A stretch of 64,000 nt of DNA, taken from positions 124,001-188,000 of the forward strand of contig NZ_QKZO01000005.1 in assembly GCF_003254295.1 (NCBI RefSeq), in the 5' to 3' direction. The notes under the pieces are model-generated. The model saw only the letters and a list, made by a program, of their open reading frames with translations. It ran no database searches and was not told where the DNA came from. Positions 1-64,000 of this stretch are shown here, one piece after another (within the stretch, counting starts at the first letter, position 1; each line of letters begins with the position of its first letter). The stretch comes from Rhodobacter capsulatus. Its GTDB lineage: Bacteria; Pseudomonadota; Alphaproteobacteria; Rhodobacterales; Rhodobacteraceae. The position numbers and the translations under genes were made by a program.

Positions 1-1
1 C

Positions 2-256
2 GGGGGCCTGCTGATTCTGCCCGGGCTGCTGACCGATGTTTTCGGGCTGCTGCTGCTCGTGCCGCCGGTGCGCAGGCTGCTGATCGCGCGGCTGTCGAAA
101 CGCGTGGTGGTGCAGGGCTTCGGCCAGGGCTTCGGCACGATGGCGCAACCGCCCCGGCCGGGCGCCGATCCGGGGCAGGTGATCGACGGCGACTTTCAGG
201 AAGTCGATCCGAAAAACCCGTCGATCAAGGGGAACTCGGGCTGGACACGCCATTGA
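2..256 (+). CDS. fxsA: FxsA family membrane protein, C-terminal part (5' end outside window)
   Basis: Only the last 84 codons are in the window, read in frame from base 2 to the TGA at 254-256. The visible part opens with a hydrophobic stretch (GLLILPGLLTDVFGLLLLVP) followed at once by basic residues (RRLL). This is the end of the membrane core of FxsA proteins, small inner-membrane proteins named for suppressing F-plasmid exclusion of phage T7. A soluble, proline- and aspartate-rich tail follows, including IDGDF, which is common in alphaproteobacterial FxsA. Placement just before secB is also frequent in Rhodobacterales. The cellular role is not established, and the start and first membrane segments cannot be judged here. 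Confidence 0.75.
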   Translation, partial: GGLLILPGLLTDVFGLLLLVPPVRRLLIARLSKRVVVQGFGQGFGTMAQPPRPGADPGQVIDGDFQEVDPKNPSIKGNSGWTRH

Positions 257-305
257 GACAGCGGTCCCGCGATGCTAGAAGATTGCAGATATCCTGGAGT
301 GACCC

Positions 306-800
306 ATGACCGAAGTCCCGAACGAGGCGGCCCAGCCGCAGATGAAAATGAGCATCCTCGCGCAATTCGTGCGGGACATGTCGTTTGAGAATGCGGTGGC
401 GCTGAACGGGCTGCAAAGCCCGGAAGTGCAGCCGGAAATGCAGGTGCAGGTCAGCCTCGACGCCCGCAAGCGCCCGGCAGAGCATCAGTATGAGGTGATC
501 ACCAAGTTCAAGATCACCTCGACCAACAAGGCGACGAATTCGGCGCTTTACCTGCTCGAGCTCGACTACGGCGGCATCTTCCACATCGAGGGCGTGCCCG
601 AGGATCAGATGCATCCCTTCCTGCTGATCGAATGCCCGCGCCAGCTTTTCCCCTATGTGCGGCGCATTGTCTCGGATGTGACGCGCGATGGCGGCTTCCC
701 GCCGTTCAACCTCGATCCGGTCGATTTCGTCGCGCTCTATCGGGCCGAGCTTGCCCGCCGCGCCGAGGCGCAAAAGGCAAGTGAAGCGTTGGTGAACTGA
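306..800 (+). CDS. secB: Protein-export chaperone SecB
   Basis: SecB is a cytosolic tetrameric chaperone that keeps preproteins unfolded and hands them to SecA at the Sec translocon. The 164-residue product has the usual SecB length. It carries the conserved core with FVRDMSFENA near residue 22, LLELDYGGIF near residue 82 and PFLLIECPRQLFPYVRRI near residue 102, then GGFPPFNLDPVDF before an acidic and alanine-rich tail. The start ATG at 306 follows a GGAGTG-like ribosome site. An intrinsic terminator at about 870-905 ends the unit, so secB appears to be transcribed alone or with the upstream fxsA. Confidence 0.97.
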   Translation: MTEVPNEAAQPQMKMSILAQFVRDMSFENAVALNGLQSPEVQPEMQVQVSLDARKRPAEHQYEVITKFKITSTNKATNSALYLLELDYGGIFHIEGVPEDQMHPFLLIECPRQLFPYVRRIVSDVTRDGGFPPFNLDPVDFVALYRAELARRAEAQKASEALVN

Positions 801-869
801 TCAACCCAAGATTGAAACCGCCAACGCGTCAACCTGCCTCAGGGACAAGGTGACCCGCTGACACCGCAG

Positions 870-905
870 GCCATCGCATTCAAAATGCGATGGCTTTTGC
901 TTTCG
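870..905 (+). terminator. Intrinsic terminator after secB
   Basis: An 11-base-pair perfect stem (870-880 paired with 884-894) with a three-base loop is followed by TTTTGCTTT. It sits about 70 bases after the secB stop and just before idi, so it should end the fxsA/secB transcript. Confidence 0.85.
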
Positions 906-915
906 GGTCGGTCAC

Positions 916-1446
916 ATGAGTGAGCTTATACCCGCCTGGGTTGGTGACAGACTGACTCCGGTGGACAAGTTGGAGGTGCATTTGAAAGGGCTCCGCCACA
1001 AGGCGGTGTCCGTTTTTGTCATGGATGGCGAAAACGTGCTGATCCAGCGCCGCTCCGAGGAGAAATATCACTCGCCGGGGCTTTGGGCGAACACCTGCTG
1101 CACCCATCCGGGCTGGACGGAACGCCCCGAGGAATGCGCCGTGCGGCGTCTGCGCGAGGAGCTGGGGATCACCGGGCTTTATCCCGCCCATGCCGACCGG
1201 CTGGAATATCGCGCCGATGTCGGCGGCGGCATGATCGAACATGAGGTGGTCGACATCTATCTGGCCTATGCCAAACCGCATATGCGGATCACCCCCGATC
1301 CCCGCGAAGTGGCCGAGGTGCGCTGGATCGGCCTTTACGATCTGGCGGCCGAGGCCGGTCGTCACCCCGAGCGGTTCTCGAAATGGCTGAACATCTATCT
1401 GTCGAGCCATCTTGACCGGATTTTCGGATCGATCCTGCGCGGCTGA
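916..1446 (+). CDS. idi: Isopentenyl-diphosphate delta-isomerase, type 1
   Basis: This enzyme interconverts isopentenyl diphosphate and dimethylallyl diphosphate, the two C5 units for carotenoids, quinone tails and bacteriochlorophyll side chains. The 176-residue protein has the Nudix fold of type 1 enzymes. Visible features are NTCCTHP with the catalytic cysteine near residue 61-62, the Nudix-like helix with RRLREELGI near residues 77-85, and the catalytic glutamate in IEHEVVD near residues 108-110. The ATG at 916 is preceded by weak ribosome-site sequence. It stands alone between a terminator and tamA. In Rhodobacter capsulatus an idi of the same length lies in the photosynthesis cluster. 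None of that cluster is seen here, so this may be a second copy or a relocated gene. Confidence 0.93.
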   Translation: MSELIPAWVGDRLTPVDKLEVHLKGLRHKAVSVFVMDGENVLIQRRSEEKYHSPGLWANTCCTHPGWTERPEECAVRRLREELGITGLYPAHADRLEYRADVGGGMIEHEVVDIYLAYAKPHMRITPDPREVAEVRWIGLYDLAAEAGRHPERFSKWLNIYLSSHLDRIFGSILRG

Positions 1447-1547
1447 CGGGTGCGACCGCGGAAAACGGCAAAAACCGACCGCCCGGCAAAGCTGGCTCTG
1501 GCAATCCGCGCGCAAAGCTGCATCATTCACCCCGTATTGACCGGGGG

Positions 1548-3350
1548 GTGGTGGTGTCAGCGCGTCTGTCCGCAAGCGTGATCGTTCTTGTTGCCGCCTG
1601 CGCCGGCATGGCGTCGGCCGAGACGGAATTCCGGCTCGAGCTCTCGGCGCCCGATTCGGCGCTGTCGAAGGCGCTGGCCCAGGTGTCGCTGTCGCGCGAG
1701 GCGGCGGGCAACAAGGAGGCCGACGCGCAGGATCTGTTCGGCGCGGCGCGGGCCGATTACGCCCGGCTGATCGGGGCGCTTTACGACGAGGGCCGCTATG
1801 GCGGCACGGTCTCGATCCTGATCGACGGGCGCGAGGCGGCGAATATCGCGCCGATGGATGCGCCCGCCCGCATCGGCAAGGTCGAAATCCGGGTCGATCC
1901 CGGCCCGGTGTTCCGGTTTTCCCGCGCCGCGATCGGCCCGCTGGCCCCGGAGACGCGGGTGCCGCCCAGCTTTCGCGTGACCGAGGTGGCGCGGTCCTCG
2001 ACCATCGTTGCCGCCGCCGGAAACGGTGTTTCGGCCTGGCGCGACGCGGGCCATGCCAAGGCCGCGGTGGCGCGGCAAACGATCACCGCCGATCACCGCA
2101 ATCAGGAGCTGGCCGCCGAGATCGCGCTCGATCCCGGCCCGCAGACCTGGTTCGGCACGTTGCAGATGACCGGCAACGAGCGGCTGCGCAGCGCCCGTCT
2201 TGCAAAGATCGCCGGGTTTCCCTCGGGCGAGGTCTTCTCGCCCGAAGCGCTCGAAGAGGTCCGCAACCGGTTGCGCCGCACCGGCATCTTCAGCGCGGTG
2301 ACGCTGACCGAAGCCGATACCCTGCGCGACGGTCGGTTGCTGGACGGCGAGCTGACCGTGGTCGAGGCGAAGCTGCGCCGTCTCGGCTTTGGCGCCGAGG
2401 TCTCGACTTCGGATGGCGGCAAGCTCTCGGGCTATTGGCTGCACCGCAATCTGATGGGCGGCGGCGAAAAGCTGCGGCTGGAGGCCGAGGTCTCGGGCGT
2501 CGGCGTCGGCAGCGGCGGCACCGATTACAGTTTCGGCGCCCGGCTGGACCGGCCCGCCACCTTCTCGCCCGACACCGCGGCCTTTCTGAAAACCGAAATC
2601 GCCCGCGCCCATGAAGATGATTACACCCTGAGCGGCTACGGACTCAGCTTCGGGCTCAGCCATATCTTCAGCGCGAAACTCTCGGCCGAGGCCGGGATCG
2701 GCTATGAATGGGCGAAGATCGAGGATGGCGCGGGCGAGCTGATCTATCGGCAGATCACCTTTCCGATGTCGGCGATCTGGGAAAACCGCAATATGCCCGC
2801 CGATGCGACGCGCGGCAGCTATGCGAAGCTGGATCTGATGCCCTTCTATGGCCTTGGCACTACCGGATCCGGGGCGCGGTTGCAGGGCGATTTCCGCGCC
2901 TATCGCGGCTTTGGCGCCAATGACCGCTTCGTGCTGGCCGGACGGGCGCAGATCGGCGGCGTTTTCGGCTCTGATCTGGCTGAAACGCCGCGGGATTACC
3001 TGTTCTATTCCGGTGGCGGCGGCACTGTGCGCGGGCAACCCTATCAGGCGCTGGGCGTCAAGGAACTGCAGGGCGGCACGCTGCACACCGGCGGCACCCG
3101 CTTTGTCGGGCTTTCGGCCGAATTGCGCGCGGGCGTCACCGAGAAGATCGGCGTCGTCGCCTTTTATGACGCGGGCTACATCAGCGCCTCGGATTTCTTC
3201 GGCCATGACGGCGACTGGCATTCCGGCGCGGGCCTTGGGCTGCGCTACAGAACGCCGATCGGTCCGATCCGGCTGGATGTCGCCGCGCCGGTCGATGGCA
3301 GCACGGGCGACGGCCCGCAACTCTATCTTGGCATAGGGCAGGCATTCTGA
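1548..3350 (+). CDS. tamA: TamA-type outer-membrane translocation and assembly protein (Omp85 family)
   Basis: TamA is an outer-membrane beta-barrel of the BamA/Omp85 superfamily that works with inner-membrane-anchored TamB in outer-membrane assembly and envelope lipid traffic. The 600-residue product has a signal peptide ending near ASA (residue 24). POTRA-like repeats follow to about residue 290 (for example FGTLQMTGNERLR), then a C-terminal barrel with the conserved VRGQPYQALG segment and a terminal aromatic residue (GQAF). Three tandem GTG codons (1548, 1551, 1554) are possible starts. The G-rich stretch just upstream fits the last one best by spacing. The stop overlaps the tamB start in TGATG, so the two are translationally coupled. 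Confidence 0.92.
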   Translation: MVVSARLSASVIVLVAACAGMASAETEFRLELSAPDSALSKALAQVSLSREAAGNKEADAQDLFGAARADYARLIGALYDEGRYGGTVSILIDGREAANIAPMDAPARIGKVEIRVDPGPVFRFSRAAIGPLAPETRVPPSFRVTEVARSSTIVAAAGNGVSAWRDAGHAKAAVARQTITADHRNQELAAEIALDPGPQTWFGTLQMTGNERLRSARLAKIAGFPSGEVFSPEALEEVRNRLRRTGIFSAVTLTEADTLRDGRLLDGELTVVEAKLRRLGFGAEVSTSDGGKLSGYWLHRNLMGGGEKLRLEAEVSGVGVGSGGTDYSFGARLDRPATFSPDTAAFLKTEIARAHEDDYTLSGYGLSFGLSHIFSAKLSAEAGIGYEWAKIEDGAGELIYRQITFPMSAIWENRNMPADATRGSYAKLDLMPFYGLGTTGSGARLQGDFRAYRGFGANDRFVLAGRAQIGGVFGSDLAETPRDYLFYSGGGGTVRGQPYQALGVKELQGGTLHTGGTRFVGLSAELRAGVTEKIGVVAFYDAGYISASDFFGHDGDWHSGAGLGLRYRTPIGPIRLDVAAPVDGSTGDGPQLYLGIGQAF

Positions 3351-6300
3351 TGCGGTGGCTGGTTGTCTTTCTGTTTCTGCTTCCGCTTCCCGCCCTGGCG
3401 CAGGAGGCGGACCCGGCCCAAACCGAACGGGACCGGTCCTATCTGACCGGGCTGATCGAGGACAATCTGTCCGGCACCGGCCGCGAGATCCGGCTGGAAG
3501 GGTTCCGCGGGGCGCTGTCCTCGCGGGCCAGTTTCGACACGCTGACGATCGCCGATGATCAGGGGGTCTGGCTGACGCTGCGCAATGGCGCCGTGACATG
3601 GGACAGGGCGGCGCTGCTTCTGGGCAAGATCTCGGTCGAGGAACTCTCGGCCGCCGAGATCGAGCTGCCGCGTCTGCCGGTGGCACCGCCGCAGGAAACC
3701 CCGCCCGAGGCGAAGCCGTTTTCCCTGCCGAAGCTGCCGGTCGCGGTCGAAATCGGCTCTGTCAAGGCGGAAAAGCTGATTCTGGGGGCGCCCGTTCTGG
3801 GGCAGGCGGCCGAATTTCAGCTGGAAGGATCGCTGCGGCTGTCGGGCGGGGATGGCGAAACCGAGCTGGCCGCGACCCGCACCGACGGGCCGAAGGGGCG
3901 CTTTGCACTGCGGGCAAGCTATGTCGAAGACAGCCGGGCGCTGCTTCTCGACATGCTTCTGACCGAGGCGCAGGACGGCATCGCCTCGGGGCTGATCGGC
4001 CTGCCGGGGCGGCCGTCGCTGACGCTGTCGATGAGCGGGCTTGGCAGTCTGGAGGATTTCAAGGCCGATGTGCTTTTGGGCACCGCGGGCGTGTCGCGGA
4101 TCACCGGCACGGTGGCGCTGAGCGGCAAGAACGACGTCCGGACGGTCGCGGCCAGCCTTGGCGGCGATGTCGCGGCGCTGCTGCCCGAGGCCTATCGCGG
4201 CTTCTTCGGGCCCGAGACGCGGCTGGATTTTCTGGGCGAACGCAGCACCACCGGGATGTTGCGGCTGCGCCAGTTGGATCTGCGCGGGCAGGCGGTCAGC
4301 CTGTCGGGCGGGCTTGATCTGCGCCCCGACGGCCTGCCCGATCGCTTCGATCTGACGGCAAAGCTGGGGCTGGAGACCGGTGAACCCGTGGTGCTGCCGC
4401 TTTCCGGCGACCCGATCAGCCTGCGCGGCGGTGAGGTGAAGCTGCGCTACGACCGTGCGACGGGCGAGGGCTGGAGCCTGGTCTCCGACCTGACCGGGCT
4501 TGCGCGCGGCGCCGACCTGCTCGACCGGCTCAGCCTGTCCGGGTCGGGCCGGATCGGGCCGCAGACGGTAGGCGGGGCCTTGACCCTGATCGCGACCGGA
4601 ATCGCCCCCGCAGACAAGGCCCTGGCCGAGGCGTTGGGCCCCTTTATCTCGGGCAAGCTGCAATTCTACTGGCAAAAGGGGCACCCCTTGACCGTGCCCG
4701 GCCTGACCCTGGGCAGCCGCGATTTCACCGCCCGCGGCCGTTTCGCGCTGGGCGAGGATCTGGCGGTTTCGGGTCACCTCGAGGCGGATCACCGCAAGCT
4801 GGCAAGCCTCTCCGCGCTGGCGGGCCGCGCCCTTTCCGGCACTGTTTCGGCAGATCTTCAGGGGCGCTATGTGCTTTCCAGCGGCGCGTTCGACGCCGAA
4901 GCCGATCTTGACGCGACCGATCTGCATCTGGATCAGGCGCAGGCCGATGCGCTTTTGGCGGGAAAGGCGAAGATCCTCCTCTCGGCGGCGCGCGATGACA
5001 AGGGCCTGACCCTGCGCCAGCTTGCGGCTGATGCCGGAGGGGCGTCGCTGCAAGCTTCGGGGAGGATCAGCAGCAGCGACAGCACGCTCTCGGCCCGGCT
5101 GCAGGCGCAAAATCTCGGGCGTCTTGGCGCCGGTTACGGCGGCGCGGTGGCCTTCGACGCGAAGCTGACCGGGCCGCTCAATGCGCGGCGGATCTCGGTC
5201 AGCGGGACGGGGCGGAACATGGCCCTGCCGCAGACCGATCTGAACCGGATTCTGGCGGGACAGAGCCAGTTCGCCCTGAACCTTCTGCAGGCGGACGGCG
5301 CGTTCCATCTGGCCGATCTGAGCCTCTCGACGCCACAGCTTTCGGCCTCGGCCAAGCCGCGCAAGGATCAGCCGAAGGTCTTCGATCTGTCGACCAGACT
5401 TTCGAATGTCGCGCTGCTGGCGCCCGGCTTTCCCGGGCCGCTGGCGATTTCGGGCAGTCTGACCGATCAGGGCGCCCGCTACGGGCTGGATCTGCGCGGC
5501 ACCGGGCCGGGCGGCACGCAGGCGACGGTCAAGGGCACGATCGCCGCCGATGCCTCCAGCGTCGATCTGGCGATTTCCGGCCGGGCCGAGACGGCGCTGG
5601 CGAACAGTTTCCTTGAGCCGCAATCGGTGCAGGGGCCGCTGACCTTCGATCTGGCGCTGAAGGGCAAGCCGGGGCTTGCGGCGCTGTCCGGGCAGGTCAT
5701 GGGCGCGAACCTGCGCGTGGCGGCCCCGACCCTGGGGCAGGCGCTGAGCGATGTCGATCTGCAGGCGAAACTGGCCAACGGCACGGCGCAGCTCTCGGGT
5801 CAGGGCAGTTTCGCGGGGGGCGGCGGGCTCTCGCTCTCGGGGCCGGTGGGCCTGACCGGACCCTTCCCGGCGAAGCTGGCGCTGGTGCTTGACCGCGCCC
5901 GGCTGCGCGACCCCGAGCTTTACGACACCCGCGTCAGTGGCAAGCTGGCGATCAATGGCGGGTTGACCGGCGCGCTGCGGATTTCCGGCGCGCTGACGCT
6001 GGAGGAAACCGAGCTGCGGATTCCCGCGGGCGGGCTGGGCGGCGCCGGGGCGATCCCGGCGATCACGCATCGGCATGAACCCGGCGCGGTGCATCAGACG
6101 CGGCTGCGCGCGGGCCTGGTCGAGACCGCCAAAGCGGCGAAGGGTGGCGGCAGGGCGATTGCGCTTGATGTGACGATCTCGGCGCCGCAACAGATCTTCG
6201 TGCGCGGTCGCGGGCTGGATGCGGAATTGGGCGGGCAGCTGCGGGTCACCGGCACGACGGCGCAGATCGTGCCGGTCGGTCAGTTCAGCCTGATCCGCGG

Positions 6301-6850
6301 CAGGCTGGACGTGCTGGGCAAGCGCTTCGATCTGACCGAAGGGCAGGTGGCGCTGCAAGGGGCGCTGGTGCCCTGGGTGATGTTCCAGGCGACCACCTCG
6401 CAGGAGGATCTGGACATTGCCCTGACGCTGGAGGGCGCGGCGACCGAGCCCAGGCTGACCATCACTTCCGCGCCCGATCTGCCCGAGGAAGAGGTTCTGG
6501 CCCGGCTTTTGTTCAACAAGGGGCTGACGACGCTTTCGCCGCTGCAGGCGGCGCAGCTGGCCTCGGCGGTGGCGACGCTGGCGGGCAAGGGCGGCGACGG
6601 GATCGTGTCGAAGCTGCGGCAGGGCTTTGGCCTCGATGATCTGGACGTCGGCACCGATGACAGCGGCAATGCCACGGTGAAAGCGGGCAAGTATCTGGCA
6701 AAGAACGTCTATTCCGACGTGTCGGTGGACAGTTCCGGTCAGGCCGAGGTGACGCTCAACCTCGACATCACCAAGCAGATCACCGCCAAGGCCTCGGTCG
6801 GTTCGGCGGGGGACAGTTCGCTCGGGGTGTTTTTCGAAAAGGATTACTGA
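3350..6850 (+). CDS. tamB: TamB-type translocation/assembly module protein (DUF490 domain)
   Basis: TamB is a very long beta-helical protein anchored in the inner membrane that spans the periplasm to TamA. The 1166-residue product begins with a hydrophobic signal-anchor (MRWLVVFLFLLPLPALAQ). It continues with hundreds of residues of repetitive beta-strand sequence rich in L-x-L/G-x-L patterns, and ends with the DUF490/TamB C-terminal domain (about residues 850-1166), including QIFVRGRGLDAELGG, RLLFNKG and GVFFEKDY. The final aromatic residue is typical. It overlaps tamA by one base. Its last codons overlap the end of the convergent LysR gene by seven bases, leaving no room for a conventional terminator. 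Confidence 0.93.
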   Translation: MRWLVVFLFLLPLPALAQEADPAQTERDRSYLTGLIEDNLSGTGREIRLEGFRGALSSRASFDTLTIADDQGVWLTLRNGAVTWDRAALLLGKISVEELSAAEIELPRLPVAPPQETPPEAKPFSLPKLPVAVEIGSVKAEKLILGAPVLGQAAEFQLEGSLRLSGGDGETELAATRTDGPKGRFALRASYVEDSRALLLDMLLTEAQDGIASGLIGLPGRPSLTLSMSGLGSLEDFKADVLLGTAGVSRITGTVALSGKNDVRTVAASLGGDVAALLPEAYRGFFGPETRLDFLGERSTTGMLRLRQLDLRGQAVSLSGGLDLRPDGLPDRFDLTAKLGLETGEPVVLPLSGDPISLRGGEVKLRYDRATGEGWSLVSDLTGLARGADLLDRLSLSGSGRIGPQTVGGALTLIATGIAPADKALAEALGPFISGKLQFYWQKGHPLTVPGLTLGSRDFTARGRFALGEDLAVSGHLEADHRKLASLSALAGRALSGTVSADLQGRYVLSSGAFDAEADLDATDLHLDQAQADALLAGKAKILLSAARDDKGLTLRQLAADAGGASLQASGRISSSDSTLSARLQAQNLGRLGAGYGGAVAFDAKLTGPLNARRISVSGTGRNMALPQTDLNRILAGQSQFALNLLQADGAFHLADLSLSTPQLSASAKPRKDQPKVFDLSTRLSNVALLAPGFPGPLAISGSLTDQGARYGLDLRGTGPGGTQATVKGTIAADASSVDLAISGRAETALANSFLEPQSVQGPLTFDLALKGKPGLAALSGQVMGANLRVAAPTLGQALSDVDLQAKLANGTAQLSGQGSFAGGGGLSLSGPVGLTGPFPAKLALVLDRARLRDPELYDTRVSGKLAINGGLTGALRISGALTLEETELRIPAGGLGGAGAIPAITHRHEPGAVHQTRLRAGLVETAKAAKGGGRAIALDVTISAPQQIFVRGRGLDAELGGQLRVTGTTAQIVPVGQFSLIRGRLDVLGKRFDLTEGQVALQGALVPWVMFQATTSQEDLDIALTLEGAATEPRLTITSAPDLPEEEVLARLLFNKGLTTLSPLQAAQLASAVATLAGKGGDGIVSKLRQGFGLDDLDVGTDDSGNATVKAGKYLAKNVYSDVSVDSSGQAEVTLNLDITKQITAKASVGSAGDSSLGVFFEKDY

Positions 6851-7734
6851 GCCGCGGCGCGGCCGATCCAGTCGCGGAACGCCACCAGCGCGGGCGAGGG
6901 CGTGACCCCCGCGGGCCAGACCAGATAATAGGCGCCAACGCCCGAGACGGCTTCGCCCGGGGTGCGGATCAGCCGTCCCTCGGCGATTTCCGGCAGGGCA
7001 AGGAATTCGGGCAGAAGCGCGATGCCGACGCCATGCGCGGCGGCCTGCATCATCGGCGCGAACTGGTCGAACATGATCCCGCGCGTCGCGGGCGCCTGCA
7101 ACCCGTGATGCGCGAACCAGGCCGTCCAGGCATTCGGACGCGATTCCAGCTGCAACAGAGACTGATCGAGCAGATCTTCGGGCCGCCGCATCGGATGGCT
7201 GCGGGCGAAGTCGTCGGAACAGGCGGCAAGGATGCGTTCTTCGAACAGCAGCATCTGCTCGGCATCGGGCCAGGGCCGGGTGCCGAAATGGATCGCGGCG
7301 TCAAAGGTCTCGGTGGCGAAATCGAAGGGGCGCAGCCGCGTGCCAAGGTTCAGCGTCACGCCGGGGTTTTCCGCCAGAAAACCGGCCAGCCGCGGCGCCA
7401 GCCAGCGCGTGCCGAAAGTGGGCAGAATCGCCAGGTTCAAGACACCCCCGCCCGGATTGGCGCGCAGCCCGAGCGAGGCCCGCGCGATCAGCTCGAGCGC
7501 CTTGCGCACGTCGCGGGCATAGGCCTGCGCCGCCTCGGTCGGCATCAACCGCCGTCCCTCGCGCCGAAAGAGCTGCACGCCCAATTGCCCCTCGAGGTTC
7601 TGCACCAGACGGCTGACCGCGCCCTGCGTCAGCGACAATTCCCGCGCCGCGGCGGCGGTCGAGCCCAGCCTGCAGACCGCCTCGAAGGCGGCGAGCAGCG
7701 AGACCGAGGGAATATAGCGTCTGGGCAGGGTCAT
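6844..7734 (-). CDS. LysR-family transcriptional regulator, GcvA-like, probably controlling gcdH
   Basis: The 296-residue protein has an N-terminal winged helix-turn-helix (about residues 10-70, with STAAAARELSLTQGAVSRLV) and a periplasmic-binding-like effector domain typical of LysR regulators of the GcvA subgroup. It is divergent from the glutaryl-CoA dehydrogenase gene with about 90 bases between starts. This is the standard arrangement for a LysR activator of its neighbour. GcdR-type regulators next to gcdH are known, and that is the likely role, inferred from position. The effector could be a glutarate or lysine catabolite, but nothing in the sequence proves it. The gene ends seven bases inside tamB. 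Confidence 0.88.
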   Translation of the reverse strand: MTLPRRYIPSVSLLAAFEAVCRLGSTAAAARELSLTQGAVSRLVQNLEGQLGVQLFRREGRRLMPTEAAQAYARDVRKALELIARASLGLRANPGGGVLNLAILPTFGTRWLAPRLAGFLAENPGVTLNLGTRLRPFDFATETFDAAIHFGTRPWPDAEQMLLFEERILAACSDDFARSHPMRRPEDLLDQSLLQLESRPNAWTAWFAHHGLQAPATRGIMFDQFAPMMQAAAHGVGIALLPEFLALPEIAEGRLIRTPGEAVSGVGAYYLVWPAGVTPSPALVAFRDWIGRAAAQ

Positions 7735-7824
7735 GTATGCGCTCCATGCATCGACATAAGCCGGAATAGCGGTAGATTAGCGCATTTCGCTCGCGCATAA
7801 AGCATCGAACGCATGGAGGACCAG
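7735..7824. promoter_or_regulatory. Divergent control region between the LysR gene and gcdH
   Basis: This 90-base gap must hold both promoters. It contains the hexamer GCGCAT twice close together (near 7781-7800) and its complement ATGCGC at the LysR end, giving several partly symmetric pairs, as expected of LysR-type sites (T-N11-A). No site can be assigned with certainty. A clear GGAGG at about 7814-7818 sets the gcdH start. Confidence 0.35.
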
Positions 7825-9033
7825 ATGGCCCTGAAACCCAAGGATGCCCCCGATCTTGCCCGGTTCGACTGGGATGACCCGCTGCGCCTGAACGGCCAGC
7901 TGAGCGAAGAGGAACGGATGCTGCGCGATGCGGCCCGGGCCTATGCGCAGGAAAAGCTGCAACCCCGGGTGATCCGCGCCTTTGCCGAGGAAGAAACCGA
8001 TCCGGCGATCTTCCGCGAGATGGGCGAGATGGGGCTTTTGGGCGTGACCATCCCCGAGGAATACGGCGGGCTGGGCGCGTCCTATGTCGCCTATGGTCTG
8101 GTGGCGCGGGAAATCGAACGGGTCGACAGCGGCTATCGCTCGATGATGTCGGTGCAGTCGAGCCTTGTCATGTATCCGATCCATGCCTATGGCACCGAGG
8201 CGCAGCGGCGGAAATATCTGCCCAAGCTCGCCAGTGGCGAATGGATCGGCTGTTTTGGCCTGACCGAACCCGATGCCGGTTCGGATCCGGCCAGCCTGAA
8301 GACCGTCGCGAAGAAGACGGCGCATGGCTATGTGCTGACCGGCTCGAAGATGTGGATCTCGAACGCGCCGATCGCCGATGTCTTCGTCGTCTGGGCGAAA
8401 TCCGAGGCGCATGGCGGCAAGATCAAGGGTTTTGTGCTGGAAAAGGGTCTGAAAGGGCTCTCGGCGCCGAAGATCGCGGGCAAGCTTTCCCTGCGGGCCT
8501 CGATCACCGGCGAGATCGTAATGGACGGCGTCGAGGTCGGCGAAGATGCGCTTTTGCCGGGTGTCGAGGGGCTGAAGGGGCCCTTTGGCTGTCTGAACCG
8601 GGCGCGCTATGGCATCGCCTGGGGCGTGATGGGCGCGGCCGAATTCTGCTTTCATGCGGCGCGGCAATACGGGCTGGATCGCAAGCAATTCGACAAGCCG
8701 CTGGCGCAGACGCAGCTTTACCAGCTGAAACTGGCCAATATGCTGACCGATATCACGCTGGGTCTGCAGGCGGCTCTGCAGGTCGGTCGGTTGATGGACG
8801 AGGCCAATGCCGCGCCCGAGATGATCTCGCTGATCAAGCGCAACAACTGCGGCAAGGCGCTGGAGGCGGCGCGGAATGCCCGCGACATGCATGGCGGCAA
8901 CGGCATCTCGGAATCGTTCCAGGTGATCCGGCACATGGTGAACCTGGAAACGGTGAACACCTACGAGGGCACGCATGATGTGCATGCGCTGATCCTTGGG
9001 CGGGCGGTGACCGGGTTGCAGGCGTTTTATTGA
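7825..9033 (+). CDS. gcdH: Glutaryl-CoA dehydrogenase (acyl-CoA dehydrogenase family)
   Basis: The enzyme oxidises and decarboxylates glutaryl-CoA to crotonyl-CoA and CO2 in lysine, tryptophan and glutarate breakdown, passing electrons to electron-transfer flavoprotein. The 402-residue protein (start at 7825, five bases after GGAGG; an in-frame ATG at 7813 is less well placed) has the acyl-CoA dehydrogenase fold. Visible are the FAD-site segment [33 protein letters not shown], and the catalytic glutamate in [16 protein letters not shown] at about residue 381. NPxS-type sequences of other subfamilies are absent, and overall similarity favours GcdH. The divergent LysR gene is its likely regulator. 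Its end overlaps the convergent YihY gene by seven bases. Confidence 0.92.
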
Positions 9034-9836
9034 CGCTGCCGGTCGGCCAGTTCGGCGTTCAGGGCCGCGCCGAACAGGACCGAAAAGGCGCCAAGATAGA
9101 GCCACATCAGCAGCGCGATGACGGCCCCCAGCGAGCCATAGACCTTGTTGTAGGTGCCGAAATTCGCCAGATAGGCGGTGAGGCCGATCGAGGCCCCGCC
9201 CCAGACCAGTGTCGCCACCACCGCGCCGAGCGAAAACATCGGATCGCGGCGGCGCGGGCGATAGGGCGCGAAGCGGTAAAGCACGCCCAGTACCGTCAGC
9301 ATCAGCGCCACCATCGCGATCCAGGGCAGGCCCGAAAGCAGCACGGTGGTGACGGCATGAAAGGGCAGAAAATTCGCCACGATCGGGATCGCGACGATCG
9401 TGGCCATCGCCATCAGCATCACGCCGACCAATGCCACCGTCATCAGATAGCCGAAAATGAAGCCGAAGATGGTGTCGCGCGACTCTGACCCGTGAATCAC
9501 GTTCAGACCCTGCACCAGCGCATCGACCCCCGCCCGCGCCGAAAACAGCGCGAAGACGACGGACACCAGCGTCCCCCAGCCGATCACCCCGCGCGGACCC
9601 GCCAGCAGCATGCTGACCTGCGCATCGAGGATCGCATAGGCCTCGGGCGGGATGAAATTCTGCGCCACCTCCAGATAGGTGCGGATGACGACCGGATCGG
9701 CCACCGTGCTCCAGATCGAGATCGTCGCGGTCAGGCCCGGAAAGACCGCCAGCATGGCGTAAAACGCCACCCCGGCCGAGATCAGGAAGATGTTGGTCTG
9801 GGACAACCGGTCCCGCAGTCGGAAAAGAAAATGCAT
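9027..9836 (-). CDS. YihY/BrkB family inner-membrane protein
   Basis: A 269-residue membrane protein with about six hydrophobic segments belonging to the YihY/virulence-factor-BrkB family (UPF0761). Its molecular role is unsettled despite older labels such as ribonuclease BN. Characteristic features are the early [14 protein letters not shown] segment (about residues 22-35), the central GVLYRFAP, and the C-terminal [10 protein letters not shown]. The start at 9836 ([11 protein letters not shown]) follows a GAGGG ribosome site. A longer frame upstream to 9932 has a polar, basic extension without family resemblance and is not preferred. It is convergent with gcdH. Confidence 0.85.
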
Positions 9837-9933
9837 GCCGCCCTCGCTGCGGCCAGCATCGCCGATTGCACGCCGGGGCACAACTTGCGTGACGGCGCGG
9901 CCTGTGGTCTTCTGACGCAGTCTGGAGGACATG

Positions 9934-10962
9934 ATGACCTATACCCCCGCCGAAAACCGCTATTCCCGAATGATTTACCGCAAATGCGGGGCCTCGGGGC
10001 TGAAACTGCCCGCGATCTCGCTGGGCCTTTGGCACAACTTCGGCCATGACACGCCCCATGCGGTGAAACGGGCGATCTGCCGGACCGCCTTTGATCTGGG
10101 GATCACCCATTTCGATCTGGCGAACAACTACGGACCGCCGCCCGGCTCGGCCGAGGAAGCTTTCGGCGAGATCCTGAAGACCGATTTCGCGGGGCTGCGG
10201 GACGAGCTGATCATTTCCTCGAAGGCCGGCTATGACATGTGGCCCGGGCCCTATGGCGAATGGGGCAGCCGGAAATATCTGATCGCGTCTTGTGACCAGT
10301 CGTTGAAGCGGATGGGGCTTGAGTATGTCGACATCTTCTATTCGCATCGCTTCGACCCGGAAACGCCGCTCGAGGAAACCATGGGCGCGCTGGAGCAGAT
10401 CTGGCGCTCGGGCAAGGCGCTTTACATCGGGATTTCGTCTTACAATTCCGAGCGCACGCGGGAAGCCGCGGCGATCCTGCGCGGCCTTGGCGTGCCGTTG
10501 CTGATCCATCAGCCGAGCTACAACATGCTCAACCGCTGGATCGAGCGTGACGGGCTGGTGGACACGCTGGCGGGTCTTGGCGTCGGCTCGATCGCCTTCA
10601 CGCCGCTGGCGCAGGGTCTGCTGAGTGCGAAATACCTGAACGGCATTCCTTCGGGGGCACGGGCGGGGCAGGGCAAGTCGCTCGATCCCGGCACGCTGAC
10701 GCCGCAGGCCCTCGAGAAAATCCGCGCGCTGAACGCGGTTGCGGAGCGGCGCGGGCAGACGCTGGCACAGATGGCGCTGGCCTGGGTGCTGCGGGGCGGC
10801 ATCACCTCGGCGCTGATCGGGGCCTCGAAGCCCGAACAGGTGGTGGATTGCGTCGGCGCCCTGGGCAATCTGTCTTTCACCGCCGCAGAGCTGGCCGAAA
10901 TCGACACCCACGCACAGGATGAGGCGATCAACCTATGGGCACGTTCGTCGGAAAACCGCTGA
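9934..10962 (+). CDS. Aldo/keto reductase, YghZ / L-glyceraldehyde-3-phosphate reductase-like
   Basis: A 342-residue NAD(P)H-dependent aldo/keto reductase of the AKR14/YghZ group, enzymes that reduce L-glyceraldehyde 3-phosphate, methylglyoxal and related aldehydes. The catalytic Asp-Tyr-Lys-His tetrad is visible in FDLANNYG, ISSKAGYDMWPGPYG and YSHRFD. The N-terminal YRKCGASGLKLPAISLGLW and the C-terminal cofactor-site SALIGASKPEQV are typical. Two ATG codons are adjacent at 9931 and 9934. GGAGG lies five bases before the second, which is preferred. The last 28 bases overlap the start of the di-heme peroxidase gene, so the two are probably co-translated. The physiological substrate is unknown. 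Confidence 0.88.
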   Translation: MTYTPAENRYSRMIYRKCGASGLKLPAISLGLWHNFGHDTPHAVKRAICRTAFDLGITHFDLANNYGPPPGSAEEAFGEILKTDFAGLRDELIISSKAGYDMWPGPYGEWGSRKYLIASCDQSLKRMGLEYVDIFYSHRFDPETPLEETMGALEQIWRSGKALYIGISSYNSERTREAAAILRGLGVPLLIHQPSYNMLNRWIERDGLVDTLAGLGVGSIAFTPLAQGLLSAKYLNGIPSGARAGQGKSLDPGTLTPQALEKIRALNAVAERRGQTLAQMALAWVLRGGITSALIGASKPEQVVDCVGALGNLSFTAAELAEIDTHAQDEAINLWARSSENR

Positions 10963-12272
10963 AACAGGCTCTGGTCTGGCTGCTTTCGGGGGGGACGGCG
11001 CTGGCCGCCGACCTTCCCGCGCCGATTACGGATGCCGATTTCGGCGCCTTGAGCATGGCCGAAGTGCGGCTGGGGCGGGATCTGTTCTATGATCCGATCC
11101 TGTCGGGCAATCGCAACATCTCTTGCGCCACCTGCCACCATCCGCGTTTCGGCACCGGCGACGGGTTGAGCCTGGGTCTGGGGGAAGGCGCGGTGGGGCT
11201 GGGCCCGGACCGGCATGTGACAGAGACAAACCTGCCCGAACAACGCATTCCCCGCAACGCCCCGGCGCTGTTCAATCTGGGGGCGACGTCGTTCAAGGTG
11301 CTGTTCCACGACGGCCGGATCGAGGTCGATCCGACCCGGCCCTCGGGTCTGCGCACGCCGATGGAAGAGGACATGGTGACCGGTTTCGCCTCGATCCTCT
11401 CGGCGCAGACGATGTTTCCGGTGCTTTCGCCCGACGAAATGGCCGGGCATTACAATGAAAACGAGATTTCCAAGGCCGTGCGCGAAGGCTTCATCACCGG
11501 CCCCGATGGCGCCTGGGCGCTGATCTCGGCGCGGGTGGCGGGGATTCCGGCCTATCAGGCGGCCTTCGAGCAAGCCTATCCCGAGATCGCCGCCGGGCGG
11601 CCCATTGCCTTCACCGACATCTCGAACGCGATCGCGCAATTCGTGGCTTTCGAATGGCGGTCCGATGACAGCGCCTTTGATGCCGTCTTACGAAAACAGG
11701 CTCTGTTTCAGCCCGAAGCGGCCAAGGGCGCGGATCTGTTTTATGGCGTGGCGGGCTGTGCCACCTGTCATTCCGGCCCGTTCCTGACCGATCATTCTTT
11801 CCATGCGATGGGCGAACCGCAGCTTGGCCCCGGCAAGGCGGAACGGTTCGAGCGTCATTCCCGCGACGAGGGCCGCTATCGGGTGACGAACACCCCCGCC
11901 GACATCTTCGCCTTCCGCACGCCCAGCCTGCGCAATGTCGCGCAGACCGGGCCCTGGGGGCATGCGGGCAGCCACAAGGATCTGGCCGCTTTCGTCGCCG
12001 ATCACGCCCGCAGCGGCGCGCAACTGGCCGATTACGACCGGACGCAGGCCGTGCTGCCCGCCTTGCCGCAGACGAAGCCGGATTGGACCCTGCTCGACAC
12101 GCCCGCGGAAGTGGCCGCGATCAGGGCAGCCGCGGTGGCCCCGGGGACGCTGACGCCGGATCAGGTGGCGCAGATCGTGGCTTTCCTGCAGACGCTCTCC
12201 GATCCGGTCGCGCTGAAGGGGCGGTTCGGTTTGCCCGACACCGTGCCCAGTGGCCTGGCCGTCGATCGTTAA
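10935..12272 (+). CDS. Di-heme cytochrome c peroxidase / MauG-family protein
   Basis: A 445-residue periplasmic protein with a signal peptide ending near ALAA (residue 25) and two c-type heme motifs, CATCH at about residues 64-68 and 275-279. The second half has the family signature FRTPSLRNVAQTGPWGHAG near residue 328. Members either reduce hydrogen peroxide with electrons from cytochrome c (CcpA) or carry out MauG-like oxidative modification of a partner protein. The sequence does not decide between these. The gene starts inside the end of the aldo/keto reductase gene. It ends overlapping, by four bases, the convergent FG-GAP gene, whose product is also exported, which hints at a shared periplasmic job. 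No conventional terminator is visible at the junction. Confidence 0.9.
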   Translation: MGTFVGKPLKQALVWLLSGGTALAADLPAPITDADFGALSMAEVRLGRDLFYDPILSGNRNISCATCHHPRFGTGDGLSLGLGEGAVGLGPDRHVTETNLPEQRIPRNAPALFNLGATSFKVLFHDGRIEVDPTRPSGLRTPMEEDMVTGFASILSAQTMFPVLSPDEMAGHYNENEISKAVREGFITGPDGAWALISARVAGIPAYQAAFEQAYPEIAAGRPIAFTDISNAIAQFVAFEWRSDDSAFDAVLRKQALFQPEAAKGADLFYGVAGCATCHSGPFLTDHSFHAMGEPQLGPGKAERFERHSRDEGRYRVTNTPADIFAFRTPSLRNVAQTGPWGHAGSHKDLAAFVADHARSGAQLADYDRTQAVLPALPQTKPDWTLLDTPAEVAAIRAAAVAPGTLTPDQVAQIVAFLQTLSDPVALKGRFGLPDTVPSGLAVDR

Positions 12273-13756
12273 CGGCGAACCTCGGTCCGCCCGTTCAGCG
12301 TGACCGGCTGCCAATCGCCCACCCTGCCGTCGGGCCAGACCACCCGAGCCTCTGCCGAGGTCTCGGCCCCAAGCCCGAAATGCAGCGGACCGGCCTTGCC
12401 CCCGGCATGCCCGCCGCCCACGGTGATTTCCTGCGATTTGACGCCGGACGCGGTTTTCACCTCGACCCAGGCGCCGACAGAATGCTGGTTCGGCGCGGGC
12501 TGAATAGGCTCTATTTCTGCCCAATTCCCGGTCTGCGCCGTCGCATTGCGCCAAAGCTCCATCGGCGCGCGGCGGTTCATCACCACCAGATCCAGCAGCC
12601 CGTCGCCGTTCAGATCCGCCAGGGCAGCCCCGCGCGCGCGGTCCCGCGTCGCCATCCCGGCCTTGTCCGCCATCTCGTGGAACGTGCCATCCGGCCCCTG
12701 CATCAGCAGGTTGTTCGGATCATGCGCGGCATTCGAGGGCATCTGATCGACATTGCCCTTGGAGAGGAACAGATCATCGCGGCCATCGTTGTCGATATCG
12801 CCAAATTCCGGGTGCCAGCCGGTCGAGGGGCGGCCGTCATCGCCGATGAAAGGCCGTTGCGCGAAAGTGCCGATGGCATAGGGCGCATCCTCGAAATGGT
12901 CGCCCCTGTTGATCTGCAACAGCTGATCGCCCATCGAGGTCATCATCACCTCGGGCAATCCGTCGCCCGTGATGTCGCGGCTGGCGATCCCCATGCCCCA
13001 AAGCGAGACATGCTCCCAATCCATCCGCTCTTTCAGCGGATTCAAGCGGAACATCTGTTCATAGCCGCCGCGGACATAATAGTGCCGGTCGTTCGACAAC
13101 CGCAACTCGGGCGTGCCCTTGCGTTGCCAGTCGGAGATCAGCGCGGACAGCGTGCAATAGCCGGGCGAAATCGTCTCTGTTTCGGCATAAACCCGGCCCT
13201 TTGGGCGAAAGAGCGCACTGTCATCGCAGGCCATGAACGGGCCATCGGGGTTCGTTCGGTCGACGTAATTGCCAAAGAACAGCGTGGGAAACTCCTGCCC
13301 CTGTTCCCAGGTCGCGGTGAAGGCGGTGGTCCAATCCTCGCGCGTGGGCAGGGCCCATGCCTTGGTTGCATCCTCGAACCGGCAATTGCCGAGGCCCCGC
13401 AACAGCAGGTTCGGCCCGGCCCGCAGCACCGCCAGATCCATCTGCCCATCCGAATCGATGTCGAGCGGATAGGCCCCCGTCACATGGCGCAGCTCGGTCA
13501 GAGCGCCTTCAGAAAAGCGCAAAGGCCCGCCCTGCTCCGAAGCATTGACGAAGAGCGCCGCCGGATTTTCCCCGCCCGCGGCGAACAGATCCGGCCGCCG
13601 GTCGCCGTTGCAATCAAAGACCGCAACCCCGCCGCCGACGAAATGCTCCCAGCCGCCCGCATAGATCTGGCGGTGCGGCAGGCCCGCGGCGTCATCGATA
13701 AAAAGCGGCTCTGCACTGGCTGGAAAGGCGATCAGGCACAGCAGGACCCGTTTCAT
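12269..13756 (-). CDS. Exported FG-GAP/VCBS-repeat protein with ASPIC/UnbV C-terminal domain (CRTAC1-like)
   Basis: A 495-residue protein with a short signal peptide ([15 protein letters not shown]) and at least five calcium-binding-like D-x-D/N-x-D-G loops, such as DCNGDRRPD, DIDSDGQMD, DITGDGLPE, DIDNDGRDD and DLNGDGLLD. These are spaced as in a beta-propeller of FG-GAP/VCBS repeats. The last 90 residues match the ASPIC/UnbV domain (GAWVEVKT, QEITVGGGHAGG, VVWPDGR). The start at 13756 is fixed by an ATGA overlap with the end of the upstream ROK gene. The function is unknown. Such proteins are secreted or surface-bound and often bind polysaccharide or protein partners. Being translated from the xylose repressor's message is unexpected. 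Confidence 0.85.
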   Translation of the reverse strand: MKRVLLCLIAFPASAEPLFIDDAAGLPHRQIYAGGWEHFVGGGVAVFDCNGDRRPDLFAAGGENPAALFVNASEQGGPLRFSEGALTELRHVTGAYPLDIDSDGQMDLAVLRAGPNLLLRGLGNCRFEDATKAWALPTREDWTTAFTATWEQGQEFPTLFFGNYVDRTNPDGPFMACDDSALFRPKGRVYAETETISPGYCTLSALISDWQRKGTPELRLSNDRHYYVRGGYEQMFRLNPLKERMDWEHVSLWGMGIASRDITGDGLPEVMMTSMGDQLLQINRGDHFEDAPYAIGTFAQRPFIGDDGRPSTGWHPEFGDIDNDGRDDLFLSKGNVDQMPSNAAHDPNNLLMQGPDGTFHEMADKAGMATRDRARGAALADLNGDGLLDLVVMNRRAPMELWRNATAQTGNWAEIEPIQPAPNQHSVGAWVEVKTASGVKSQEITVGGGHAGGKAGPLHFGLGAETSAEARVVWPDGRVGDWQPVTLNGRTEVRR

Positions 13757-15036
13757 TGCGCCGCCATCTCCCGGCTGGTGCCCAGCAGTTGCTCGGTCAA
13801 TTCGTGCAGCGCCAGGGCCGCCGCGCCATGCGCCCAAAGCAGATCGCCCCAGGCGTGGGTCTCGATCCGCGGCCCGTCGCGGCCGGTGTCCAGCATCAAT
13901 TCCCGCATCTCCGCCAGGGTCTCGCTGGCGTAAAGATAGTCGTAGCGCATCCGCTCGCCCGAGAGGATGATCAGCGCCGGATCGAAGAGATTGACGATAT
14001 TCGACAGCCCCACCGCCAGATACCGCCCCGCCCGGCGAAAGATCGACCGCGCGGCGGCATTGCCCGCCTTGGCGTGATCGAACAGGCTTTCCAGCATCAC
14101 GCCGACCGGCTGGGTTTCGCCAAGCGGCAGGTTCAGCGCCGTGCGGGCCTCGCGCACCAGCGCATAGTCCGCCACATAGGCCTCAAGGCAGCCGCGCTGG
14201 CCGCAGCGGCACAGCGCACCATCCAGTTGCACCTTGGTATGGCCCAGTTCCATCCCCATGCCGCGGGCGCCGCGATAGATGCGGTGGTTGATGACAAAGC
14301 CCATGCCCAGACCGTGTTCGATCGTCACCACGGCGAAATCCGAAAGTTTGCGACCGGCGCCGAACCACAATTCCGCCAGTGTCACCAGATTGGCGTCGTT
14401 GTCGATGAAGACGGTCAGGCCCAGCCGTTCCCGCAAGGCCGCCTGCAGCCCGACGTGACGCTCGGAGAGGACGGGGGACCAGTGCACCACGCCCGCTTCG
14501 GAATCGACGAAGCCCGGAACCCCCAGCCCGAGCGCCAGAATCGCCTCGCGGTCGACCCCGCCCTTGGCGCAGACGCGGTGCAAAAGCCGATCGGCCGCTT
14601 CCAGGATGCCGTCGATCCCCATCGCCCCGGGACTGCGCGGGATCGCCTCGCCCGCGATCATGTTACCGGCGAAATCGACCAGAACCGCGGTATGTTCGCG
14701 GTCCGACAGCTTGATGCCGACCACATGCCGGGTGTTCGGGCGGACCCGCAGCGCGACGGCCGGGCGACCGCGGCTGCCTTCGCCCTCGCGCAGGGTCTGC
14801 ACCTCCTCCAGCAAGCCGGTCTCGATCAGCTCCGAGGTGATCGTGGTGACCGAGGCCGGGCTGATGCACAGCTCTTTTGCCAGTTGCACCCGGGCCATCT
14901 GCCCGGCGGCGCGCACGCGCTCGAAGATCTGCTGGCGCAGCGGGCGGGCGGTTTCCGACAGCGGCTGAATCAGCGGGCCGCAGCCGAGAGAGGCCTTTCC
15001 GATCTGGGAGATCTTCTTCATCACGGCATCTTTCAT
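13753..15036 (-). CDS. xylR: ROK-family transcriptional repressor, probable xylose-responsive XylR
   Basis: A 427-residue ROK regulator. It has an N-terminal winged helix-turn-helix (about residues 38-80, [20 protein letters not shown]) and a sugar-kinase-like domain with DNDAN near 212. The ROK zinc motif is C-R-C-G-x2-G-C at 276-283, with H266 upstream. Such proteins release DNA when they bind a sugar. It is divergent from xylF with a 200-base control region, so it very likely represses xylFHGBA and itself. The start could be 15036 or 15021 (MKKISQ); neither has a strong ribosome site. Its stop overlaps the FG-GAP gene start in ATGA. Confidence 0.88.
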
Positions 15037-15050
15037 TCAATGGATTAACA

Positions 15051-15116
15051 AAACGGCGGTGCATCAACGCGCTGCAGCGATCATTCTTGCCGCGTTGCAG
15101 CTATTTTCCGCCGTTT
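15051..15116. promoter_or_regulatory. Nested inverted repeats in the xylR-xylF control region, candidate operator
   Basis: Two inverted repeats are nested. The outer 9-base arms are AAACGGCGG at 15051-15059 and its complement at 15108-15116. The inner 7-base arms are CAACGCG at 15065-15071 and its complement at 15091-15097. They lie in the leader of xylR and 120-190 bases upstream of xylF. They could be paired repressor sites or a leader hairpin; the sequence does not decide. Confidence 0.4.
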
Positions 15117-15152
15117 CGTTGGTCAGTTTCATTCTTGCGCCCCATTTTTATT

Positions 15153-15182
15153 TTGACAACTAAAATTATTCGACTCATCCTC
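15153..15182 (+). promoter_or_regulatory. xylF: Candidate xylF promoter in an AT-rich island
   Basis: A perfect -35 hexamer TTGACA at 15153-15158 lies in an AT-rich patch (15144-15171) that stands out in this GC-rich DNA. The -10 at about 15176-15181 (CATCCT) is poor. ATTTT and AAAAT arms (about 15150-15154 and 15162-15166) flank the -35, which may mark a repressor site over the promoter. Confidence 0.4.
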
Positions 15183-15239
15183 TTGCCATCCCGGCGAATC
15201 TGTCGGGCGGTCCGTCGGGCCACATCTCGGGAGGAGAAC

Positions 15240-16259
15240 ATGTATAAAACCCTTTTCGCCGCCGTCGCGCTGACGGCCGGCCTTGCCACCACGGCTTTTG
15301 CCGACATGACCGTGGGCGTGTCCTGGTCGAACTTCCAGGAGGAGCGCTGGAAGACCGATGAGGCCGCGATCAAGGCGGCGCTGGAAGCCGCCGGTGCGAA
15401 ATATGTCTCGGCCGATGCGCAATCGTCCTCGGCCAAGCAGCTCTCGGACATCGAATCGCTGATGGCGCAGGGGGTGAATGCGCTGATCGTGCTGGCGCAG
15501 GACACCGAGGCGATCGGCCCCGCCGTGCAGGCCGCGGCCGACGAGGGCATTCCGGTCATCGCCTATGACCGTCTGATCGAGGATCCGCGGGCCTTTTACC
15601 TGACCTTCGATAATGCCGAAGTGGGCCGGATGCAGGCGCGGGCGGTTCTGGCCGCGGCGCCCAAGGGCAATTACGTGATGATCAAGGGCTCGCCCACCGA
15701 TCCGAACGCCGATTTCCTGCGCGGCGGTCAGCAAGAGGTGCTGCAGGCCGCGATCGACGCGGGCGATGTGAAGATCGTCGGCGAGGCCTATACCGACGGC
15801 TGGCTGCCCGCGAATGCGCAGCGCAACATGGAACAGATCCTGACCGCGAATGACAACAAGGTCGATGCGGTCGTGGCCTCGAACGACGGCACCGCCGGGG
15901 GCGCCGTGGCCGCGCTGTCGGCGCAGGGGCTTGTGGTGCCGGTCTCGGGTCAGGATGGCGATCATGCCGCGCTGAACCGTGTCGCGCTGGGCACGCAGAC
16001 GGTATCGGTCTGGAAAGACGCGCGCGAGCTGGGCAAGAACGCGGCTGAAATCGCCGTGGCCCTGGCTGGCGGCGCCGACATGAAGTCGGTCGCGGGGGCC
16101 ACCGAATGGACCTCGCCCGCGGGAACCAAGATGACCGCCAAATTCCTGACGCCGATGCCGATCACCAAGGACAATCTGGCGACCGTCGTCGATGCGGGCT
16201 GGATCACCAAGGACGCGCTGTGTCAGGGCGTGAGCGCCGGTCCGGCGCCGTGCAACTGA
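15240..16259 (+). CDS. xylF: D-xylose ABC transporter, periplasmic substrate-binding protein
   Basis: XylF captures xylose in the periplasm and delivers it to the XylGH importer. The 339-residue product has a signal peptide ending at FA-D (residue 21). The sugar-binding core of the ribose/xylose family follows: [14 protein letters not shown] near residue 30, [16 protein letters not shown], the hinge region [10 protein letters not shown], and [32 protein letters not shown] and VSGQDGD are typical of XylF and ChvE. The ATG at 15240 follows GGAGGAG. First gene of xylFHGBA; a strong hairpin after it should make its message more abundant than the rest. Confidence 0.95.
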
Positions 16260-16277
16260 TCTGAGCTGATCTGAACC

Positions 16278-16299
16278 GGGGCGGCTCGCAGGCCGCCCC
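16278..16299 (+). other. Intercistronic hairpin between xylF and xylH
   Basis: An 8-base-pair GC stem (16278-16285 with 16292-16299) and six-base loop directly follow xylF. A second GC-rich palindrome at about 16311-16322 is followed by CTTTTT. Hairpins at this position usually stabilise the binding-protein message or reduce readthrough into the permease gene. Confidence 0.7.
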
Positions 16300-16343
16300 C
16301 CTTCCAAAGAGCGCCGCGGCGCCCTTTTTCGATCGGATACCCC

Positions 16344-17633
16344 ATGAACACCCCGACCCCGCAGGACGGCGGGCAGAAGCGGACGCTGTTGCAGTCGCTC
16401 GAGCTGGACACCCGGCTTCTGGGCATGATCGGCGCCTTCGTCTTGATCTGCCTTGTCTTCAACGTGATCACCGACGGCCGTTTTCTGACGCCCCGCAACA
16501 TCTTCAACCTGTCGATCCAGACCGTTTCCGTGGCGATCATGGCCACCGGCATGGTCTTCGTGATTGTCACCCGGCATATCGACCTCTCGGTCGGCGCGGT
16601 GCTGGCCATCTGCTCCTCGGTGATGGGGGTGATGCAGGTGCAACTGCTGCCGCAATTCTTCGGCATCGGCCATCCGCTGGTGATGCCGCTGACGGTGATC
16701 GCGGGCCTTTTGACCGGCGCCGCGATCGGCGCGCTCAACGGCTGGCTGATCGGGTATCAGCGCATTCCGGCCTTCATCGTGACGCTGGGCGGTCTGCTGA
16801 TCTGGCGCAACGTCGGCTGGTATCTGACCGATGGGCAGACGGTCGGGCCGCTGGATCAGACCTTCATGCTGTTTGGCGGCGTCGAGGGCACGGTGGGCGC
16901 GGCGCTGTCCTGGGCTCTGGCGGTTTTCTTCTCTGTTCTGGCTGTCTTGGGGCTCTGGCGGGCGCGTCAGGCGAAGATCCGGCATGAATTCCCGGTGAAA
17001 CCGCTCTGGGCCGAGGGCGCGCTGATGGCCACTGCCGTCGCGGCGATCCTTGGCTTCGTCGCGATCCTGAACAGCTATGCGATCCCGGTCGGCCGTCTGA
17101 AGCGCGAATTTGACGCCCGCGGCGAGGTGATGCCCGAAGGCTACATCGATTATTTCGGCCTGCCGATTTCGGTGCTGATGCTGGTCGTGATCGTCGTGGT
17201 GATGACGCTGATCGCCCGCAAGACCCGGCTTGGCCGCTACATCTTTGCCGCTGGCGGCAACCCGGATGCGGCGGAACTGTCGGGCATCAACACCCGGATG
17301 CTGACGGTGAAGATCTTCACCCTGATGGGGGTTCTCTGCGCGATTTCGGCGATGGTGGCGCAGGCGCGTCTGGCCAACCACACCAATGACATCGGCTCGC
17401 TGGATGAATTGCGCGTCATCGCCGCGGCCGTGATCGGCGGCACGGCCTTGGCCGGGGGGATCGGCACGATCTATGGCGCCGTTCTGGGTGCGGTGATCAT
17501 GCAATCGCTGCAATCGGGCATGGCGATGGTCGGCGTCGATGCGCCGTTCCAGAACATCGTCGTCGGCGGCGTGCTGGTTCTGGCCGTCTGGATCGACATC
17601 CAATACCGCAAGCGCACGGGGGAAAAGGTATGA
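16344..17633 (+). CDS. xylH: D-xylose ABC transporter permease
   Basis: The 429-residue inner-membrane permease of the BPD-type 2 (ribose/xylose) family forms the channel of the xylose importer. About ten hydrophobic segments are visible. Motifs include [15 protein letters not shown] (about residues 75-90), [22 protein letters not shown] (start near 132) and the conserved cytoplasmic loop [17 protein letters not shown] near residue 300. The last is where the ATPase docks. It overlaps xylG by four bases (ATGA-type coupling at 17630-17633). Confidence 0.95.
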
Positions 17634-18391
17634 GCACCCGCGGAACCCCTCTGGTCGAGATGCGCGACATTTCGATCGCCTTTGGCGGCATCAAGGCGGT
17701 GGATCATGTCACCATCGACCTGTATCCGGGTGAGGTCGTCGGCCTGCTGGGCCATAATGGCGCCGGGAAATCGACCCTGATCAAGTGCCTTTCGGGCGCC
17801 TATCAGATGGACAGCGGTGCCATCTACATCAACGGCGAAAAGGCCGAGATCCGCAATCCGCGTGATGCCCGCGCCTATAACATCGAGACGATCTATCAGA
17901 CCCTGGCGCTGGCGGATAACCTTGATGCGGCTTCGAACCTGTTTCTGGGCCGGGAACTGGTGACGCCTTTCGGCTTCGTCGATGATGCGCAGATGGAGGC
18001 CGAGACCCGCAAGATCATGGGGCGGCTCAATCCGAACTTCCGCAAGTTCAAGGAGCCGGTGAAGGCGCTTTCGGGCGGGCAGCGGCAATCGGTGGCGATC
18101 GCGCGGGCGGTCTATTTCAACGCGCGTATCCTGATCATGGACGAGCCCACCGCCGCCCTTGGTCCGCATGAAACCCAGATGGTGGCGGAACTGATCGAGG
18201 AGCTGAAGGCGCAGGGTCTGGGCATCTTCCTGATCGAGCATGACATTCACAACGTCATGCGGCTGTGCGATCGCGCCTCGGTGATGAAGAACGGCCAGCT
18301 TGTCGGCACGGTGAACGTGAACGAGGTCACCGACGAGGACATCCTTGGCATGATCATCCTTGGCAAGAAGCCCGAGGGGGGGACCGTCTGA
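17630..18391 (+). CDS. xylG: Xylose ABC transporter ATP-binding protein, single-domain form
   Basis: The ATPase that powers XylFH. The 253-residue product contains one complete nucleotide-binding domain: Walker [10 protein letters not shown] at 41-49, signature LSGGQ at 147-151, Walker B ILIMDEP at 167-173 and the H-loop histidine at 204. The enterobacterial XylG has two fused domains (about 510 residues), whereas this one has half that length. It should therefore act as a homodimer. This is a real difference of the lineage rather than a truncation: the ends are intact and the gene overlaps xylH and xylB in coupled fashion. IEHDIHNVM is typical of this family. Confidence 0.93.
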
Positions 18392-19827
18392 TGTATCTGG
18401 GACTGGATCTGGGCACCTCGGGGCTCAAGGGCATCCTGATCGACGCGGATCAGCAGGTCCTGGCCGAGGCGACGGCGCCCCTGACGGTGTCGCGCCCGCA
18501 GGAGGGCTGGTCGGAACAGGCGCCCGCCGACTGGATCGGCGCGGCGGAACAGGTTCTGGCGGAGCTGGCGGGTTTCGGTCTGGGTCAGCTGCGCGGCATC
18601 GGGCTTTCGGGGCAGATGCACGGGGCGACGCTGCTCGATGCCTCCGATGACGTGCTGCGGCCCTGCATCCTGTGGAACGACACCCGCAGCCATGTGGAAG
18701 CCGCCGAACTGGATGCCAATCCGATTTTTCGGGCGCTTTCGGGCAATATCGTCTTTCCGGGCTTCACCGCGCCGAAACTGTGCTGGGTCGCCCGGCACGA
18801 GCCCGAGATCTTCGCCCGTGTGGCAAAGGTGCTGTTGCCGAAAGATTATCTGCGGCTCTGGCTGACCGGCGAGCATGTGGCGGAAATGTCCGATGCCGCG
18901 GGCACGGCTTGGCTCGATGTCGGCCGCCGCGACTGGTCCGAGGAATTGCTGAAAGCCTCGCGCATGCGGCGCGAGCAGATGCCGCGTCTGGTCGAAGGAT
19001 CCGAGGTTTCGGGCCATATCAGAGCCGAATTGGCCGAACGCTTCGGGATGCCCGCGGGTGTCGTCGTGGCCGGGGGCGGGGGCGACAATGCCGCCTCTGG
19101 GATCGGCGTCGGCGTGGTGAAGGCCGGGCAGGCCTTTGTCTCGCTTGGCACATCCGGGGTGCTCTTTGCGGCGAATGACGGCTATCAGCCCGATGCCGCG
19201 ACGGCCGTGCACACCTTTTGCCATGCGCTGCCCGGCACCTGGCATCAGATGGGGGTGATCCTGGCCGCCACCGATGCGCTGAACTGGTTTTCGCGCCTTG
19301 CCGGGGCCGCGCCCAAGGATCTGACCGCGGCTTTGGGTGCGTTGCAACCGCCCGGAAAGACCCGATTCCTGCCTTATCTGGGCGGCGAACGCACGCCCTT
19401 GAACGATGCCGCGATCCGTGGCGCCTTCATTGGCCTCGAACATGCCACCGACCGCGAGGCCGCGACGCGCGCGGTGCTGGAGGGCGTGACTTTTGCCATC
19501 CGCGATTGCCGCGATGCCCTGGCGGCGACCGGCACCTGCATCGACAGCCTGCTGGCCGTCGGCGGCGGCTCGAAATCCACCTATTGGTGCCAGGCGATCG
19601 CGACGGCGCTGGGCACCCCTGTTTCCCTGCCGGTGGCGGGGGATTTCGGCGGGGCCTTTGGCGCCGCGCGACTGGCCTTGATGGCCGCAACCGGGGCGGG
19701 GGCCGAAGTGGCCGCGCAACCGGTGATTTCCGCCGTGATAGAGCCTGTTTCGGCGCTGTCATCGGCATTCGACGAAGGCCATGCCCGCTACCGCGCGGCG
19801 CAGGCCGCAATCCGGGGACTGACATGA
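18391..19827 (+). CDS. xylB: Xylulokinase (FGGY family)
   Basis: Phosphorylates D-xylulose to xylulose 5-phosphate for the pentose phosphate pathway. The 478-residue protein starts at 18391 inside the xylG stop (TGATG) with the phosphate-binding [12 protein letters not shown]. It carries SGQMHG near residue 72, the FGGY nucleotide-site region [14 protein letters not shown] near 228, and GGERTPLND and [11 protein letters not shown] towards the end. Its end overlaps the xylA start in ATGA. Together with xylA it converts imported xylose to a central metabolite. Confidence 0.95.
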
Positions 19828-21125
19828 CCGACTTCTTCAAGGGTATTCCGCAAATCCGCTACGAGGGCCCGACTTCGACGAACGAATTCGCCTTCCGGCA
19901 CTACAACCCCACGGAAGTGGTGATGGGCAAGACGATGGCCGAGCATCTGCGCTTTGCCATCGCCTGGTGGCACAGTTTCGCCTGGCCGGGCGGTGACCCC
20001 TTCGGCGGTCAGACCTTCGAGCGGCCGTGGTTTGGCGACACGCTCGATCTGGCGAAGCTGAAAGCCGATGTGGCCTTCGAGATGTTCGACATCCTGGGCG
20101 CGCCGTTCTTCTGCTTCCACGATGCCGACATCCGCCCCGAAGGCAAGGATTTCGCCGAGAACACCCGCAATCTGGAAGAAATCGTCGATTACATCGGCGA
20201 GAAGATGGCGGGATCGCAAACGAAACTTCTGTGGGGCACGGCGAACCTGTTCAGCCACCGCCGCTTCATGTCGGGCGCGGCGACGAACCCGGACCCGGAG
20301 GTCTTTGCCTGGTCCGCCGCGACGGTGAAGACCTGCATGGATGCCACGCACCGGCTCGGCGGGCAGAACTATGTGCTGTGGGGCGGTCGCGAGGGCTATG
20401 AGACGCTTTTGAACACCGACCTGACCCGCGAGGCGGAACAGGCCGGGCGCTTCCTGCAGATGGTGGTCGACTACAAGCACAAGATCGGCTTCAAGGGCAC
20501 GATCCTGATCGAGCCGAAGCCGCAGGAGCCGTCGAAGCATCAGTATGATTACGACGTGGCCACCGTTTATGGCTTCCTCAAGCGCTTCGGCCTTGAGAAT
20601 GAGGTCAAGGTGAACATCGAACAGGGTCACGCGATCCTGGCCGGGCACAGCTTCGAGCATGAGCTGGCGCTGGCGGCTTCGCTTGGCATCCTTGGCTCGA
20701 TCGACATGAACCGCAACGACTACCAGTCCGGCTGGGACACCGACCAGTTCCCGGATTCGGTTCCCGAGATGGCGCGAGCCTATTACGAGGTGCTGAAAGC
20801 GGGCGGCTTCACCACCGGCGGCACCAATTTCGACGCCAAGATCCGCCGTCAGTCGATCGACCCCGAGGATCTGATCCTTGGCCATGTCGGCGCGATGGAT
20901 GTCTGCGCCCGGGCGCTGAAAGCGGCGGCGGCGCTGCTGGAGGACGGCGGGCTCGAGGCGCATCGCCGCGCGCGTTACGCGGGTTGGGACACCGCCGAGG
21001 CGCAGGCGATGCTGGGCTCTGATCTGGCCTCGATCGAGGCGCTGGTGCGGGCGAAAGGCATCAACCCGCAGCCGAAATCGGGGCGGCAGGAGCGGCTGGA
21101 AAATCTGTGGAACCGGTTCGTCTGA
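19824..21125 (+). CDS. xylA: Xylose isomerase, class II
   Basis: Isomerises D-xylose to D-xylulose using two divalent metals. The 433-residue length and the extra N-terminal segment mark class II. Visible are FCFHDADI (catalytic histidine near residue 99), [14 protein letters not shown] near 190, the metal ligand region [14 protein letters not shown] near 230, and GSIDMNRND near 295. The start at 19824 is set by the four-base overlap with xylB. A strong terminator follows at 21131. Last gene of xylFHGBA. Confidence 0.97.
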
Positions 21126-21130
21126 ACCCC

Positions 21131-21156
21131 AAAAGGGCCGCTTCAGCGGCCCTTTT
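21131..21156 (+). terminator. Bidirectional terminator after xylA
   Basis: A perfect 11-base-pair stem (21131-21141 with 21146-21156) with loop TTCA carries AAAA on one side and TTTT on the other. It can stop transcription in both directions between xylA and the minus-strand genes. Confidence 0.9.
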
Positions 21157-21275
21157 CAATCCGGCGTCCGGCGGAACCGGCTGAGCGCCAGAAGTGAGAA
21201 GAACACGTCTTCAAGGCTGGTTTCGGCCTCGATCATGCGGGCTCCGGTGGCGGTGGCAATCTCGGCGGTAGAGGG
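21156..21275 (-). pseudogene. C-terminal relic of an ABC-2-type transporter ATPase
   Basis: The minus strand reads in frame from about 21275 to a TGA at 21156-21158. It gives a tail containing ATATGAR, MIEAETSLEDVFFSLL and RRTPD. The segment E-x-S-L-E-D-V-F is the typical end of ABC-2-type (CcmA-like) export ATPases. Only about 38 codons remain; no Walker A, signature or Walker B is present upstream, where flgI and its hairpin lie instead. The stop codon falls inside the xylA terminator tail. This looks like the leftover of a gene lost by deletion. The call depends on a short match, so confidence is moderate. Confidence 0.45.
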
Positions 21276-21306
21276 CCAAGGACGCGATCCTGCGTCGCGT
21301 CCTTGG
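21276..21306 (-). terminator. Strong hairpin downstream of flgI
   Basis: A perfect 12-base-pair stem (21276-21287 with 21295-21306, CCAAGGACGCGA and complement) with a seven-base loop begins 22 bases after the flgI stop on the minus strand. There is no T tract, so it may protect the message end or act with Rho rather than be a simple intrinsic terminator. Confidence 0.6.
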
Positions 21307-21327
21307 TGGTCAAAGCCCGGAAATCAG

Positions 21328-22425
21328 TCAGTTGACCAGGAATTCGGCGTGCAGGGCCCCGGCGGCATTGATGCTTTTCAGGATGTCGATCATGTCGCGC
21401 GGGCTGACCCCCAGCGCATTCAGCCCGGCGACGACATCGGAGAGCGAGCTGGTTTCGCCGACCTCGGCCATCTTGAGACCCGCGCCCTCCTCGATCGAGG
21501 CTTCGGTCCGCGGCACCACGACGGTCTCGCCGCGGGCGAAGGGGTTCGGTTGCACGGCGATCGGCGCTTCCTGCACGCGCAGCGTCAGGTTGCCCTGACT
21601 GACCGCGACGCGCGAAATCCGCACATCCTCGCCCATCACGATGGTGCCGGAGCGCTGATCCACCACGACGCGGGCGCGCTGCTCGGGCTCGACCGTCAGG
21701 TTTTCGAGCCGTTCCAGCACATGCGCGGCCGAGCGCATCTTGGCATTGGCGATGCTGACCGACACGGTGCCCGAATCTTCCATCGCGGCGATGCGCGCGC
21801 CGAATTCGCGATTGATCGCCTTTTCGATTCGCGCCGCGGTGGTGAAATCGGGCGTGCGCAGCGCCAGCCGCACATCCGAGAGGCTGTCGAGATCGAAGCC
21901 GATCTCGCGCTCGACATGGGCGCCCGAAGGGATCGTGCCCGAGGTCGGAACCCCCTGCACGACCGAGGCGGCCTGCCCCTGCGCCGAAACGCCCCCGGCG
22001 ATCACCGCGCCCTGCGCCACCGCATAGATCTCGCCATCCGCCGCGTTCAGGGGCGTCATGATCAGCGTGCCGCCGAGCAGGCTCTTGGCATCGCCGATCG
22101 CCGAGACCGTGACATCGATCTTCGACCCCGCCCGGGCAAAGGGCGGCAGCGCGGCCGTCACCATGACCGCAGCGACGTTCTTCGGCCGGAATTGTTCGCC
22201 GGTAACGTTAACGCCGAGCCGTTCCAGGATATTGGCCATGATTTCTTCGGTGAAGGGCGCATTGCGGATCCCGTCGCCGGTTCCGTTCAGACCGACCACG
22301 AGCCCGTAGCCGACAAGGTCGTTGCCCCGCACGCCATCGAATTCGACCAGATCCTTGATCCGGATCGGGGCGGCAACGCTCAGGGACGGCAGCAGCAGCA
22401 GCAGCACAAGGGCCAGGAGTTTCAT
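21328..22425 (-). CDS. flgI: Flagellar P-ring protein FlgI
   Basis: FlgI is exported by Sec and forms the P-ring around the flagellar rod in the peptidoglycan layer. The 365-residue product has a signal peptide (MKLLALVLLLLLPSLSVAA) and the conserved N-terminal sequence IKDLVEFDGVRGNDLVGYGLVVGL. NGTGDG, KNVAAVMVTA and the C-terminal domain follow. Its start overlaps the flgL stop by four bases (22422-22425). It is the last gene of a minus-strand unit flgE-flgK-flgL-flgI. FlgA, its assembly chaperone, is in the other flagellar block at 50283. Confidence 0.97.
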   Translation of the reverse strand: MKLLALVLLLLLPSLSVAAPIRIKDLVEFDGVRGNDLVGYGLVVGLNGTGDGIRNAPFTEEIMANILERLGVNVTGEQFRPKNVAAVMVTAALPPFARAGSKIDVTVSAIGDAKSLLGGTLIMTPLNAADGEIYAVAQGAVIAGGVSAQGQAASVVQGVPTSGTIPSGAHVEREIGFDLDSLSDVRLALRTPDFTTAARIEKAINREFGARIAAMEDSGTVSVSIANAKMRSAAHVLERLENLTVEPEQRARVVVDQRSGTIVMGEDVRISRVAVSQGNLTLRVQEAPIAVQPNPFARGETVVVPRTEASIEEGAGLKMAEVGETSSLSDVVAGLNALGVSPRDMIDILKSINAAGALHAEFLVN

Positions 22426-23438
22426 CGCAGGTAATCCGTCAGAGAGAGTTGCGTCAGCCGCGAGGTCAGCGTGTAAAGCGTTTCCAGCTGCGATTGCGTG
22501 GCTTCCAGCGCCGTTGCCGTCTCGTATTCGTCAACGCCGATCAGTTCCTTGCGCGCGATTTCGAGCGCGGTCACCTGCGTCGCATTGCGGGTCTGCGCAT
22601 CGGAAATGATCGCCTCGACCGTGCCGAGATCGGCCCGAAGCGTGGTCATCCCGCCCTCGGCCGAGGTGATGCGTTCCCCCGCCGCGCGGATCAGCAACGA
22701 CCGCGTTTCAAGGTCGTCGGGCACCAGATCGCGGGCGATCAACGTGCCGAGGGCAAAGCCCTTGAGCATGTCGCGGATCGTGGAATCCGCCGCCGTGATG
22801 GTCAATTGTGCGGTGTCGGTTTCCGACAGCCGCACCTGCGACAGGCTGGTTGCGCTGCCAAGATAGGCCTGATCGAGGAACCCGCCGCCGCCGGCGGCGG
22901 CATCGAACCAGTCATCGACGGCGGCGATGATATCGGCCGCGACCGTCATGCCGTTCACGACCGCCTCGATGCCGGTGATGATCGTATCCGCCGAAGCCAC
23001 CGGTTTCGTGTCGGTGGTCGTGCCCGAAAAGGCGTAACGCCCGGCGACATTGACGTTCAGCGCATCGACAACGGCTTCGAACCGTTCCTCGGCATTGCGC
23101 GCCCCGGACTCGATCATGTTGTAGGAGGAGGCGAAGGATGCCGACAAGAGGGTCGAGCCGATCGCCTGGGCATGGCCCTGGATGGTCTCGAGCGCATCCT
23201 GCTGCGTCCCGGCAAGAAGATCGGTCTCCGCCGCCACCTGCTTGTAGGCCTCGCCGCGGGTCATCGAGCGGTTGATCGCGGCCAGGGCGGTGAAATCGCC
23301 ACCGACCTTGGTGCCCAGATCCTGGCTGACGCCGGTGACGACCTCTTCCGAGAGCCGCGACATCGTCGTCTTCAGCTGCACATTGTGACGGCGCATCAGA
23401 TAGGTCTGCGACATGTCACCGACGGAGATGTATTTCAT
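22422..23438 (-). CDS. flgL: Flagellar hook-filament junction protein FlgL
   Basis: FlgL (HAP3) joins the hook and the filament. The 338-residue protein, started at 23438 (MKYISVGDMSQTYL), has the flagellin-like N-terminal helix (RRHNVQLKTTMSRLSEEV) and C-terminal helix (ALEATQSQLETLYTLTSRL), which form the D0/D1 coiled coils. A longer frame exists upstream but overlaps flgK. The chosen start lies one base after the flgK stop. It belongs with flgK and flgI in one transcript. Confidence 0.9.
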   Translation of the reverse strand: MKYISVGDMSQTYLMRRHNVQLKTTMSRLSEEVVTGVSQDLGTKVGGDFTALAAINRSMTRGEAYKQVAAETDLLAGTQQDALETIQGHAQAIGSTLLSASFASSYNMIESGARNAEERFEAVVDALNVNVAGRYAFSGTTTDTKPVASADTIITGIEAVVNGMTVAADIIAAVDDWFDAAAGGGGFLDQAYLGSATSLSQVRLSETDTAQLTITAADSTIRDMLKGFALGTLIARDLVPDDLETRSLLIRAAGERITSAEGGMTTLRADLGTVEAIISDAQTRNATQVTALEIARKELIGVDEYETATALEATQSQLETLYTLTSRLTQLSLTDYLR

Positions 23439-23439
23439 G

Positions 23440-24894
23440 TCAGATATCCAGAAGTTCTTGCAGCATGGCATCGATGGTCTGAACGACCTTCGCATTGGCG
23501 GCATAGGCCTTTTCGATCACGAGAAGGCTCTGCATCTCGTAATCGGTGTCCACGCCGTCGGCGAGTGACATCTCGGTCAGGGCTTCCTGACGTGCGGTGG
23601 CATAGCCCTGGGTCATCTCGGCCGATTGCCGTCCCGAAGCGGCAAAAGACAGCAAGTCCGCGGCCAGACCCGAGGCACTGCGCAGGGCGGAGCCGTAATT
23701 CCCCGAAGCCGGTGCGGATTCGCGGGTCAGCGCCGCGGAGAGCGCATTCAGGATCGTCCCGTCGCTGATCGCCCCGGGCGCGGCGGCCATCAGCCCGTCC
23801 CGCAGATGCCAGGAGGATCCGCCCTGTTCGGGATCGACGATCGCGTTCAGCTGCAGCCGTCCGGCCAGCCCGACTTCGGTGCTGGCGTCGAAAGCGGCGC
23901 CCGCATCGGTGAAAAGACCGGGATCGCCCGCCGACAGGGTGGTGTCGACGCTCGGATCCTCGAACCGGGTCATCAGATCGCGGGCAAAGGCGTCCAGCTG
24001 GCTCTGCGCCTCGGGCGCAAGCTCGTCGCGCACGGCGAAAGCGGCGCCGAGCGTGCCGCCGCCCAGCGGGCCGTCATCCAGGGTCGAGGTCGGATAGCCA
24101 TTGATCGTGAGCCCGGACAATGCCCCCGAATCCAGCGTCAGATGGGCGGCCATCGCCCCCGCGCCATCAAACCCGATGGTGGCGGCGGTGCCATCAAGCA
24201 AGATCGCCCCGCCGGTGGTGAAAAGCGCGATCTGGTTGTTGTCGCGCTGCACGACCCGAAGCGGCACGATCTCGGCGATCTGGTTCACCAGCGATTGCCG
24301 TTCGTCCATCAGACCGGCCGCATCATTGCCGATCGAGATCTGCGTGGTGATCGTCCGGTTCATCTCCTGCAGCTGCACCAGCGTTTCGTTCAGTGTCCGG
24401 ACCTGCTTGGCGATCGACTTGTCGGCCGTCAGACGCGCGGCCTGAAGATCCTCGGAGACGCTGTTCAGCTTGTCTGCCACGGTCGAAGCGGCGCGGACCG
24501 CCGCCGTCAGCCGCGCCGTGCTGTCGGGCATGCTGGCAGCCGTCAGCAGGGCGCTTTCGAAATCCGACATCGTGGCAGAGAGTGACCCGGCCTTCTCGGG
24601 GTCACCGATCCGGGATTCGAGACGGTTGTAGAAATCCGCCTTGGCGGTGGTGTTCGCCGCGGCCGAATCCGCCAGCAGCAGATCTTGCTGCACCACCTGG
24701 TTCACGATCCTGTTGACGCCGAGGATGCGAACCCCGCCGCCGGTCCCGCCAAGCGTCTGCGACGCGATGGAGAGTTCCCGACGGGCGTAGCCCTCCGTCA
24801 TCGCATTGGCGATGTTGGAAGAGACGACCTCGGCTTTCCGGGACGATGCCGTCAGCCCCGAAAGGGCGAAGTTGAAGGCATTTGCGATGCTCAT
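23440..24894 (-). CDS. flgK: Flagellar hook-associated protein FlgK
   Basis: FlgK (HAP1) is the first junction protein placed on the hook. The 484-residue product shows the rod/hook N-terminal motif (NFALSGLTASSRKAEVVSSNIANA, ending near residue 31) and the C-terminal motif with LLVIEKAYAANAKVVQTIDAML that pack as coiled coils. The middle is variable. The ATG at 24894 follows AGGAGGAG. About 30 bases separate it from flgE. The same N- and C-terminal motif pair recurs in FlgE, FlgF, FlgG, FlgB and FlgC in this window. Confidence 0.93.
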   Translation of the reverse strand: MSIANAFNFALSGLTASSRKAEVVSSNIANAMTEGYARRELSIASQTLGGTGGGVRILGVNRIVNQVVQQDLLLADSAAANTTAKADFYNRLESRIGDPEKAGSLSATMSDFESALLTAASMPDSTARLTAAVRAASTVADKLNSVSEDLQAARLTADKSIAKQVRTLNETLVQLQEMNRTITTQISIGNDAAGLMDERQSLVNQIAEIVPLRVVQRDNNQIALFTTGGAILLDGTAATIGFDGAGAMAAHLTLDSGALSGLTINGYPTSTLDDGPLGGGTLGAAFAVRDELAPEAQSQLDAFARDLMTRFEDPSVDTTLSAGDPGLFTDAGAAFDASTEVGLAGRLQLNAIVDPEQGGSSWHLRDGLMAAAPGAISDGTILNALSAALTRESAPASGNYGSALRSASGLAADLLSFAASGRQSAEMTQGYATARQEALTEMSLADGVDTDYEMQSLLVIEKAYAANAKVVQTIDAMLQELLDI

Positions 24895-24925
24895 GGGTCA
24901 TCTCCTCCTGAAGGGGTCATCAAGC

Positions 24926-26284
24926 TCAGCGCTTGATGTTCGTCGTCTCCTGCAGCATCTCGTCGACGGTCTGGATCACCTTCGCGTTCGACGAATATGC
25001 CCGTTGGGTCTGGATCAGGTTGGTCAGTTCCTGCGCCACATCGACCGCCGAGCCTTCGCGGGCATAGCCCTCGACCGCGCCGGTCGGACCGTCACCGGCG
25101 TCCCAGAGATAGAACGACCCCGAGGTGGACGAGACCTGGAAGGTCTGGTTGTCGAGTGCCGTCAGGCCGTTGATGTTCGACACGTCGACCAGCGGCACCT
25201 GATAGACGGTGCGGATGAAGCCGGTGTCGTAAGTCGCCTTGATGAAGCCGTTCTCGTCGATCTCGACCGAGGTCAGGTTCCCCACCGGCGAGCCGTCCTT
25301 GTTGATCGAGGTCGGCGCGAAATCGCTGGCAAGCTGGGTCAGACCGTTGGTGTCACCCTGTTTGCCGATGGTGATGGTGATGTCCTGCAGCCCGTCGGCC
25401 AGCGCGAAGCCCGAGGCATCGGTGAAATTCAGCGTGCCCTCGGTCGAATCCCAGGCCGGGCCCTGGATCGTGGTGACGTTGCTCAGCGTGCCGCCATTCG
25501 TGCCGGTGTTGTCGAAGTCGAGCGTGTATTGCCCGACGACGCCGACCCCGAGGCCATAGGGATCGGTGGTGGTCGCCGAATCGGTGATCATCATCGTCCA
25601 CTGGTTCGAGTCCGGATCGCCCGCCGCCGGGATTGTCGGCGTGAAGGAGACCTGCAGCGTGTTCGAATTGCCGAGGTTGCCGAAATATTCGATCGAAGAG
25701 GTCAGCGTCTCGCCGCCTGCGGTGTCCGCGGTTTCGCTGGCGGGCAGGTTGATGCCCCAGTTCATCATCGTCGTCGGGTCGCCCGCGGTCTGGTTGGCAT
25801 TGATCACGACCGGTTGCAGGCCGGTGACGGTGTCGCGGGCGTTGACCGGGATCGTGCCATCGGCCAGCGCCGCCCAGCCGAGCAGGACCAGACCCGAGTC
25901 GGTGCGCAGCACGCCGTCCTTGTCGGTGTGGAACGACCCGGTCGAGGTCATCGTCAGCGGTTGGTTGCCCAGCCCGTTCGCCAGGGCGGAGGTATTGGCG
26001 ACAGGCAGGAAGCCGCGGCCCGAAATCGCGATGTCCATCGCATTCGACGTGCCGATCAGAGAGCCGCGCTGGTCGATCAGGCGCCCCGAGGAGGCGCGCA
26101 CGCCCCCAGCCGAATAGGTTCCGGAGCTGCGCGCCTGGGTCAGCACCATGCTTTCGAAATCTGCCGTCGCCCGCTTGTAGCCGTAGGTGCCCGAGTTGGC
26201 GATGTTGTCGGAAATCGTTGCCAAGCGCGTCGCATTGGCTGCAAGGCCTGCCACACCCGCGTTGAGCGAAGAAGAAATGGACAT
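24926..26284 (-). CDS. flgE: Flagellar hook protein FlgE
   Basis: FlgE polymerises into the universal-joint hook. The 452-residue protein starts at 26284 (MSISSSLNAGVAGLA). Upstream in-frame codons are rejected because they lack a ribosome site and similarity. It contains NSGTYGYKRATADFESMV near residue 40, DIAISGRGFLPV near 83, and the terminal LTNLIQTQRAYSSNAKVIQTVDEML. A CtrA-like site lies 58-73 bases before the start. It heads the flgE-flgK-flgL-flgI unit. Confidence 0.93.
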   Translation of the reverse strand: MSISSSLNAGVAGLAANATRLATISDNIANSGTYGYKRATADFESMVLTQARSSGTYSAGGVRASSGRLIDQRGSLIGTSNAMDIAISGRGFLPVANTSALANGLGNQPLTMTSTGSFHTDKDGVLRTDSGLVLLGWAALADGTIPVNARDTVTGLQPVVINANQTAGDPTTMMNWGINLPASETADTAGGETLTSSIEYFGNLGNSNTLQVSFTPTIPAAGDPDSNQWTMMITDSATTTDPYGLGVGVVGQYTLDFDNTGTNGGTLSNVTTIQGPAWDSTEGTLNFTDASGFALADGLQDITITIGKQGDTNGLTQLASDFAPTSINKDGSPVGNLTSVEIDENGFIKATYDTGFIRTVYQVPLVDVSNINGLTALDNQTFQVSSTSGSFYLWDAGDGPTGAVEGYAREGSAVDVAQELTNLIQTQRAYSSNAKVIQTVDEMLQETTNIKR

Positions 26285-26341
26285 GTAAGCGCCTTTCTGC
26301 TGCTGCGTCCCTTGATCGAAGCCACCTTGCCGCAATCGCCG

Positions 26342-26357
26342 TTAAGATCGGACTAAC
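26342..26357 (-). promoter_or_regulatory. CtrA-like site upstream of flgE
   Basis: TTAA at 26342-26345, seven bases, then CTAAC at 26353-26357 matches the CtrA pattern TTAA-N7-TTAA with one mismatch. A further TTAA lies at 26360-26363. It is placed 58-73 bases before the flgE start. Confidence 0.5.
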
Positions 26358-26391
26358 GCTTAAAATGCGTCCGATTTCTTCTTCGCCCGGG

Positions 26392-27243
26392 TCAGCGCCC
26401 GTTGCGCAGCAAGATCAGCTCAAGCCGGTTGTTGCGCACCGACATCCGCGTTTCGACGGCCGGCTTGCGATCGGCAAAGCCCGAAACCCGTTGCAGCCGC
26501 GTGGCATCGAATCCCGCGGTTTCCATCAGGATTCGCATCCTTTGCGCGCGTTCCGAGGACAGATCCCAGACCGGATTCGTGCGCAGCATCGAAGGATAGG
26601 AGCGCGTGTGGCCGTTGATCGCGACATTGTTCTTCGTCAGGCCGAAGACCCGCGTCAGCATGCCCGCAATCTCGCCCAGAATCGGTTCCGGCTCGGCGGT
26701 ATCGGGGGCAAAAAGCGGCTCGTTCTCCAGATCGAAGAACTCGACGATCAATCCCTCGTCCGTCACCTTGGTGACGATGTGACGGGCCAGCTGTTCGCTG
26801 ACCATCGATTCGCCGGAAGTTGCCGACAGCGCCTTTTCGATTTCCTTGGCCAGGCGGTCGAACGCGGCCTGATCCTGCTTCTGTTCCTGCTTGGCGGCGC
26901 CGCTGTCGCCGCGAGCCTGCCGTTCCTCGGTCGGAGATTGCCCCGAAGCCCCGGTGCCATTTTGCGCGATCTGATCTTCGGAGAAGACGGAATCGCCGCC
27001 AAAGGCGCCTTCGCCGCCGCCCGAGATCCGGTTGATCGGAATCGTCGGGTTGAAGTAATCCGCGATTCCCTTGCGTTGCTTTTCCGTTGTCGCGTTCAGC
27101 AGCCACATCAGCAGAAAGAAGGCCATCATGGCTGTGACGAAGTCGGCATAGGCAACTTTCCACGCCCCACCGTGGTGCCCGCCGCCGCCGACGACCTTCT
27201 TGCGCTTGATGATGACTGGTGCGACACCATCGTGTGCGCCCAT
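26392..27243 (-). CDS. motB: Flagellar motor stator protein MotB
   Basis: MotB anchors the proton-driven stator to peptidoglycan. The 283-residue protein has one transmembrane helix near residues 28-48, preceded by KVAYADFVTAMMAFFLLMWL, which includes the conserved aspartate (D34 in YADF) that carries protons. An acidic and glutamine-rich linker follows, then the OmpA-like peptidoglycan-binding domain (about 165-283) with INGHTRSYP, LSSERAQRMR and VSGFADRKP. Its partner motA is not in the window. A near-perfect CtrA-like site precedes it. Confidence 0.95.
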   Translation of the reverse strand: MGAHDGVAPVIIKRKKVVGGGGHHGGAWKVAYADFVTAMMAFFLLMWLLNATTEKQRKGIADYFNPTIPINRISGGGEGAFGGDSVFSEDQIAQNGTGASGQSPTEERQARGDSGAAKQEQKQDQAAFDRLAKEIEKALSATSGESMVSEQLARHIVTKVTDEGLIVEFFDLENEPLFAPDTAEPEPILGEIAGMLTRVFGLTKNNVAINGHTRSYPSMLRTNPVWDLSSERAQRMRILMETAGFDATRLQRVSGFADRKPAVETRMSVRNNRLELILLRNGR

Positions 27244-27290
27244 ATCCCACCACCTCTATTTCACCCGGAACCAGAGATAGCAGGCGCCGC

Positions 27291-27306
27291 TTAAAGCCGG
27301 CTTAAC
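27291..27306 (-). promoter_or_regulatory. CtrA-like site upstream of motB
   Basis: TTAA (27291-27294), seven bases AGCCGGC, then TTAAC (27302-27306) is an exact TTAA-N7-TTAA match and is largely palindromic. It is 48-63 bases before the motB start. Confidence 0.6.
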
Positions 27307-27341
27307 GGATAAAATCGCAAGCAATCCTTGGGGGTTTCGGG

Positions 27342-27884
27342 TCAATCCCGCGTGGCGAAACCGCCAAAGGCGCCGCCGAAGAAGCACAGCGGCTGGCCGT
27401 CGCGCCGCAGATCGAAGCGGGTAACGCGGCCAAGGATGATGGTGTGATCGCCGCCTGCATGCGTCGCCTCGGTGACGCAGTCGAATCGGGACAGCGCCTC
27501 GGGCAGGACCGGCACGCCCTCGCCGTTGCGGGCCAGCGTCAGCCCCGCGAAACCGGGCCCCGAGCGCGAGAATCGCGCGGTCAGATCGCGCTGCGCCTCG
27601 GTCAGCACATGAATGGCAAAGGCGGGCGCCGCGGTGAAATGCCGATGCCGCATCGAGCTGCAGGCCACCGACCAGAGCACCAGCGGCGGGTCGAGCGAGA
27701 CCGAGGCGAAGGAATTCACCACAATCGCGATCGGGCTGCCGTCATCGGCGTCGCAGGCGGTGACCAGCGCCACCCCGGTGGCAAAACGGCCGAGCGCATC
27801 GCGCAGCAGCCGCGGCTCCGCGGGGTCGGGCAGATGGCCGCCGACCCCGCCGGGGGCCATGTCGATCCGGTCGCTCTCGGTCAT
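27342..27884 (-). CDS. Flavin reductase-family FMN-binding protein
   Basis: A 180-residue protein of the flavin reductase-like domain family (HpaC/RutF type), which use NAD(P)H to reduce FMN or FAD, often for a two-component monooxygenase. Visible features are RFATGVALVTA near residue 33, IAIVVNSFASVSLDPPLVLWSV near 52 (the flavin-contact region), and GDHTIILGRV near 144. No oxygenase partner gene is next to it, so its partner is unknown. The ATG at 27884 follows AAAGGGGA with good spacing. It lies 33 bases after gyrB on the same strand and may be expressed by readthrough. Confidence 0.82.
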   Translation of the reverse strand: MTESDRIDMAPGGVGGHLPDPAEPRLLRDALGRFATGVALVTACDADDGSPIAIVVNSFASVSLDPPLVLWSVACSSMRHRHFTAAPAFAIHVLTEAQRDLTARFSRSGPGFAGLTLARNGEGVPVLPEALSRFDCVTEATHAGGDHTIILGRVTRFDLRRDGQPLCFFGGAFGGFATRD

Positions 27885-27917
27885 GATCGTCCCCTTTCGT
27901 CGCGGCCCGCAGGGGCC

Positions 27918-30374
<2,457 letters not shown>

Positions 30375-30449
30375 CTATCCTGCTGATCGTTGCGGACTTA
30401 TAGAGTTTCGGCTGGGCAATGTCACGCCTTGGCCACAATATTCAGCGGT

Positions 30450-31508
30450 TCAGGGACGGCTTTCCACCAGTTCCGAGGTTCCCGCGACCTCGGTCACCTG
30501 CCAATAGCGCCCCCGGTCGCCAAGCGTGTCGAAAAGCTCGGCCCCGGTGCCGGTCATCAGCACCTGCGCGGGCAGGGCGCAGATTTCATCATAAAGCGCC
30601 GCCCGCCGCCCGGCATCCAGATGCGCGGCGACTTCATCGAGCAGCAGCACGGTGTTTTCCCCGGCAAGCGCCCGGGCATTGGCGAGCAGCAGCGAAATCA
30701 GAAGCGCCTTTTGCTCGCCGGTCGAGCATTGATCGGCCGGGATCGCCTTTTCCGCATAAACAGCCGTCAGATCGACCCGATGCGGGCCCTCAAGCGTCCG
30801 CCCGGCCGCCATGTCGCGCCGCCGTCCCTCGGCCAGCGCCGCGGCCAGATCCTCGGGCCCCTCCTGGGTCAGCCCCAGATCCGCCGCTGGAAAGGCCGTC
30901 GCCGCGCCTCTCTGCGCCGAAGCCAGTTGCGCCAAAGCCTGCCGCCGATGCCCGGTCATCAACGCCCCGGCCTCGGCCATCCGGGCCTCAAGCGCCGCAT
31001 ACCAGGCCGCATCGCGGATCTCGTCCTTCAAAAGCCGGTTGCGTTCGCGCATCGCCTTTTCATAGGCCAGCACCGCTTCCGCATGGGTCGGAAAGAACGA
31101 CAGCGTCATCCGGTCCAGAAACCGCCGCCGCCCCTCGGCCGCCTCGATCCAGAGCCGGTCCATCGCGGGCACCAGCCACAGAACCCGCAAGAGCCGCCCC
31201 AAAGCCACCTGCGCCGCCGCCTTGCCGTCGATCAGCACCTCGCGCGACGACCCGGGCAGGGCCGAGGTCTCGATCTCATCCGCCGACAGCGTCGCGCGGA
31301 TCTTCCAGCCGACCTGTTCCTGCCGCCGGATCAGCTCCTCGGCCGAGGCGCGGCGCAACCCCCGCCCGGGGGACAAAAGCGACACCGCCTCCAGCACCGA
31401 GGTCTTGCCCGCCCCGTTCGGCCCGTAAAGCGCCACCGGCCGCGCATCGACCGCCAGCACGGCACGCCGATGCGAGCGGAACTGCAAAAGCGTCAGATCC
31501 CGCAGCAT
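30450..31508 (-). CDS. recF: DNA replication and repair protein RecF
   Basis: RecF is an SMC-like ATPase that helps load RecA at gaps. The 352-residue protein has Walker A GPNGAGKTS at 30-38, VSLLSPGRGLRRAS, the ABC-type signature STGEQKALLISLLLANARAL near residue 269 and Walker B VLLLDEVAAHLD near 297. It lies between dnaN and gyrB in the classic bacterial order, about 46 bases after dnaN and 80 before gyrB. Confidence 0.95.
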   Translation of the reverse strand: MLRDLTLLQFRSHRRAVLAVDARPVALYGPNGAGKTSVLEAVSLLSPGRGLRRASAEELIRRQEQVGWKIRATLSADEIETSALPGSSREVLIDGKAAAQVALGRLLRVLWLVPAMDRLWIEAAEGRRRFLDRMTLSFFPTHAEAVLAYEKAMRERNRLLKDEIRDAAWYAALEARMAEAGALMTGHRRQALAQLASAQRGAATAFPAADLGLTQEGPEDLAAALAEGRRRDMAAGRTLEGPHRVDLTAVYAEKAIPADQCSTGEQKALLISLLLANARALAGENTVLLLDEVAAHLDAGRRAALYDEICALPAQVLMTGTGAELFDTLGDRGRYWQVTEVAGTSELVESRP

Positions 31509-31554
31509 CGCGGCCCTGCTTTTTCTTGGTCCAAATACGCCCTTGCCGCCTGCG

Positions 31555-32673
31555 TCACACGCGCATCGGCATCACGACATAGACCGCCGAGGTGTCATTG
31601 CCCTCGCGCATCAGCGTCGGATCGCCCGAGGAGTTGAACAGGAAGACCGCATTCTCCCGATCGACCTGCGAAGCGATCTCCAGCAGATATTTCGCGTTGA
31701 AGCCGATCTCCAGCCGTTCATCGGCATAGGCCACGGCCAGTTCTTCCTCGGCGGCGCCCGCATCGGGGGCGTTGACCGAGAGCACCAGCCGGTCTTCATC
31801 CAGGCTCAGCTTCACCGCGCGCGAGCGTTCCGAAGACACCGTGGCCACCCGGTCCACCGCCTTGGCGAATTCCTGCGCATCCACTTCCAGACGGCGGGAA
31901 TTCCCCATCGGAATGACGCGGGTATAATCGGGGAAGGTGCCGTCGATCACCTTCGAGGTCAGGGTGATTTCCGGCGTCGCAAAGCGCACCTTGGTTTCCG
32001 AAACCGAAACCGCGATCTGCGCCTCGTCATCATCCAGAAGCTTGCGCAGCTCGTTCACCGTCTTGCGCGGCACGATCACGCCCGGCATTCCGGCGGCGCC
32101 TTCGGGCAGCGCCGCGTCGATCCGCGCCAGCCGGTGCCCGTCGGTTGCGACGCAGCGCAGCGCCGGGCCGTCTTCGCCGGTCGCCACATGCATGTAGACG
32201 CCGTTCAGGTAATAGCGCGTCTCCTCGGTCGAGATCGCGAATTTCGATTTGTCGAAGAGCCGCTTCAGCACCCCCGCCTTGGCGGCGAAATTCGCGGTAT
32301 ATTCCGACGAGGCCATCACCGGGAAATCCTCGCGCGGCAAGGTCGCCAGGTTGAAGCTCGAGCGCCCGGCCATCACCGAAAGCCGCCCCGCCGCCGCATC
32401 ATCCGACAGCTGCACCAGCGAGCCATCGGGCAGCTTGCGCACGATCTCGTGCAGCATCACCGCCGAAACGGTGGTCGCGCCCGCGCGTTCGACCTGCGCC
32501 GGGGCCTTGTCCACCACCTCGATATCCAGATCGGTGGCGCGGAAGGACACGGTCGAGCCTTCCGCCTCGATCAGCACGTTCGCCAGGATCGGAATGGTGT
32601 TGCGCCGCTCGACAACGGACTGGGCCTGAGACACCGCCTTGAGCAGGGCGGCGCGTTCGATGCTGATCTTCAT
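31555..32673 (-). CDS. dnaN: DNA polymerase III beta subunit (sliding clamp)
   Basis: The ring-shaped processivity clamp for DNA polymerase III. The 372-residue protein starts at 32673 (MKISIERAALLKAV), since GAGGAA lies six bases before this ATG; the ATG two codons earlier falls too close to it. Three clamp domains are visible. Typical motifs are ERRNTIPILANVL near residue 21, CVATDGHRLA near 173 and the C-terminal VYVVMPMRV, where partners bind near the hydrophobic cleft. It follows dnaA by 103 bases. Confidence 0.97.
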   Translation of the reverse strand: MKISIERAALLKAVSQAQSVVERRNTIPILANVLIEAEGSTVSFRATDLDIEVVDKAPAQVERAGATTVSAVMLHEIVRKLPDGSLVQLSDDAAAGRLSVMAGRSSFNLATLPREDFPVMASSEYTANFAAKAGVLKRLFDKSKFAISTEETRYYLNGVYMHVATGEDGPALRCVATDGHRLARIDAALPEGAAGMPGVIVPRKTVNELRKLLDDDEAQIAVSVSETKVRFATPEITLTSKVIDGTFPDYTRVIPMGNSRRLEVDAQEFAKAVDRVATVSSERSRAVKLSLDEDRLVLSVNAPDAGAAEEELAVAYADERLEIGFNAKYLLEIASQVDRENAVFLFNSSGDPTLMREGNDTSAVYVVMPMRV

Positions 32674-32776
32674 ATCCATTCCTCGCCGGTTCCCGGGGGC
32701 GGCAAGGTAACATGCCGCCGCGCCGGAACAAGATTTTTCCGGACATTCCGCCGCTTTGCGCGGGGCGTCAAGGGCT

Positions 32777-34150
32777 TCAGGATTCCATCAACCGCTTCAA
32801 GAGCCCGATATCCTCGGCCAGTTGCCGATCGGTCGCCATCAGCTCGTCGATCTTGCGGATGCCATGCATGATCGTGGTGTGATCGCGGCCGCCGAAGCGC
32901 CGCCCGATTTCGGGCAGCGAACGCGTCGTCAGATGCTTCGACAGATACATCGCCACCTGCCGCGGCCGGGCGATGGTGCGCAGCCGCTTCGGCCCGATCA
33001 TGTCCGACAGACGAACGTTGTAATGCTCGGCCACCTTGCGCTGGATTTCCTCGATCGTCACGCGACGGTCCGAGGCGCGCAGGATATCGGCCAGACATTC
33101 CTGTGCCAGATCAAGGGTGATCTCCCGCCCGACCAGCGAGGCAAAGGCGAACAGCCGCGTCAGCGCGCCTTCCAGCACGCGCACGTTCGTGGTGATCCGA
33201 TGCGCGAGGAATTCCAGCACGCCCGAGGCCACGATGAGCCCCGGATTGCGGGCGGCGTGGATCTCGGTCTTCGTCTGCAGGATGCCCAGACGCAGTTCGT
33301 AATCGGTCGGATGCAGATCGACGACCAGACCGCATTGCAACCGGCTCTTGATCCGGTCCTCGAGGTCCTTGATTTCCCCCGGCGCGCGGTCGGCGGAAAT
33401 CACGATCTGCTTGCCCTGATCGACCAGGGCATTGAAGGTGTGGAAGAATTCTTCCTGCGTGCTGTCCTTGCCGGCGATGAACTGCACGTCATCGACCATC
33501 AGCACGTCGACCGAGCGGAACAGCTCCTTGAAATCCATGATCTGCCGGTCGCGCAAAGCCTGCACGAAGCGGTACATGAACTGTTCGGCCGAGAGGTAAA
33601 GCACCCGCAGCTCGCCGTGCTGGGTTTGCAGCTCATGCGCGATCGCATGCATCAGGTGGGTCTTGCCCAGCCCGACGCCGCCATACAGAAACAGCGGGTT
33701 GAAGGTCACCGGACCGCCCTCGGCGACGCGGCGGGCGGCGGCATGGGCCAGCTCGTTCGGCTTGCCGACGACGAAGCTGTCAAAGGTGAAGCGGGCATCC
33801 AGCGGCGCCCCGGGAAGGTCCTGATCGTCGCTGACCCGCGCGGTCTTGCGCGCCGGGGCAGGGGCCTTTTCCGGCACCGGACGGGCTTCGGGCGCGGGCA
33901 TCGGACGGCCCTCGGGCACGCGGATCGCCACCCGTTCGACCGCCAGACCGGAGTTGCGCAGCTCGCGCAGAATCGGTTCACCATAATTGCGCGAGACCCA
34001 GTCGCACATGAATTTCGTCGGCGCCTCGAAGGAAACGATGCCGTCCGACAGCTCGATCAGCTGCAGGGGCGCAATCCAGGTGTTGAAATTGGTCCGGCCG
34101 ACGGTCCTTTGAAGTTCATTGCACACCTGCCCCCAGAGTTCGTTCGTCAT
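32777..34150 (-). CDS. dnaA: Chromosomal replication initiator protein DnaA
   Basis: DnaA binds DnaA boxes and melts the origin. The 457-residue protein, started at 34150 (MTNELWGQVCNELQ), has the N-terminal DnaB-interaction domain (1-80) and a proline-rich linker (81-115). The AAA+ domain carries Walker A GGVGLGKT at 157-164, VLMVDDVQF near 214, and the arginine-finger region. The C-terminal helix-turn-helix has the DnaA signature GGRDHTTIMHGI near 425. A GGAAAAAG ribosome site precedes the chosen ATG; 12 bases earlier another ATG lacks one. It heads the dnaA-dnaN-recF-gyrB run. Confidence 0.97.
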   Translation of the reverse strand: MTNELWGQVCNELQRTVGRTNFNTWIAPLQLIELSDGIVSFEAPTKFMCDWVSRNYGEPILRELRNSGLAVERVAIRVPEGRPMPAPEARPVPEKAPAPARKTARVSDDQDLPGAPLDARFTFDSFVVGKPNELAHAAARRVAEGGPVTFNPLFLYGGVGLGKTHLMHAIAHELQTQHGELRVLYLSAEQFMYRFVQALRDRQIMDFKELFRSVDVLMVDDVQFIAGKDSTQEEFFHTFNALVDQGKQIVISADRAPGEIKDLEDRIKSRLQCGLVVDLHPTDYELRLGILQTKTEIHAARNPGLIVASGVLEFLAHRITTNVRVLEGALTRLFAFASLVGREITLDLAQECLADILRASDRRVTIEEIQRKVAEHYNVRLSDMIGPKRLRTIARPRQVAMYLSKHLTTRSLPEIGRRFGGRDHTTIMHGIRKIDELMATDRQLAEDIGLLKRLMES

Positions 34151-34600
34151 GTCTTTTTCCATCAGCGTTTCGTACCGACACTTGCCACACAGCACTTAAC
34201 CCCCGGCCTTGCGGCGGGGTCGGGAATGAAGACATGCCGAACACCCGGCTGAACCGGTGTCGGCATAACCTGCCAAACCGGAGCATCTGCTCCCATTTGA
34301 AACGGATCACATCCTGAGCTCGAAGCTTACGGCTTCTTATCGTACGGCAGCACAGGGCCCCGCTTCGACCGTCGGATGCGTCTTGTCCCCCAAGACGACG
34401 TGAATCGCCCCGTGACGCTAGCAAGGCGGCGAGGGCTTCTGCAACCGAACTTCGCGCTTGACGCCCACTTTCCCCAAATCGAATCTGTCGCCCCCTTCGC
34501 GGGGGGTAATACTATTGCCAAGGCATTGAAATGAAAGAAATAAAACGGCGCCCCGAAGATGGGGCGCCGTTCATGAAGATTAATTTCCGAGATCGGAAAA
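34151..34600. other. 450-base gap between dnaA and rpsT: hairpin-rich leader, no DnaA boxes seen
   Basis: No convincing coding frame or DnaA box (TTATCCACA-like) is visible. The gap holds a bulged hairpin at 34234-34266 (ATGCCG, bulge, ACACC paired with GGTGT and CGGCAT), a 7-base-pair hairpin at 34379-34397 (CGTCTTG and complement), and the rpsT terminator at 34536-34570. The dnaA promoter and long leader must lie here. It is not called as the replication origin. Confidence 0.6.
34536..34570 (-). terminator. Intrinsic terminator after rpsT
   Basis: A 10-base-pair GC-rich stem (34545-34554 with 34561-34570, loop GAAGAT) is followed on the minus strand by TTTATTTCTTTC. It lies 31 bases after the rpsT stop. 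Confidence 0.9.
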
Positions 34601-34867
34601 TCAGTTCGACAGGGCCTTCACGCGCGACGAGAGACGCGACATTTTGCGGGCCACGGTGTTCTTGTGCAGCACGCCTTTGGTGATGCCACGCGCCAGTTCG
34701 GGTTGCGCGGCTTCAAGGGCGGCCTTGGCCACACCGGCGTCGCCCGAGGCGATCGCTTCTTCGACCTTGCGCAGGAAGGTGCGAATGCGCGAACGGCGGG
34801 CTTTGTTGATGTCGTTGCGACGCTCGTTCTGACGAGCGCGTTTTTTGGACTGGGGCGTGTTGGCCAT
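34601..34867 (-). CDS. rpsT: 30S ribosomal protein S20
   Basis: S20 binds 16S rRNA early in small-subunit assembly. The 88-residue, very basic protein has the standard N-terminus [19 protein letters not shown], the helix [18 protein letters not shown], and the C-terminal [20 protein letters not shown]. It is transcribed alone, with an AT-rich stretch (TATATATA near 34893-34902) about 30 bases upstream that may serve as the promoter -10 area, and a strong terminator downstream. rpsT next to dnaA is a common alphaproteobacterial arrangement. Confidence 0.97.
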
Positions 34868-34980
34868 GTTTCCCTATTCCCGGGCTGAAGCGAATATATA
34901 TAGCGCAAAGCCCGGTCGTCCCAGCGAACCGGATGATTCTAGCCTGAGCGGGCTTCACGCGCATGTAACGGCGGTCCTTA

Positions 34981-35016
34981 GGCCAAAAGGGGCGTGAAGG
35001 AAAGCCCCTTTCGGCC
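34981..35016 (-). terminator. Terminator after the enoyl-CoA hydratase gene
   Basis: Immediately after the stop codon, an 8-base-pair stem (34986-34993 with 35104-equivalent arm at 35004-35011) with outer GGCC arms (34981-34984, 35013-35016) can form. On the minus strand the descending arm is GCCCCTTTT, giving a terminator-like end. Confidence 0.65.
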
Positions 35017-35793
35017 TTATTTGTCGGTGAATTGCGCCGGGCGCTTTTCGGCAAAGGCGGCCATGCCTTCCTTTTGGTCTTCGGTGGCGAAAAGCGCATG
35101 GAAGACCCGGCGTTCATAAAGCACGCCTTCGCGCAGGGTGGTTTCATAGGCGCGGTTGACGCAATCCTTGGCCACCATCGTGGCGATCGCCGATTTCGCC
35201 GCGATCTTGCGGGCGGTGGCCAGCGCCTCGGGCACAAGCTCGGCCAGCGGCAGCACCCGGCTGACAAGGCCCGACCGTTCCGCCTCGGCGGCGTCCATGA
35301 ACCGGCCGGTCAGATGCATTTCCATCGATTTCGACTTGCCGACGAAACGGGTCAGCCGTTGCGTGCCGCCGATGCCCGCGACGACGCCCAGATTGATCTC
35401 GGGCTGACCGAATTTCGCGTTCTCGGCGCACAGGATGAAATCGCACATCATCGCCAGTTCGCAGCCGCCGCCGAGCGCATAGCCCGCCACCGCCGCGATG
35501 ATCGGCTTGCGGGTGCGCAGGATCGCATCGCCTTCGGTGCCGAAGAAATCCAGCTTGAACATGTCGACAAAGCTCTTGTCGGCCATTTCCTTGATGTCGG
35601 CGCCCGCGGCAAAGGCCTTGTCCGAGCCCGTCAGCACGAAGCAGCGCACCGCCGGATCGGCGTCCAGCAGCTTCAGCGCCTCGGCCAGTTCCCCCAGCAG
35701 CTGCGAATTGAGCGCATTCAGCGCCTCGGGCCGGTTGAGCCGTATCAGCGCCACGCCGTCTGCGATCTCCACGATCAGGGTCTGGTATGACAT
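35017..35793 (-). CDS. Enoyl-CoA hydratase (crotonase family)
   Basis: Hydrates trans-2-enoyl-CoA to 3-hydroxyacyl-CoA in fatty-acid and amino-acid breakdown. The 258-residue protein shows the crotonase oxyanion-hole segment [11 protein letters not shown] near residue 60 and [19 protein letters not shown] near 99. [21 protein letters not shown] near 132 completes the site. Both catalytic glutamates (in GGCEL and PEINLG) are present, supporting a true hydratase rather than a catalytically different crotonase relative. It could use the crotonyl-CoA made by GcdH, though the genes are far apart. It has its own terminator. Confidence 0.93.
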
Positions 35794-35874
35794 GGGATTC
35801 CCTTTGCTGATGATGGATCAGAGGTATCAGTCAGGGGGCGAAACTCAACCGGGCGCCGCGCAATTGCCGCTGCG

Positions 35875-36720
35875 TCACTTCTGGCAGGCGGGGCAGAAAT
35901 AGCTGGAGCGCCCCGATTGCACGATGCGCTTGATCGGCGTGGCGCAGGCGGGGCAGGGGTCGTCCTCGCGGTCATAGACGCGGAAGCTGTGCTGGAAATA
36001 GCCAAGCTCCCCATCCGCCTGCCGATGATCGCGCAAGCTCGATCCGCCCGCCTCGATCGCCTCGGCCAGCACCTCGCGAATGAGCGGCACGAGCCCCGCC
36101 AGCCGCGCCGCCGCAATCCGGTTCGCCGCCCGGCGCGGGTCGATGCCCGCGCGAAAGAGCACCTCCGACACATAGATATTGCCCAGCCCGGCCACGACAT
36201 GCTGATCCAGCAGCGCGGTCTTGATCGGGCTTTTGCGCGATTTCAGCGCCTCGACCAGATAGGCCTCGTGGAAGTCATTGCCGAAGGGTTCCGGGCCCAG
36301 CCCGGACAGAAGCCAATGCGCGGCCTCGCGGTCGGTGCGCACCAGATCCATCGCCCCGAACCGCCGCGCGTCGTTGAAGGTCACCCGGGCGCCGCCCTCC
36401 ATGTGCAGCACCACATGGTCATGCTTTTGCGCCGCCGGATGATCGAGGTGAAAATCGCCCAGCATCACGCCGGAGACCAGCATCCGCCCCGACATGCCCA
36501 GATGGATTAGCAGGCTCTCCCCGGTCGAAAGATCGGCGAGGATGTATTTCGAGCGCCGCCGCAGCAGCGTCACCCGGGCCCCGGTCAGCCGCTCGGCCAT
36601 GGCCTCGGGCAGGGGCCAGCGCAGGTCGGGGCGGTTCACCTCGGCCCGGTCGATCACCCGCCCCTCCATCGCGGGGGCAAGGCCGCGTCGGACCGTCTCG
36701 ACCTCGGGCAGTTCGGGCAT
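35875..36720 (-). CDS. mutM: Formamidopyrimidine-DNA glycosylase (MutM/Fpg)
   Basis: Removes 8-oxoguanine and other oxidised bases and nicks the site. The 281-residue protein starts with the catalytic N-terminal [14 protein letters not shown] (Pro2 is the nucleophile, Glu3 essential), which fixes the start at 36720. It has GRMLV, the helix-two-turn-helix, and a C-terminal zinc finger C-x2-C-x16-C-x2-C ending CPACQK. The open frame continues far upstream but is only a shadow over ubiE. It is divergent from ubiE with 75 bases between. Confidence 0.97.
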
Positions 36721-36736
36721 TTTCGCTCCTGTCGCA

Positions 36737-36764
36737 TTGTCATGGCTGAAACCGACCCTATAAG
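36737..36764 (+). promoter_or_regulatory. ubiE: Sigma70-type promoter for ubiE-ubiB
   Basis: TTGTCA (36737-36742) and TATAAG (36759-36764) are separated by 16 bases; each hexamer matches the consensus in five of six positions. This puts transcription start near 36771, about 25 bases before the ubiE ATG. It is the best consensus promoter noted in the window. Confidence 0.65.
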
Positions 36765-36795
36765 GAGGGGGACAGTTCAGGATCGGCAAGGGCAG

Positions 36796-37548
36796 ATGAG
36801 CACGGATCAGACCAAGACGACTCATTTCGGGTTCCAGACGGTGAACGAAGAGGCCAAGGCCGGCATGGTCCATGGCGTCTTTTCGCGCGTGGCCTCGAAA
36901 TACGACATCATGAACGATCTGATGAGCATGGGCATCCATCGGATCTGGAAGAATGCGATGATGGACTGGCTGGCGCCGCGCCCCGAGCAGAAGCTGCTCG
37001 ATGTGGCGGGCGGCACCGGCGACATCGCATTCCGGTTCCTCAAACGCGCCAAGGGCTCGACCGCGACCGTCTGCGACATGACGGAATCGATGCTGATCGA
37101 GGGCCAGAAACGCGCCGATGCCGAGAACATGGCCGCGCGGCTGAATTGGGTCGTCGGCGATGCGATGGATCTGCCCTTTGAATCCAATACCTTCGACGTT
37201 TACACGATCTCGTTCGGGATCCGCAACGTCACCCGCATTCCCGATGCGCTGGCGGAAGCCTACCGGGTGCTGAAACCGGGTGGGCGGCTGATGGTGCTGG
37301 AATTCAGCCAGATCCCGAACGATCTGATGCAGGCGGTTTATGACGCCTATTCCTTCAACGTGATCCCGGTGATGGGGCAGGTCGTGGCGAATGACCGCGA
37401 CAGCTACCAATATCTGGTCGAGTCGATCCGCAAGTTCCCGAACCAGGAGCTTTTTGCCTCGATGATCCGCGAGGCTGGCTTTAGTCAGGTGAAATATCGC
37501 AATCTTTCCATGGGTATCGCGGCGCTGCACTCGGGCTGGAAGGTGTAA
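36796..37548 (+). CDS. ubiE: Ubiquinone/menaquinone C-methyltransferase UbiE
   Basis: Adds the C-methyl group to the demethylated quinone ring using S-adenosylmethionine. The 250-residue protein starts at 36796 ([14 protein letters not shown]) after AAGGG; an in-frame ATG at 36742 overlaps the promoter and is rejected. It has [22 protein letters not shown] near residue 24, the SAM site [13 protein letters not shown] near 66, and motifs [20 protein letters not shown] typical of UbiE. It is followed after one base by ubiB, its pathway partner. Confidence 0.96.
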
Positions 37549-37549
37549 T

Positions 37550-39073
37550 ATGCGCGGCCCGCACAATCTGTGGCGGCTGATCCGCACGGGGGCGACCTTC
37601 GAGCGGACCGGCGCCATGCGCGTGGCGCTGGAAGCGATGGAGGCGCCGCCGCGGCTGCGCCTTGTCGCGCGCATCATGGGCTGGCCGTTCAAATGGCTGG
37701 GCTATGCGGGCGATCCCGCGCTGCCGCCGGTGACGCGGGCGATCACCGCGCTTGGCCCCGCCTATATCAAGCTCGGTCAGGTGCTCTCGACCCGTCCCGA
37801 CGTGGTGGGCGAGGAGCTGGCCGATCAGCTGCGCGTGCTGCAGGACCGTCTGCCGCCGTTTGACATTGCGCTGGCCAAGGCGACGCTGGTCGAGGAATTC
37901 GGCCGTCCCTTCGACGAGCTCTTCTCCGAGTTTTCCGAGCCCGTCGCGGCGGCTTCGATCGCGCAGGTGCATTCGGCGCGGCTGCTCGAGACCGGCGAGA
38001 AGGTGGCGGTCAAGGTGCTGCGCCCGGGCATCGAAAAGGCCTTCAAGCGCGACATCGACGCCTTCCATTTCGCCGCGAACATGATCGAGCGGCTGTCTCC
38101 GGCCTCGCGGCGGCTGCGGCCTTCGGATGTGATCAAGCATTTCGAAGACCTTGTGGCCGGGGAACTGGATCTGCGGCTGGAAGCGGCGGCGGCGTCGCAA
38201 TTCGCCGCCAATACGGAAAAGGATGCGGGCTTCCGCGTGCCGCTGCCGGTCTGGTCGCTGTCAAGCCGCCGGGTGATGGTGATCGACTGGGCCGAGGGCC
38301 TGCCGATGGGCGACCCGGACCGGCTGAAGGCGGCGGGCCATGACGTCACCGCGATCGGCACCCGGGTGTTGCAGCTGTTCCTGTCCCATGCGCTGCGCGA
38401 CGGCTATTTCCACGGCGACATGCATCAGGGCAACCTGAAGGTGGCGGAAAACGGCGACATCATCGCCTTCGATTTCGGCATCATGGGCCAGATCGACCAA
38501 TACACGCGGCATGTCTATGCGGAAATCCTGATGGGCTTCATCCATCGCGATTACCGCCGGGTGGCCGAGGTGCATTTCGAAGCGGGCTATATCCCCCCCG
38601 ATCAGGACGTGGTGCAATTCGCCCTCGCCCTGCGGGCGGTGGGCGAGCCGATCTTCGGAATGAATGCGAAGCAGATCTCGATGGCGCGGCTTCTGGCCTA
38701 TCTTTTCGAGGTGACCGAGCGTTTCGGCATGGCGACGCGGACCGAGCTGATTCTGCTGCAGCGCACGATGGTGGTGGTCGAAGGGGTGGCGCGCTCGCTC
38801 AACCCCGGGATCAACATGTGGGAAACCGCGAAGCCGGTCGTGGAAAGCTACATCCGCGAGAATGTCGGGCCGCGCGGCATCCTGCGCGATCTGACCCGCA
38901 CGGCGCGGGTTCTGGGCCGGTTCGGGCCGCAACTGCCCGAGCTGATGCAAAAGGCGCTGGAACGTCAGGTGCAGCCCGAAGCAAAGCCCGAGCCGAAAGC
39001 GGCTCAGGCGCTGGGCGCGGTCAGTGCGGTGCTGATTCTGGCGGCGGGCGTTGCGCTCGGCCTGCTGATCTGA
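37550..39073 (+). CDS. ubiB: Ubiquinone biosynthesis protein kinase UbiB
   Basis: UbiB is an atypical protein-kinase-like ATPase needed for ubiquinone synthesis. The 507-residue product has the ABC1/ADCK KxGQ motif ([14 protein letters not shown] near residue 70) and the alanine-rich loop [13 protein letters not shown] near 140. [10 protein letters not shown], the catalytic-loop-like HGDMHQGN near 288 and DFGIMG near 306 follow, with a C-terminal hydrophobic helix ([14 protein letters not shown]) anchoring it to the membrane. The stop abuts the end of the convergent flgD gene with no gap. Confidence 0.96.
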
Positions 39074-39751
39074 TCAGTCGGGCTCGCGCAGCGCCGAGAT
39101 CGACCCGGTCGAGATCGTGGCGCCCCCGGCCAGAACCAGAACCGCGCCATCGCTGGTGCCCTGGGCTTCGATGACCCGGTTGTACGTCTCGATCGGGTCG
39201 GTCGACACCAGCTTGCCGTTGTCATAGCTTTCCAGCTCGAACGTGTAGCTGCCGGCCGGAAGCGCGTTGCCCTCGGCATCGGTCCCGTTCCATTCGAGCG
39301 AATCGCTCGACACCGGAATCGTGTAACGCGACACCTCGTTGCCCGCGGCATCGCTGACCACCACCGTGGTGGCATCGGCGCCCTTGACCGGGTTCGGCGA
39401 GATCGTCACCGGATGGGTGCCGTCGAAATAGCCCGGCGATTCCGAACGGGCCTCCATGCCCACCCAATTGGCATATTCGCTCATCCCCATCACGCCCATC
39501 TGCGTGGCGAGGCTGGTCAAGAGGGTGTTCGTCTTCACCTGCTGTTCCACCTGCGAGAAGGTGGCCAGCTGCACCGCGTAATCGGCGCTGTCCATCGGGC
39601 TGGTCGGATCCTGGTTCGTCATCTGCGTCGTCAGCAGCTTCAGGAACATCTGATAATCCGAATTGACGCTCGTCGCGGTCGAGGAGGAGGTGCGCGAGCT
39701 GCTCGTGCTGCTCGTGTTTGACGACGTATTGGTGTTGGAAACGGTGGTCAT
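39074..39751 (-). CDS. flgD: Flagellar hook-assembly scaffold protein FlgD
   Basis: FlgD caps the growing hook and is removed after hook completion. The 225-residue protein has a serine/threonine-rich N-terminus (residues 1-30), the conserved export and cap segment DYQMFLKLLTTQMTNQDPTSPMD near residue 32, FSQVEQQVKTN, and a beta-rich cap domain (VTISPNPVKGA, PAGSYTFELESYDN). It lies 11 bases after fliK on the same strand, so they form one unit. This start matches the consensus N-terminus. Confidence 0.93.
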   Translation of the reverse strand: MTTVSNTNTSSNTSSTSSSRTSSSTATSVNSDYQMFLKLLTTQMTNQDPTSPMDSADYAVQLATFSQVEQQVKTNTLLTSLATQMGVMGMSEYANWVGMEARSESPGYFDGTHPVTISPNPVKGADATTVVVSDAAGNEVSRYTIPVSSDSLEWNGTDAEGNALPAGSYTFELESYDNGKLVSTDPIETYNRVIEAQGTSDGAVLVLAGGATISTGSISALREPD

Positions 39752-39762
39752 GGGGCTCTCTT

Positions 39763-42126
39763 TCAGATTCGCAGGTCAAGTCCGCCCGAAGCGGTGCCGG
39801 GCGCGGATTGCGGCGGAGTGGGGAAGGTCTCGAAACGGGTCAGGCCGTCACGCTCCGGCGCGGCCGGTTGCAACGCCGATTCGGCGGCGCGTTCCTGGGC
39901 CGAGGGGCGCTGATCGGTCTGCTGGCCGAAATCGAAGCCGATGTTCGAATAGCCCATGTCCCGGAAATCGCGGGCCAGGCTGTCGATGTTGCGGCGCATC
40001 AGGTCCAGGGTTTCGGGACGCTCGGCCTGCACGGTGACGGTGATCGCGCCATCGTTGCTGGTCAGGGTCATCCGCACCTTGCCGAGTTCCTCGGGGGAGA
40101 GCGTCAGCTCGACGGTGCGGTTTCCGGCATCGGCCAGCGCCTGCGACATCTGATGGGCGATCGCATGCGGGCTGGCGGCCCGCTGTGCCGCCGCCGCCTC
40201 GCTGCCGCCCGTCAGATGCCCCGCCCGCTCCGCTCCCAAGGGGGTGGAGAAGGACATCGGCGCGCTGGCGGAGGTCGTCGGGGCGGCGCCCTCCGACGGG
40301 GGCGTTGCCGGGGCCGCAGCGGTCTCTGTCGCCTTGACGGCCATTTCCGCGACCGAGGCTTGCGCCGCGGAGGGCGCGCGGTCACGAATCGGCGCGGCCT
40401 CCGGGGTCTGGCGCAGGCGCGCCACGCGCGGCGGAGTTTCCTCGACCGGGCCAGGAGTCGGCTGAGATGCCGCGAGCGCTGCGGTGGCCACGCCCGGCGC
40501 CACGGCGCCCGCCTTGTCCGCGACGGGCATCGCTGCGCTTGCCGCGACCGGCTCCGGGCTGGCCTCGGTCTCGGTCGGCGGGGCCGCCAGCGCCGCGTTG
40601 ATCCGCGATTCGGCAAGCGACACTGTCTTCGCCGGGAGGGCGGTCGTTGCGGCGGCCGTTGCGGCGGCTGTCTCGGCTGCGGGACGCGCGGCGGCAGGCA
40701 CCGGCCCTTCCGCGGCGGCGACGGTCTGAACCGTGACGGTGGCGGTGCCGAGCGGCAGCTTCGGCTCGGTCGCCTTCACCGGTTGCGTCGTCACCTTGGC
40801 CTGTTCGGTTCCGGGCGCAGAGCTGTCGGCGACAGGGATTGTCTTGCGCGGACCGGCTTGCCCGGCCTCGGCCTTGTGCCGCGGCGCGAGCGCTGCAGCG
40901 GCCGACTGTTGCGGCTGTTGCGCCCCGGCAATGCCGGTCACGTCCGAAGCCTGCGCGGCCCGGGCGCTGGTCGCGCCCGGCAGTTGAGGTGCCGTCACCG
41001 TGGCAACGAACGGGGCGGGCGCCGGTTCCGCGTTGTGACCGGCTTTCACCGGCCTGTCAGAAGTCGCAGTGGCGGCCGCCGAGTCCTGCCGGGTTGCATC
41101 CGCTTCGCCGGTTCCGCTCTCGGTCGGGCGCGTCTCTGTCGCGGAGGGGCGCGGCGCCTCGGTTCGGGGATCGGTGGCGCTCTCGGCTGCTGCCGTCTTC
41201 GGGGTTGCCACGGGCGGATCTTCGGCGCGCGCCCGAAGCGTCGGTTGCGGCCCGTCGCTCCCGGCCGTGTCGGCGGTCGGGACCGGTTGCTGCGTCTGGG
41301 TGCTTTCGACCGTCTCGGCGGGCGGCGTGGCCGCGGCCGGCTGGTGTGCCTGGGCGATCCTGGCCGGGCCGGTGCCCTGCACGGTTTCGGACCGGATCCC
41401 CTGCGTCGGAACGGCGGACGCCGTCGCGGCGCCGATCGAGGCCATGGTGGCGAAAGCCTGCGCGGCTTTCGTGCGCGCTTCGGCCTCGGCGGAGAGTTTG
41501 ACCGTTGACGTCTCGCCGATCGGCACAGGTGTCGCAGCGGTATCCGCGCCATCCCCTGCCGGACGGGGCTCGTCCACCGGCGCGGAGGTGTCGACGGCGC
41601 TTGCCGCTTTCGCCGGGCCGTCCGACGCGTCTTTCCCGGCCGCGACCGCCGCCGGTTCCGTCTGATCGGTTGTGGCCCGCTTGTCGGCTGCGGAAAGTTT
41701 CTGCCGATGCGGCAGCTCCGGGGCGCCGGTCGGTCCGGCCTCGGCCTTGTCTGCCAAAATGGCGCGGGACAGGCCCGGATCGACTTGCGACGTGGCGGCT
41801 TGCGATGCGGCGGCCGGATCGGCCGTGATCGGCAAGGCGCCTTGCAGGTTGGCGACGACGGCCGCCTCGGCTGTCGGGCGGGCCAGATCCTGCATGCCCG
41901 CGGCGGCGTCCAAGCCCGGCGCGGGAACCGGCCGGGGCGTCGACGGCTCGGCCGCCGGATCGGCAAGATCCTCCGAAAGTGGGGGCGATTCGGCCAGGAT
42001 CGTCTCGAAGGCCTCTTGGCCCTCGGGCAGGATTCGGGCTTCGGCGGCCCGCGCAGGGCCACCCCCCTCTGCTGACGACATCGGGGAAAGGAACGGGATC
42101 TGGTCCGAGAGAGCGAGTGTTTTCAT
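39763..42126 (-). CDS. fliK: Flagellar hook-length control protein FliK
   Basis: FliK measures hook length and switches the export apparatus from hook to filament substrates. The 787-residue product is mostly low-complexity sequence rich in alanine, proline, threonine and glutamate. The conserved C-terminal domain is at about 660-740, with TVELTLSPEELGKVRMTL and QAERPETLDLMRRNIDSLARDF. That domain is the only strongly conserved part in any FliK. The start at 42126 (MKTLALSDQIP) is chosen because the longer frame would overlap the divergent flgJ-like control region. It is long compared with the enteric protein (about 400 residues). Confidence 0.88.
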   Translation of the reverse strand: MKTLALSDQIPFLSPMSSAEGGGPARAAEARILPEGQEAFETILAESPPLSEDLADPAAEPSTPRPVPAPGLDAAAGMQDLARPTAEAAVVANLQGALPITADPAAASQAATSQVDPGLSRAILADKAEAGPTGAPELPHRQKLSAADKRATTDQTEPAAVAAGKDASDGPAKAASAVDTSAPVDEPRPAGDGADTAATPVPIGETSTVKLSAEAEARTKAAQAFATMASIGAATASAVPTQGIRSETVQGTGPARIAQAHQPAAATPPAETVESTQTQQPVPTADTAGSDGPQPTLRARAEDPPVATPKTAAAESATDPRTEAPRPSATETRPTESGTGEADATRQDSAAATATSDRPVKAGHNAEPAPAPFVATVTAPQLPGATSARAAQASDVTGIAGAQQPQQSAAAALAPRHKAEAGQAGPRKTIPVADSSAPGTEQAKVTTQPVKATEPKLPLGTATVTVQTVAAAEGPVPAAARPAAETAAATAAATTALPAKTVSLAESRINAALAAPPTETEASPEPVAASAAMPVADKAGAVAPGVATAALAASQPTPGPVEETPPRVARLRQTPEAAPIRDRAPSAAQASVAEMAVKATETAAAPATPPSEGAAPTTSASAPMSFSTPLGAERAGHLTGGSEAAAAQRAASPHAIAHQMSQALADAGNRTVELTLSPEELGKVRMTLTSNDGAITVTVQAERPETLDLMRRNIDSLARDFRDMGYSNIGFDFGQQTDQRPSAQERAAESALQPAAPERDGLTRFETFPTPPQSAPGTASGGLDLRI

Positions 42127-42173
42127 GACCTCACGACTTCTGCCTGTGACCCGGGCAGAATGGCAGCAGGAGG

Positions 42174-42188
42174 TTACTGCTTCTTTAC
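42174..42188. promoter_or_regulatory. Weak CtrA-like site between fliK and the flgJ-like gene
   Basis: TTAC (42174-42177), seven bases, TTAC (42185-42188) has the CtrA 4-7-4 spacing with one mismatch per half. It lies in the 110-base divergent gap serving both units. Confidence 0.3.
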
Positions 42189-42236
42189 CTCGTTGTGGGA
42201 GAACAAAACGAAATCGGTTCAATTGGAGCGATTCCC

Positions 42237-42533
42237 ATGGATACCCGGCCTCTGATGGCCTCCCCCCCGCAAGCCTCGCCGGATCGCAAGGCCCCAGATG
42301 AAAAGACCCTGCGTCTGAAGGCGCAGGAACTCGAGGCCAGTTTTCTGGCCGAAATGTTGAAGCACAGCGGCCTTGGCAAGACGCAGGAAAGTTTCAACGG
42401 CGGCGTCGGAGAAGAGCAGTTCGCCTCGTTTCTCGTCGATGAATACGCCAGCATGATGGTCAAGTCCGGTGGTATCGGTCTTGCCGAGAGCATTTTCCAG
42501 TCGCTGCAGAAAGGAGCGGAGCATGCAGAATGA
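42237..42533 (+). CDS. flgJ: Rod-binding protein, FlgJ N-terminal domain type
   Basis: A 98-residue protein equivalent to the N-terminal rod-binding half of FlgJ. It lacks the peptidoglycan-hydrolysing C-terminal domain found in enteric FlgJ. The core is LRLKAQELEASFLAEMLKHSG near residue 25, then FNGGVGEEQFASFLVDEYASMMV and GGIGLAESIFQSL. The ATG at 42237 follows GGAG; a GTG at 42195 in the same frame is possible but lies in the promoter region. It overlaps the next gene by 11 bases. Confidence 0.8.
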   Translation: MDTRPLMASPPQASPDRKAPDEKTLRLKAQELEASFLAEMLKHSGLGKTQESFNGGVGEEQFASFLVDEYASMMVKSGGIGLAESIFQSLQKGAEHAE

Positions 42534-42867
42534 AACCGAGGACCGGATCGCCCGGCTGATCGACCTGTTGCGCCTCGAGAAGGACGTGATCCGCAATGCC
42601 GAATTCGCGGCCTTGCCGGATCTGGTTTCCCGCAAGGAGGTGTTGATGGAGGAGTTGAAGGGCACGCCGGCGCGTTTGCTGCTGGCGGCGCAGGAAATGG
42701 CGATCGAGAACCAGCGTCTGCTCGATGCGGCGATCAAGGGCGTGCGGTCGGTGCAGGCGCGTCTGGCCGAGATCCGCGAGGCCTCGAAAAGCTATACCAG
42801 CTATGACCAGCACGGAAAGGCCCGCAAGATCAGCCCCGAAGGCGGCTCTGTCGAACGCCGTGCGTAA
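42523..42867 (+). CDS. FlgN-like flagellar export chaperone (putative)
   Basis: A 114-residue, mostly helical protein rich in glutamate, arginine and leucine. It has LIDLLRLEKDVIRNAEFAAL near the N-terminus, a helix around residues 40-85 ending in VRSVQARLAEIREASKSYTS, and the short basic end SVERRA. Its length, composition and place after the rod-binding gene match FlgN, the chaperone for FlgK and FlgL. Sequence conservation in this family is low, so the call rests partly on context. The ATG at 42523 is within the upstream gene, showing tight coupling. Confidence 0.6.
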   Translation: MQNETEDRIARLIDLLRLEKDVIRNAEFAALPDLVSRKEVLMEELKGTPARLLLAAQEMAIENQRLLDAAIKGVRSVQARLAEIREASKSYTSYDQHGKARKISPEGGSVERRA

Positions 42868-42896
42868 ACCATTCTTCGAAAATCCGAACTATCCAG

Positions 42897-42916
42897 GGCC
42901 GTCCGAAAGGGCGGCC
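42897..42916 (+). terminator. Terminator after the flgJ/flgN-like pair
   Basis: An 8-base-pair GC stem (42897-42904 with 42909-42916) is closed by a GAAA tetraloop, 29 bases after the FlgN-like stop. A CtrA-like site for the flagellin gene begins right after it. Confidence 0.65.
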
Positions 42917-42932
42917 TTAGCACTTCGTTAGG
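42917..42932 (+). promoter_or_regulatory. CtrA-like site upstream of the flagellin gene
   Basis: TTAG (42917-42920), seven bases, TTAGG (42928-42932) keeps the 4-7-4 spacing of CtrA sites with one mismatch in each half. It lies about 145 bases before the flagellin start. Confidence 0.4.
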
Positions 42933-43017
42933 TCTTCGCGTGCCAAGGTTCCCCTGCATCCCGAGGGGTGGCGCGGTTCCGCAGCGATGCGGCCGCACGG
43001 GTCAGAAAGCCGTAGGC

Positions 43018-43058
43018 GCCGTTTTACCGACGGCAAGTGAAACCCGGCGCAAAGCGCC
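43018..43058 (+). other. Hairpins in the flagellin leader, candidate FlbT target
   Basis: Two small hairpins lie just before the flagellin ribosome site: GCCG/CGGC (43018-43021 with 43031-43034) and GGCGC/GCGCC with loop AAA (43046-43050 with 43054-43058). FlbT of alphaproteobacteria regulates flagellin mRNA through its leader, and flbT is two genes downstream. Confidence 0.4.
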
Positions 43059-43076
43059 AAAGACGAAGGACCTGAC

Positions 43077-44273
43077 ATGTCCAGCATCAACACCAACACC
43101 AGCGCGATGGTCGCGCTGCAGACCCTCAAGGGCATCAACTCGAACCTTGCCAAGACCCAGTCGGAAATCTCGACCGGCAAGACCGTGGCTTCGGCCAAGG
43201 ACAACTCGGCTGTCTGGGCCATCTCGAAAGTGATGGAATCGGACGTCAGCGGCTTCGAGTCGGTCTCGACCAGCCTCGCCACCGGTCAATCGATGGTGTC
43301 GGTGGCCCGGACCGCGGTGGAATCGATCACCGATGACCTGAAGACGATCAAGGAAAAGATCGTCGCCGCGCAGGACCCGTCGGCCGATACCGGCAAGCTT
43401 GATGACGAGATCAGCGAACTTGTCAGCATGATCGAATCGAAGATCAGCGGCGCGCAGTTCAACGGCGTCAACCTGATCAGCTCGTCGGGCAGCGAGACGA
43501 TCCTTGGCTCGCTCGACCGTTCGGGCAACACCGTCTCGACCAACACGATCAACATCGCCCGTCAGGACATGAGCACCACCGCGACCACGGTTGCGACCGG
43601 TGCGGTTGCCGCCGGCGCGAACGCGACGAACTTCGTCGCGGCGGGCACGAACAAGGGCGCTTCGGCCATTGCCGCGGGCGCTGCGGAAGGGTTTGCGCTC
43701 TCCGGCATGGCCGCGGGTGAAACCGTCACTCTGGCGATCGGCGACCGCAGCTTCAGCTACACCGTCTCGCAGGCCGATGTGGACTCGGGCTCGGACGTGA
43801 ACGAAGTCGCGACCGCGAACCTGTTCAGCCAGGTGATGGGCGCCGGGATGAGCGGGATCACCGCGACCTATGATCCGGCCGCCAACGCTGCCGACCTGAC
43901 GATCAACGTCGATGCCGCCAACACGCTCGGTGTCAACATGAGCGTCGCGATCAACGCGGCGGGGTCCGGTCCGCTGGCGGGGCTGAACGGCTTCACCTCG
44001 TCCAACACCGTGGCCGAGATCGAGTCGATGATCAACGGCGCCATCGATGCCGCTGCGGCCTTCGGTGCCGTCGAATCGCGGATCGAAAGCCAGGCGACCT
44101 TCGTCAGCGATCTGAGCGATGCGCTGAAGACCGGGATCGGCGCCCTTGTCGACGCCGACATGGAAGAGGCTTCGGCGCGTCTGCAAGCGCTGCAAACGCA
44201 GCAGCAGCTGGGCATCCAGTCGCTGTCGATCGCCAACCAGCAACCGCAATCGATCCTGTCGCTCTTCAAGTAA
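43077..44273 (+). CDS. fliC: Flagellin
   Basis: The filament subunit. The 398-residue protein has the conserved N-terminal D0/D1 helices (MSSINTNTSAMVALQTLKGI; later STGKTVASAKDNSAVWAIS) and C-terminal D1/D0 (RLQALQTQQQLGIQSLSIANQ, ending QSILSLFK). The middle (about residues 165-290) is an alanine- and glycine-rich surface domain. Rod length and end motifs are those of alphaproteobacterial flagellins. A hairpin follows, then flaF, flbT and a DUF1217 gene. FliD, the usual cap protein, is not in the window. Confidence 0.96.
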   Translation: MSSINTNTSAMVALQTLKGINSNLAKTQSEISTGKTVASAKDNSAVWAISKVMESDVSGFESVSTSLATGQSMVSVARTAVESITDDLKTIKEKIVAAQDPSADTGKLDDEISELVSMIESKISGAQFNGVNLISSSGSETILGSLDRSGNTVSTNTINIARQDMSTTATTVATGAVAAGANATNFVAAGTNKGASAIAAGAAEGFALSGMAAGETVTLAIGDRSFSYTVSQADVDSGSDVNEVATANLFSQVMGAGMSGITATYDPAANAADLTINVDAANTLGVNMSVAINAAGSGPLAGLNGFTSSNTVAEIESMINGAIDAAAAFGAVESRIESQATFVSDLSDALKTGIGALVDADMEEASARLQALQTQQQLGIQSLSIANQQPQSILSLFK

Positions 44274-44281
44274 TGACTTTC

Positions 44282-44304
44282 GGGGGCGCCTCGATGGCGC
44301 CCCC
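44282..44304 (+). other. Intercistronic hairpin between flagellin and flaF
   Basis: A perfect 9-base-pair GC stem (44282-44290 with 44296-44304, loop TCGAT), followed by TCTTCC, lies eight bases after the flagellin stop. It can terminate most transcripts or protect the flagellin message. Confidence 0.8.
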
Positions 44305-44358
44305 TCTTCCCGCGGCAAAGCCGCGATCTGACCCCTCTCGCCACTGGAAGGTATTCCT

Positions 44359-44736
44359 GTGAACGCCACGATTCTGGCCAAAACGGCCTATGCAAACCCC
44401 GGTCAGCCCACCCGTACCCTGCGCGGCACCGAATATGAAATCTTCGCGCGTGTGACGCACCGTCTGAAACAGGCGGCAGGTCTGGAGAAATCGAACTTCC
44501 CCGCAGTTGTGCGGGCCCTTTATGACAACCGTCGTCTGTGGACGACGCTTGCCGTCGATGTCGCCCTGCCCGACAACGAACTTCCCGATACGCTGCGTGC
44601 GCGCATCTTCTACCTCAACCAGTTCACCCAGGCGCACAGCGCGAAGGTCCTCAAGGGCGAGGCCTCGGTCGATGTCCTGATCGACATCAACACCGCGATC
44701 ATGCGCGGCCTGCGTCGCGAGGGCGGTGCGGAATGA
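44359..44736 (+). CDS. flaF: Flagellin-biosynthesis regulator FlaF
   Basis: FlaF promotes flagellin synthesis and secretion and acts opposite to FlbT in Caulobacter and related bacteria. The 125-residue protein contains the family pattern TEYEIFARVTHRLKQA near residue 24, LWTTLAVDVALPDNELPDTLRAR near 60 and FYLNQFTQAHSAKVLKG. It overlaps flbT by four bases. The genetic pairing with flagellin and flbT supports the assignment. Confidence 0.92.
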   Translation: MNATILAKTAYANPGQPTRTLRGTEYEIFARVTHRLKQAAGLEKSNFPAVVRALYDNRRLWTTLAVDVALPDNELPDTLRARIFYLNQFTQAHSAKVLKGEASVDVLIDINTAIMRGLRREGGAE

Positions 44737-45137
44737 CCGGTCTTGTCCTGAAACTTGCCCCGAAGGAACGCGTCCTGATCAATGGCGCGGTCATTGAAAA
44801 TGGCGATCGCCGCTCGCGCCTTGCGATCATGACGCCCAATGCGCATATCCTGCGCCTGCGCGACGCGATCCACCCCGAGGAAGTCAATACGCCGGTGCGG
44901 CGTGTCTGCTACATCGCGCAGCTTGTCCTGTCCGGCGACGCCGAATCCTCGGAAGCGCGGATGCAGCTTTTGCGCGGCATCGAGCAGCTCAGCCAGGTTC
45001 TGACCGATCATGACAGCCGGGCCCATCTGACGCAGGCGACCGCCGCCGTGCTGGAGGACCAGCATTATCAGGCGCTGAAATCGCTGCGCGCGCTCTTGCC
45101 ACGGGAGGAGCGGCTCCTCGCCGCCGGCAGCGCATGA
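44733..45137 (+). CDS. flbT: Flagellar biosynthesis repressor FlbT
   Basis: FlbT couples flagellin mRNA stability and translation to hook completion by acting on the flagellin leader. The 134-residue protein has the family segments KLAPKERVLINGAVIENGDR near residue 7, AHILRLRDAIHPEEVNTPVRR near 37 and YIAQLVLSGD. The start at 44733 sits in an ATGA overlap with flaF, and its stop overlaps the DUF1217 gene likewise, giving a tightly coupled flaF-flbT-DUF1217 set. Confidence 0.93.
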   Translation: MTGLVLKLAPKERVLINGAVIENGDRRSRLAIMTPNAHILRLRDAIHPEEVNTPVRRVCYIAQLVLSGDAESSEARMQLLRGIEQLSQVLTDHDSRAHLTQATAAVLEDQHYQALKSLRALLPREERLLAAGSA

Positions 45138-45961
45138 GCTACACGCCGGTCATTCCGGCCAGCGGGTATGCGGGCTGGAAGCTTCTGAACCGGACCATGG
45201 AAAAGCAGAAGGCGGCCTTTGCCGCCTCTGCCGACATCAAGCGCGACGAAGATTATTTTCGCGCCAAGATCGGCACGATCACGACGGCCGAGGATCTGGT
45301 CTCGGATCGTCGGTTGCTGAAAGTGGCGCTGGGCGCCTTCGGGCTCGACTCTGACATCGACAACAAGTTCTTTATCCGCAAGGTTCTGGAAACCGCCGCG
45401 GAGGACAAGACCGGACTTGCCAACAAGCTGGCCGACAAGACCTATCTCAAGCTGGCCACCGCCTTCGGCTTTGGCGACAAGCCCGACGCGCCCCGCACGC
45501 AGACCAGCGGTTTTGCCGACGAGATCCTGACCAAATACGAGACCCGGCAGTTCGAAACCGCCGTCGGCGAGAGCGACGAGAGCTATCGCCTTGCGATGGC
45601 GGCGCAGCGCGATCTGGGCGAACTGGTCGCCTCCTCCAGCACCAACAATGCGAAATGGTATTCGGTGATCGGCTCGAAGTCGCTCAGCACGGTGATGCGG
45701 ACGGCCCTCGGCCTGCCCGAGAGCGTCAGTTCGCTCAATGTCGATCAGCAGCTGGTCATCTACACCCAGAAGGCGAAGTCGGTTCTGGGCAGTTCCGACT
45801 TTTCCACCTTCTCGGACAATGCGGTGATGGAGAAGACCATCCGGCTTTATCTGGTGCGCTCGCAGCTCGAGACGAACAGCACCACCTCCTCCGGCAGTGT
45901 CGCGCTGCAATTGCTGCAGGCGGGCAGCTCTTACACCTCTTTGCTGTCGAAACGCGTCTGA
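45134..45961 (+). CDS. DUF1217 flagellum-associated protein of unknown function
   Basis: A 275-residue mostly helical protein with no signal peptide or membrane segment, assigned to the DUF1217 family. Visible conserved parts are GYAGWKLLNRTMEKQKAAFAA near residue 9, DEDYFRAKIGTITTAEDLVSDRRLLKVAL near 38 and ILTKYETRQFETAVGESDESYRLAMAAQR near 128. DUF1217 genes recur next to flaF and flbT in alphaproteobacteria. The role is not known. Coupling to flbT by ATGA overlap suggests a job in flagellin control or filament assembly. It ends facing fliI, with 19 bases between. Confidence 0.65.
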   Translation: MSYTPVIPASGYAGWKLLNRTMEKQKAAFAASADIKRDEDYFRAKIGTITTAEDLVSDRRLLKVALGAFGLDSDIDNKFFIRKVLETAAEDKTGLANKLADKTYLKLATAFGFGDKPDAPRTQTSGFADEILTKYETRQFETAVGESDESYRLAMAAQRDLGELVASSSTNNAKWYSVIGSKSLSTVMRTALGLPESVSSLNVDQQLVIYTQKAKSVLGSSDFSTFSDNAVMEKTIRLYLVRSQLETNSTTSSGSVALQLLQAGSSYTSLLSKRV

Positions 45962-45980
45962 GGGCGGCTCTGCCGGGATC

Positions 45981-47303
45981 TCACCCGGCAGCTGCCAGCG
46001 CGAGGCTGAGCCGCGAAAAGCTCGAACGCGTGCCATCGGCCGCATCGCGGGCCAGAAACCCGTCCAGCGCGGGCCAGACCTTGATCGCGGCGTCGATCAC
46101 CGGATCGCTGCCTGCCGCATAAAGACCCGCCTGAATCATCATCTCGGCCCGGTCGTAGGCGCCCAGAAGCTTGCGGGCCTTGGCGATCAGCTCGTTTTCG
46201 GCCGGGGTCGCCGCATCGGGCAGCGACCGCGAGACCGAGCGCAGCAGATCGATGGCCGGGAATCGGCCGCGTTCCGCGATGCCCCGATCCAGCACCACAT
46301 GGCCGTCAAGCGTGCCGCGCAGGATGTCGGCCACCGGTTCCTCCATGTCCGATCCCGCCACCAGCACCGAAAACACCGCGGTGATGTCGCCGGCCCCCTC
46401 CATCCCGGGGCCGGACCGTTCCGCCAGCGACATGATCTGATGCGAGGTCGAGGGCGGATAGCCGCGCAGGCTGGGCGGTTCCCCCGCCGCCAGCGCCACT
46501 TCGCGATGCGCCTCGGCAAAGCGGGTCACGCTGTCGGCCAGAAACAGCACATGCTTGCCCTGGTCGCGGAAATATTCGGCCACCGTCATCGCCGCCCAGC
46601 CGCAGCGGCGCCGGACCAGCGGCGATTGGTCCGAGGTCGCGGCGACGATCACCGACCGCGCCATGCCCTCCGGCCCGAGCGTCTTTTCGACGAATTCGCG
46701 CAGCTCGCGGCCACGTTCGCCGATCAGGGCGATCACCACCACATCGGCCGCCACCCCCTTGGCGAATTTCGCCAGAAGCGAGGATTTTCCGACGCCCGAG
46801 CCCGCAAAGAGGCCGATGCGCTGCCCGCGCACCAGCGGCAACAGGGTGTTGAACGCGTCAAGCCCGGTCTCGACCCTATCGCCCAGACGGCGACGGAAGG
46901 CGGCGGGCGGGGGGGTGGCGCGGATGTTGCGGTCGTCTCCGCCGCGCAGCAGCGGCCGACCATCCAGCGGTCGTCCGAAAGGATCGACGATGCGCCCGAT
47001 CCAGCTGTCGTCGGGGGCGATCCCCGCCTGTCCCAGCACCTCGACACGATCGCCGATGGCCACGCCCTCGACCGCGCAATCGGCCAGCAGCGTCACCGCG
47101 CCCCGGCGCAGCGCGATCACCTCGGCGCCGAAGACCGGACCGGACTGGGCATGGATTCGCGCCCTGTCGCCCAGCGTCGCCCGCGTGGTCAGGCCGCTGA
47201 CCTCGATCGTGCCCTTGCCCACTTCGAAGACCCGCCCGACCGGGTGCACCGCCCCCAGATCCGCGATTTCCGCCTGCAGCCGTTCGAGTCCGTTCAACGC
47301 CAT
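45981..47303 (-). CDS. fliI: Flagellum-specific ATPase FliI
   Basis: The ATPase of the flagellar type III export apparatus, related to F1-ATPase beta. The 440-residue protein has Walker A GSGVGKSS at 167-174, VVVIALIGERGRELREF near 188, and VLFLADSVTRFAEAHREVALAAGE near 250 (Walker B region). PPSTSHQIMSLAERSGPG is also present. It is alone on the minus strand, whereas fliH and fliJ, its usual partners, are not adjacent. It shares a divergent promoter region with flgB. Confidence 0.96.
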   Translation of the reverse strand: MALNGLERLQAEIADLGAVHPVGRVFEVGKGTIEVSGLTTRATLGDRARIHAQSGPVFGAEVIALRRGAVTLLADCAVEGVAIGDRVEVLGQAGIAPDDSWIGRIVDPFGRPLDGRPLLRGGDDRNIRATPPPAAFRRRLGDRVETGLDAFNTLLPLVRGQRIGLFAGSGVGKSSLLAKFAKGVAADVVVIALIGERGRELREFVEKTLGPEGMARSVIVAATSDQSPLVRRRCGWAAMTVAEYFRDQGKHVLFLADSVTRFAEAHREVALAAGEPPSLRGYPPSTSHQIMSLAERSGPGMEGAGDITAVFSVLVAGSDMEEPVADILRGTLDGHVVLDRGIAERGRFPAIDLLRSVSRSLPDAATPAENELIAKARKLLGAYDRAEMMIQAGLYAAGSDPVIDAAIKVWPALDGFLARDAADGTRSSFSRLSLALAAAG

Positions 47304-47396
47304 TCTGGCCCCCGTGTCTTCGGTTCGGTGTTCTTGAAACGTTTTTTAAACGATTCTCTCTTAAGCCTTGGTTGATAGCTCGGAGGAGAAACCCCG
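47304..47396. promoter_or_regulatory. Divergent fliI/flgB control region with a CtrA-like site
   Basis: TTAA at 47361-47364, seven bases, then TTGAT at 47372-47376 fits the CtrA pattern with one mismatch, 22-36 bases before flgB. Another TTAA lies at 47346-47349. The flgB ribosome site GGAGGAG follows at about 47382-47388. Confidence 0.4.
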
Positions 47397-47783
47397 ATGT
47401 TCGAAAAACTCGAAGTCTTCCAGATGTCGCAGGCCATGGCCCGCCATGCAGCCCTGCGTGAAGGGGCGGTTGCGACCAATATCGCGAATGCCGATACCCC
47501 CGGTTACCGGGCCAAGGACGTCGTGTCCTTCGTCGACAGCTACCGGACGGAACATGCGCAGCCGATGCGGGCGACCCGGCCCGGCCATCTCGGCGCCAAT
47601 GGCTCCTACACCGTCTCCGTGATCAAGGATCCGACCCCCGATTCCACCTCGCCCGATGGCAACGGGGTGTCGATCGAGGACGAGATGGTCAAGGCCGTCG
47701 ACGTCAAGCGGCAGCATGACCGCGCCCTTGCGATCTACAAATCCTCCCTCAACGTGCTGCGCGCCAGCCTTGGCCGGGGCTGA
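47397..47783 (+). CDS. flgB: Flagellar proximal rod protein FlgB
   Basis: FlgB forms the proximal rod just above the MS ring. The 128-residue product has the rod-protein motif REGAVATNIANADTPGYRAKDV near residue 21 and the C-terminal helix VDVKRQHDRALAIYKSSLNVLRASLGRG. Length and motif fit FlgB of alphaproteobacteria. It heads the nine-gene operon flgB-flgC-fliE-fliQ-flgF-flgG-flgA-flgH-fliL. Confidence 0.95.
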   Translation: MFEKLEVFQMSQAMARHAALREGAVATNIANADTPGYRAKDVVSFVDSYRTEHAQPMRATRPGHLGANGSYTVSVIKDPTPDSTSPDGNGVSIEDEMVKAVDVKRQHDRALAIYKSSLNVLRASLGRG

Positions 47784-47785
47784 TC

Positions 47786-48181
47786 ATGGGCGATTTCACT
47801 TCCACTCTTTCGGTCTCCGCATCCGGCCTGAAAGCGCAATCGATGCGCCTGCGCCATGTCTCGGAGAACATCGCGAACGCCGACACCCCCGGCTACCACC
47901 GCAAGGTAGTCCGCTTCGAGGAGCTTGCGGCGCAGAAGGACGGCGGGGCAACCGGGGTTGAACTCGGTCCTGTCGAACTCGACCAGAAGGAACTCGCCCG
48001 GATCTATGACCCGGGCAGCCCGCTGGCCGACGAGAACGGCTACTACGACGGCTCGAATGTCGATCTGGTGGTCGAAATTGCAGACGCGCGTCAAGCGCAG
48101 CGCAGCTACGAGGCGAACCTCAGAATGTTCGATCAGACCCGGCAGATGTCGTCGTCGCTGATGGAGCTGCTGCGTCGTTGA
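47786..48181 (+). CDS. flgC: Flagellar proximal rod protein FlgC
   Basis: FlgC stacks on FlgB in the proximal rod. The 131-residue protein has the rod motif LRHVSENIANADTPGYHRKVV near residue 24, the middle DPGSPLADENGYYDGSNVDLVVEIADARQAQRSYEA typical of FlgC (with P-x-Y-D-x-S-N-V), and a C-terminal helix ending MELLRR. It starts two bases after flgB. Confidence 0.95.
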   Translation: MGDFTSTLSVSASGLKAQSMRLRHVSENIANADTPGYHRKVVRFEELAAQKDGGATGVELGPVELDQKELARIYDPGSPLADENGYYDGSNVDLVVEIADARQAQRSYEANLRMFDQTRQMSSSLMELLRR

Positions 48182-48203
48182 AACCTGAAGACGGAGGTCC
48201 AGA

Positions 48204-48500
48204 ATGGACATCAAGACTTCTCTTGCGACCCAGGGCTATGCCCAGGCGCGTTCGGCGGCCAACCCGCTTGCCGGAAATTCCACCGCGGATCGGGACGGGG
48301 GCCTGGGCAAGATCGCCACGAGCTTCCTCGAGACGATGCAGCAAAGCGAGGATACGGCGAAAGCCGCCATGCTCGGCAATGCCGATCCGCATACGCTCGT
48401 GCAGGCGCTCGCCCAGACCGAACTTGCGGTCGAGACCGCGGTGACGGTGCGCAACAAGGTCGTCGAGGCCTATCAGGAAATCCTCCGGATGCCGGTGTAA
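48204..48500 (+). CDS. fliE: Flagellar hook-basal body protein FliE
   Basis: FliE links the MS ring to the rod and is the first rod-type protein exported. The 98-residue protein has the C-terminal core FLETMQQSEDTAKAAMLGNADPHTLVQALAQTELAVETAVTVRNKVVEAYQEILRMPV seen as FliE: helix, N/D-P-H turn, then helix ending Y-x-E-I-x-x-M-P-V. Only a 10-residue part is decisive here: the terminal EILRMPV. It sits between flgC and fliQ as usual. Confidence 0.93.
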   Translation: MDIKTSLATQGYAQARSAANPLAGNSTADRDGGLGKIATSFLETMQQSEDTAKAAMLGNADPHTLVQALAQTELAVETAVTVRNKVVEAYQEILRMPV

Positions 48501-48501
48501 G

Positions 48502-48768
48502 ATGCCCGATCTCGTCTTTTTCGACGCGATGCGGGAAGGGCTCTGGATAGCAGTGATGATCTCGGCGCCGATGCTCGTCGTGGCACTCGTCGCCGGGGTC
48601 GCCATCGGCCTCTTCCAGGCGCTCACCTCGGTTCAGGAAATGACGCTGACCTTCGTGCCGAAAGTGGGGGCCATGCTGGTCGTCTACTGGGTGTCGATGT
48701 CCTTCATGTCCGAGACGCTCGTGGATTTCTTCACCTCCGGGATCATCCCGCTCATCGTCGGAAGCTGA
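48502..48768 (+). CDS. fliQ: Flagellar export-gate protein FliQ
   Basis: FliQ is a small membrane protein of the FliPQR export gate. The 88-residue product has two hydrophobic helices (about residues 16-40 and 50-78), the inter-helix ALTSVQEMTLTFVPKVGAM, and an N-terminal MPDLVFFDAMREGLWIA. These match FliQ (and SctS) precisely in length and pattern. FliP and FliR are elsewhere. It starts one base after fliE. Confidence 0.94.
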   Translation: MPDLVFFDAMREGLWIAVMISAPMLVVALVAGVAIGLFQALTSVQEMTLTFVPKVGAMLVVYWVSMSFMSETLVDFFTSGIIPLIVGS

Positions 48769-48771
48769 GCC

Positions 48772-49485
48772 ATGGACAATACGATCTATGCCGCCCTGGC
48801 GCGGCAATCCGGCCTGATGCAGGAAATGCAGGTGGTCGCCAACAACATGGCCAACGTCAACACCACCGGCTTCCGCCGCGAGGGGGTGGTGTTTTCGGAA
48901 TATGTCGATTCCCTCGACGGGGACGAAGCCTCGCTCTCGATGGCCCATGCCAGCGGTCGTATCATCGATTTCGAGGAAGGGGCGATCGCCTCGACCGGAA
49001 ACCAGCTCGATTTCGCCATCCAGGGCAAGGGCTTCTTCATGGTCGAGACGCCCGAGGGCAATCAGCTGACCCGCGCGGGCAGTTTCCTGCGCTCGCCCGA
49101 GGGGGAGCTGGTCACGCCCGAAGGCTTCCGCGTGCTCGACAACGGCGGCGCGGCGATCTTCCTGCCCGCCGATCAGGGCCCGATCGCCGTCGGCGAGGAT
49201 GGCACGCTTTCGGCCAAGGGCCAGCCGCTGGCGCAGCTTGGCCTTTATGAGCCGCAGAATTCCACCTCGATCAGCCTGCAGGCGGGCACCCGATTCGCCG
49301 TGCCCGAAGGCACCGTTCCGGCCGAAAACGCCCGGGTCATGCAGGGCGTGGTCGAACAGTCGAACGTCGATCCGGTGCGGGAAATCGCCCGGATGGTCGA
49401 AGTGCAGCGGGCCTATGAACTGGGCCAGACCTTCCTCGACCGCGAGGACGAACGGATTCGCAACGTCATCTCGACGCTGAAGTAA
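48772..49485 (+). CDS. flgF: Flagellar proximal rod protein FlgF
   Basis: FlgF is a rod protein between FlgC and FlgG. The 237-residue product has the rod N-terminal motif MQVVANNMANVNTTGFRREGV near residue 20, the mid-domain DFAIQGKGFFMVETPEGNQLTRAGSF near residue 82, and the C-terminal VDPVREIARMVEVQRAYELGQTFL. It lies between fliQ and flgG in the operon, 12 bases before flgG. Confidence 0.93.
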   Translation: MDNTIYAALARQSGLMQEMQVVANNMANVNTTGFRREGVVFSEYVDSLDGDEASLSMAHASGRIIDFEEGAIASTGNQLDFAIQGKGFFMVETPEGNQLTRAGSFLRSPEGELVTPEGFRVLDNGGAAIFLPADQGPIAVGEDGTLSAKGQPLAQLGLYEPQNSTSISLQAGTRFAVPEGTVPAENARVMQGVVEQSNVDPVREIARMVEVQRAYELGQTFLDREDERIRNVISTLK

Positions 49486-49497
49486 AGGAAACACCCG

Positions 49498-50283
49498 ATG
49501 CGCGCCCTGCAGATTGCCGCCACCGGGATGAGCGCCCAGCAGATGCGGGTCGAAGTCATCTCGAACAACCTCGCCAACATGTCGACGACGGGCTACAACG
49601 CCCGCCGCGCCGAATTCGCCGATCTGATGTATCAGCAGGCGACCCGCCCCGGCACGATCACCGCCAACGACGGCACCATCGTTCCCGCGGGCGTGCAGAT
49701 CGGTCTGGGCGTGCGCTCGACCGCAGTCAGCATCACCCTGGCGCAGGGGCCGCTGGCCTCCACCGGCGGCGATCTCGATCTGGCGATCGACGGCTATGGC
49801 TTCCTTGAGGTGACCCTGCCCTCGGGCGCCTCCGCCTATACCCGGGACGGCGGGCTCAAACGCTCGGCTGACGGGCAGATCGTCACCTCGGACGGCTATC
49901 CGGTGGTGCCGGGGATCACCCTGCCCGATGATGCGACGACGATCTCGATCAATGCCGCGGGCGAGGTTTACGCCTATTTCACCAACCAGGTGCAGCCGCA
50001 GTTGCTGGGGCAGATCACGCTGGCCGGGTTCACCAACGAAAAAGGGCTCGAGGCGATCGGCTCGAACCTGTTTCTTGAAACCGAGGCTTCGGGAGCGCCG
50101 ACCGTGTCCACGCCAGGCGTCGACGGGCTTGGCGTGCTCAAACAGGGCTATCTCGAGGAAAGCTCGGTCGATGCGGTGCGCGAGATCACCGAACTGATCA
50201 AGGCGCAGCGCGGTTACGAGATGAACGCCAAGGTGATCACCGCCGCCGACGAGATGCTGCAAGCGACGACGCAGGTGCGCTGA
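49498..50283 (+). CDS. flgG: Flagellar distal rod protein FlgG
   Basis: FlgG forms the distal rod that passes through the P and L rings. The 261-residue product has MRALQIAATGMSAQQMRVEVIS, NNLANMSTTGYNARRAEF near residue 23, DLAIDGYGFLEVTLPSG near 98, and the C-terminal GYLEESSVDAVREITELIKAQRGYEMNAKVI. These are near-diagnostic for FlgG. It overlaps the flgA start by one base (TGATG). Confidence 0.96.
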   Translation: MRALQIAATGMSAQQMRVEVISNNLANMSTTGYNARRAEFADLMYQQATRPGTITANDGTIVPAGVQIGLGVRSTAVSITLAQGPLASTGGDLDLAIDGYGFLEVTLPSGASAYTRDGGLKRSADGQIVTSDGYPVVPGITLPDDATTISINAAGEVYAYFTNQVQPQLLGQITLAGFTNEKGLEAIGSNLFLETEASGAPTVSTPGVDGLGVLKQGYLEESSVDAVREITELIKAQRGYEMNAKVITAADEMLQATTQVR

Positions 50284-50708
50284 TGATCCGTCTGACCCTT
50301 GCCCTTGTTCTGGCGACGCTGCCCGCCCTTGCCGAAGCCGGTTCCGTCGTCGCCGCGCGCACCCTGCGGGCGCAGACCGTGATCACCGAATCGGATCTGG
50401 CGATTTCCGAAGACGCCGTGCCCGGGGCGCTCACCGATCCGCTGGCGGCGGTCGGCCTCGAGACCCGGACCGCGATCTATCCGCAACAGCCGATCAGCGC
50501 CGCAGATCTGGTCCCCCCCGCGGTGATCGAACGCAATCAGATGGTGCCGCTGGCCTATCGCGACGGCAGCCTCTCGATCCTCACCGAGGGCCGGGCGCTG
50601 GATCGCGGCGCCGTGGGTGACACGATCCGGGTGATGAACATCACGTCCAAGGCGACGCTGTTCGCCCAGCTCGGCGCCGATGGCGTCGCCTACGTCCAAC
50701 CTCACTGA
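50283..50708 (+). CDS. flgA: P-ring assembly chaperone FlgA
   Basis: FlgA is a periplasmic chaperone for FlgI. The 141-residue protein has a signal peptide (MIRLTLALVLATLPALAEA) and the SAF-type domain: ARTLRAQTVITESDLAI near residue 25, GLETRTAIYPQQPISAADL near 58, then MVPLAYRDGSL and GAVGDTIRVMNITSKATLFAQLG. It is short compared with the enteric FlgA (about 219) but typical of alphaproteobacterial forms. Confidence 0.9.
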   Translation: MIRLTLALVLATLPALAEAGSVVAARTLRAQTVITESDLAISEDAVPGALTDPLAAVGLETRTAIYPQQPISAADLVPPAVIERNQMVPLAYRDGSLSILTEGRALDRGAVGDTIRVMNITSKATLFAQLGADGVAYVQPH

Positions 50709-50719
50709 AAGCCTGTCTC

Positions 50720-51445
50720 ATGCGTTCCCTCCTTTTTGTTTTCATTGCCCTTTCGCTGGCGGCCTGCGGTCGGCTCGAACAGGTCGGCAAGGCGCCCGAG
50801 TTCAATACCGTTGAAGGCAGTGACGAATTTTTCGCGATGAACAGCCCGCCGCTGCCCGAAGACGTGCTGCGACAGACCCGGGCGCAGGAAGCCTCGCTCT
50901 GGTCGGGCAACCGCGGCTCGCTTCTGGGCGACCGTCGGGCGGCGACGCGCGGCGACATCATGACCGTGGTGATCGAGATCGACGACAAGGCCGAGATTTC
51001 GAACACTTCGGGCCGGTCGCGCGCGAGTTCGGACAAGATGGGGATTCCGTCGCTGTTCGGCATCCCGCAGCGGCTGGACGCGCAATTGCCCGAAGGCGCC
51101 ACCATGGCCGAGGCCTTTGAAACCGGCTCGTCTTCGTCCTACAAGGGCGACGGCTCGGTGGCGCGCAAGGAAAAGCTGACGCTGCGGGTGGCGGCCACGG
51201 TGCTGGACCGGCTGCCGAACGGCGTGCTGCGGATCCAGGGCAGCCAGGAAGTCCGGGTGAATTTCGAAGTGCGCGAACTGATCGTCACCGGCTTTGTCCG
51301 GCCCGAGGATGTCAGCCGCCAGAACGAGATCACCTACGACAAGATCGCCGGGGCGCGGATTTCCTATGGCGGCCGTGGCCAGATCACCGACGTGCAGCAG
51401 CCGCGCTACGGCCAGCAGGTCTCCGATATCCTTCTTCCGTTCTGA
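50720..51445 (+). CDS. flgH: Flagellar L-ring lipoprotein FlgH
   Basis: FlgH forms the L-ring in the outer membrane. The 241-residue product has a lipoprotein signal with lipobox LAAC (cysteine at residue 15), the early segment SLWSGNRGSLLGDRRAATRGDIMTVVIEIDD near residue 55, and the C-terminal VSRQNEITYDKIAGARISYGGRG typical of FlgH. It lies between flgA and fliL. Confidence 0.95.
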   Translation: MRSLLFVFIALSLAACGRLEQVGKAPEFNTVEGSDEFFAMNSPPLPEDVLRQTRAQEASLWSGNRGSLLGDRRAATRGDIMTVVIEIDDKAEISNTSGRSRASSDKMGIPSLFGIPQRLDAQLPEGATMAEAFETGSSSSYKGDGSVARKEKLTLRVAATVLDRLPNGVLRIQGSQEVRVNFEVRELIVTGFVRPEDVSRQNEITYDKIAGARISYGGRGQITDVQQPRYGQQVSDILLPF

Positions 51446-51452
51446 GGATGCC

Positions 51453-51974
51453 ATGCTGAAGATCATTCTTCCTGTTGTGCTTGCAGTGATCGGGCTCGCC
51501 GCGGGCGGGGCGGCGGGATATTTCCTGCGTCCGCCGCCGCCGCCGCCCGAGGAGGTCGCGACCGAAGCCGGTGCCGAGGGCGAAAAACCCGCCGCCGCGG
51601 CCAAACCCGCGCCCGAGAAAGCCGCCGAAGGCGAAGAGGCCGTTCCGACCATCGAATATGTCAAGCTGAACAACCAGTTCGTCATTCCGGTGATCAAGAA
51701 GGGCGCGGTCGCCTCGCTGGTGGTGCTGTCGCTCAGCCTTGAGGTGACGGTGGGCAGCACCGAAAAGGTCTATGCCGCGGAACCGAAGCTGCGCGATGTG
51801 CTGCTGCAGGTTCTGTTCGATCACGCCAATGCGGGCGGCTTCGAGGGCTCCTTCACCGATACGGCCAACATGACCGATCTGCGCCGCGCCCTGACCGAAG
51901 CCTCGCAGAGCGTTCTGGGGGATCTGGTGCTGAACGTGCTGATCTCGGATATCGCCCGGCAGGATTCGAACTGA
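51453..51974 (+). CDS. fliL: Flagellar stator-associated protein FliL
   Basis: FliL surrounds the stator and tunes its function. The 173-residue protein starts at 51453 (MLKIILPVVLAVIGLAAGG) with one transmembrane helix. A proline- and alanine-rich linker follows (residues 24-58), then the periplasmic FliL domain with YVKLNNQFVIPVIKKGAVASLVVLSLSLEV and the conserved VLLQVLFDHANAGGF. It ends the flgB operon; a terminator follows. Confidence 0.92.
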   Translation: MLKIILPVVLAVIGLAAGGAAGYFLRPPPPPPEEVATEAGAEGEKPAAAAKPAPEKAAEGEEAVPTIEYVKLNNQFVIPVIKKGAVASLVVLSLSLEVTVGSTEKVYAAEPKLRDVLLQVLFDHANAGGFEGSFTDTANMTDLRRALTEASQSVLGDLVLNVLISDIARQDSN

Positions 51975-51997
51975 GCGGTTCCGCCTTGGGCAAACGA

Positions 51998-52029
51998 AAA
52001 GGCTGGCAACCGCGGGGTTGCCAGCCTTT
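51998..52029. terminator. Bidirectional terminator between fliL and tRNA-Thr
   Basis: A perfect 14-base-pair stem (51998-52011 with 52016-52029, loop GCGG). On the minus strand TTTTCGTTTG follows it, making a strong terminator for the tRNA; on the plus strand it closes the flgB-fliL operon. Confidence 0.9.
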
Positions 52030-52038
52030 CCTGTTCAG

Positions 52039-52114
52039 TGGTGCCGGTGAAGGGACTCGAACCCCCGACCCCATCATTACGAATGACGTGCTCTACCAGC
52101 TGAGCTACACCGGC
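52039..52114 (-). tRNA. tRNA-Thr, anticodon CGT, with encoded CCA
   Basis: Reading the minus strand from 52114, a seven-base-pair acceptor stem (GCCGGTG with CACCGGC), D-arm GTAGCTCAGCTGGTAGAGC, anticodon stem CGTCA/TGATG with loop TTCGTAA (anticodon CGT, threonine), and TTCGAGTCC T-arm are clear. The 3' CCA is encoded (52039-52041). The anticodon pairs with ACG codons. Confidence 0.97.
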
Positions 52115-52157
52115 ACTGTGGCGCGCGGATAGCACGCCCTTGCGGGGATGTGTAGCC

Positions 52158-53600
52158 CTATTTTTCGCGTTCGCTCAAAGCGCGGGCGGTTCCTTCAAGG
52201 GTTTCGCCCGCATCGGCTTTCGTGCCCTTGGCCACGATCAGCGGCAGCATCTCGGCGCCATTGGGCAGGGGCATGTTGTTATGCGCCGGTTCCCGCCAGC
52301 TCAGCGTGTCGAAACCGCCGCAATTGTCGCAGACCGGACCCCATTGCGACTGGATGTTCTGGCATTTGTCGCAGCACCATTGCTTGCCGCGCGGCGCCGT
52401 CAGCGCCTTGGCCAGCCAGCCGCGCACCACCGCGTCATCCTCGCCCTCGCCGCGCTCGATCGCCGCCATCAGCGTCAGCACGCGCGAGGTCGGGTTGGTC
52501 TCGACCAGATTGCCCAAAGCCCGCCGCGCCGCCGGGAAATCTTCGGCCGCGATGCAAAGCTCGGCGCGCAAAAGCCGGGTTTCCTCGTGATCGGGGCGCA
52601 GCGAGAGCAACTTTTCAAAGCGCTTGAGCCGCTCGGTCGCCGATTCGCCCGGCACCATCGAGGCGAAGACGGCGGCCAGATCCGGGTGCGGCTGCGCCTC
52701 CCAGGCCTTCAGCAGCACGCGGGTCGCCGATTTCGCATCGCCCTTGTCGTAATGCGCCTTGGCCGCCATCGCCGCCGCGGGAATGAGGTCGGGCGAGGCC
52801 TTGGCCGCGGCAATCGCCGCTTCCTGCGCCTCGATCGAGGTGCCGCCATCCAGCACCGCCTTGGCCTCCTGCAGCGCCAGAACGGCATCGCGACGCTTGT
52901 GCACATCCTTCGGCAGCTGCCCCTGACGCATCTTCGCCAAAAGCACGTCGCGCGCGCCCTTCCAGTCGCCGACCTCGGTCTGCAGCTTGAACAGCGTGTT
53001 CTGCACGTCCAGGTTCTTCGGATTGAGCGCAAAGGCCTTTTGCGCCAGCTTCACCGCGGTATCGGTGTCGCCCTCGGCCAGTTTCTGCGACAAAAGCCCC
53101 TGCACGCCGACAAACCGGGTGCGCTGATCGGCCAGAAGCTTGCGATAGACCTCTTCGGCCTTGCGGGTGTCGCCGTTCATCATCGCCGCCTGCGCGGTCA
53201 GAAGGTTGGTCAGCTCGGGACGGCGCAGGTAGCGCTCGGCCTTGCTCGCCTTTGACGCCGCCAGCTTCGATTCGCCCGAGGCGACGGCCAGCATCCCCTC
53301 GGCCAGCGCCTCGTAGCCCTTGCGCTCGCGGTTGCGGTCGAAATAGCGGCTGATCGCGGTTTCATCGCCGGTCACGAAGCGGATGAAGGCGAAGACGAAG
53401 CCCAGCACCTTCAGCGCCAGCCAGATCGCCAGGATGGCAAGCCCGATCAGGATCACCACCTGCAGCGCGCCCAGGTTCAGCTCGACCCCGAAGGCGATGA
53501 TGCGGATGGTTTCGCCCAGATCCGAAAGCCAGGCGGCGCCAAAGGCGAGCCCGACCACGACGGCGACGAACAGCGAGATTTTAATGAAAGACCAGATCAT
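52158..53600 (-). CDS. hemY: HemY-like TPR membrane protein with C-terminal zinc-ribbon-like cysteines
   Basis: A 480-residue protein of the heme-operon HemY family, so named for its place next to heme genes in proteobacteria; not the protoporphyrinogen oxidase of the same name. Two membrane helices lie near residues 7-26 and 44-70. TPR repeats follow to about residue 370 (AEEVYRKLL, AFALNPKNLDVQNTLFKL). The last part has C-x2-C (CDKC near residue 408) and C-x2-C (CDNC, about 14 residues on), a zinc-ribbon spacing. It overlaps neither neighbour and follows the Mic60-like gene by 10 bases. The exact role in heme synthesis or membrane scaffolding is unknown. Confidence 0.78.
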   Translation of the reverse strand: MIWSFIKISLFVAVVVGLAFGAAWLSDLGETIRIIAFGVELNLGALQVVILIGLAILAIWLALKVLGFVFAFIRFVTGDETAISRYFDRNRERKGYEALAEGMLAVASGESKLAASKASKAERYLRRPELTNLLTAQAAMMNGDTRKAEEVYRKLLADQRTRFVGVQGLLSQKLAEGDTDTAVKLAQKAFALNPKNLDVQNTLFKLQTEVGDWKGARDVLLAKMRQGQLPKDVHKRRDAVLALQEAKAVLDGGTSIEAQEAAIAAAKASPDLIPAAAMAAKAHYDKGDAKSATRVLLKAWEAQPHPDLAAVFASMVPGESATERLKRFEKLLSLRPDHEETRLLRAELCIAAEDFPAARRALGNLVETNPTSRVLTLMAAIERGEGEDDAVVRGWLAKALTAPRGKQWCCDKCQNIQSQWGPVCDNCGGFDTLSWREPAHNNMPLPNGAEMLPLIVAKGTKADAGETLEGTARALSEREK

Positions 53601-53610
53601 CGCCGTCCCC

Positions 53611-54768
53611 TCATTGCACGGATTGCGTCAGGTCGGCGATGGCGGTCTGCGCGGCTGCGCGCTTGGCCACCATGTCCTTCCAGGATTGCAGATCGGCCTG
53701 CGCCGCTTCGGGCAGGGCCGCGATCTCGGTCAGCGCCGCGTCGAATTGCGCCGCATCGACCGCGGTTTGCGCCCGCGACAGCACCGCATCCGGGCCGGTC
53801 CCGTCCTTCGCCGTCAGCGACCGGGCCCCGGTCTGCGCCAAGAGGAACGCGCCGAGCTTGTCGGTCATCGTCTCCCCCGCAGTGACCTTGCGCGCGGTGG
53901 TCAGCGCCTTGCGCGCCGCCTCGGGGAAGGCCGCCTTGAGCGCGGCGATCGAGGGCAGATCGCCCTTCAGCGCCGCGGGCACCGAAACGCCCGCCGCCGC
54001 CACATCGCCCAGCGCGCCATCGATCGGCGCATCGGTTTCAAAGGCCGCCAACAGCCGGGCCACCGCCGCCTGGGCGATCGCCTTTTTCGCCGCGGCCTCC
54101 GATTCGGCACGGATCTTCGCGGTTTCGGCCTCGGCCTCGGCGATCTTCGCCTTGGCTTCGACGGTCGCCACCTCAAGCTGCTGCTGCGAGGCGAAGGCCG
54201 GGCTCTTCTCGACCATCGCTTTCAGCGCGTCGATCTGTCCCTGCACGCCGGACAGATCGACCGGCGCGGCGGGGGCGGTGCCGCCCGCGGCCTCCAGCGC
54301 CTGGAGCTTGCCGGAAAGCTCGCCCACCGCGGTCTGCAGCGCCGCGACGCCGGCATTGCCCGCCTGCAGCTCGGCCATCGTCTTCACCACGGCCTCAAGC
54401 TTCGCCGCCTGTGCGGCCAGATCCTTTTCCACCGTGCTTTGCGCGCCCGGCAGCACCTTTTCGCGCAGTTCGGGCGGCAGTTTCGGCAAGACCACAATCG
54501 TGCCCACCGAGCCGATCACCGCGGCGATGATGCCCCCCCAGACCAGCGACATGCCCCCGCGCGGCGGTGGCGGCACGGGTTTCGGTTTCGCCGGGGCTGA
54601 TTCGGTCGCGGGCTTCGGCGCCTTTTCAGGCGCCGCCTGCGCTGCGGCTTCGGTCTTGGTCCCCGTCACGTCCGCGCCCGGGCCGCCTGCGTCTTTGTCA
54701 GACATTTCAGGGGTTTGCGCAGCGGTCTCTGCCGTGCTGTCACGCTCCGTCTCGTCCGGGTTCGCCAT
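53611..54768 (-). CDS. Mitofilin/Mic60-like inner-membrane protein
   Basis: A 385-residue protein with an acidic, alanine- and proline-rich N-terminus and one transmembrane helix at about residues 73-95 (VWGGIIAAVIGSVGTIVVLP). A long helical, probably coiled-coil stretch follows (about 110-240), then a C-terminal mitofilin-like domain (about 240-385). This layout matches alphaproteobacterial Mic60, which shapes intracytoplasmic or cristae-like membranes. The position between hemD and the hemY-like gene is the conserved alphaproteobacterial context. The start at 54768 follows GGAGGAG. The assignment is by architecture and context; the sequence itself is weakly conserved. Confidence 0.78.
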   Translation of the reverse strand: MANPDETERDSTAETAAQTPEMSDKDAGGPGADVTGTKTEAAAQAAPEKAPKPATESAPAKPKPVPPPPRGGMSLVWGGIIAAVIGSVGTIVVLPKLPPELREKVLPGAQSTVEKDLAAQAAKLEAVVKTMAELQAGNAGVAALQTAVGELSGKLQALEAAGGTAPAAPVDLSGVQGQIDALKAMVEKSPAFASQQQLEVATVEAKAKIAEAEAETAKIRAESEAAAKKAIAQAAVARLLAAFETDAPIDGALGDVAAAGVSVPAALKGDLPSIAALKAAFPEAARKALTTARKVTAGETMTDKLGAFLLAQTGARSLTAKDGTGPDAVLSRAQTAVDAAQFDAALTEIAALPEAAQADLQSWKDMVAKRAAAQTAIADLTQSVQ

Positions 54769-54859
54769 GGACACTCCTCCAAGTCGCGCAACGCGGCGCG
54801 ATGTCTTCATTTTGCCGCAGTCTATTGAGCGGCTCGGTGCTGCTCAACCTCAACCGCTC

Positions 54860-55558
54860 TCAGGCCAGTGCGACAAGTGCGTCCAGCAGCGCTTCGGCAT
54901 CGGGACGCGCCGCAATCTGCAGCGTTGTCGCAGGCAAGCCGGTGCAGGTCTGCGCCGCATTCTCGGAAATCGCCACCAGCCGCAGCTCGGCGCGGGCCCC
55001 TCGTGCCGCCGCGGCCAGAAGCTTGCCGCTGTTGGGCGAAAAGATCGGCACCAGAACCGGGCCGGGCGTCGCCAGAAGCGCGCGCATCTCCGCGCTGGGC
55101 GGGCGCGGCATCTGGGCATAGACGATCACCTCGGCCGCGCGCCGCCCCGCCGCCGTCAGCCGTTCGGCAAGCGGCATCGCCGCCTCGTTGCCGCGCGTGT
55201 GCAGGATCAGGCCCGGATCGGGCGCGGCCAGGATCAGCTCGAGCAGATGCACCGCATCGGGGGCAATGCCCAGAATCGAAAAGCCCGCCTTGCGCGCCAC
55301 TTCGGCGGTGCGTTCGCCGACGCAAAAGGCCGGATGGCCCGCAAGGGCGCTTGCGGCGACCGGTCCGACCGCCTGTTCCGAGGTCAGGACAAGCGCGTCT
55401 GCCGCAGGCAGCTCGGCGCCTGTCGGCTCGGTTTCCAGCAGGGGGGCGATCAGCACCGGACAGTCGGCGCCCATCCGGGCCCGGAACTGCGCGGCGAATC
55501 GTTCGGACCCGGCGCGGGGACGGGTCAGCAAAAGCGGCGGTCGGAAAGGGGTGCTCAT
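54860..55558 (-). CDS. hemD: Uroporphyrinogen-III synthase
   Basis: Closes hydroxymethylbilane to uroporphyrinogen III, the parent of heme, chlorophyll and corrins. The 232-residue protein is divergent from tsaD and starts at 55558 ([14 protein letters not shown]). The HemD family is very diverse, but [13 protein letters not shown] near residue 9, [25 protein letters not shown] and [12 protein letters not shown] (about residue 165) are characteristic. hemC, often just upstream in related genomes, is not here. It heads the hemD - Mic60-like - hemY-like unit. Confidence 0.85.
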
Positions 55559-55628
55559 CGGAGCCTCGGGTTGTGCGATGCCTGAGCCGGTGTTACCTGC
55601 AGGAAGGACCCCGCGCAACGACATCGGC

Positions 55629-56714
55629 ATGACCAGACCCCTGACTTTCCTTGGCCTTGAATCGAGCTGCGACGACACCGCCGCCGCGGTGGTGCGTGCG
55701 GATGGCACGGTTCTGGCCTCGGTCGTGGCCGGTCAGACCGCCTTGCACGCGCCCTTTGGCGGCGTCGTGCCCGAGATCGCCGCGCGCGCCCATGCCGAAA
55801 AGCTGGACAGCTGTGTCGAGGAGGCTTTGGCCGAGGCGGGGCTGGGCTTCGCCGATCTCGATGGCATCGCCGTGACCGCGGGGCCGGGGCTGATCGGCGG
55901 GGTGATGTCGGGCGTGATGTGCGCGCGCGGGCTGGCGGCCGGGACCGGGCTGCCGCTGGTGGGGGTGAACCATCTGGCGGGCCATGCGCTGACGCCGCGG
56001 CTGACCGATGGTCTCATCTTTCCCTATCTGATGTTGCTGGTTTCCGGCGGACATTGCCAGTTTCTGCTGGTGCGTGGTCCCGACAGCTTTTCCCGGCTTG
56101 GCGGCACGATCGACGATGCCCCGGGCGAGGCTTTCGACAAGGCGGCGAAGCTTCTGGGCCTGCCGCAGCCCGGCGGCCCCGCGGTCGAGGCCGAGGCCGC
56201 CAAGGGCAATCCGAAGGCGTTCCGGTTTCCGCGTCCGCTGCTCGACCGTCCCGGCTGCGATCTGTCGTTCTCCGGGCTGAAAACCGCGCTTCTGCGCGCC
56301 CGCGATACGGAAATCGCGGCACATGACGGGCTTTACCGGCAGACCCGCGCCGATCTCTGCGCGGGCTTTCAGCAGGCGATTGCCGATGTGCTGGCGGAAA
56401 AGACCCGCCGTGCGCTGGCGGCTTATCTCGACACCGCGCCCGACCAGCCCGCTTTGGCCGTGGCCGGGGGGGTGGCGGCGAACAAGGCGATTCGCGCGGC
56501 GCTGGAACAGGTTTGTGCCGCGCAGGGCGTGCGCTTCACCGCGCCGCCCTTGCGGCTTTGCACCGACAATGCGGCGATGATCGCCTGGGCGGGGATCGAG
56601 CGGTTCCGGCTGGGGCTTTCGACCGAGGCCGATCTGATCGCCCGACCGCGCTGGCCGCTCGATGCCACGGCGCCGGCGATGCTTGGCTCTGGCAAGAAGG
56701 GGGCCAAGGCATGA
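55629..56714 (+). CDS. tsaD: tRNA N6-threonylcarbamoyladenosine synthase catalytic subunit TsaD
   Basis: TsaD, with TsaB and TsaE, transfers threonylcarbamoyl to A37 of tRNAs reading ANN codons. The 361-residue protein starts at 55629 ([17 protein letters not shown]). It has the ASKHA fold, HAEK near residue 55, the metal-binding H-x3-H (NHLAGHA, histidines 115 and 119), GGHCQFLLV and [10 protein letters not shown]. Gcp was its older name. Its stop overlaps the gpsA start by four bases. Confidence 0.96.
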
Positions 56715-57667
56715 CGATTGCGGTTCTGGGGGCGGGCGCTTTCGGCACGGCGCTGGCGATATCGCTCGCCCAACGCGGGCCGGTGCTGCTTTGGGCCCGC
56801 GATGCCGCCCATGTCGCCGAGATGCGCGAAAGCCGCCGCAATGACCGCCGTCTGCCCGGGGCCGTGCTGCCCGAGGCCCTGACCGTCACCGACCGGATCG
56901 CGGATGCCGCGGGCTGCGAGGTGGTTCTGCTCGGCGTGCCGATGCAGAAGATGGGCGGGTTTCTGAGCGAAAACGCCGGGTTGCTTGACGGCAAGGTGCT
57001 GGTCTCCTGCTCGAAGGGGATCGATCTGGAGACCGGGCGTGGCTCGGTCGCGCTGATCGAGGCGGCCTGTCCGGGCGCCTTGGCCGCCGTGCTGACCGGG
57101 CCAAGTTTCGCCGCCGATATCGCCCGCGGCCTGCCCACCGCGCTGACCTTGGCCTGCCGGAGGGACGCGCCCGCTCTGCAGGCGCAGCTTTCCACCCCGA
57201 CCTTGCGGCTTTACCGCACCACCGACACGATCGGCGCCGAACTGGGCGGGGCCCTGAAGAATGTCATCGCGATTGCGGCCGGGGTGGTGATCGGGGCAGA
57301 CTTGGGCGATTCCGCCCGTGCCGCGCTGATGACGCGCGGCTTTGCCGAGATGAACCGGCTGGCGATGAAACTGGGCGCCCGGCCCGAGACGCTGATGGGG
57401 CTTTCCGGCTTTGGCGATCTGGTGCTGACCTGCACCTCGTTGCAATCGCGCAACTTTCGTTACGGGATTGCGCTGGGCAGCGGGTCCGCCTTTGATCCCG
57501 GCGTGACGGTCGAAGGTGCCGCCACGGCGCGGGCGGTCACCGGACTGGCGCGGGACCACGGCATCGAGATGCCGATCGCCGCGATGATCGCCGCGCTTTG
57601 CGCGCAAAAGATATCCGTTGCCGACGCCGTTACGGCGCTGCTCTCTCGCCCGCTGAAGGAGGAATGA
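56711..57667 (+). CDS. gpsA: Glycerol-3-phosphate dehydrogenase [NAD(P)+]
   Basis: Reduces dihydroxyacetone phosphate to sn-glycerol 3-phosphate for phospholipid synthesis. The 318-residue protein has the Rossmann motif [10 protein letters not shown] near residue 7, [10 protein letters not shown] near 97, the catalytic-lysine region [14 protein letters not shown] near 178, and [12 protein letters not shown]. Its start overlaps the tsaD stop (ATGA). It is followed without gap by the YciI-like gene. Confidence 0.95.
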
Positions 57668-57937
57668 ATGCTTTACGCCGTGATCTGCAAGGACAAGCCC
57701 GGGGCGCTGCAAACGCGGCTCGACACCCGCGCCGCGCATCTGGCCTATATCGAGACGACCGGCATCGTGAAAATGGCCGGGCCGTTTCTGGAGGGGGGGC
57801 AGATGTGCGGTTCGCTGGTGATTCTGGACTGCGAGAGCCTGGACGCCGCGCAGGCCTGGGCGGCGGGCGACCCCTATGCGGCAGCCGGTCTGTTCGAATC
57901 GGTCGCCGTCACCGAATGGAAAAAGGTGATCGGCTGA
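57668..57937 (+). CDS. YciI-like protein
   Basis: An 89-residue protein of the YciI family, ferredoxin-like fold proteins sometimes linked to small-molecule catalysis. Visible are YAVICKDKPGALQTRLDTRAAHLAYIE with a conserved histidine near residue 27, the GPFLEGG loop near 41, and the aspartate-containing end DPYAAAGLFESVAVTEWKKVIG. Its function here is unknown. It follows gpsA at once, and its stop overlaps the EVE gene start (TGATG). Confidence 0.85.
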   Translation: MLYAVICKDKPGALQTRLDTRAAHLAYIETTGIVKMAGPFLEGGQMCGSLVILDCESLDAAQAWAAGDPYAAAGLFESVAVTEWKKVIG

Positions 57938-58356
57938 TGGCGAAATGGCTCTTCAAATCCGAGCCCGACGTCTGGTCCTGGGACATGCAGGTGGCCAAGG
58001 GCGCGGAGGGCGAAGAGTGGCATGGGGTGCGCAACTATCTGGCGCGCAACAACATGCGGGCGATGCAGCTGGGCGATCAGGGGTTCTTCTACCATTCCAA
58101 CATCGGCAAGGAGGTCGTCGGCATCGTCGAGGTCTGCGCGCTGAGCCATCCCGATTCGACCACCGAGGATCCGCGCTGGGATTGCGTCGACATCCGCGCG
58201 CTGCGGCCCTTGAAGACGCCGGTGACGCTGGCCACGGTCAAGGCCGATCCGCGGCTGGCGCAGATGGCGCTGGTGACCTCGATGCGGCTCTCGGTGCAGC
58301 CGGTGACGGAAGAGGAATGGAAGATCGTCTGCGACCTGGGCGGGATCGATCCCTGA
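57937..58356 (+). CDS. EVE domain protein
   Basis: A 139-residue protein made of one EVE domain, a PUA-like fold proposed to bind modified DNA or RNA bases. It begins MAKWLFKSEPDVWSWDM, with WHGVRNYLARNNMRAMQLGDQGFFYHSN near residue 28 and GIVEVCALSHPDSTTEDPRWDCVDIRAL after it. A role in nucleic-acid modification recognition is inferred from the fold. It is the last gene of the tsaD-gpsA-yciI-EVE run. A 311-base gap follows. Confidence 0.88.
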   Translation: MAKWLFKSEPDVWSWDMQVAKGAEGEEWHGVRNYLARNNMRAMQLGDQGFFYHSNIGKEVVGIVEVCALSHPDSTTEDPRWDCVDIRALRPLKTPVTLATVKADPRLAQMALVTSMRLSVQPVTEEEWKIVCDLGGIDP

Positions 58357-58403
58357 GCCGATCGCGCTGCGACCCTCACGCCAGGAAACGCAAGCGCCCC
58401 CCG

Positions 58404-58443
58404 AAAAAACCGGAGGGTCCCGGCACCCCTACCAGGACCCTCC
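58404..58443 (-). terminator. Minus-strand intrinsic terminator
   Basis: A 9-base-pair stem (58412-58420 with 58435-58443) with an inner G-C pair and a GTAGGGG-containing loop is followed on the minus strand by GG and six T residues (58409-58404). No gene on the minus strand ends here, so it should end a noncoding transcript. Confidence 0.75.
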
Positions 58444-58540
58444 TTCACCCCACGTGCTCCCCTACGCACCACACGTGAAACTGTTATCGGGTCCTGGCCA
58501 TACTGGCCGTGGCACCCTTTCTACGGGAATGGGTGATTCC
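58404..58540 (-). ncRNA. Candidate structured small RNA between the EVE and CbiX genes
   Basis: Upstream of the terminator on the minus strand lies a second hairpin (58444-58479) with outer stem TTCAC/GTGAA, an internal loop of 5 by 5 bases, inner stem GTGC/GCAC and apical loop GTAGGGGA. Both apical loops therefore show GTAGGGG. Further small hairpins (GGCCA/TGGCC near 58496-58508 and GGGAAT/ATTCCC near 58519-58537) lie upstream. No open frame with coding character fits. Upstream end and promoter are not certain. It is unlike any RNA family I can name with confidence. Confidence 0.4.
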
Positions 58541-58667
58541 CCGCAATCGCGCAGTCTGAACAATATGATGCAATTTCAGGGGCTTGTTCGCAGGGATTGG
58601 TTAACTATGCCAAGGCGGCGCGCGGCGGCCGACTTGTCGGGCCGGGCTTTCGCGCTAGGTCTTACGC

Positions 58668-59330
58668 ATGTCCGATTTCATCCTCGTCGCCCATGGCTTC
58701 CCCTCGAACCCCGATCCGGCCGAGGCCGCGCTGACCGCGCTGGCGCAGCAGGTCGGCGCGCGCCTGCCCGGGGTGCGGGTGCTTGCGGCGACGCTGGCGA
58801 AACCCGGGGCGCTGGCCCGCGTGCTGGAAACTCTGCCCCGGGCGCGGATCTATCCCTTCTTCATGGCCGAGGGCTGGTTCACCTCTCGGCAATTGCCGCG
58901 ACGGCTGGCCGATCTGGGCAGCCGGGCCGAGATCCTCTCGCCCTTCGGCGCCGATCCCGGCCTGCCCGCGCTGGTGATCAAGACCGTGGCCGAGGCGGGG
59001 CCGGGCGATCTGATCCTTTGTGCGCATGGCTCGCAGGTGGCGCGCAGCTCGCGGATGGCGACGATGGCGATGGTCGAGCGAATCGGCGCCCATCTGCCCG
59101 GTCGGCGCATCGCGGCGGCCTTTCTCGAGGAAGATCCGCATCTGCGCGACATTGCGGCGCAGCATCCCGAGGCGATCTGTCTGCCCTTTTTCGCTCTGCG
59201 GGCCGGTCATGTCGCGCAGGACATTCCCGAAGCGCTTGCCCGGGCGGGGTTTCGCGGCCGGCTGCTGCCCGCCATCGGCGAGCGCCCGGAGGTCGCCGAT
59301 CTGATCGCCGCCGCGCTGCGCCGGGCCTGA
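58668..59330 (+). CDS. CbiX/SirB-like chelatase-family protein
   Basis: A 220-residue protein of the sirohydrochlorin chelatase family, which inserts cobalt or iron or nickel into tetrapyrroles. It has two similar halves. The metal-site histidines are visible in VAHGFPS near residue 8 and CAHGSQVAR near 117; PFFMAEGWF and PFFALRAGHVAQDIP are matching segments in the two halves. It is alone, not next to cobalamin genes, so its metal and substrate are unknown. The start at 58668 is the first ATG of the conserved N-terminus (MSDFILVAHG). Confidence 0.75.
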   Translation: MSDFILVAHGFPSNPDPAEAALTALAQQVGARLPGVRVLAATLAKPGALARVLETLPRARIYPFFMAEGWFTSRQLPRRLADLGSRAEILSPFGADPGLPALVIKTVAEAGPGDLILCAHGSQVARSSRMATMAMVERIGAHLPGRRIAAAFLEEDPHLRDIAAQHPEAICLPFFALRAGHVAQDIPEALARAGFRGRLLPAIGERPEVADLIAAALRRA

Positions 59331-59337
59331 CGAGCGT

Positions 59338-59377
59338 TTGTCACGCAGCTGTCATATTTCTTTTGCATAAGCGTCAC
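59338..59377 (+). promoter_or_regulatory. pstS: Pho box with four heptamers at 11-base spacing, pstS promoter
   Basis: Heptamers TTGTCAC (59338), CTGTCAT (59349), CTTTTGC (59360) and GCGTCAC (59371) are each followed by four spacer bases, the 11-base period of PhoB sites. The second heptamer is the consensus. A -10-like TAGAGG at 59388-59393 sits 10 bases after the array, as in PhoB-activated promoters. It should activate pstSCAB under phosphate limitation. Confidence 0.8.
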
Positions 59378-59439
59378 GACCCGAGCCTAGAGGGGTTGCC
59401 AAGGTCTTAACGGCCCTTCCAGATCTTCAGGAGTGATCC

Positions 59440-60495
59440 ATGACTTTCGTGAAATTCGGCGTCTCGGCGCTTGCCATCGTTGCCGCCTCGGCCACCGGTG
59501 CCGCCGCGCGTGACCAGATCCAGGCGGCCGGTTCTTCGACCGTCCTGCCCTATGCCACCATCGTCGCCGAAGCCTTCGGCGAAAACTTCGACTTCAAGAC
59601 CCCGGTCGTCGAAGGCGGCGGGTCGGGCGCGGGCCGCAAGAAGCTGTGCGAAGGCGTGGGCGAAAACACCATCGACATCGCCAACTCGTCGTCGCGCATC
59701 AAGCAATCCGACATCGACACCTGCAAGGCGAACGGCGTCGAGGACATCATGGAAGTCCGCATCGGCTATGACGGCATCGTCTTCGCCTCCGACATCAAGG
59801 GCCCGGACTTCGCCTTCACCCCCGCCGACATCTTCGGCGCGCTCTCGGCCACGGTGGTGAAGGACGGCAAGCTTGTCGACAACACCGCCAAGACCTGGGC
59901 CGAGGTGAACGCCAAGCTGCCCGCGCAAGACATCCTGACCTTCATCCCGGGCACCAAACATGGCACCCGCGAGGTCTTCGACATCGAAGTGCTGGAAGAA
60001 GGCTGCAAGGCCACCGGCGCCTATGATCTTTACATGGCGAGCGCCGAAGGCGCCGACGAGGATGCGAAGAAGAAAGAAGCCGTGAAGAAATGCGGCACGC
60101 TGCGCACCGATGGCGTGGCCGTGGACATCGACGGCGACTACACCGAGACGCTGTCGCGCATCGACGCCAACAAGAACGCCATCGGCGTCTTCGGACTGTC
60201 GTTCTACCAGAACAACACTGACAAGCTGCGCGTCGCCACCATCGACGGCATCGTCCCCTCGACCGAATCGATCGCCAAAGGCGATTATCCGGTGTCGCGT
60301 CCGCTCTACTTCTACGTCAAGAAGGCGCATCTGGGCGTGATCCCGGGCCTGAAGGAATTCATCACCTTCTTCGTCTCGGACGAGATGGCCGGTCCGGAAG
60401 GCCCGCTGGCCGCTTACGGCCTTGTTTCGGACCCGGAACTGGCCGCGACCCAGGCGATGGTCGAGGCGGAAACCCCGATGGCGCCGCTGAAATAA
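59440..60495 (+). CDS. pstS: Phosphate ABC transporter, periplasmic binding protein
   Basis: PstS captures phosphate with high affinity in the periplasm. The 351-residue product has a signal peptide ending near GAAA (residue 22). The conserved phosphate-site segments are AAGSSTVLPYATIVAEAF near residue 30, VVEGGGSGAGRKKLCEG near 53 and IDIANSSSRI near 75. TKHGTREVFD contributes the arginine. AAGSSTV, GGGSGAG and GTR-type motifs bind phosphate oxygens. A hairpin follows the stop. Confidence 0.96.
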   Translation: MTFVKFGVSALAIVAASATGAAARDQIQAAGSSTVLPYATIVAEAFGENFDFKTPVVEGGGSGAGRKKLCEGVGENTIDIANSSSRIKQSDIDTCKANGVEDIMEVRIGYDGIVFASDIKGPDFAFTPADIFGALSATVVKDGKLVDNTAKTWAEVNAKLPAQDILTFIPGTKHGTREVFDIEVLEEGCKATGAYDLYMASAEGADEDAKKKEAVKKCGTLRTDGVAVDIDGDYTETLSRIDANKNAIGVFGLSFYQNNTDKLRVATIDGIVPSTESIAKGDYPVSRPLYFYVKKAHLGVIPGLKEFITFFVSDEMAGPEGPLAAYGLVSDPELAATQAMVEAETPMAPLK

Positions 60496-60504
60496 CCTGA
60501 TCTC

Positions 60505-60528
60505 GGGGGGCGCCTGCGGGCGCCTCCC
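60505..60528 (+). other. Intercistronic hairpin between pstS and pstC
   Basis: A 10-base-pair GC stem with one G-T pair (60505-60514 with 60519-60528, loop TGCG), followed by TTCCCTTGTT, lies nine bases after pstS. It may stabilise pstS mRNA or reduce readthrough. Confidence 0.75.
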
Positions 60529-60550
60529 TTCCCTTGTTGCGGATGAACAC

Positions 60551-62011
60551 ATGACCCCCGGTCTTCTTGCGCTGATCGTGCTCGCCCTTGCCTGCGGCGG
60601 CTTTTTCCTGGGCCGCTTTCGGGCGTTGCAACTGGTCGGCAAGGATCTGCGCCTGTTGCATTCCCTTCCCGGTTACTATGGCCAGACGGTGGCGCTGTTC
60701 ACTGCCGTGCCCGCCCTTGCGCTGATGGCGGCCTGGCTGCTGGCGCAGCCGGTGGTGATCGACAGCCGGATTTCCGCGATGATCCCGGCCGCAGATCTGC
60801 CGCAGGGGTCAAGCCGCAATCTGGTGATGGCCGATGTGCGCCGCATCGCCGGGGGCATCGATCTGATGCTGGCCGACGGCAGCCTGACCGAGGCCGATCT
60901 GCGCGACATGCGCGCCGATTTCAGCGACATCCGCTCGCGCATGGCCGATGTCGGCGTCGCGCTGGGCGCGAATGTGCAGCCCTCGGTCTTCGAGGCGGCC
61001 AAGGACTGGCGCGCTCTGACCGGCTTCGGGCGCCTTGCGCTGACGGCGCTGACGCTGGCCGCGTCGCTGGGCGGCTTCGCCTTCGCGATCCTGCGCATCC
61101 GTCCCGAGTTCCGCGCCCGCAACGTCTCCGAGACTTTCCTGCGCTGGCTGCTCATCGCCGCCTCGCTGGTGGCGATCGGCACCACCATCGGCATCGTCCT
61201 GTCGCTGGTCTTCCAGACCGTGCATTTCTTCCAGCTCTATCCGTTCCGGGACTTCTTCTTCTCGCTGAGCTGGAACCCGAAATTCGGCGGCGGCTCCGAT
61301 CTGTCGATCTGGCCGCTGGTCTGGGGCACGCTTTACGTCTCGTTCATCGCGCTGGCCGTGGCGGTGCCGGTGGGGCTTTTCGCGGCGATCTATCTGGCCG
61401 AATATGCCTCGAAACAGGTCCGCTCCATCGCCAAGCCGCTGCTCGAGGTTCTGGCGGGCATCCCGACCATCGTTTACGGTCTTTTCGCGCTGATCACCGT
61501 CGGGCCGCTGCTTCGGGACTGGGTGGCCCAGCCGCTGGGGCTTGGCTCCTCCTCCTCCTCGGTGATGACGGCCGGTCTGGTGATGGGGGTGATGATCATT
61601 CCCTTCGTCTCCTCGCTGTCCGACGACATCATCAACGCGGTGCCGCAATCCTTGCGCGACGGGTCGTTCGCCATGGGCGCGACGCATTCCGAGACGGTGA
61701 AACAGGTGATCCTGCCCGCCGCGCTGCCCGGCATCGTCGGCGCCGTGCTGCTGGCCGCCTCGCGCGCCATCGGCGAAACGATGATCGTGGTTCTGGGCGC
61801 TGGCGCCGCCGCGAAACTCTCGATGAACCCGTTCGAGGCGATGACCACCGTCACGGTGAAGATCGTCAGCCAGCTGACCGGCGACACCGAATTCGCCTCG
61901 CCTGAAACTCTTGTCGCCTTCGCGCTGGGGCTGACCCTGTTCATCTTCACGCTGGTGCTGAACGTCCTTGCGCTGGTGATCGTGCGCAAATACCGGGAGC
62001 AATACGAATGA
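60551..62011 (+). CDS. pstC: Phosphate ABC transporter permease PstC, long form
   Basis: One of two channel subunits. The 486-residue product is about 160 residues longer than enteric PstC. The extra N-terminus has one or two hydrophobic helices (about residues 5-20 and 50-70) and a helical, probably periplasmic part up to about 150. The permease core has LVWGTLYVSFIALAVAVPVGLF near residue 256, FAAIYLAEYASKQVRSIAKPLLEVLAGIPTIVYGLFAL, and GDGSFAMGATHSETVKQVILPAALPGI-like coupling sequence. It overlaps pstA by four bases. Confidence 0.93.
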   Translation: MTPGLLALIVLALACGGFFLGRFRALQLVGKDLRLLHSLPGYYGQTVALFTAVPALALMAAWLLAQPVVIDSRISAMIPAADLPQGSSRNLVMADVRRIAGGIDLMLADGSLTEADLRDMRADFSDIRSRMADVGVALGANVQPSVFEAAKDWRALTGFGRLALTALTLAASLGGFAFAILRIRPEFRARNVSETFLRWLLIAASLVAIGTTIGIVLSLVFQTVHFFQLYPFRDFFFSLSWNPKFGGGSDLSIWPLVWGTLYVSFIALAVAVPVGLFAAIYLAEYASKQVRSIAKPLLEVLAGIPTIVYGLFALITVGPLLRDWVAQPLGLGSSSSSVMTAGLVMGVMIIPFVSSLSDDIINAVPQSLRDGSFAMGATHSETVKQVILPAALPGIVGAVLLAASRAIGETMIVVLGAGAAAKLSMNPFEAMTTVTVKIVSQLTGDTEFASPETLVAFALGLTLFIFTLVLNVLALVIVRKYREQYE

Positions 62012-63339
62012 CCATGGTCGAGACTTCCGCGCCGCGGTCGCTTTACACCGCCGATGCCCGCACCAAGGCCCGCAATGCCGCCGAAAAGCGTTTCCGCATC
62101 TACGGCATCACCGCCGTCGTCATCGGCCTTCTGGCGCTGGTGGTTCTGCTCTCTTCGGTGCTCGGCTCGGGTCTGGGCGCCTTCCGGCAGACCGTGCTGA
62201 GCCTGCCGATCACGCTTGATGCCAAGGCGCTTGATCCCAAGGGCAACCGCGATCCGGCCGAGATGGCCAAGGCGACGACCGTCACCTATGCCAAGCTGAT
62301 CACCAAGGCGCTGGAAGCGGTGGTGATCGAACAGAACCTGGCCCCCGAGATGAGCACCAAGAACATCGGCGCGCTGATCTCCAAGGAGGCGCCCGCCGGG
62401 CTGCGCGACATGGTTCTGGCCGATCCCGATCTGCTCGGCACCACGATCACCTATGACGTGCTGGCCTCGGGCCGGGTCGACGGCTTTTTCAAGGGCCGGG
62501 TGACGATGGAAAGCGCCGCGCTGGACAGCAACATCACCCCCGAACAGCTGCAGCTGGCCGAAAAGCTGCGCGACGCGGGGCTTTTGAAACTGGCTTTCAA
62601 CACCGGCTTCCTGACCAACCCGGATGCCTCGGAACTGCGGCCCGAATCCGCCGGTCTCGGCGTCGCCATCCTCGGCTCGATCTACATGATGGTGCTGGTG
62701 CTGTGTCTGGCGCTGCCGATCGGTGTTGCCGCCTCGATCTACCTTGAGGAATTCGCGCCGAAGAACCGCTTCACCGACCTGATCGAGGTGAACGTGGCCA
62801 ATCTCGCCGCCGTGCCCTCGATCGTCTACGGCATCCTTGGCCTTGCCGCCTTCATCAACTTCGCCGGCATGCCGCAAAGCTCTCCGCTGGTGGGGGCGCT
62901 GGTGCTGACGCTGATGACGCTGCCGCGGATCATCATTCCGACCCGGGCCGCGCTGAATGCCGTGCCGCCCTCGATCCGCGAAGCCGCGCTGGGCGTCGGC
63001 GCCTCGAAGACGCAGACGATCTTCCATCACGTCCTGCCGCTAGCCGTGCCCGGGATCCTGACCGGGGCGATCATCGGGCTGGCGCAGGCTTTGGGCGAGA
63101 CCGCGCCGCTTTTGCTGATCGGCATGGTCGCCTTCGTCAAGGATTACCCCGGCGCCCCGCCCGAGGGCATCCTCGATCCGGCCTCGGCGATCCCGGTGCA
63201 GATCTACAACTGGACCCAGCGCGCCGATCCGGCCTTTGTCGAACGGGCTTCCGGGGCGATCATCGTGCTTCTGGTCTTCCTTCTGGTGATGAACTCCCTT
63301 GCCGTGATCTTGCGGCGCAAATTCGAACGGCGGTGGTAA
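62008..63339 (+). CDS. pstA: Phosphate ABC transporter permease PstA, long form
   Basis: The second channel subunit. The 443-residue product also has an extra N-terminal region, one helix near 35-55 and a soluble part to about residue 215, as in the DUF3333-containing PstA of alphaproteobacteria. The core has GSIYMMVLVLCLALPIGVAASIYLEEFAPKN near residue 224, NVANLAAVPSIVYGILGLA and ALGVGASKTQTIFHHVLPLAVPGILTG, the ATPase-coupling loop. It starts within the pstC stop (ATGA). It ends six bases before pstB. Confidence 0.93.
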   Translation: MTMVETSAPRSLYTADARTKARNAAEKRFRIYGITAVVIGLLALVVLLSSVLGSGLGAFRQTVLSLPITLDAKALDPKGNRDPAEMAKATTVTYAKLITKALEAVVIEQNLAPEMSTKNIGALISKEAPAGLRDMVLADPDLLGTTITYDVLASGRVDGFFKGRVTMESAALDSNITPEQLQLAEKLRDAGLLKLAFNTGFLTNPDASELRPESAGLGVAILGSIYMMVLVLCLALPIGVAASIYLEEFAPKNRFTDLIEVNVANLAAVPSIVYGILGLAAFINFAGMPQSSPLVGALVLTLMTLPRIIIPTRAALNAVPPSIREAALGVGASKTQTIFHHVLPLAVPGILTGAIIGLAQALGETAPLLLIGMVAFVKDYPGAPPEGILDPASAIPVQIYNWTQRADPAFVERASGAIIVLLVFLLVMNSLAVILRRKFERRW

Positions 63340-63345
63340 GACATC

Positions 63346-64000
63346 ATGAACAACATGCGACTGACGGAGAGAGCCGTGACCACCGACGTGACGAAATTCA
63401 CCGCCCGCAAGGTGCAGGTCTATTATGGGGCCTCGCATGCGATCAAGGATGTGGACATCGACATCCTCGACAAGACGGTGACGGCGTTCATCGGGCCCTC
63501 GGGCTGCGGGAAATCGACCTTCCTGCGCTGTCTGAACCGGATGAACGACACGATCGACATCTGCCGCGTCGAAGGCGCGATCCAGCTGGATGGCGAGGAT
63601 ATCTACGACAAGAAGGTCGATCCGGTGCAGCTGCGCGCGCGGGTGGGGATGGTGTTCCAGAAGCCGAATCCGTTCCCGAAATCGATCTATGACAACGTGG
63701 CTTACGGGCCGAAAATCCACGGGCTGGTGCGCAACAAGACCGAGCTGGACGAGGTGGTCGAAAGTGCGCTGCGCAAGGCCGCGCTCTGGAACGAGGTCAA
63801 GGACCGTCTGGCCGCCCCCGGCACCGGGCTTTCGGGCGGGCAACAGCAACGGCTGTGCATCGCCCGCGCCGTCGCCACCTCGCCCGAGGTGCTCTTGATG
63901 GACGAACCCTGCTCGGCGCTTGACCCGATCGCCACCGCGCAGGTCGAGGAGCTGATCGACGAGCTGCGCTCGAACTTCTCGGTCGTCATCGTCACCCACT
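63346..64000 (+). CDS. pstB: Phosphate ABC transporter ATP-binding protein PstB, 3' end outside window
   Basis: The ATPase of PstSCAB. The visible 218 codons start at 63346 ([11 protein letters not shown]) and carry Walker [10 protein letters not shown] at 50-58. [25 protein letters not shown] (Q-loop) follows near residue 100, then signature [14 protein letters not shown] near 163, Walker [14 protein letters not shown] near 184, and IVTH at the window edge. An in-frame ATG at 63355 is a second start candidate. phoU and phoB would be expected downstream. Confidence 0.96.

Follow-up and report, generated by a model that had tools for sequence, protein, structure and literature searches.

A predicted small RNA of Rhodobacteraceae that may exchange an upstream helix for its own terminator

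What does an intrinsic terminator end when no gene leads into it? The question is raised by a locus of Rhodobacter capsulatus, in a stretch of 64,000 nucleotides (contig NZ_QKZO01000005.1, forward-strand positions 124,001 to 188,000) that we call the window, where the gap between two plus-strand genes carries such a terminator on the minus strand. An initial annotation, made from the letters of this stretch, had proposed a small structured RNA here, extending over 58404-58540, with a second hairpin ahead of the terminator and a loop motif common to both. The terminator stands as described: a 14-bp stem (58443-58412) followed by six T (58409-58404), in the gap between the EVE and CbiX genes. 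The extent is revised, the predicted RNA running from about 58511 to 58404, with 58546-58518 being promoter-like. The parts of the locus are as follows.

57937-58356, plus strand: EVE-domain protein gene (PF01878, E 2.4e-46), convergent with the RNA and a neighbour only
58404-58409, minus strand: U6 tract of the intrinsic terminator, six T shortly after the stem
58404-58511, minus strand: predicted small RNA, ~108 nt (promoter-like hexamers and covariance model match)
58412-58443, minus strand: terminator hairpin T, 14-bp stem (covariation, and a terminator call in the window)
58440-58432, minus strand: 5' arm of T, also the 3' strand of putative helix H, complementary to the linker 58497-58489
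58451-58477, minus strand: hairpin P2, CACGUG 58477-58472 with CACGUG 58456-58451 (covariation, RNAalifold)
58471-58457, minus strand: apical loop of P2, UGGUGCGUAGGGGAG
58489-58497, minus strand: linker J1/2, including the final base(s) of P1; sequence CCAGGACCC; 5' strand of putative helix H
58496-58508, minus strand: hairpin P1, GGCC-AGUAU-GGCC (covariation)
58518-58523, minus strand: -10-like element TAGAAA, spacer 17 to the -35-like element
58541-58546, minus strand: -35-like element TTGCGG (TTG/TA hexamer comparison across loci)
58668-59330, plus strand: CbiX gene (PF01903)

Folding of the minus strand from 58560 to 58395 (166 nt) gave -76.5 kcal/mol, as compared to a mean of -63.8 for shuffled sequences (z -3.29), and 1 of 200 dinucleotide shuffles folded as well. 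Relatives were then compared in two alignments. The first, A1, holds 104 sequences from 122 loci, after removal of one that was too short and 17 that were more than 90% alike position by position. Named genomes had been scanned with a pattern for the P2 core; this pattern scan returned at least 115 stretches, of which 80 were made into loci (L079-L158), and supplied 77 of these 104 rows. A1 consequently overstates the invariance of that core, and the extreme P2-core conservation seen in A1 was not relied upon. A covariance model, R1, was built from A1 with the pairs of P1 and the terminator only, leaving the P2 core unforced. The second alignment, A2, takes one R1 match from each of 96 chosen sources (the window, 60 fetched loci that are mostly weaker hits, and 35 others, nine of these 35 from the pattern scan), which leaves 87 rows from outside the scan. 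The covariance model matches the window locus, itself among the building sequences, at 58392-58518 with 106.5 bits; in genome G002, P1 begins at 3,714,473 (plus strand) and CCGGUUUUU at 3,714,568.

The initial annotation had looked to compensating changes in relatives as support for an RNA, and these are seen in P1, P2 and the terminator: the stems keep their pairing through such changes and are conserved across a family, which upholds the proposal of a small structured RNA. On A2, 94.2% of the cells in the three helices are paired and 19 of 23 pairs show changes on both sides, with a covariation score of 0.436 as compared to 0.079-0.136 when the structure is slid along the alignment. Each helix contributes: firstly, P1 is paired in 95.8% of cells, with both-sides changes at 2 of its 4 pairs; secondly, P2 (CACGUG:CACGUG and one U-G) has such changes at 5 of 7 pairs, in 38 cells; thirdly, all 12 counted pairs of the terminator stem have them. 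The outer U-G pair of P2 is unpaired in 49 of the 96 sequences and is unsupported. Compensations visible in P2 include CGCGUG:CACGCG, CACAUG:CAUGUG, CGUGUG:CACACG and CACGCG:CGCGUG, and RNAalifold, run unprompted on A1, chose the same CACGUG pairing. Among the 87 A2 rows from outside the scan, the mean majority fraction is 85% in P1, 86-87% in the P2 strands, 77% in the P2 loop, 74-77% in the terminator arms and 65% in the linker. The P2 region keeps GGUG in 81 and GGGAG in 52 of these rows, while its loop ranges from 9 to 21 nt across loci, a variation that would speak against coding.

The second hairpin had been drawn differently in the initial annotation, with paired 5 by 5 internal loops. 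This form does appear in the single-sequence minimum-energy fold, but the comparison favours CACGUG:CACGUG, made from the same bases. On A2 the outer stem of the 5 by 5 form is paired in 68.4% of cells, and both-sides changes occur at 3 of 9 pairs, in 25 cells: one cell at pair 46/105, one at 59/89 and 23 at the terminal pair 45/106, where 56 sequences lack pairing. Of the four inner pairs, three (GUG:CAC) hold in about 96% of cells, but only one cell shows a change on both sides. Since it covaries far less than CACGUG:CACGUG, we rejected the 5 by 5 hairpin as a conserved structure. The 110-nt minimum-energy fold of the RNA predicted in the window nonetheless places the P2 region in the 5 by 5 pairing and not in CACGUG:CACGUG, and the two P2 hairpins are therefore close in energy. 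By eye, an inner stem of the GGUGC:GCGCC type seems to replace the CACGUG stem in five divergent loci (L032, L225, L231, L259 and L266), and there is a hint, from these sequences, that divergent members have two interchangeable P2 folds.

Less survives of the shared loop motif. GTAGGGG is indeed present twice, in the second hairpin (58465-58459) and in the terminator hairpin (58432-58426); in the latter, however, the predicted fold draws GTA into the stem and leaves GGGG alone in the loop. The motif occurs in both hairpins in 8 of the 104 A1 sequences and 7 of the 96 A2 sequences, and is thus lineage-specific, whereas the initial annotation had named its conservation as support for an RNA. Because the shared motif is not conserved, the suggestion that it serves repeated binding of a protein or of mRNA is unsupported, and GTAGGGG was rejected as a functional repeat.

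Does this RNA have a promoter of its own? A TTG and a TA element, correctly placed upstream of P1 with 15-19 nt between the hexamers, were found in 85 of 95 loci, as compared to a mean of 7.1 and a maximum of 15 loci by the same criterion in 200 letter shuffles; the spacing is 17 or 18 in 78 of those 85. The hexamers look sigma70-like, and from their position we infer that transcription would start near 58511, 6-7 nt after the -10-like element. A scan with a stricter consensus over the window stretch 57500-59500 returned no promoter. At the other end, at least 5 T fall within the 8 nt just after the terminator stem in 75 of the 95 loci. Farther upstream, at distances of about 55 and 66 nt from P1, lie two T-rich positions, one helical turn apart (T in 63-68% of relatives; ~58563-58574 on the minus strand in the window); conserved as they are, they resemble an UP element or a regulator site.

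The distribution of the RNA was followed in genome draws of increasing breadth. Within the genus, 17 of 18 genomes give some blastn match at E<=1 and 13 of 18, counting the genome of the window, a strong one (E<=1e-16). The family draw comprises 295 Rhodobacteraceae genomes, nearly one per genus; blastn matches 98 of them at E<=0.001, model R1 matches 190 at E<=0.01 and model R2 matches 198. Since 97 of the 295 family genomes are without an R2 match and 5 of the 18 genus genomes without a strong blastn match, the RNA can be lost or diverge past detection. Model R1 matches 111 of 149 genomes in the order draw, all 111 listed as the same family, and 3 of 240 in the class draw, all of that family and the genome of the window among them. 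With R2 the class draw gives 9 matches in 289 genomes, 4 of them in the same family (again including the genome of the window) and 5 in other families among 285 genomes, the latter at E 0.0017-0.0099 and near chance, about 3 being expected from the threshold. Sequence titles from the pattern scan agree: among the matches listed, two (L131 and L147) give only a phylum or class, and the others name Rhodobacterales, Rhodobacteraceae, Paracoccaceae or individual genera that we take to be members of these groups. Together, these searches suggest that, within the genus, family, order and class draws, the RNA is confined to the family Rhodobacteraceae in the broad sense. The five genus genomes without a strong match (G004, G005, G008, G010 and G012, the last 81% complete) are possibly a natural loss series.

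Is the family a known one? The initial annotation had recognised none, and Rfam 15 (4227 families), searched over the whole window at gathering scores, returns one tRNA (52114-52042) and nothing in the gap. At a permissive threshold two matches fall in the gap, with E values of 0.72 and 0.91. The first is sX12 (RF02231), a Xanthomonas sRNA that likewise consists of a hairpin followed by a GC-rich terminator and has the best of these weak scores; it scores 18.2 bits where the gathering score is 106, which is chance level. The predicted RNA thus belongs to no family of the catalogue searched. Rli55 and EutX are riboswitch-controlled stand-alone sRNAs whose length is set by a choice between terminator and antiterminator; the predicted RNA would resemble them in that choice but matches no riboswitch family of Rfam.

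Among RNAs already described, StsR (RSs2461) is an orphan trans-encoded sRNA of Rhodobacter, from the same family of bacteria. It acts by pairing with another RNA (PMC8307010) and is described as co-transcribed with RSP_0847, an ompR homologue, from an RpoHI/II promoter (PMC3320616). The present RNA, by contrast, adjoins EVE and CbiX or DUF2853 and has sigma70-like hexamers; judged by context only, identity with StsR was rejected. UpsM, the 5'-leader sRNA of the dcw cluster, is made by partial termination (PMC8625941); its helices are kept across Rhodobacteraceae, and its authors discuss a possible riboswitch-like function, though one that they think is not conserved in the family (PMC5089854). 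UpsM precedes the genes that it leads into, whereas no family-wide sense gene is recognised downstream of the present RNA. The HRC-8-4 motif is a structured RNA of Rhodobacterales only, with terminator architecture and conserved loop nucleotides, situated between ccoNOQP and ccoGHIS or upstream of hvrB (PMC8632094); the present RNA adjoins EVE instead. An sRNA of Paracoccus denitrificans, 'intergenic 134', was also considered as possibly the same RNA, because it has Rhodobacterales relatives and shares its context with an R. sphaeroides sRNA (PMC5107571); similarity to it is reported in Actinobacteria and Chloroflexus as well (PMC5107571), whereas our draws reach from the genus to the class. 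Searches of article texts brought up no description that could be linked to the present RNA. Supplementary sRNA lists for R. sphaeroides, R. capsulatus, R. pomeroyi or P. denitrificans, or that of a 26-genome survey, may contain it unnamed, and individual transcripts may have been seen earlier without recognition as a family.

The feature that is new here concerns the linker after P1, which by sequence comparison is predicted to pair with the 5' arm of the terminator and co-varies with it. In the window the linker 58497-58489, CCAGGACCC, is the exact complement of the arm at 58440-58432. In a set of 92 distinct linker/arm pairs, duplexes of a linker with its own arm average -13.4 kcal/mol and those with foreign arms -10.5 kcal/mol, and none of 20000 permutations, which ignore relatedness, reaches the observed mean. 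The own linker was also set against the linkers of the three most similar sequences with another linker: it paired better 176 times out of 285, worse 103 times and equally well 6 times, and the gain averaged 1.6 kcal/mol; this nearest-neighbour test is weaker than the permutation and points in the same direction. On A2, the 7 counted pairs of helix H are paired in 79.5% of cells and 4 of them show both-sides changes, and the covariation score is 0.274 as compared to 0.053-0.096 when slid. If one counts instead how many pairs change on both sides, 11 of 500 shuffles (which likewise ignore relatedness) do as well as the observed H structure. Both H strands depart together in L123, L252, L261 and L277.

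Predicted folds give the same picture. When transcripts are folded as they would stand just after synthesis of the 5' arm, H is predicted (at least 5 pairs) in 93 of 95; exchanging linkers between species lowers this to a mean of 74.4 (68-78), and shuffling the letters of the linker to 43.1 (35-54). At full length, T is predicted (at least 8 pairs) in 88 of 95. For the RNA predicted in the window, prefixes lengthened by 5 nt at a time fold into H and the CACGUG hairpin while they measure 80-100 nt; at 105 and 110 nt they show the terminator. The sequence is thus predicted to fold one way during synthesis and another once finished, and antiterminator and terminator exclude each other, as they do in an attenuator, by the measure of comparison and predicted folds.

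We consider that this locus probably encodes (at a probability of roughly 0.6) a stand-alone, co-transcriptionally switching orphan regulatory sRNA of Rhodobacteraceae, with its own sigma70-type promoter and intrinsic terminator. P1 would form as the predicted RNA emerges; the linker CCAGGACCC would then pair with GGGUCCUGG, the segment that later serves as the terminator's 5' arm, so that helix H encloses P2. The emerging 3' arm of the terminator would displace the linker, T would form and transcription would stop. The exchange of H for T would set the timing or the completeness of RNA release. The finished RNA would present P2, with the GGUG found in nearly all relatives and the GGGAG found in over half, together with the freed linker. 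It might act in trans, its G-rich P2 loop and flank pairing with a C-rich RNA or binding a protein, and the U-tail might serve as a handle for Hfq. A search of the 18 genus genomes for the complement of the P2 loop, CTCCCN1-5GCACCAC, found 17 places outside the locus and 73 for a reversed control; the long complement being below the control, an RNA target, if there is one, would use a shorter seed.

The neighbourhood bears on what such an RNA could control. EVE lies near the RNA in 111 of 122 loci. Among the matches listed for the 80 named loci, some of them ended by a contig edge, 73 have it convergent and downstream of the RNA, its distance to the P2 core being 76-1276 nt, and a convergent DUF1761 gene lies downstream and nearer than EVE in 23. 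Upstream, among the same listed matches, DUF2853 stands in the sense of the RNA in 60 of 80, AhcY likewise in 46, and a divergent CbiX in 5 only; one locus has AhcY downstream, on the other strand. EVE, CbiX, DUF2853 and DUF1761 were checked, and AhcY was named by us from its sequence. The divergent CbiX of the window occupies the place held by DUF2853 and AhcY in many other genera. Among the matches listed, 77 loci have at least 700 nt downstream; in 69 of these no non-shadow sense frame of at least 70 residues begins within 600 nt, and in 8 there is a putative one. From this frame scan and the downstream context we conclude that no family-wide sense gene follows the RNA; the regulated sense gene expected downstream of an attenuator or riboswitch was not recognised in these loci.

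Of the alternatives to a switching orphan sRNA, the best placed, in our view still unlikely, is a structural RNA, made constitutively, whose role would be to bind or titrate a protein, helix H guiding its folding without regulating anything. The conservation of P1 and P2, the largely kept context, the housekeeping-type hexamers and the T-rich positions upstream all speak for it, but linker sequences vary and yet keep their pairing to the terminator arm. After it we would place, as improbable also, a regulated attenuator without a sense target, in which a ligand or protein on P2 in the H form would block T and send antisense read-through onto whichever gene converges there, EVE or DUF1761. In its favour, H and T exclude each other and have both been kept, and in most named loci, among the matches listed, the first gene recognised downstream is a convergent EVE or DUF1761; against this, the EVE distance varies and DUF1761 is often the nearer, so that a fixed antisense target is not conserved, and P2 is no more conserved than P1 outside the pattern-chosen rows. 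Doubtful to a greater degree is a signal-sensing orphan RNA whose P2, in the H form, would bind a metabolite or protein and so choose between the 108-nt sRNA and a longer antisense RNA into EVE or DUF1761; as a first guess, the signal might be a metabolite of the methylation cycle, because the RNA often lies downstream of ahcY and DUF2853 in other genera. Because the pattern-chosen rows inflate P2 conservation, we gave both the read-through and the sensor readings less weight and the structural RNA more.

We regard it as very unlikely that the locus is a plain terminator with promoter debris and lacks an RNA function of its own, as a bidirectional terminator of EVE would: the terminator is there and the same hairpin sits downstream of EVE on the plus strand, but on that strand it is followed by TTCACCC, with no T run, and conservation is not limited to the terminator but includes P1, P2, H and the promoter-like hexamers. 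Hardly credible, with hairpin content as its one point in favour, is a mobile-element remnant, which the initial annotation had named as a refutation, or a misread 6S or 4.5S RNA: a 321-base query finds one full-length match in its own genome, a single copy, with 34 further short matches (15-35 bases, best E 0.294), no phage, plasmid or repeat match explains the RNA (none in the phage and plasmid collections at E<=1e-5), and no covariance model match to 6S RNA (RF00013) or bacterial small SRP RNA (RF00169) lies at the locus. A 6S-like RNA is located elsewhere in the genome, at G000:C1:302495-302652 (45.9 bits, just under the cut-off of 46.4), and a 4.5S RNA over its cut-off at G000:C1:15318-15416.

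Rhodobacteraceae include well-studied phototrophs and marine bacteria. If the switching orphan sRNA is real, about two thirds of the sampled genera of this family carry an uncatalogued RNA family, mostly in the same place. Attenuators normally control a sense gene, and a conserved antiterminator is, to our knowledge, an uncommon feature in descriptions of orphan sRNAs; an antiterminator:terminator pair kept with no recognised sense gene behind it would thus be unusual, and would offer a test case for the control of sRNA genes at their own terminators. Were the sensor reading true instead, one family-wide RNA would be sensor, sRNA source and antisense regulator at once.

In the family draw several genomes, G130, G147, G077 and G123 among them, carry two or three model matches each, G123 having three with model R2; in G130, G147 and G077 the extra copy at a contig edge is perhaps an assembly duplicate.
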